A DNA stretch of 20,172 nt from a virus: IMG/VR virus record IMGVR_UViG_3300031620_000003, positions 1 to 20,172 of that record. One strand, written 5' to 3'. The translations under genes were made by a program, and so were the position numbers. Below, one piece after another: positions 1-20,172 of this stretch (positions are counted from its first letter, which is position 1; each line of letters opens with the position of its first letter). A model generated the notes under the pieces. The model was not told the DNA's origin. It was given only the letters and a program-made list of their open reading frames with translations, and did not search any database.

Positions 1-5
1 GTCAT
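1..5 (-). CDS. Start of next structural gene (cut off)
   Basis: Only the first codons are inside the window. A minus-strand ATG lies at 5-3, and a GAGGAG ribosome binding site lies 8 nt before it at about 14-19. The site sits downstream of the capsid gene, so a further head or tail gene probably continues beyond the left edge. Nothing can be said of its product. Confidence 0.55.
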
Positions 6-25
6 GATAAAATCTCCTCTATTGA

Positions 26-53
26 GGGGCTCCTTTGGGAGCCCCGGTTTTTT
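26..53 (+). terminator. Strong hairpin with T-run after the capsid gene
   Basis: A perfect 8-bp stem (GGGGCTCC at 26-33, GGAGCCCC at 38-45) with a TTTG loop is followed on the plus strand by GG and six T. This is a textbook intrinsic terminator for rightward transcription. On the minus strand the same hairpin falls just after the capsid stop codon but is followed by TCAATAG, not a T-run. There it may instead stabilise the capsid mRNA 3' end. Confidence 0.7.
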
Positions 54-1023
54 ATGCTACTGTGGTTTCGTTATTGAGCAGCGCATCCACCCGGCGGACC
101 GGAATGCCCTGGAACTGAGTAATTGCCCGGCCGAAGGCCTCTCCCGGCTGCCAGTTGACATTTGACTTGTCCTTGGCCAGGATCTCCAGTTGTGTAAGGA
201 TCGTCTTGTTGCAGTAGATAACCGCACCGACGCCCTTATACGGGAGGTTATTCTTGGCCGCGATAATCAAATTATCGTCGATGATATTGGTGGAGCCGGT
301 AACCTCGATGTTGCAGACCCGCTGGACGCACCGGTCGTCATGGATGAACATCCCGGCATTGACCTCAAAGTGGGTCCGGTAGGCCTGATATTCTTGCGGT
401 GTGGCCTGATCATCCAGAACCGTGCATTCCCCGAGATCCCTGGCCTTGACTCCCATGCTGGCCGATCCTCCGGGATAGATCAGATGCACCTTATGCTTGC
501 CCCACTGGACTATCCAGAGCGACGTATTATCATCCCCGGTTCCTCCAGTGTCGTGAACATTCTCCAGCGACAGGGCATTATATCGAGGGGTAAATCCGTC
601 GAACTTCTCCGGCGTGGTTGACTGATCGCCGTAAAAGATGCAATCCGCAAGATCCTGGGAAAGACCCTCGACAAAGGCCATATCCTCACCCGAGCGGAAC
701 ACAATCGGATTCGGTGCCAGGTCCACCAGTTTCTTATCGACAACGGAATACGCCTCGAGCATCCCGATACCTTCCTTGATCTGCCGCGTGCTGGACGCCT
801 TTCGCGCAATACCCTTGTTGAGTCTTCTCCAGGTACCGGACGGCAGGGTATTTCGTACCGTGCCGAGGTGCCCCATTTTTTGATTGGCTTCCAGCCAAAG
901 GGCATCGTCAAGGATCTCATTCGTTTCCGTCATTACCTCCACGATATCGAGAAGGTTCTGATCGGCCGTTCTTTTTGCCAGCTCTATAAGGGTGAGCTGG
1001 GCTCTCGTATCTAAAGTAGTCAT
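52..1023 (-). CDS. Major capsid (coat) protein, epsilon15/BPP-1 type
   Basis: This 323-residue protein forms the shell of the phage head. Its N-terminus (MTTLDTRAQLTLIELAKRT, then EVMTETNEILDDALWLEAN) and the central LPSGTWRRLN segment match from memory the coat-protein family of epsilon15-like and BPP-1-like podoviruses, which adopt the HK97 fold. Length is normal and no N-terminal delta domain is visible, which fits the separate scaffold gene upstream (1289-2020). The RBS is GGAGG, 10 nt before the ATG. It follows a 79-residue small protein by 14 nt in the late operon and is followed by a strong hairpin. Family assignment is by pattern recognition; the fold is inferred. Confidence 0.88.
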   Translation of the reverse strand: MTTLDTRAQLTLIELAKRTADQNLLDIVEVMTETNEILDDALWLEANQKMGHLGTVRNTLPSGTWRRLNKGIARKASSTRQIKEGIGMLEAYSVVDKKLVDLAPNPIVFRSGEDMAFVEGLSQDLADCIFYGDQSTTPEKFDGFTPRYNALSLENVHDTGGTGDDNTSLWIVQWGKHKVHLIYPGGSASMGVKARDLGECTVLDDQATPQEYQAYRTHFEVNAGMFIHDDRCVQRVCNIEVTGSTNIIDDNLIIAAKNNLPYKGVGAVIYCNKTILTQLEILAKDKSNVNWQPGEAFGRAITQFQGIPVRRVDALLNNETTVA

Positions 1024-1037
1024 GATCTTTTTTCCTC

Positions 1038-1277
1038 CTATTTGTTACGCATGGAAGGGTAATCGAGAAGTCGTTCCGAGCTGTTCTTTCGCAAATTAGC
1101 GATTTTGGCCATGGCAGCCGCTTCCTTGGCCTTTTCCTCTTGCAGTTTCTTTGCGGCTTTTTGTGCTTTGGCCAGCCGTTTAGCATCGGCCTTGATTTCC
1201 TCGGCCTTTGCTAACGTTCCGGCATCATACTCAGCCTCCCATTCCTGCTCCGTTTTTGTTCCGACAGTCGAGCTCAT
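1038..1277 (-). CDS. Small lysine/alanine-rich helical head protein
   Basis: This 79-residue protein is almost entirely charged helix: a long run rich in A, K and E (about residues 20-60) predicts a coiled coil. Its C-terminus, ERLLDYPSMRNK, closely repeats the end of the scaffold protein encoded just upstream (EKVLEYPSMEK). The shared tail, the location between scaffold and capsid, and the RBS (AGGAGG before ATG) suggest a small scaffold-like or capsid-binding assembly factor. No known family is recognised. It could also be a partial duplication of the scaffold C-terminus; that function is inference. Confidence 0.75.
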   Translation of the reverse strand: MSSTVGTKTEQEWEAEYDAGTLAKAEEIKADAKRLAKAQKAAKKLQEEKAKEAAAMAKIANLRKNSSERLLDYPSMRNK

Positions 1278-1288
1278 CTTTCATCCTC

Positions 1289-2020
1289 CTATTTTTCCAT
1301 GCTTGGATACTCGAGGACCTTTTCCTCAGCCGCGCTCTTGCCATCAGGTGTTGCCTTCAATCCTTTTCCACCTGGAGGAGTGCCCGGAGGGGTCGTGTCC
1401 TCAAGGATTTTTTCACCGATAATATGAAAAGCCTTGATCAAATATGGATCATGGTCCCATTGGCCTTCTGTCAAATACTTAAAAAGACCTGGAACACCTT
1501 CTTTCTCAATTTGCATTATCAGACGATCGGCTACTTGCTTATTTCTTTCAAAATCAGCGCCCCATTCTTTTTTGAACTCATCAAAAACTTCCTTTCTACG
1601 TTCACTTTCAGCAACAATGTTACGAGAAATTATATCCCGATAGAACCAATCGTATAAATTTTCAGCTTGCTGTTTGGTCAAACCTTCTTTATGTGCAGCA
1701 AGTCGGAAACTCTGTTGAACGTATTCAGGATATTTATACTCTTCAGGTAATTCAGGATCTTTGAGTTCATATTTATCTGGGGCTTCTGGCCGGCCGATCT
1801 TGTTGAAAAAATCGGCCTTTTCCTCGTCCGTGGCGTCATCCTTCAGTAATTGAATAGAGTTAGCCAATTTCCCATCAAGCTCAGTCTTGGCTTTCCCTTG
1901 CTCCAAGTAGGCATTTGCGAAATCGCCTATCTTCTCGAATCCGGTCAAAGCCTCATTACTTTTCAGGTCATCTGGTAACTGTGCTATCCAACCATCTGGG
2001 TGCTCGTTTCCATTACTCAT
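1289..2020 (-). CDS. Head scaffolding protein
   Basis: This 243-residue acidic protein lies directly between portal and capsid genes, the usual scaffold position. It has the usual scaffold layout: an N-terminal region with DEEKADFFNKIGRPEAPDKY (a phrase often seen in phage scaffolds), a long charged helical middle (residues about 110-200), a PPGTPPGG hinge and a short C-terminal tail ending in LEYPSMEK, likely to touch coat protein. Scaffolds guide shell assembly inside the procapsid and then leave. An ATG 15 nt further upstream also exists, but the GGAGG lies between the two ATGs and is spaced 8 nt from the one at 2020, so that start is chosen. Confidence 0.85.
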   Translation of the reverse strand: MSNGNEHPDGWIAQLPDDLKSNEALTGFEKIGDFANAYLEQGKAKTELDGKLANSIQLLKDDATDEEKADFFNKIGRPEAPDKYELKDPELPEEYKYPEYVQQSFRLAAHKEGLTKQQAENLYDWFYRDIISRNIVAESERRKEVFDEFKKEWGADFERNKQVADRLIMQIEKEGVPGLFKYLTEGQWDHDPYLIKAFHIIGEKILEDTTPPGTPPGGKGLKATPDGKSAAEEKVLEYPSMEK

Positions 2021-2062
2021 GATTAAAACCTCCATCAGTTAAAGTTTTGTCGCGGGGCAAAC

Positions 2063-2106
2063 AAAAAGGGCAGCGAGATAAGTGGGTAAGCACTTACCTG
2101 CCGCCC
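2063..2106 (-). terminator. Intrinsic terminator or attenuator before the scaffold gene
   Basis: Reading leftward, GGCAG (2098-2102 complement) and AAGTG (2091-2095 complement) pair with CACTT (2080-2084 complement) and CTGCC (2069-2073 complement), leaving a small internal loop. CCC and TTTTTGTTT follow at once. A second GGCC-rich inverted repeat lies just upstream (about 2122-2150). The element sits inside the late operon, so it would only partly terminate, or it separates portal from capsid transcription. Confidence 0.6.
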
Positions 2107-2170
2107 TCAGTGTTTCCTGCGCTAACCTTGGCCTGGCCTGGCCTTGGTTAAGCCCCTATTTTTTAAAAAT

Positions 2171-2371
2171 TTATGATTCGCTTATCGTGATCGTGGATGT
2201 TTCACTGACCAGAGTCAGCGTTGTATCCCTGTCTACAAGGAGAAGTCCGGCGATATCCTGCCCGTTGTCCGGCACGATCTCCCATATATCGTATTTATCC
2301 ATTCTGAAGATTTTTTTGCGGGGATATTTCCCGCTGCCTGCCTTCTTGAGTGTTCCTGTCTTGGTTGCCAT
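2171..2371 (-). CDS. Small virion-region protein, unknown function
   Basis: A 66-residue protein with a basic N-terminus (MATKTGTLKKAGSGKYPRKK) followed by a predicted all-beta segment (DKYDIWEIVPDN, then the GLLLVDRDTTLTLVSETSTITIS strands). No family is recognised. It has a good AGGAGG ribosome binding site with 7-nt spacing and starts 1 nt after the stop of the Bbp19-like gene. It is the last gene before the terminator-like hairpin at 2063-2106. The location between portal and scaffold suggests a minor head component, but nothing in the sequence proves it. Confidence 0.65.
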   Translation of the reverse strand: MATKTGTLKKAGSGKYPRKKIFRMDKYDIWEIVPDNGQDIAGLLLVDRDTTLTLVSETSTITISES

Positions 2372-2372
2372 G

Positions 2373-2666
2373 TCATTCCTCCTCCATTTTTATGATACTT
2401 TGTCCTTGCTCCTCTTTGGGGGCTATCTGCATAAATGCACCTATAAGCTCATCAATATTCAGGTCATTCCAGATCCCGAGGCGATTGAGCAATTTTCTGG
2501 CATAATTGGCCAAAACCCTTTCTTCTTCGTTGTCCAAGATCTCGTCGAAAAAATGGAGTTCCGTGAGCATGTGCGCCAGGACTTTTCTGCCGGCACCACT
2601 ATTAAAGGTTCGCCTATATTCCTCTCTGATCGATTGTTCAGATTTTTTGTCGGTCCATTTAAACAT
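2373..2666 (-). CDS. Bbp19-like phage protein
   Basis: A 97-residue protein with the phrase RTFNSGAGRKVLAHMLTELHFF near its start, typical of the Bbp19-like family (named after a BPP-1 protein) encoded next to portal genes in many podoviruses. The exact role is unknown. The ATG at 2664-2666 overlaps the portal stop by 8 nt, pointing to translational coupling. A further ATG at 2690 lies inside the portal gene and has no Shine-Dalgarno sequence, so the coupled start is preferred. The C-terminus is acidic (IIKMEEE). Confidence 0.75.
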   Translation of the reverse strand: MFKWTDKKSEQSIREEYRRTFNSGAGRKVLAHMLTELHFFDEILDNEEERVLANYARKLLNRLGIWNDLNIDELIGAFMQIAPKEEQGQSIIKMEEE

Positions 2667-4317
2667 TTTCAGGCAAATTCTTAATTGCATCGGATAACTT
2701 GCCGCCGCTTAAATTGTCCGCTTCGGCCACGGTCTTACTTTGCTGAATTATGCGTTCCATAGTTTCCATGGTTAGCTGTTGTTTCTGGAATTGCGCCCTG
2801 GCCTCCCTGATTCCCAAAACCTCGTCCATGCTCCGTATCGTTTTTTGCGGCATCCCGTAGCTTTCCAGGATCTGCCGTGCGGTATCGTCCCAGTCTACGA
2901 TATCGGCTGTGTCGGGATTGATCTTTAAAATGGGTATCAGTCCCTCAAGGCTCCTGGTTATACCCTGGGTCTGGAAAAGCCTTTTTTGCGCCTGGGCCAA
3001 CGGTCCCATGTAATCAACATCGATCCTTGCCCCGGATTGTTCGAGCAGAATATCCGGGGGATCATCAATTCTCCCGGCGTTGTATTCGATATCAAAGACT
3101 CTATCAATGGTCGGGTCCAGGCATTCATAATTCAAGCGACCGATCGCGGTCCCGAGCACGGCGGCCTTTTCTCCTTGTCTCTCGATAATCTCCGTTGCGG
3201 TCATCTGCCTTTCGGCACGGGAGAGCATAAGGAAGAAATCGACCTTGAAATGATCCTGTATGATCTCCCTTTTCTTGTCCTCGCGGTCAATCCCCGCCGG
3301 GAAATGGATACCGCTCAGGACCGGGGAAATGATCCGTTTCTCATCCTCGTAATAGTTCATGCCCCGGGGCAGAATTCTCACCTTGCCGATCAATTCGGAA
3401 GGTACATTATAGGAAGGCTCCACACTCAATTCCGCTGCCTTGAGCAGCGTCTTTGAGATCAGGTTCAATCCAATAATATCCGACAATGCCGTGCTCGCCG
3501 GTGAGCGCCCGTAGACTTCGTTACTGGCCTTTCTGTACCTCCACACGGAAAAGGGATTGCTGTCGTAGCCGCTCTCGAGGACCATTTTCTTCCCTTCAAG
3601 CTGCAGCCAATAGGAGGCAAAGGGTTTGTTTTTCGCATTGAGCTTGCCCTGTTCCCGTTCCTCCCTTGGGAATAGCGCATGGATGAACTCGAATTCGGTA
3701 AAGGGATTTTTTTCAAGTGCATTTTGTAATGAATGGCTCAAATTCTCCTTTCCAAATTTCTTTGCCGCTTGCCGCGCCTGGATCTTGTATTTCCGGTAGA
3801 CCGTATCGACTACCCCTTGCTCGTTTTCCGCTATGCAGATCTCCGAACAATGCCTTGTGTGGAAAAGAATCTTGCTGACGGTCGTATTCTCCGGCCAACA
3901 CTCCTCGGAATAAATTGTAGCGGTTCCAATCGAACCGGCATCGATGAAAAATTCCCCCATGGTGGTGTAGAAATTCGATCTCTGGAACGCAGAATAGAGC
4001 GTTTTTTCCGTTTCCTGCAGCCATTCCTTGACTTCCGGTATCGCATTCAAACGGGGATCGGCCATCTTCAGCCTGAACCACTGAATCGAAGGAGACACAA
4101 GATACCCATGGAGACCGTCGGCAAAAAGTTCGAGGGCGGCCAGCGGAGAGCCATCATAAATTTTAGTCGCCCGGTTTGTGCCTTTGGATTCACTTTTGAT
4201 ATTTGCACGAATCGGTACGACATAATCGGCGATATCCTGCCATAGTCTCTCCCACGGATTTCTTAGCTCTTCCAGTTGAGATTGGCGCTTTATGAGCAGA
4301 TCTGCTAATTCAGCCAT
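2659..4317 (-). CDS. Portal / head-to-tail connector protein
   Basis: A 552-residue protein of the podovirus head-tail connector family (the T7 gp8/epsilon15-like 'Bacteriophage head to tail connecting protein' type). Diagnostic phrases are the N-terminal RNPWERLWQDIADYVVP, the TWPENT/KILFHTRH region (about residues 120-160), VYGRSPASTALSDI (about 270) and MTATEIIERQGEKAAVLGTAIGRL (about 370-395). The protein forms the dodecameric ring through which DNA is packaged and ejected. Length is normal. The start has an AGGA sequence 8 nt upstream. It is flanked by a small basic gene upstream and overlaps the Bbp19-like gene downstream by 8 nt. Confidence 0.93.
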   Translation of the reverse strand: MAELADLLIKRQSQLEELRNPWERLWQDIADYVVPIRANIKSESKGTNRATKIYDGSPLAALELFADGLHGYLVSPSIQWFRLKMADPRLNAIPEVKEWLQETEKTLYSAFQRSNFYTTMGEFFIDAGSIGTATIYSEECWPENTTVSKILFHTRHCSEICIAENEQGVVDTVYRKYKIQARQAAKKFGKENLSHSLQNALEKNPFTEFEFIHALFPREEREQGKLNAKNKPFASYWLQLEGKKMVLESGYDSNPFSVWRYRKASNEVYGRSPASTALSDIIGLNLISKTLLKAAELSVEPSYNVPSELIGKVRILPRGMNYYEDEKRIISPVLSGIHFPAGIDREDKKREIIQDHFKVDFFLMLSRAERQMTATEIIERQGEKAAVLGTAIGRLNYECLDPTIDRVFDIEYNAGRIDDPPDILLEQSGARIDVDYMGPLAQAQKRLFQTQGITRSLEGLIPILKINPDTADIVDWDDTARQILESYGMPQKTIRSMDEVLGIREARAQFQKQQLTMETMERIIQQSKTVAEADNLSGGKLSDAIKNLPENV

Positions 4318-4319
4318 AA

Positions 4320-4538
4320 TTAAGTCCTGTGAGCTTTTTTAACGGCTCTTTCCTTTCCGAGAATGGACATTGCGACCGCCCAGACGTTTTTGATTTTCTT
4401 TTTAGCCTTGCTGCCTGCACTTCGTTTCTTCTTGAGCAAGGAAACGACCATCTCGTGAAATTTCTTTGTGTGGATTCCCTTGCCTTTCGGGGACTTGAAT
4501 CCGGCCCTTCTATAGAGAGCCTTGATCGCTTCGGACAT
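4320..4538 (-). CDS. Small, strongly basic protein
   Basis: A 72-residue protein with about one third lysine or arginine (LLKKKRSAGSKAKKKIKNVW at about residues 34-53). It begins MSEAIKALYRRAGFKSPKGKGIHTKKFHEM. The RBS is GAGGAA with good spacing, and the stop is 2 nt before the portal start. The charge suggests binding to DNA, or packaging with the genome. Short basic genes just before the portal occur in related podoviruses, but I cannot name a family. Function unknown. Confidence 0.7.
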   Translation of the reverse strand: MSEAIKALYRRAGFKSPKGKGIHTKKFHEMVVSLLKKKRSAGSKAKKKIKNVWAVAMSILGKERAVKKAHRT

Positions 4539-4548
4539 TTTCTATTCC

Positions 4549-6207
4549 TCAGTTCTTTAAAATATCCGTCAGGATATTGGCCAATATGTTTCGCAAGAGC
4601 TTTATTTCGCTTTGTGTCAGGATGACCAGGTTTTGCGTCTGCGGAATGAGCACGATAGCATTCGGGCTTATGGTAACGCCCCCTGGGAGTGCAACTATTT
4701 CATCCTGCGTAGCAGCCACCAGATTAATAACGCCGGGAGATATTGTAACTCCTACTTTGATCGTTCCTTCCTGGATCTGCGCCAAGACCGACTGAATTCC
4801 GGGCGTGATCGTGACCCCGCATTTTATTGTCTCTGCCTCAATGCTCGATATTAAATTCAATACATCAGGCGTTATAGTAGCACCTGCTTTTATCGTCTCT
4901 TCCGGACAGCTTGACGCCAAATTCAATGCCTGTGGGGTTATTTCAGCTCCAGCTTTTATTGTTTCTCCCTGAGCTACAGAGGCAAGATTGATAACTCCCG
5001 GGGTTACGGTTACTCCGCCGCCGCCTGTTGTATAAACAACTGTTAATGTAGCAGCATCCGCAGTTTCCTGTGCCCATATTTTGACATACCCAGATGTAGA
5101 GTCGTCGAGGAGTACAAAACCCCAATCAGTGTGCCCAGCATTAATTATATCCTGACATAAAGTTTTGATCTCCGGTGAATCTACCCATCCAGTTGCATCA
5201 ATCGTCCAACTGACAGAATTAGCAAGAGTAGCTATTGTATCAGGCCTGTCTCCACCAGACGCCCATGATATTGTATCCTTATCAACAGCTTTTAATAATT
5301 GCCCACTGTGAGTACTCTTAAAATTCACATTTACACTAATCTTACAACCATTTTCCGCTGTACCTGATGCGGTAACTCCTTCCCATTCCCATCCAGCTTC
5401 TGCTATAGCAGACCAGTAATAACCAGTATACAAAGTATTACCATACTGATCGTAAAAAGTGCCTCCCCAGACAAAACAATCATCTGCTGTAGCAGTTGGC
5501 CCCCAGGTCGTAGGAGAGAGTTTTCCAATTTCCTTTGCTGCATACTGTTTTTCTAAAAGACCTAATTCATGCTTTCCACCTCCAACCTCCTCATACTTAT
5601 GGTCGTCCTCCTCTCCTTTATTCCAAGAGAAGAAGAAGGAATCAAACATCAAAGATCGAGCTTTTGTGGCTTGCTTTTTCGCAAAATGTGGATATAACAA
5701 CTCCCCTTTTTCAAGAGTATCAAATTCAAAACACAGCCTCTGAGTAGTAGTCTTTGTAGCTTTTGATTCAACATCGAAAGAAAATAAAGCTCTACCATGC
5801 CCGCCAACTCTGACTCTTACCGTCCCCTTTTGATCCTCTGTGGATACAGCATAAGATATCTCTATCCTATCAGTTGCATCTTCCCCAGTAATTTCCCTCA
5901 CCTGGAAGTTACTCACAGCAGGAGTAGGTCTATTCCATAAAATCCCCCGTTTTACCTCTGGATAAAAACTGCCAGAAGTTAGAAGTTTGTCGTCTTTATA
6001 GAACTCCAGTCCAGTAGTGGTAAATTTAATTTTGCTGTCTCTAAAGGTTATGGTCTTGGAATTTGCATCCCAAAGATATGGAGCATACTCACCATTCCCA
6101 CAGTCTACATTATATTGACCAATGTTAGACTTGTAGACCTTCTTGTCAGAATCTTTGACAAGAAACTCCCTGCCATTCTTAGTCCATTTGTGGTGTATCA
6201 GTTCCAT
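4549..6207 (-). CDS. Tail-fibre/spike-like protein with C-terminal 22-residue repeats
   Basis: A 552-residue protein, mostly beta-strand. Residues 1-230 hold a beta-rich unit (YKSNIGQYNVDCGNGEYAPYLWDA). Residues about 230-395 look like a jelly-roll/DNRLRE-like module ending TLTVVYTT. After GGGG come six copies of a repeat with consensus GVTITPxVxNLxxxxxxETIKx (residues 398-531). The last 20 residues form an amphipathic helix (LLRNILANILTDILKN) that could trimerise the fibre. Codon use is more AT-rich than in neighbours, which fits a swapped receptor-binding module. The gene overlaps the sulfotransferase by 10 nt. A role in host binding is inference from architecture and position. Confidence 0.65.
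   Translation of the reverse strand: MELIHHKWTKNGREFLVKDSDKKVYKSNIGQYNVDCGNGEYAPYLWDANSKTITFRDSKIKFTTTGLEFYKDDKLLTSGSFYPEVKRGILWNRPTPAVSNFQVREITGEDATDRIEISYAVSTEDQKGTVRVRVGGHGRALFSFDVESKATKTTTQRLCFEFDTLEKGELLYPHFAKKQATKARSLMFDSFFFSWNKGEEDDHKYEEVGGGKHELGLLEKQYAAKEIGKLSPTTWGPTATADDCFVWGGTFYDQYGNTLYTGYYWSAIAEAGWEWEGVTASGTAENGCKISVNVNFKSTHSGQLLKAVDKDTISWASGGDRPDTIATLANSVSWTIDATGWVDSPEIKTLCQDIINAGHTDWGFVLLDDSTSGYVKIWAQETADAATLTVVYTTGGGGVTVTPGVINLASVAQGETIKAGAEITPQALNLASSCPEETIKAGATITPDVLNLISSIEAETIKCGVTITPGIQSVLAQIQEGTIKVGVTISPGVINLVAATQDEIVALPGGVTISPNAIVLIPQTQNLVILTQSEIKLLRNILANILTDILKN
4615..5016 (-). repeat. Six in-frame 66-nt coding repeats in the fibre gene
   Basis: These encode repeats of 22 residues (the fifth has 24) at residues 398, 420, 442, 464, 486 and 510. 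Constant positions are G, T/S-P and, in the first four copies, TIK at the end. DNA copies have diverged, so the repeat is old and kept by selection on the protein. It resembles a beta-solenoid or triple-beta-helix shaft, each turn adding one unit. Confidence 0.85.
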
Positions 6208-6773
6208 ATCTTCTCTATAATCTCATCATCAGATAGCTTTTCCGACATATCAATCTCTACATGAGGCTTATCTTTTAAAACCATTTTAATGTAGTCTTTT
6301 TGCTTACAAAATGCCTTTGCTTTTGCTTCACTGTATCCCAGCTTCGTAGTCATACTGGACAAAGTTTTCTCATTATTCCTATACGTAAAAATTATATAAG
6401 CCCGATCAAACCAACTCAGCAGCAAAGAAAAAACGGGCGGAGAGCATAGTCGAGGGTCTTTAAATCCCCATAATGCAGAACCTTCTTCCATTCTCCTTTT
6501 GAAATAACTTTGAAGTTTTAGCAAAGCTATATCAAAGGGATATCTGCCATTCCTAACATTGGTACTTAGTACAAATAGCTCCATGCTCTCGTAAAAGCCT
6601 TCAGGATTAAGTTTCTCTCTCCAGTTACCTAATTTTTTCTTGCTTTCATTGCTTAAAGGATACTCGTCAAGAAGATCATTACCCATATTCACGCCACACT
6701 TAATGTGCAGTATCCTTGCTATGGCACTTGTCCCGCTTCTTGGAATGCCTGCTACAATTACAGGAGATTTCAT
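6198..6773 (-). CDS. P-loop sulfotransferase-like protein
   Basis: A 191-residue protein starting MKSPVIVAGIPRSGTSAIAR. GIPRSGTSA (residues 9-17) is the 5'-phosphosulfate-binding loop of PAPS-dependent sulfotransferases, and FTYRNNEKTLSSM (about 130-142) matches the 3'-phosphate-binding R...S motif. The family moves sulfate from PAPS to sugars, lipids or proteins. At 191 residues it is shorter than typical (about 250-300). The start at 6773 lies 1 nt after the stop of the secreted-protein gene. The frame stays open further upstream, but only inside that gene. The AT-rich composition matches the fibre gene. The target could be a host surface glycan or the fibre itself; that is inference. Confidence 0.8.
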   Translation of the reverse strand: MKSPVIVAGIPRSGTSAIARILHIKCGVNMGNDLLDEYPLSNESKKKLGNWREKLNPEGFYESMELFVLSTNVRNGRYPFDIALLKLQSYFKRRMEEGSALWGFKDPRLCSPPVFSLLLSWFDRAYIIFTYRNNEKTLSSMTTKLGYSEAKAKAFCKQKDYIKMVLKDKPHVEIDMSEKLSDDEIIEKIWN

Positions 6774-6774
6774 A

Positions 6775-7104
6775 TTATTCGATACGAATAACCTTTGGCA
6801 CAGCCAAGGTTGGTTTTGCAAAGAAGAAAGGGATAGCCACACTCTCGCCCCATAAATCATATACCGCCGATACTTGAATGTTGTAATCGCCAGGAGGCAG
6901 ATCCCCAAGTTCAAACCATAGCTTCACTGTTCCATCACCTAAATTTAGTGGTGTAACAGTTTCATTTATATCCCCTGTAATTTTATATACTTTTACACTT
7001 ATTTGTGGATCACATGTGAGATGCGGATCGGCGACGACCACTGCAGGCAGCAAGAAAATGATGAAACATAAGGCTGCGATTAATGAAAATAGTTTTTTTC
7101 TCAT
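6775..7104 (-). CDS. Secreted small beta-sandwich protein (possible moron)
   Basis: A 109-residue protein with a clear Sec signal peptide: basic MRKK, a hydrophobic stretch (residues 5-22) and a VVA-DPH cleavage site near residue 25. The mature part (about 84 residues) is beta-rich, with LGDLPPGDYNIQVSAVYD typical of Ig/FN3-like folds. It has two cysteines at most. AGGAGG precedes the ATG by 9 nt; a nearer ATG is out of frame and stops after two codons. Virion proteins are not normally exported, so this protein probably acts in the periplasm or on the surface, for example in superinfection exclusion or adhesion. No specific family is recognised. Confidence 0.7.
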   Translation of the reverse strand: MRKKLFSLIAALCFIIFLLPAVVVADPHLTCDPQISVKVYKITGDINETVTPLNLGDGTVKLWFELGDLPPGDYNIQVSAVYDLWGESVAIPFFFAKPTLAVPKVIRIE

Positions 7105-7147
7105 GACATGATTCCTCCTTTTTTTCGTTCATCTACTGTAGGATTAT

Positions 7148-7570
7148 TTATGTTAGGTTTATAATCCCCTCGGCATTCCACTGGATCTTGAAGTCCCCGT
7201 TGCTGGAACTCTTGTCTGCCTCGAAATCGAAACAGCAGATAAGATCATCCCCCGCCAAAGTGTCGTCAATCAGAACGGCATACCGGGCGGTGATGGTTGA
7301 ATCGGCCCAGGTAACATCGTCACCATCAAACACGCCCTCATCATCCGTATCGTCCTGACTGACTGCCTGATTCGCAAGCGTGGCCCCACCGGTAGTATAA
7401 CCGTTCCCATTGGGTACTTCATTAGTAAGGTCACCTTTTACGTTATGGTCCTTGTCCGGCGTGTAGGCATTTGTATGAAGCTGGACCTTAATGGTGTCCC
7501 CAGCAGCGCCTAAATCGCACAATTTTTTCAGCAAATTAGCTTTGAACCGGTTATAGATGATATCTGCCAT
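7148..7570 (-). CDS. Conserved phage virion-region protein (decoration-like)
   Basis: A 140-residue protein that follows, nearly phrase by phrase, a widespread phage family: MADIIYNRFKANLL, VQLHTNAYTPDKD, NEVPNGNGYTTGGATLANQ, DGDDVTWADSTITARYAVL, SSNGDFKIQWNAEGI. Members are found in many tailed phages near structural genes. Their role is not firmly known; they are often annotated as tail or decoration proteins. AGGGGGA lies 7 nt before the ATG. The predicted fold is beta. Length is normal for the family. Confidence 0.75.
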   Translation of the reverse strand: MADIIYNRFKANLLKKLCDLGAAGDTIKVQLHTNAYTPDKDHNVKGDLTNEVPNGNGYTTGGATLANQAVSQDDTDDEGVFDGDDVTWADSTITARYAVLIDDTLAGDDLICCFDFEADKSSSNGDFKIQWNAEGIINLT

Positions 7571-7582
7571 GATATTTCCCCC

Positions 7583-7735
7583 TTACCACAGTAACCATTT
7601 GGCTACCTTGATTAGCCTTTCGTTCTCGGACTTATTTCTGAACGCCCTCTCCTTGAAAGCTGCTTCTCGGAGATCTCTTGCCAGCTTCCAATAGATCATG
7701 CAAACGATTACAAGACCTACGACGATGAACTCCAT
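7583..7735 (-). CDS. Small membrane protein (50 residues)
   Basis: A 50-residue gene filling the gap between two virion genes. Residues 3-16 (FIVVGLVIVCMIYW) form one membrane helix, followed by a charged tail (KLARDLREAAFKERAFRNK, then KVAKWLLW). GAGGAG sits 6 nt before the ATG. The layout, an N-terminal membrane anchor plus a charged helix, resembles i-spanins, small holins or membrane-anchored morons of phages, but it is too short to assign. No separate lysin gene is visible in the window. Confidence 0.65.
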   Translation of the reverse strand: MEFIVVGLVIVCMIYWKLARDLREAAFKERAFRNKSENERLIKVAKWLLW

Positions 7736-7745
7736 AATATCTCCT

Positions 7746-8048
7746 CTATTGACTTATTCTTCCGGTGACCGGACCGGATGTATAGTTGCCGCTTTTTACG
7801 CCAAAACGATACCAGGCCCCTTCGGGCTCTTCGCCGATTTTTTCTATGTTGGCAGTGAAGGCTTCCACATCCAAAGGCGTAATTCCCTCGTCAAAAGACC
7901 TCTGGATATGAACGGTTGCGCTCCATGTCCCGGACAGCGAGAAATTGAATCCGCCCCGGATAAAAATCCAATCGCTAAAGGTGTTTTCCGCGGCGATATC
8001 GACCTTGACCTTGGTTCGTGGCTGTCTTTTATCTCTCCACCCAGGCAT
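7746..8048 (-). CDS. Conserved small phage structural protein
   Basis: A 100-residue protein: MPGWRDKRQPRTKVKVDIAA, WSATVHIQRSFDEG, AFTANIEKIGEEPEGAWYRFGVKSGNYTSGPVTGRISQ. The phrases W-x-ATVHIQRSFD-G and EPEGxxYRxGxKxGxYTSG recur in a podovirus family that I recognise but cannot name. The protein is all-beta by appearance. It follows the 66-residue gene by 5 nt in the late operon. It is probably a minor head or fibre protein. Confidence 0.7.
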   Translation of the reverse strand: MPGWRDKRQPRTKVKVDIAAENTFSDWIFIRGGFNFSLSGTWSATVHIQRSFDEGITPLDVEAFTANIEKIGEEPEGAWYRFGVKSGNYTSGPVTGRISQ

Positions 8049-8053
8049 TTTAT

Positions 8054-8254
8054 TTATTCTCCCAGCAAAGTCTTTTTGGCCAATGTTGGTTCGCTTGTTA
8101 TTCCAAGAGCACTTGTCAAAATAGTCCCTGCCCTGCCTGTCTGTCCTCTCCTGATTTTTGCCAGACGTTGTTTTTCGGCCTCTTCCAGCTCCTCTAGCCG
8201 TGGGTCCGTTGGCGGCGGAGCCGGAGTCGGAATATCGGTTTTAAACATTGACAT
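8054..8254 (-). CDS. Small podovirus protein with TILT...KTLLG tail
   Basis: A 66-residue protein with a proline-rich start (TPAPPPTDPR), a charged helix (LEELEEAEKQRLAKIRRG) and the C-terminal motif GRAGTILTSALGITSEPTLAKKTLLG. Small proteins with this layout are common in podoviruses near the portal or terminase genes and are thought to be minor virion or assembly proteins. The ATG follows the GNAT stop with no gap. Its GGGAGG ribosome binding site lies within the end of the GNAT gene. The function is not established. Confidence 0.75.
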   Translation of the reverse strand: MSMFKTDIPTPAPPPTDPRLEELEEAEKQRLAKIRRGQTGRAGTILTSALGITSEPTLAKKTLLGE

Positions 8255-8746
8255 CTAAAGTTCCTCCCTTAAAATCTCTGACCAGATGTAGTCTTTCCAT
8301 TCGCCGTTGATCTTGGCATGGTGCCTAAGCCTTCCGGTTATCTTGAAGCCTACCTTCTTGAGCAATCTGATCGAGGCCTTGTGATCCTCGCGGACAATTC
8401 CAACAATCTTTTCAAGATCGTGCTTCTCAAAAAGGGGGTGCAATCCATCTTTTGCAATAGCGGCGATCATCTTCGGATTCAAATATCCCTTCTTTTTGAC
8501 GATTCCGATCGTGGCATAATATCCGGGATAGATCTGATCCAGAAATCCGAATCCTACGACCTCCCCGTTGTCAAGCCCGGTAAGCGAATTCTTGATCTTC
8601 TCGTAAAACCAATCATGGAATTCCCAATAATCGGTTACTTTCCCCCGGTCTTCCCAAAATCGTGGCCATTCGCTCAGGATTTTCCACAGCGCAACTAAAT
8701 GTTTTTCTTCCGTCGGTACGAGTTCTACAGGCCCAAAAGAGATCAT
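8255..8746 (-). CDS. GNAT-family N-acetyltransferase
   Basis: A 163-residue protein of the GNAT fold, RimJ/RimL-like. The C-terminal half, KIVGIVREDHKASIRLLKKVGFKITGRLRHHAKINGEWKD, is the usual acetyl-CoA/substrate lobe ending 'N.aSirllek.GF...g'. The pyrophosphate-binding Q/RxxGxG/A loop expected around residues 95-105 is degenerate (VKKKGYLNPKMIAAIAKDG). The gene overlaps the large terminase stop by 4 nt (ATGA). Such enzymes acetylate amines of proteins or small molecules. The phage substrate is unknown; it may modify a virion or host protein. Confidence 0.85.
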   Translation of the reverse strand: MISFGPVELVPTEEKHLVALWKILSEWPRFWEDRGKVTDYWEFHDWFYEKIKNSLTGLDNGEVVGFGFLDQIYPGYYATIGIVKKKGYLNPKMIAAIAKDGLHPLFEKHDLEKIVGIVREDHKASIRLLKKVGFKITGRLRHHAKINGEWKDYIWSEILREEL

Positions 8747-10263
8747 GCGCGTGCGCTCCTCATGGATTCAAAGGGATCATACTCGTTGTTTTTTTCATCA
8801 TAATTATCCGGAATGTCGGCAGCGATTGGTGCTGATATGCCGATGTCGTCAATCCGGGCCATCATATCAAGGATGTCATCGTGCACACAGAAGGGGAAAA
8901 AACTGTATTCCTCATCGATGAACAGCTTGATCATGTCCTGGCCGTTATATATGAGGCGATGAGGTAGATAGAACTGGCCGTTCTCGTACCTCGGTTCCAG
9001 GCGCTGAATTCGATCAAATTTACCCATTGATCCGCCCAGCGGGGTGATCTTGAAATAATTACCCTCCTCCCCCTGTTTTTCTTGCATGTACGTAATATCC
9101 GCATCCTTGCCGTATTTTTCATAGCCCACTTTCTTAATAGGCTTGTTTCGTTCCCGCATATCACGTAAGGCCTGCCATCGTTCGCCGAGATTTAAACGAT
9201 CACGGAGAAGATCATCCAGGAACATATTCCAGTTTGCATCAATACTGATAACGCCCATTACCGTGTAATCCGATTTTTTCGACTTTTCATTGGCAGGATC
9301 CACCAGGAGGTATTTATGGCGCCGCAATGGCAAGACATCGTAATAGGCGAGCCATTCGAGCTTGAATTTTTGATCTTCGGATGCGATGGGCTTGAGCAGC
9401 TGCTGGCATGAGAAGATATACTGGCCCTGCTCTTTTCTGAGCTCGTCAAGTCTTCCCTGTGAAAGAAAGACAGGATTGCCGGTGGCTGTGCCATCATCAG
9501 TCGCCGGCTTGATCCGGGAATGATAGGTGCCTTTTTTTCTTAGATGTGCATAGAGGTCCGCAAAATGGTAATGGGTCCCGTTGAGGCGCTTAGATCCGCC
9601 GTCGGTACCCAGGGATTGCGAGAGCTCATATTGCCGCAAGACCTTCGTTATCTGCTCAGGTGTGGTAACGCTTGTCTCGGTGACTACATCATCATAGATC
9701 CGGATCGTGAAATGCTTTGATGTGGGCTGGCCGTCAACGATACCCCAGGCCTCGATGCTTGATTCTTTTGGAGTGCTTTTCCGTTTGACCATAATGCCGT
9801 CATCTTCGGACCATTTCGGGGCCTGCTGTTTCGGATGCACGAAAAACACATCCTTAAACCATTTTTTGATCGGGGCCTGTCCTTCAAGGGTTACCTTGAT
9901 CTGGCGAAGAAACCCCTTTGCAATGGGCCTGGTATGTGAGAAGATCCCGATTCGCTCCTCCGGGTTACGGGCCAACTCCTGAATCGGAAGGCCATAGGTG
10001 AGGATGGTGCTCTTGTAATGTTCCCTGGCCCAGAGATCCAGGGTGTCAACGCAATTCTCTTCAACATCCCGGATGCATTGAATAATAAATGGCTTATTAA
10101 CATCGATACGCTCAAGGCCAAAATAGAGCACGAAAAAGAGATCTTTCAGGCATAATTCCCGGTACGTTGCAAGGGCATTGATCTTACCGGCAGCTATGGT
10201 ACGGAAGATATCCTGGTAATCATATTTGTACGGGGCGTCTGATATCGGGGTAAATTCAACCAT
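8743..10263 (-). CDS. Terminase large subunit
   Basis: A 506-residue packaging motor. The ATPase part has a Walker A-like AREHYKST (residues 79-86) and Walker B IRIYDD (about 187-192). The C-terminal nuclease domain shows LLVDPA (Asp322), KSDYT (Asp332), GYEKYG (Glu382) and HDDILD (461-466), the metal-binding acids of the RNase H-like fold. It pumps DNA into the procapsid through the portal and cuts it at the end. It overlaps the small terminase by 8 nt and the GNAT gene by 4 nt. Length and motif order are normal. Confidence 0.93.
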   Translation of the reverse strand: MVEFTPISDAPYKYDYQDIFRTIAAGKINALATYRELCLKDLFFVLYFGLERIDVNKPFIIQCIRDVEENCVDTLDLWAREHYKSTILTYGLPIQELARNPEERIGIFSHTRPIAKGFLRQIKVTLEGQAPIKKWFKDVFFVHPKQQAPKWSEDDGIMVKRKSTPKESSIEAWGIVDGQPTSKHFTIRIYDDVVTETSVTTPEQITKVLRQYELSQSLGTDGGSKRLNGTHYHFADLYAHLRKKGTYHSRIKPATDDGTATGNPVFLSQGRLDELRKEQGQYIFSCQQLLKPIASEDQKFKLEWLAYYDVLPLRRHKYLLVDPANEKSKKSDYTVMGVISIDANWNMFLDDLLRDRLNLGERWQALRDMRERNKPIKKVGYEKYGKDADITYMQEKQGEEGNYFKITPLGGSMGKFDRIQRLEPRYENGQFYLPHRLIYNGQDMIKLFIDEEYSFFPFCVHDDILDMMARIDDIGISAPIAADIPDNYDEKNNEYDPFESMRSARA

Positions 10264-10798
10264 CGGCGCCCTCTTTTTTTAGTTTTGCCATATCCTTTTG
10301 CACGTCCTTTCGAAACCCTTCCAGGTCAACAGGATCAAAACCGGATCCTGGGATGTCCGGGTTTTCTAACAAGCCGGCGAATCGAAGCTTTGTCTCAATG
10401 ATCTTCACCGCCTTCATTCCTGCCGCCGATCTGGTGGGAAGATCATGGATGTCTTTTGTAGGTAGATCGCTACAGGTAACCTTTCCTGTTTCAGGATCCT
10501 TTACGGATTTCTGATTTCGAAATATATCCAGAAGCCAGGCCTCGATCTCGTTCAGGGCCTCCATGTCTTTCGGGACCGTGATCTTTATGTATTCCCGGAC
10601 CACGTGCCGGGTTTCCTCGCTGCGCTCCTGGCGGATCTTCTTGAGCCATGCTGCAACGCTGGTCTGGCTTATGCCGTCTTTTCCCTTCAGCTCCTCGGTC
10701 AGTATTTTTGCGATTGCATCGGTGGACTTGCCTTCAGCGGCCAGGGCGAGCGTACGGTCCTGAAGATTATATTTCTCGATTTTACTTACTGCAGACAT
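10256..10798 (-). CDS. Terminase small subunit
   Basis: A 180-residue protein directly upstream of, and overlapping, the large terminase. The N-terminal third has a helix-turn-helix pattern (LALAAEGKSTDAIAKILTEE ... ISQTSVAAWLKKIR, residues about 17-55) for recognising the packaging site. The middle is helical, for ring assembly. The C-terminus (EGFRKDVQKDMAKLKKEG) would dock on the large subunit. The call rests on position, size and the HTH; the exact family is not identified. It begins 3 nt after the AdoMetDC-like stop. Confidence 0.8.
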   Translation of the reverse strand: MSAVSKIEKYNLQDRTLALAAEGKSTDAIAKILTEELKGKDGISQTSVAAWLKKIRQERSEETRHVVREYIKITVPKDMEALNEIEAWLLDIFRNQKSVKDPETGKVTCSDLPTKDIHDLPTRSAAGMKAVKIIETKLRFAGLLENPDIPGSGFDPVDLEGFRKDVQKDMAKLKKEGADG

Positions 10799-10801
10799 TG
10801 T

Positions 10802-11131
10802 TTATCCGATCTCAATTCCAGAAGGTTTAAAGAAACGTATAAATGCATTTTCAAACATATTTCTTCCGAAAGCTTTACAGGAGAAGATATCCAGGGAGGC
10901 CTGTTCATGGCCTGGCCATGTGTGGAGTGATAGGCTCGATTCCAAAAACATGACCTGCAGGCTGATTCCGGTCTCGGCGCCAGGAATATTGTCGGAGATC
11001 TCAATCTGTTGGCGCATTACCTCTCGTACCTTTAGGGTGTTGACAAGGAGCGTCACAAACTCAGCGCACTCCCCCAGGCTCCTGGCTTCGCATACGAAAC
11101 CGTCGATATGCATCCGATATCGGTCAATCAT
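10802..11131 (-). CDS. speD: AdoMet decarboxylase-like pyruvoyl enzyme (SpeD family)
   Basis: A 109-residue homologue of prokaryotic S-adenosylmethionine decarboxylase. FLESSLSLHTWPGHEQASLD (63-82) followed by IFSC (82-85) aligns with the family's ESHxSIHTWPE...DxFTC core. Ser65 would self-cleave to form the pyruvoyl group, and His70 and Cys85 hold the same spacings (+5, +15) as in the Thermotoga enzyme. The MHIDGF start also fits. AdoMetDC makes the aminopropyl donor for spermidine; some phage and bacterial relatives instead decarboxylate arginine or ornithine. WPG replaces WPE. The ATG at 11131 is preferred to a TTG one codon earlier; no clear RBS is seen. First gene of the late operon. Confidence 0.85.
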   Translation of the reverse strand: MIDRYRMHIDGFVCEARSLGECAEFVTLLVNTLKVREVMRQQIEISDNIPGAETGISLQVMFLESSLSLHTWPGHEQASLDIFSCKAFGRNMFENAFIRFFKPSGIEIG

Positions 11132-11136
11132 CAATT

Positions 11137-11148
11137 ACACAATTGTGT
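11137..11148. promoter_or_regulatory. 12-bp palindrome at the late-operon start
   Basis: ACACAATTGTGT is a perfect palindrome centred 12 nt upstream of the AdoMetDC-like ATG. It overlaps TATAAC (11147-11152 on the minus strand), which could be a -10 box; no good -35 is seen. It may be an operator or activator site for late transcription. A 12-bp palindrome can occur by chance in a 20-kb window, so position is the main argument. Confidence 0.4.
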
Positions 11149-11232
11149 TATACCGCCTTCGGGCGCCCTCCGGACGGCTGGGTTTAGTATGATGGCGGCT
11201 GCTCAGGATCTCGCAAGGCCCAGGAAGCGCCT

Positions 11233-11280
11233 CCAGGCCTCCGTGCCCTTGACCAGGGCATGACCTAAGCCCACGCCTGG
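11233..11280. ncRNA. Nested hairpin, possible structured RNA
   Basis: Outer arms CCAGGC (11233-11238) and GCCTGG (11275-11280) enclose a 6-bp hairpin TGCCCT-TGACC-AGGGCA (11244-11260). The region is GC-rich and non-coding. It could be a structured leader RNA of the late operon (minus strand) or simply a mobile-element remnant. No known RNA family is recognised. Confidence 0.3.
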
Positions 11281-11337
11281 TAAATCTTGGATTATTTCTG
11301 ATTTTTATATCATGGAAAGAAAAGAGAATTTAAAAAC

Positions 11338-11388
11338 GGACATTCCTCTACGGGGACAATAAGGGACATTCCTCTACGGGGACAATAA
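11338..11388. repeat. Two tandem copies of a 25-nt repeat
   Basis: GGACATTCCTCTACGGGGAC followed by AATAA occurs twice without a mismatch, with one G between (period 26). Similar GGGACATTC...GGGGACA elements are familiar from intergenic REP-like repeats near REP-associated transposases in deltaproteobacterial genomes, from memory. This may be a remnant of such an element. Confidence 0.75.
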
Positions 11389-11476
11389 AGGACTTGACAA
11401 TGGTGGAAGGGTGTTAAGGATTGATATCAAGATTAATCAGGATGTTTTGCGGTCAAGTTTACCGCTGGTTACCCAA

Positions 11477-11530
11477 TCCCTATGTGATTTTTTACAGTCA
11501 CTTCAGTGACTGTAAAAAATCACATAGGGA
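11477..11530. terminator. Perfect 54-bp palindrome, bidirectional terminator-like
   Basis: Two identical 26-bp arms (11477-11502 and 11505-11530) are separated by only TC. The inner hairpin ACAGTCACT/AGTGACTGT is flanked by T6 on one side and A6 on the other, so it would terminate transcription in both directions. The outer 11 bp (TCCCTATGTGA) overlap the last codons and stop of the gene at 11,520-11,720. Arms this long and perfect exceed what termination needs and suggest recent formation or selection. Confidence 0.8.
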
Positions 11531-11720
11531 CAGTCATTTCATAGACCTTGATGCCATAAAACTCTGGACTGTGTGACATTTTAAATGTCTGTTGATAGGC
11601 AAAAGAAGCCCATTCTTTTAGTCTTAAAACTTCATTACGGCCTAAATATATCGCTGAAGCATTTTTTCCAGTTATTTTTTGAAAGTTGACTATCTTTTCG
11701 ATTAAAACTATGTCAATCAT
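11520..11720 (-). CDS. Small protein with YLGRNE motif
   Basis: A 66-residue protein: MIDIVLIEKIVNFQKITGKN, then SAIYLGRNEVLRLKEWASF, ending GIKVYEMTVPM. It resembles short phage and plasmid proteins in which an N-terminal helix is followed by 'xIYLGxxExxxL' and a late GIxVY strand. Their function is unknown. AAGGAG sits 7 nt before the ATG at 11720, favouring that start over an in-frame ATG further upstream. The stop codon TGA lies inside the long palindrome at 11477-11530. Confidence 0.7.
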   Translation of the reverse strand: MIDIVLIEKIVNFQKITGKNASAIYLGRNEVLRLKEWASFAYQQTFKMSHSPEFYGIKVYEMTVPM

Positions 11721-11807
11721 TATTTTCTCCTTTAAGATAAATTGTGGTTCCCGAGCTCCCTGGGTCCACAACATAAGGTGGTTTACAAGGTCGGCTGGAT
11801 TGACGGG

Positions 11808-12281
11808 CTATGCCTCCCACTGAACCGGTTTCAATTCCTTCGGTAAAAAAAGCGGATGGCCGGGAAATCCCTCTTTTGTGAGCCGCAAATAGTGAAGGTG
11901 TGGAAGGATCTTTCGTACTTCTTTATCTCTATTTAAATGCATTCCATGAATTCCCCATGCTGCTACAATCACACCGGCACATTTAGCCATATCAAGGAGA
12001 GCCCGGTCATTATCAGGGCCAACCGGATCTTCAGCGACTTTCATAACCTTTGGTGATCTGGCTCTAAATGCAAAGAGATTCGTCATACAAAGCCCCGCGT
12101 ATCCCCAGTTTTGAGCATATTTAATACAACGGCGTACAGTATTGTCATCATTCGTTTCGTCCGCCGTACTTGGATTAAGGCCGATAAACATAGCATATCC
12201 CGACACAAACAGGCCACCCCAATAACGCCAAAGGGTGTAGCGGTATTTTCTGCAAGGTGAGAATGTTGCACTTTTTTTCAT
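11808..12281 (-). CDS. DUF1643 family protein
   Basis: A 157-residue protein that matches DUF1643 through its whole length: CRKYRYTLWRYWG (10-22), FIGLNPSTADETNDDNTVRRC (32-52), NWGYAGLCMTNLFAFRARSP (58-77), DPVGPDNDRAL (84-94), VAAWGIHG (106-113) and GFPGHPLFLP (138-147). The family is common in bacteria and phages; its biochemical function is not established. It follows the helix-turn-helix gene by 5 nt, with only a weak RBS. Length is normal. Confidence 0.9.
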   Translation of the reverse strand: MKKSATFSPCRKYRYTLWRYWGGLFVSGYAMFIGLNPSTADETNDDNTVRRCIKYAQNWGYAGLCMTNLFAFRARSPKVMKVAEDPVGPDNDRALLDMAKCAGVIVAAWGIHGMHLNRDKEVRKILPHLHYLRLTKEGFPGHPLFLPKELKPVQWEA

Positions 12282-12286
12282 GTGGT

Positions 12287-12493
12287 TTACTTATCTTTCT
12301 TCATTACAAGCTTATATGACCAATCGTTGATCGCATCCTCGTTGCCAATCCAGGTATTTCCTTCTTTCTTTACCGGCAGGCCTGCACTGACCAATTTATA
12401 AAACGTAGTTTTACTGATAGGGATCCCGTCTCTCCCGAGGATCTTGCAGAGATTTTCACGGCCGATAATTATCTTGATCTTTACATCATTCAT
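12287..12493 (-). CDS. Small helix-turn-helix DNA-binding protein
   Basis: A 68-residue protein: GRENLCKILGRDGIPISKTTFYKLVSAGLPVKKEGNTWIG, ending DAINDWSYKLV. This is the pattern of excisionase/AlpA-like winged helix-turn-helix domains: a first helix, ISKTTFYKLV as recognition helix, GLPV and a W/I wing, then a helix 'xAINDW'. Such proteins act as excisionases, transcription activators or Nu1-like terminase factors. No integrase is in the window to support excisionase. No strong RBS. It follows the 72-residue gene by 17 nt. Confidence 0.7.
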   Translation of the reverse strand: MNDVKIKIIIGRENLCKILGRDGIPISKTTFYKLVSAGLPVKKEGNTWIGNEDAINDWSYKLVMKKDK

Positions 12494-12510
12494 GGCTTAG
12501 GATCTATTTT

Positions 12511-12729
12511 TTATACATCCTCAAAACTGCCTCTAATCGCCTCTAACCAGCACCAGAAAAGGGCCATTTCGTTTACATAATAGGCTTTTATCAGACTCCC
12601 GGAAATCAAACCTGGTATGAATTTCAGCGTTTTTAACAGTAATTGTTTAATCCAATTCTTAAAAAACCACGTCATTCGCTTTGTTTGTGAAAAACCATTT
12701 TTTCGCTCAGATTGCTTATAATCACCCAT
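12511..12729 (-). CDS. Hypothetical small protein
   Basis: A 72-residue frame with an AGAGGAA ribosome binding site at good distance. It has a basic N-terminus (MGDYKQSERKN) and two moderately hydrophobic segments (WIKQLLLKTLKFIPGLISG and NEMALFWCWLEAIRG). It could be a peripheral membrane protein. No family is recognised. A perfect TATAAT box and an inverted repeat lie about 40-85 nt upstream, making it the likely first gene of the accessory operon 12,729 to 11,520. Confidence 0.5.
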   Translation of the reverse strand: MGDYKQSERKNGFSQTKRMTWFFKNWIKQLLLKTLKFIPGLISGSLIKAYYVNEMALFWCWLEAIRGSFEDV

Positions 12730-12769
12730 AATTTCCTCTAATCGTCATTTTATTGATTTTTTCAAACCT

Positions 12770-12814
12770 CAATATCGAGATAATCGCGAAAAAGAGCCGA
12801 TATTGGTCATTATA
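12770..12814 (-). promoter_or_regulatory. Promoter with operator-like inverted repeat
   Basis: On the minus strand a perfect TATAAT (12814-12809) is followed by two inverted arms, CAATATCG (12805-12798) and CGATATTG (12777-12770), 20 bp apart. The arms would cover the transcription start and early transcribed region, a standard repressor placement. No good -35 box lies 16-18 nt upstream, so an activator may be needed. Confidence 0.5.
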
Positions 12815-12996
12815 TAAAGAAAATACCCCTCACCATGCCCTGTAAAATCGCCCTTCTTCCCCTTTTATCCAGGATTTTGACCGTCGGTTGCCTGTTCTTC
12901 ATTCGGGTTGAATCCTGTTTTTATCTTCGCTCTCTCTCAGATTAGATGGTATAAATCGAATCAATCAGGTTAAAAATCCCCCTTTTTCGACGAAAC

Positions 12997-13311
12997 TTAC
13001 ATGGTTTTTACGAATAATTACATGGTTTACAACATGTTTTAATGCCCTTTTTTCTAATGATTTCAATACCTTCATGGTATTACCCCCCCTTTTTACTCTT
13101 TGTTACGAAAAAGTAAAAAATAAAGTAGATATATATATAACCCGTGCATGTACACACGTGTCATATATATATAAGAGTTTATGTACCCAAAACCATGTAA
13201 ACCATGTAAAATAGCCAGTTTTATTAATAATATCAACCTGTTAGCATTTTACAAACCCATGTAAAAGACCTGTAAAGACATGTAATCGGTGTGCATAAAC
13301 CATGTAATGGG
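12997..13311. repeat. CCATGTAA iteron-like cluster around an AT-rich core (candidate origin)
   Basis: TTACATGG occurs at 12997 and 13018, and the opposite orientation CCATGTAA at 13193, 13202, 13258 and 13300, with ACATGTAA at 13279 and partial copies nearby. Two copies form a direct AACCATGTA repeat with 9-bp period (13191-13208). In the middle lie two TATATATATA tracts flanking a CACACGTGTC palindrome (13129-13173). Repeats of one orientation on the left and the other on the right of a melting-prone core, next to primase and helicase genes, suit a replication origin. Confidence 0.6.
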
Positions 13312-13335
13312 ATAAAAGGGCTCTCGTGCCAGAGC
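13312..13335 (-). terminator. Weak terminator after the helicase gene
   Basis: Reading leftward, GCTCT-GGCACG-AGAGC (13335-13320) forms a 5-bp stem followed by CC and TTTTAT. It lies 20 nt after the helicase stop. The stem is short, so termination would be incomplete. Confidence 0.4.
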
Positions 13336-13354
13336 GATAAAAGCAAAAAAAAAA

Positions 13355-15085
13355 TTAATCATCTGCCAGGCCGATGCCAAAAAATTTATCTTGTGTCCCA
13401 TCCCTTTTTTTGACCACCTCCGGATAATTTAAAAAGATCTGTTCATAAAAATTATTCTTTCCCAAAGGCGTCATCTTTCCATCCTCACACCACTTTTGAT
13501 ATGTCCTATACAATTCATTCGGTAATACCCTGGATCCAGGAAACATGACACACATCTCATCAACAAACATCAACACAGGGTTTACCCTGGCCCTGAACCG
13601 TTTTTTCGCCTGGACCACGGATTCCGGGACCAGGATCTCGTCATTTTTAAGCACTCTCTTTAAGCCCTCCAGGGACCAGGCGAATATCCCGTTTAACTCC
13701 TTTACAAGTTTATCCCCGCGGCGGACATCCCTGTTCTCTCCCTCAAATTTCTGTTTATATTCAAGTACAATGATCCGCCGGAAGAAGGCATCGGTCTTTT
13801 CTTTCACACCGGGAAAGGCATTCATTGATACCATGTGCTTGGCAATCGGGATAAATTTCACATCTCCTTTATACTTGACCTCTGCCTGGATCTCATCGCC
13901 GGTTGCGATTTTTTTGAAGTTTGTTACATCAAGTCTTCCGGTCTCTGTCTCTCCGCATGAATTCAGCAATTTGTCCTTAATCTCTACCGGTCCAAAATCC
14001 TTTTGCATTCGATTTAACGATATATGCGAAACATTTTTCCTGCCCAGCATTTCACACAAAACACGTTCCACCACGTATTTGCCATTACTCCCCTGGCCAA
14101 CCTGAAACAATGCTGCCGGAAAGATTATCTTTGGGTAGAGGCAATATCCAAAAAACTCCTGGACGACATCGGGTTTGAGCATATCATCCTCGAAAATCTC
14201 TGCCAAGGTCTCCATCCACAGGGTACACTTTGCTTTTTCATCATAGCGCACGGATAATTGAGCCCTGGAATTAAAAACGGGAGAATGAGGGACCAGCTCC
14301 ATTGTCTCAAGATTCAGCATCCCGTTCTGTAGATTCAGCCACATAGGATCATACTCGATCTGATCCTCCGGCCGGTAGGCCTGGCTTTTGAGTAGATCGA
14401 GCGCATCCTGAATCCACCGTGGTTTCGCATGAATACCCAATTCTTTCTGTGTTGTCTGTTTTATCCCCATCTCCGGCATCACCAGCCATACGCCGGCTTT
14501 ATCATATCGAAAAAAATCCTTCTCTTTCAAATCATACACAAGGGGAGCTAATTTCTTGTCAAGGAAATCGGCCATTAACTGTGGATTAAATCCGACTCGG
14601 CCTTTCTCGTTGACAGAAAGAAATGGTTTTTCAGGGTGGAGTAAGGATTTTTTTTTTGAGGGCTGCCAGGAAGGATCGTATCCCTCACAAAAGGGTGCAA
14701 GGGACTCCTCGCTGGAGATTATCTTCCGGGCATCCGCCCAGGTGTGGTTACAATGATTATGAAAACATTGGTAGGTAACAAGGCCGCTTTTATCTTGCAC
14801 AATCGAGGCCTCGTTCTTTTTATGCGACGGATCAAATAGACAGCTCTTGAGCCGGTAAATCGTCTTATCAGCTTGCTTTTTCGCGGTATATGTAATGGAA
14901 TAGTGGGAAAGATACTTTTCAAGGTCCAGAGGGCCTAAATCGGATTGCGAGGATCCTCGAGAATCCTTTTTCTTACCACGGGCCTTACCGGGAGTATCCT
15001 TGGTTTCATCTTCTTTCGGTGCTAATGCAGCGATTTTCTTGAGAGTTTCAAGATCATTGATTGGAATATCTGCAAGTTTTTTCAC
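13355..15085 (-). CDS. SF3 (D5-like) replicative helicase with zinc-binding N-terminus
   Basis: A 576-residue protein that unwinds the phage replication fork. Residues 82-112 show a CHC-type zinc pattern (C82, H88, C107, C112). Residues 235-290 match the D5_N region, and the SF3 ATPase follows: Walker A VGQGSNGKY (329-337), Walker B-like LLNSCGE (373-379), sensor MVSMNAFP (418-425) and Arg finger FFRR (434-437). Walker A has Tyr where the family has Ser/Thr; the codon read from the sequence is TAC. The C-terminus has a winged-helix look (YRTYQKWCEDGKMTPLGKNNFYE). It overlaps the primase gene by 4 nt. Confidence 0.9.
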   Translation of the reverse strand: MKKLADIPINDLETLKKIAALAPKEDETKDTPGKARGKKKDSRGSSQSDLGPLDLEKYLSHYSITYTAKKQADKTIYRLKSCLFDPSHKKNEASIVQDKSGLVTYQCFHNHCNHTWADARKIISSEESLAPFCEGYDPSWQPSKKKSLLHPEKPFLSVNEKGRVGFNPQLMADFLDKKLAPLVYDLKEKDFFRYDKAGVWLVMPEMGIKQTTQKELGIHAKPRWIQDALDLLKSQAYRPEDQIEYDPMWLNLQNGMLNLETMELVPHSPVFNSRAQLSVRYDEKAKCTLWMETLAEIFEDDMLKPDVVQEFFGYCLYPKIIFPAALFQVGQGSNGKYVVERVLCEMLGRKNVSHISLNRMQKDFGPVEIKDKLLNSCGETETGRLDVTNFKKIATGDEIQAEVKYKGDVKFIPIAKHMVSMNAFPGVKEKTDAFFRRIIVLEYKQKFEGENRDVRRGDKLVKELNGIFAWSLEGLKRVLKNDEILVPESVVQAKKRFRARVNPVLMFVDEMCVMFPGSRVLPNELYRTYQKWCEDGKMTPLGKNNFYEQIFLNYPEVVKKRDGTQDKFFGIGLADD

Positions 15086-15795
15086 TTTTTTGGATCCAGA
15101 AACTCTGAAGGTATATAACTTTTTCTATGCGGCCGTGCCTGAGTATGATCGCCTTTTCGGGGAGTGGTCCCGTAAAGCTTCCAGATCCTGGACGGATTAA
15201 ATACCTTCAGATCGATATCGACTTTTTTATTTCGAAATTTATACTCGATAGCTCTCAGGACATCTTTGAGATATGCTCCTGTTTCTTCTGTATTTGGCAG
15301 ATCATCGAGCCGATAGACAAGATGAATTCCATTCCCAGAATATGCAGGTATCCCGGGCGCAATAGTAAATTCCTTTTTGAGCCAGGCGGCGATTTTTTTG
15401 CCTACCTTCTTCGCGGCCTCCAGCTCTTCATTTGTTGATGAGATCCCGGTGGGACGGACCGGATCCAGATCGATCGGCAGCCATCGTATGCATAAAATAT
15501 CAGGGTCCGCGGTGCTCACAGATTTTACATCGGCGGCCTTGAGCCTGTTTGTAGCCCTGGCCAGCAGATCGGGGATCACGGGATTCAAGGTAAAATAAAT
15601 CCCCGGGGCTTTGAGGGCCTCCAGGGACTCCGCAGCCTGGCCAAATGCCGCGGCACTGTCAAAATAGCCATACACAATGCCGGCGCCGCCCGCCCAGCCC
15701 TGCCACGCCTTATTGCTCTTTGACAGGCCATAGGCCCGGATCTCGGTCACCTCACCGGGATTAAAAAAGAGATTATATACATCTGCGCATTTCAT
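15082..15795 (-). CDS. Archaeo-eukaryotic-type primase (Prim-Pol domain)
   Basis: A 237-residue primase that makes starting primers for DNA synthesis. Catalytic motifs are PIDLDP (D109, D111), SGNGIHLVYRLDD (153-165, with His158) and VDIDLKVFNPSRIWKLYGT (192-210), the three AEP active-site motifs. The N-terminus (EVTEIRAYG) is typical of phage Prim-Pol proteins. In many phages this domain is fused to the helicase; here the two are separate genes with a 4-nt overlap. The start ATG overlaps the stop of the ASCH frame in ATGA, so it is probably translated by coupling; an AGGAG lies about 16 nt upstream. Confidence 0.9.
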   Translation of the reverse strand: MKCADVYNLFFNPGEVTEIRAYGLSKSNKAWQGWAGGAGIVYGYFDSAAAFGQAAESLEALKAPGIYFTLNPVIPDLLARATNRLKAADVKSVSTADPDILCIRWLPIDLDPVRPTGISSTNEELEAAKKVGKKIAAWLKKEFTIAPGIPAYSGNGIHLVYRLDDLPNTEETGAYLKDVLRAIEYKFRNKKVDIDLKVFNPSRIWKLYGTTPRKGDHTQARPHRKSYIPSEFLDPKK

Positions 15796-16199
15796 TTCGG
15801 TTGAAATAGGCTCCTGGAATGAGCATTTAAAATGAGTACTTTAAAGTCAAAGATCCGGTGCTGTCCTTTATATGGAATTGGTTCACCTAATATAACAGGA
15901 TCTTCAAATACAAATGCATATGGACCAAAGAATCAAAGGCTATCATGCTTTTTTACGCATTCAATCATATTCACTCTGCCAACAATGGCTCCCAGAGGAA
16001 ATAAATCAGGACGATCGGGTATCCTTATTCCAAGTTTATCTTGATTGTCAAGAATCCATTGATAACCTTCATAATCAAAAATATAACCTGCATGTATCCA
16101 AAGAGGCCCCCGGTAATTAGAGTACCATGTTCGATTTTCAACAGGCTTTCCGTGAAAAATTGCCCATGCCCAGGGTTGTTTTACGCTAAGTGCTTTCAT
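15792..16199 (-). pseudogene. ASCH-domain gene interrupted by one in-frame TGA
   Basis: The 135-codon frame encodes a complete ASCH protein: MKALSVKQPWAWAIFHGKPVENR, then YRGPLWIHAG, LGAIVGRV, HDSL, a TGA at 15933-15935, and FFGPYAFVFEDP, ending 46 codons later. In relatives the motif reads S-x-W-F-F-G-P-Y, so the TGA replaces Trp (TGG) by one base. The real end at 15792 forms a 4-nt ATGA overlap with the primase start, showing the gene was recently intact. ASCH domains bind RNA or modified nucleosides; one member is an acetylcytidine amidohydrolase. As written, the product is an 88-residue fragment unless the TGA is read through or is a sequence error. Confidence 0.85.
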
Positions 16200-16282
16200 G
16201 TTTTCTTACCACTGTGCGCTCCACTTAATGTTCTTGTTAGCCATTTATTTTTCTCCAGTTGTCCACATTTATTTGCATGGCC

Positions 16283-16459
16283 TTACCAAGCATTGATTCT
16301 GCGAACATCCCTGTCAAGCGACGCATTTCGACGCCGTATGTCTTTTACTGCCTCCAGTTTTTTTTCTACGATCGCTTTTGCCTCCTGGAGCTCTCCTTCG
16401 CTCATTCTATCAATGAGCGCCTGGAGGCTTGTCTTTGTCACAACCGATAATCCTTTCAT
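16283..16459 (-). CDS. Small helical protein (58 residues)
   Basis: A 58-residue gene, MKGLSVVTKTSLQALIDRM followed by EGELQEAKAIVEKKLEAVKDIRRR. The GGAGG 5 nt before the ATG is strong. The predicted structure is helix-turn-helix hairpin or coiled coil, ending RRINAW. Its first 50 nt overlap the end of the gene at 16,410-16,634 in another frame. Function unknown; it is an early gene just upstream of the ASCH and replication genes. Confidence 0.65.
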   Translation of the reverse strand: MKGLSVVTKTSLQALIDRMSEGELQEAKAIVEKKLEAVKDIRRRNASLDRDVRRINAW

Positions 16460-16634
16460 TAGATCCTCCTCTCTTCACTTTCATGAATAGATCTATTCTA
16501 TCCGTTTCATTCCATGGATAATGCTCTCCCATAAGCCGGCTCAATGCCAGCCAGGCCCGGGTATTGAAATGGCCTATCTCATGTTGGGCGGCACGATAGA
16601 CTTTGTAATCTTCTTTTCCATTTGTTTCCGGCAT
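16410..16634 (-). CDS. Hypothetical small protein, overlapping both neighbours
   Basis: A 74-residue frame, MPETNGKEDYKVYRAAQHEIGHF ... ALSRLMGEHYPWNETDRIDLFMKVKRGG. GAGGA lies close (3-4 nt) to the ATG. It overlaps the upstream gene by 61 nt and the downstream gene by 50 nt, much more than usual, but 115 nt would otherwise be empty. A shorter start at 16532 lacks a Shine-Dalgarno sequence. No family recognised. Alternatively the start is later and the overlaps are partly spurious. Confidence 0.5.
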   Translation of the reverse strand: MPETNGKEDYKVYRAAQHEIGHFNTRAWLALSRLMGEHYPWNETDRIDLFMKVKRGGSNERIIGCDKDKPPGAH

Positions 16635-16771
16635 CGTTCCTCACACATTCTTTGAAGTGCCTCATAGCCTTCATCTGTCAACCATCGGCGAAGGGTCTGT
16701 TCCTGCTCTTTCTGATACAAATCAAACGAATCCTTGCGCCTGCCTGCATACGGGTGAAAACTGCTCATCAT
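16574..16771 (-). CDS. Hypothetical small protein (65 residues)
   Basis: A 65-residue protein beginning MMSSFHPYAGRRKDSFDLYQ and helical to its end (LRRWLTDEGYEALQRMCEERCRKQMEKK). Its start is taken at 16771, where the ATG overlaps the stop of the zinc-ribbon gene in ATGA. The same frame is open further upstream, but that part lies within the zinc-ribbon gene. CEERC could contribute a metal or disulfide site. No family recognised. Confidence 0.65.
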   Translation of the reverse strand: MMSSFHPYAGRRKDSFDLYQKEQEQTLRRWLTDEGYEALQRMCEERCRKQMEKKITKSIVPPNMR

Positions 16772-16935
16772 AAATACCTGTCGCCATCCATGAAATAACG
16801 GGCAGTGAAGTCCTTTTTGCATCTCACGCAATGCCACGTGGTGTATTCGTCATGGTGTGTCTGATCATTTTTCTTGCAGAAAGGGCACCAGGGCTGGACC
16901 TGTCTCTTTGGGTTTTTAGCTTTTTTCAGCTTCAT
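16768..16935 (-). CDS. Zinc-ribbon mini-protein (55 residues)
   Basis: A 55-residue protein with two knuckles: WCPFC (residues 16-20) and WHCVRC (34-39), a complete four-cysteine zinc ribbon, preceded by a basic tail (MKLKKAKNPKRQ). ATGA overlaps at both ends (with 16,932-17,141 and 16,574-16,771) make it a certain member of the operon. Such small ribbons usually bind nucleic acid or bridge proteins; the partner is unknown. Confidence 0.8.
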   Translation of the reverse strand: MKLKKAKNPKRQVQPWCPFCKKNDQTHHDEYTTWHCVRCKKDFTARYFMDGDRYL

Positions 16936-17141
16936 GGTCTTTGCAAATTTACCCGGTATTCCTTCATCACCATGCCGAGCGCCCGATCTTTACCGATGTG
17001 GAAATCCATGCCGACCTGATCGGCGATATTCCGAAACGTCTCGCCGCCTTCCAGGCCCGTGTGAATGACGCTGCTAATGGCAGCCTCCTTTTTAGCCTTC
17101 TTAACCAGCCTGGTGAATTTTCTCCCCGCTCTTTTGCCCAT
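16932..17141 (-). CDS. Small basic protein
   Basis: A 69-residue protein with a basic start (MGKRAGRKFTRLVKKAKKEA) and a possible helix-turn-helix (GGETFRNIADQVGMDFHIGKDRAL, about residues 32-55), suggesting DNA binding. The RBS AGGAGG is 6 nt from the ATG and lies inside the end of the 217-residue gene, which it overlaps by 41 nt. Its stop overlaps the zinc-ribbon start in ATGA. No family recognised. Confidence 0.7.
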   Translation of the reverse strand: MGKRAGRKFTRLVKKAKKEAAISSVIHTGLEGGETFRNIADQVGMDFHIGKDRALGMVMKEYRVNLQRP

Positions 17142-17754
17142 CGTTATCCTCCTCAGTTGAAGATTGAAACAGCTCTGGTTTTTCTTTGAGCGTCCTTTTT
17201 ATCTTTTCATAAAGTGCTTTCCACTTTTTAGCCTCTGTTTTCCAATAGCGGACCTCTTTTTCCAATCTCTCGGCTTTTTCTCTCCAATCCGGGAGGGGTA
17301 TTACGCTTGCTTTTTTTGGTTTTCGATATTTTGCAATCACATTTTCAATGTCGTCTCTTGTAAGAAGTCTTTTCCGTTTTTTTTCAAGGTTGTTTATTTC
17401 CCTGATAACATCAGGAGCTTTCAAAGGTGTGCATTGGCTTATAATTTTTTCGATGAGAATAGGGCTGTATTTCATAGAAAAATCAGGAAAGTTAAAATAG
17501 GCCTTGCATAAATAATCAAAGGTATTTGGCCTTATCCACCATCGCACATAGAGATATGTCTCGAATGGGCTTTTTTTGAAGAAAGGGTTTTCTTGATAGC
17601 GGCGTGTAGTCTGTAGGGCATAAAGCTTTTGAATCTTTTGTTTATTTTCTTCTTTCTCATTTTTGATATGGCCTTCAATCTCTGACTCAATTTGCTGGAT
17701 CGTCTTTCCTTCTATTAGTTTTTTTAATGATTCTTTTATCTCTTTTTTTTTCAT
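17101..17754 (-). CDS. Hypothetical coiled-coil protein (217 residues)
   Basis: A 217-residue lysine- and glutamate-rich protein. Residues 1-50 are helical (KKLIEGKTIQQIESEIEGHI). Residues about 60-115 are more globular and aromatic-rich (ETYLYVRWWIRPNTFDYLCKAYFNFPDF). Residues 155-195 form a coiled coil (REKAERLEKEVRYWKTEAKKWKALYEKI). AAGGAG precedes the ATG by 6 nt. It is the first gene after the left repeat array and probably shares its transcript, so it could be a partner of the Tas-like protein, but nothing in the sequence proves this. No family recognised. Confidence 0.75.
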   Translation of the reverse strand: MKKKEIKESLKKLIEGKTIQQIESEIEGHIKNEKEENKQKIQKLYALQTTRRYQENPFFKKSPFETYLYVRWWIRPNTFDYLCKAYFNFPDFSMKYSPILIEKIISQCTPLKAPDVIREINNLEKKRKRLLTRDDIENVIAKYRKPKKASVIPLPDWREKAERLEKEVRYWKTEAKKWKALYEKIKRTLKEKPELFQSSTEEDNDGQKSGEKIHQAG

Positions 17755-17796
17755 GATATCTCCTTATGGTTTAAAATTAATGACGCAAGAGGCTGA

Positions 17797-18012
17797 TAGG
17801 TTTCATGGCATTTTTGGCTCGCATCTCATCAATAGGTTTCAAAAATCCTTTGGCTCGCAAAGATATAGTAGGTTTCATGAGATCTGTAGCTCGCACGCCA
17901 CATGTAGATTTCATTATACTATTGACTCGCAATCAATGAATAGGTTTCATAGACACTCTGGCTCGCAAAAATTTTTTAGGGTTCATTATTCGGATGGCTC
18001 GCAATAAAACGG
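17797..18012 (-). repeat. TIGR-like guide array, downstream block (six units)
   Basis: Six units of exactly 36 nt. On the plus strand each is TAGGTTTCA, 9-nt spacer, TGGCTCGCA, 9-nt spacer. Starts are 17797, 17833, 17869, 17905, 17941 and 17977. The T before GGCTCGCA is constant in five of the six (A-T change only in flanking positions), and single-base repeat variants occur in units 3, 4 and 6. A decayed unit (CGCA at 17784) precedes it on the left. All spacers differ. Dual 9-nt spacers between two alternating repeats in a 36-nt period fit a TIGR array. On the coding strand the order is TGCGAGCCA-N9-TGAAACCTA-N9. Unit 6 runs into the 3' end of the Tas-like gene. Confidence 0.88.
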
Positions 18013-18801
18013 TTTCACATATCCGGTGTGGCCCATGATGGTATTTGCATACGGCTGAGAAAACGGTATACCCTCGATCTCGTATGCCACAGTGATATAA
18101 TGAGCAAGAAAAAGCTTTGTCGTTTCGTTGCCTGCCATATTGTGCCAATAGCCCTTCTTCTCGCCTGGGTGCGTCTCTTGTCTATATGCTTTTCGCTCAT
18201 CATAGATCTGCCGGTATTTATGTCCGCTATTCTGTTTGATAAATGATTCGTAAATATGGAATCCAAGGGTCCGGCGTTTTGTCGACCAATCCGATTGCAC
18301 CCCTTTTTGTCGTTTTGGCATTTTCCCATCTTCCACAGGACGGCCCATATATTTCCACCAGGAAGAGACATTTGGAAAATGTTTAAATTCAAGTTTGTAA
18401 TTGAGAATGCCATCACCTTTCACGCTTTTCTTGCAGTGTGAGCACCAAAAACTTTTATCTTTCTTTTCAAGGAGAGTGCCGCATTTTTTGCACACGGCCG
18501 GGAACCGATAAAATAATGCTAAAATGAGCTCCGCTCCTATCCAGGGGCCGATGCCTGGGACATTGACTAACCATTTCAACCATACGTCCCAATATTCGAG
18601 CTCCTTTTCGAGCATTCGAGTATGTTTATTTTTGATCCGGTCTAATTCCTGGCATGTATCATCAAAATCTGTCTTTGAATCTGGATTAATCGATTGCAGT
18701 CTATTCTTACTTGAAACTAGAAGATGAGTTATCCCATCATAATTTCTCGCAAGGTACTTTAGCCTGTTAATAACGATTTCCGGCACTTCAAATGCTTTCA
18801 T
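17986..18801 (-). CDS. tasA: Tas-like RNA-guided protein, nuclease-less (TasA type)
   Basis: A 271-residue protein. Residues 1-75 are helical, probably the coiled coil. VNVPGIGPWIGAELILALFYRF (80-101) is the helix-hairpin-helix of IS110 transposases (Transposase_20), a fold shared with the RNA-binding region of Tas proteins. C104/C107 and C120/C123 add a zinc ribbon. WKYMGRP and HIYESFIKQNSGHKYRQIYDERK complete the domain. There is no RuvC (DEDD) or HNH motif, so it would bind but not cut. Start 18801 follows GGGGGA by 8 nt; an upstream GTG lies in the array. The gene is flanked on both sides by 36-nt arrays, and its last ten codons are array sequence. An orphan IS110 fragment is the alternative. 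Confidence 0.8.
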   Translation of the reverse strand: MKAFEVPEIVINRLKYLARNYDGITHLLVSSKNRLQSINPDSKTDFDDTCQELDRIKNKHTRMLEKELEYWDVWLKWLVNVPGIGPWIGAELILALFYRFPAVCKKCGTLLEKKDKSFWCSHCKKSVKGDGILNYKLEFKHFPNVSSWWKYMGRPVEDGKMPKRQKGVQSDWSTKRRTLGFHIYESFIKQNSGHKYRQIYDERKAYRQETHPGEKKGYWHNMAGNETTKLFLAHYITVAYEIEGIPFSQPYANTIMGHTGYVKPFYCEPSE

Positions 18802-18821
18802 AAATTTTCCCCCTGTTTTTA

Positions 18822-18937
18822 GGTTCGCAATCTTCACCTAGGTTTCATTTCCAACCTGGCTCGCATTTCCCCTTTAGGTTTCAAACCTCCAATGGCTCGC
18901 ATGACAGGCATGGGTTTCAACCGGATCGTGGCTTTTA
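18822..18937 (-). repeat. TIGR-like guide array, upstream block (about three units)
   Basis: The same two repeats in the same orientation and phase as the downstream block: GGTTCGCA (18822, variant), then TAGGTTTCA at 18839 and 18875 and TGGGTTTCA at 18911, with TGGCTCGCA at 18857 and 18893 and a decayed GGCTTTTA at 18930. Spacing is exactly 36 and all spacers are 9 nt and unique. The block begins 20 nt before the Tas-like ATG, and the ribosome site lies in that gap. Repeat decay at the outer end (18930) matches the decay at the outer end of the other block. Confidence 0.88.
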
Positions 18938-18945
18938 TTTTTTTT

Positions 18946-19248
18946 CTATTTATTTTCTCTCTGATACTCCGCCCGTCTCATAGCTGTATGAAGAGCAGTC
19001 AGTTTGCGCCATCGAGAATCGATAATAGTTTTGATAAGCTCAAGATCATGTTCCGCCCTCTCTAATTCCGGGATTAGAAGACCTTTAAGAAATGCTGTCT
19101 CTCTGCTTCCGCATTTCCTACACCGTCGTGCTTTTTTGAATAATTCTTCGACGTCTTTTTTAAGCGTTTCCTTGATATCCAGATCATCGAAATCTGAATC
19201 AAACACCTCATCACATTCTAAACACACCATCGCTTTCATTAATTTCAT
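18946..19248 (-). CDS. Zinc-finger, helical protein next to the array
   Basis: A 100-residue protein with CLEC (residues 9-12) and CRKC (43-46), forming one zinc site split by an acidic insert (DEVFDSDFDDLDIKETLKKD), then a long charged helix (PELERAEHDLELIKTIIDSRWRKL). GAGGAG lies 7 nt before the ATG. It ends only 9 nt from the upstream array, so the array is transcribed as its 3' trailer. It may be an early regulator or a partner of the Tas module; no family is recognised. Confidence 0.75.
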   Translation of the reverse strand: MKLMKAMVCLECDEVFDSDFDDLDIKETLKKDVEELFKKARRCRKCGSRETAFLKGLLIPELERAEHDLELIKTIIDSRWRKLTALHTAMRRAEYQRENK

Positions 19249-19263
19249 GATTCTTCTCCTCTA

Positions 19264-19452
19264 TTAATTTTTTCGTGGTTTGTAATAAATCTTTTGCCCT
19301 GTTACAGGATCGGTAATGTAGCCTTTTGGCTTTGGGGATCTTTCCCGCGGTAAAAGGGCACGCAACTCTGTTATCGTGAGATCCAGATCTTTTCTAAACT
19401 CACTCAGTCGGTATATGGCATGTTCAGTTGGGGTTATCTTTTTGAGGACCAT
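19264..19452 (-). CDS. Small basic protein (62 residues)
   Basis: A 62-residue protein: MVLKKITPTEHAIYRLSEFRKD, LTITELRALLPRERSPKPKGYI, DPVTGQKIYYKPRKN. GAGGAG lies 7 nt before the ATG at 19452. The C-terminal DPVTGQKIYYKPRKN faintly recalls the DNA-binding tail of H-NS-like proteins, but this is too short to rely on. It overlaps the XRE-type regulator by 29 nt. Confidence 0.65.
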   Translation of the reverse strand: MVLKKITPTEHAIYRLSEFRKDLDLTITELRALLPRERSPKPKGYITDPVTGQKIYYKPRKN

Positions 19453-19690
19453 CGAAAAACTCCTCTGCAGGTACATGGTAGATTTCGGCAATCCCTTCCT
19501 GGACTACCGGATTGCTGCGTGCCCCGGAAATATGAAGCGTTATATTCTGCCGGGATTCTCCCAATAGTTTTGCCAGCTCGGGCTGCCCGATCCCGGTCAG
19601 CTTATGGAATGACCTGCGAATGTTCACCAGGGGATATCCCAGGGCCTTTAACTGGTGCAGTGCTAAAACATTTTGAAATTGACTTTTCAT
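19424..19690 (-). CDS. XRE-like helix-turn-helix regulator
   Basis: An 88-residue regulator: LVNIRRSFHKLTGIGQPELAKLLGESRQNITLHISGARSNPVVQEGIAEIYHVPAEEFF. The phrase GQPELAKLLGESRQNITLHISGAR is the XRE/Cro-type helix-turn-helix (Q at helix 2 start, SRQNIT recognition helix), followed by the closing helix and VPAEEFF. It is probably the Cro-like early regulator that acts on the divergent promoters at 19,999-20,053. The ATG at 19690 is preferred to an upstream TTG; the RBS is weak. Confidence 0.75.
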   Translation of the reverse strand: MKSQFQNVLALHQLKALGYPLVNIRRSFHKLTGIGQPELAKLLGESRQNITLHISGARSNPVVQEGIAEIYHVPAEEFFDGPQKDNPN

Positions 19691-19700
19691 TCCATGTATC

Positions 19701-19955
19701 TTATGATACAATCGTGTTTTTCTTATGCCTTCTATGGTTTTGCCACTTCCGGCGGATTGCAATGGGTATAAACGATTTTAAGATATAGGCCTTGCGGTCG
19801 TGGTTCTCTTTCACGGCCTCGACATACATTCGGATCATCTCGTGGTGGGGGATCTTAATGAGCCGCTGGACGCAGTTTGAGCAGATAAAATCAACACTGG
19901 GATCCGGCTTGGTCTTGCCGGATTCTTCGTGGCCACAAAGTAGACATGTTTTCAT
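19701..19955 (-). CDS. Zinc-finger protein, first gene of the leftward operon
   Basis: An 84-residue protein with MKTCLLCGHEES (C4, C7) and FICSNCVQRL (C25, C28), a four-cysteine zinc site, followed by a basic helical tail (RKAYILKSFIPIAIRRKWQNHRRHKKN). The short distance to the promoter makes it the first leftward early gene. AGGA lies about 15 nt before the ATG, too far for a strong site, so translation may be modest. No family recognised. Confidence 0.7.
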   Translation of the reverse strand: MKTCLLCGHEESGKTKPDPSVDFICSNCVQRLIKIPHHEMIRMYVEAVKENHDRKAYILKSFIPIAIRRKWQNHRRHKKNTIVS

Positions 19956-19998
19956 GGTTTTATTTTTGGTTTCCTATGTTCTCAAGCCCTTAAAACGT

Positions 19999-20053
19999 AG
20001 GATACATAATCTTTCATACTTGTCAAGGTAAAAATTGCAAGATATGCAATTTT
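19999..20053. promoter_or_regulatory. Divergent early promoters and shared operator
   Basis: Leftward: TTGACA (20026-20021) and TATCCT (20004-19999), 16-bp spacing. Rightward: TTGTCA (20020-20025) and TATGCA (20043-20048), 17-bp spacing. The two -35 boxes overlap, so the promoters compete. An inverted repeat AAAATTGCA-AGATA-TGCAATTTT (20031-20053) covers the rightward -10 box and is the likely repressor operator. A half-site TTGCAAG recurs at 20064-20070. This is the layout of a lysogeny switch. Confidence 0.65.
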
Positions 20054-20081
20054 AATAATTTTTTTGCAAGGAGTTATTAAA

Positions 20082-20172
20082 ATGGCCAAAAATAGAGTAG
20101 AAAAATTTTTTTTATCTTTAGCTGATTCAATTGATATTAAAGAAAATCACGGCTGGCGGACAAAAGTAGTAA
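20082..20172 (+). CDS. Rightward regulator, N-terminus only (cut off)
   Basis: The only plus-strand gene. ATG at 20082 follows AAGGAG by 8 nt. The first 30 residues are MAKNRVEKFFLSLADSIDIK, then ENHGWRTKVV, and the frame runs off the window. It is transcribed from the divergent promoter at 20,020-20,048, the usual position of a phage repressor (CI-like) facing the early operon. The visible part is too short to show a DNA-binding or peptidase domain, so that identity is inferred from context only. Confidence 0.55.
   Translation, partial: MAKNRVEKFFLSLADSIDIKENHGWRTKVV

What the first reader, a model, noticed from the sequence alone, without database searches (positions are those of the whole stretch)
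17797..18937. TIGR-Tas-like module in a phage: Tas-like protein inside a 36-nt dual-spacer array
The array is strict: 9-nt repeat TAGGTTTCA, 9-nt spacer, 9-nt repeat TGGCTCGCA, 9-nt spacer, period 36 without a slip over six units on one side and about three on the other. CRISPR repeats are far longer, and no Cas gene is present. The gene between the blocks has the IS110/Nop-like helix-hairpin-helix. A 36-nt unit with two short spacers separated by alternating repeats is, as I recall, the defining plan of TIGR-Tas systems (dual-guide tigRNAs), described from phages and parasitic bacteria. Seen: array and HhH protein. Inferred: RNA-guided function.
Basis: partly seen in the sequence, partly recalled or inferred. 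Interest (0 to 1): 0.95.

Follow-up and report, generated by a model that had tools for sequence, protein, structure and literature searches.

The report
Phage TIGR-Tas system with zinc-ribbon TasA
This phage fragment carries a nuclease-free version of the recently discovered TIGR-Tas RNA-guided DNA-binding systems, with nine predicted 36-nt dual-spacer guide RNAs on both sides of its single protein gene, a zinc-ribbon insert not seen in the other Tas proteins compared here (bar one), and a candidate partner gene.

Summary
In detail: the 36-nt period scores 35/36 against at most 26 in 200 shuffles. The array reads on the minus strand, like the gene: edge repeat TGCGAGCCA, 9-nt spacer A, loop repeat TGAAACCYA, 9-nt spacer B; three units upstream, six downstream, starting and ending in half edge repeats as published TIGR arrays do. 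The 271-aa protein matches solved TasR by sequence (E=8e-29), and its predicted fold matches TasR best, then TasH, then IS110-type recombinases. It has no nuclease domain, so it is a TasA. Fifteen other virus contigs fetched here, one a cultivated Microcystis phage, carry related Tas genes with the same 36-nt plan.

New here: a four-cysteine zinc ribbon inserted after the helix-hairpin-helix, and a neighbouring gene of unknown function (p2). Both recur in one otherwise unrelated phage (L036) and in none of the other Tas loci found.

No natural target was found: spacer pairs match their own or related contigs no better than re-paired controls. Expression, processing and DNA binding are inferred from TIGR-Tas biochemistry (PMC12045711), not shown. 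Verdict: TIGR-TasA, probably a zinc-ribbon variant; a new variant of a known kind.

The parts
18826..18933 (-). TIGR array block 1: three 36-nt units upstream of tasA, starting in a 5'-truncated edge repeat (AGCCA) and ending in a degenerate edge (TGCGAACCT)
17986..18801 (-). tasA gene, 271 aa: coiled coil, helix-hairpin-helix, Nop/IS110-type RNA-binding domain, no nuclease domain
18433..18492 (-). coding sequence of the zinc ribbon C104-x2-C107...C120-x2-C123, inserted after the helix-hairpin-helix
17784..17999 (-). TIGR array block 2: six 36-nt units; the first overlaps the tasA stop codon, the last ends in a 3'-truncated edge (TGCG)
17101..17754 (-). p2, candidate accessory gene (217 aa, all-helical low-confidence model, no known family), directly after array block 2; homologue beside the arrays of L036
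18946..19248 (-). 100-aa protein with CxxC pairs (weak zinc-ribbon match) directly upstream of array block 1, same strand; link to the system not shown

Best explanation
This is a phage-borne TIGR-Tas system of the nuclease-free (TasA) type. The minus-strand transcript carries block 1, tasA, block 2 and p2. With TasA bound, the arrays are cut in the middle of each edge repeat (TGCG|AGCCA) into nine 36-nt tigRNAs: AGCCA - spacer A - UGAAACCYA - spacer B - UGCG. A TasA dimer holds one tigRNA through box C (C[C/U]A) and box D (UG) of edge and loop. It opens DNA where spacer A pairs with one strand and spacer B with the other, at adjoining sites. Lacking a nuclease, it most likely bends and occupies the site, blocking transcription or replication of a competing mobile element or a host gene. 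The zinc ribbon and p2 would add a DNA contact or a partner function. Shown by sequence and model: array plan, strand, gene identity, absence of a nuclease domain, zinc-ribbon cysteines, p2 linkage in two phages. Inferred from TasR/TasH biochemistry: processing, pairing, binding. Guessed: blocking as the outcome, roles of zinc ribbon and p2.
For: Array and null model. Sequence match to TasR 9mty E=8e-29 and weakly to TasH. AF2 model (mean pLDDT 83) matches TasR 5e-11, TasH 8e-8, and ISCro4 and IS621 recombinases 6e-4 to 9e-4. NCBIfam TIGR_Tas_endo 84.7 bits for this protein, 108.6 for its closest relative. The open frame (283 codons at most) leaves no room for an N-terminal RuvC or HNH domain. 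Related Tas genes beside 36-nt dual-repeat arrays in 15 further contigs. In 15 of 16 loci the first base of box D is the same in edge and loop (T/T or A/A; consensus table), matching the published covariation. L036: Tas 43% identical in alignment, zinc ribbon shared, same edge repeat, p2 homologue between its arrays. The mechanism rests on PMC12045711.
Against: No natural target found: real spacer pairs match their own contigs no better than re-paired spacers, nor 1.07 Mb of window, contigs and related loci; two IMG/VR scans gave scattered matches. The protein is below the curated cut-off (100 bits) of NCBIfam TIGR_Tas_endo, an endonuclease model. Loop box C reads CUA in most units against CCA in the edge, and several units have altered repeats, so some guides may be weak or dead. 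No clear promoter or terminator at the array ends. No expression data.
Confidence: 0.88

Rival explanations
1. A degenerate TIGR-TasA remnant: the gene and array are homologous to working systems but no longer make functional guides.
For: Several of the nine units have altered repeats, and loop box C differs from edge box C.
Against: The tas frame is intact with no internal stops; most edges are intact; spacing is exact in all nine units; gene and p2 are conserved with L036.
Confidence: 0.07
2. An IS110-like transposase with subterminal repeats or a bridge RNA.
For: Shared Nop/HhH fold (IS621 and ISCro4 hits); PHROG 4285 is annotated 'transposase'.
Against: No DEDD domain, direct instead of inverted repeats, nine repeat units; TasR and TasH score far better than IS110 in sequence and fold.
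Confidence: 0.02
3. The array is a protein-coding repeat (36 nt = 12 codons; a 114-aa open frame runs on the + strand).
For: ORF 17663-18007 + is open through block 2.
Against: Repeats are near-invariant at all codon positions while spacers vary at all; the GCGAGCCA edge core recurs in most other Tas loci; the frame opposes the operon.
Confidence: 0.01
4. A TasA that regulates the phage's own genes rather than a rival or host.
For: Phage-encoded; TasA lacks a nuclease.
Against: No excess of spacer-pair matches in the window or in 15 other TIGR-bearing contigs against permuted pairs; the window is only a fragment, so the rest of this phage is untested.
Confidence: 0.1

Closest known systems
TIGR-Tas, TasA type (e.g. 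FpTasA; Faure et al. 2025, PMC12045711)
   Same: Nop-domain protein without nuclease; arrays of two alternating short repeats with 9-nt spacers, 36-nt unit, up- and downstream of the gene, truncated edges at the ends; phage setting
   Different: Zinc-ribbon insert after the helix-hairpin-helix; p2 as neighbour instead of TasParB; loop box C CUA
TIGR-TasR (TaTasR, PDB 9mty)
   Same: Best sequence and fold match; UG...C(C/U)A repeats, A-rich loop
   Different: No RuvC domain here, so no cleavage expected; the zinc ribbon is absent at this point in TasR
Microcystis phage Mvi-JY20 tasA locus (PP438412.1, L002)
   Same: Same edge repeat core TGCGAGCC, 36-nt units, tasA
   Different: 30% identity over 63% of the protein, no zinc ribbon, loop CGAAACCCA, array only downstream and ending in a partial edge followed by a terminator-like hairpin
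IS110 transposases (IS621)
   Same: Nop-type RNA-binding fold
   Different: DEDD catalytic domain and single bridge RNA; weaker match

Membership tests
TIGR-Tas | Nop-domain (Tas) protein beside the array | tested here: met
   phmmer TasR 8e-29, Foldseek TasR 5.2e-11
TIGR-Tas | Two alternating 8-12-nt repeats with 9-nt spacers, several units | tested here: met
   Nine units, 9+9+9+9
TIGR-Tas | Arrays begin and end in truncated edge repeats | tested here: met
   AGCCA at the 5' end of block 1, TGCG at the 3' end of block 2
TIGR-Tas | Rho-independent terminator after the array (described as typical, not obligatory) | tested here: not met
   No terminator-like site at the array ends; p2 follows with a ribosome-binding site
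TIGR-Tas | Box D UG / box C CCA shared by edge and loop | tested here: met
   UG in both; CCA in edge, CUA (CCA once) in loop; box D first base agrees in 15 of 16 loci
TIGR-Tas | 36-nt processed tigRNAs bound by Tas | not testable with these tools
   Needs small-RNA sequencing; predicted sequences
TIGR-Tas | Spacer A and B pair with opposite strands of adjoining DNA | tested here: inconclusive
   No natural target pair above chance
TIGR-Tas: TasA subtype | No RuvC or HNH domain | tested here: met
   271 aa, starts at the coiled coil; open frame at most 283 codons
NCBIfam NF052498 TIGR_Tas_endo | Score above the curated cut-off of 100 bits | tested here: not met
   84.7 bits, E=8.8e-24; relative L036 scores 108.6
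IS110 transposase | N-terminal DEDD domain | tested here: not met
   No match; no room in the frame
CRISPR-Cas | Long repeats with cas genes | tested here: not met
   9-nt repeats; no PADLOC match among ten of the window's proteins

The most novel reading that the evidence does not exclude
A distinct TIGR-Tas subtype: a zinc-ribbon TasA that works with a dedicated partner protein (p2), transferred as one cassette between unrelated phages. p2 or the zinc ribbon supplies the effector step that a nuclease-free Tas lacks.
Probability: 0.35. Interest if true: 0.72.

Novelty: new variant of a known kind. Interest (0 to 1): 0.55.

Why it matters
What nuclease-free TasA systems do is an open question in the field (PMC12045711). 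A TasA with a zinc ribbon and a co-inherited neighbour gives a concrete handle: if p2 binds TasA or is needed for its effect, it names the missing effector. The locus is small (about 1.8 kb with p2), and the 36-nt guides can be predicted to the base, so it can be tested directly in E. coli.

Tried and rejected
Single-sequence scans of IMG/VR and of GTDB genomes with the protein found no relative; alignment-based IMG/VR scans did, the GTDB scan did not. Self-targeting: real against permuted pairs, both target orientations, gaps 0-2: no difference. Cross-targeting over 1.07 Mb: no excess. IMG/VR pattern scans for two of the window's spacer pairs: 1 and 10 contigs; duplicates collapse the ten to about six unrelated places, spread over gaps 0-2 as chance would give. 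p2: no match in phages or plasmids and nothing above cut-off in Pfam or NCBIfam; AF2 model too poor (pLDDT 61) to read by fold. Rfam: nothing. Coding-repeat, transposon-end and CRISPR readings rejected as given under the rivals and the membership test.

Full report
The window is a 20,172-base IMG/VR virus record with major head protein, head-tail connector, terminase and D5-type primase-helicase genes, nearly all on the minus strand: a tailed phage fragment.

Observation. Between 17784 and 18933 two 9-nt repeats alternate with 9-nt spacers at a strict 36-nt period on both sides of one gene. Parsing gives nine units, three upstream and six downstream of the gene. The period-36 block score is 35 of 36; the best in 200 dinucleotide shuffles over periods 30-42 is 26. 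The array is not chance.

Strand and register. On the minus strand, the strand of the gene, the repeats read TGCGAGCCA and TGAAACCTA. In TasR arrays both repeats start with UG (box D) and end with CCA (box C), the loop repeat is A-rich, and the edge repeat has an extra pair inside (PMC12045711). TGAAACCTA is therefore the loop and TGCGAGCCA the edge. Block 1 starts with a half edge (AGCCA) and block 2 ends with a half edge (TGCG), as published arrays begin and end in truncated edges. Half edges of 5 and 4 nt plus 27 nt give exactly the 36-nt tigRNA, so the expected guide ends can be named; the nine predicted guides are. Block 2 starts inside the last codons of the gene. The published terminator after the array is missing here; instead p2 follows within about 30 nt.

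Protein. The 271-aa product matches TasR (9mty) at E=8e-29 and TasH weakly. NCBIfam TIGR_Tas_endo gives 8.8e-24 at 84.7 bits, below its cut-off of 100; the closest relative passes at 108.6. The AlphaFold2 model (mean pLDDT 83, 19 sequences) finds TasR (5e-11), TasH (8e-8), then ISCro4 and IS621 (6e-4 to 9e-4), and nothing else below 1e-3. The frame allows no N-terminal nuclease. It is a TasA.

Relatives. IMG/VR and phage searches gave Tas relatives of 20-43% identity. Sixteen contigs including the window carry parsed 36-nt dual-repeat arrays, among them the cultivated Microcystis phage Mvi-JY20, whose array runs to a partial edge and a terminator-like hairpin. The edge core GCGAGCCA or GCGTGCCA recurs in most. 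In 15 of 16 the first base of box D agrees between edge and loop, the covariation reported for the family.

What is unusual. TasA of the window has a C104-x2-C107...C120-x2-C123 zinc ribbon between the helix-hairpin-helix and the next conserved block. TasR has no insert at this point, and the other Tas proteins aligned lack it. It is present in L036, a 36-kb phage contig whose Tas is 43% identical in alignment and whose 17 units have the same edge. L036 and the window also share p2, a gene of unknown family directly after an array in the window and between two arrays in L036 (34% identity, E=1e-19). A profile of p2 finds no other member among the ORFs of the fetched loci and contigs, and tblastn finds none in 50,697 phage records (both versions) or 72,556 plasmid records. 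Of 22 window proteins compared with the relatives, only tas, p2 and a small protein also seen in other loci match L036; none of the structural genes does. So tas, arrays and p2 look like a cassette. That rests on two loci.

Targets. Under the published rule spacer B followed by the reverse complement of spacer A should occur on one DNA strand, with 0-2 nt between. I derived this order from the reported 8-nt 3' overhangs and tested the other order as well. For 164 units from 16 contigs, best matches in the own contig are the same for real pairs (mean 13.7 of 18) and permuted pairs (13.7). Against 1.07 Mb of window, contigs and related loci there is no excess. Two pattern scans of IMG/VR gave scattered places, chance-like. 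The arrays parsed do not detectably target their own phages; the real targets are unknown.

Mechanism. From TasR and TasH biochemistry I infer Tas-dependent processing, a dimer holding one tigRNA, and unwinding and sharp bending of an 18-bp site. Without a nuclease the likely outcome is blocking of transcription or replication at the site. Zinc ribbon and p2 may add DNA contact or recruit an effector; that is a guess.

Verdict. A member of TIGR-Tas, TasA type, by tested features, with a zinc-ribbon insert and a candidate partner gene that may mark a subtype. Whether this protein or this insert is in the published table of 21,385 Tas proteins could not be checked; the main text of the paper and of one review do not mention zinc.

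Noticed in passing
G013 (L036 contig), G001, G003, G008, G009, G012 arrays: Within an array, spacers of the same class (A with A, B with B) recur nearly identical far above chance (8 pairs with at most 1 mismatch, 0.46 expected from column-wise permutation, 0 of 2000 permutations as high), never A with B, and each time with an unrelated partner spacer. This hints that TIGR arrays change by half-units, an open question in the field. Small numbers; spacer boundaries and relatedness not fully controlled.
   Followed up: partly
L002 5570-5960 (PP438412.1, Microcystis phage Mvi-JY20): A cultivated phage with a known host carries an intact tasA plus 36-nt array, annotated only as a hypothetical protein: a tractable system for finding natural targets.
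   Followed up: partly
L044, L045, L046: Tas relatives with an extra N-terminal domain of about 130 aa, possibly RuvC-like (TasR), without a detectable 36-nt dual-repeat array nearby; perhaps the stem-loop array type.
   Followed up: no
L003, L004, L014-L029: Actinobacterial phages and ~53-kb prophage-like contigs carry Tas-like proteins (hypothetical in the annotated records) without a detected 36-nt array.
   Followed up: no
window 11338-11393 and 12990-13285: Tandem repeats of 26 nt (96% match) and, further on, shorter ones (20-21 nt, 9-11 nt) with AAACCATGT-like motifs in a gene-poor stretch, perhaps an origin or regulatory site.
   Followed up: no
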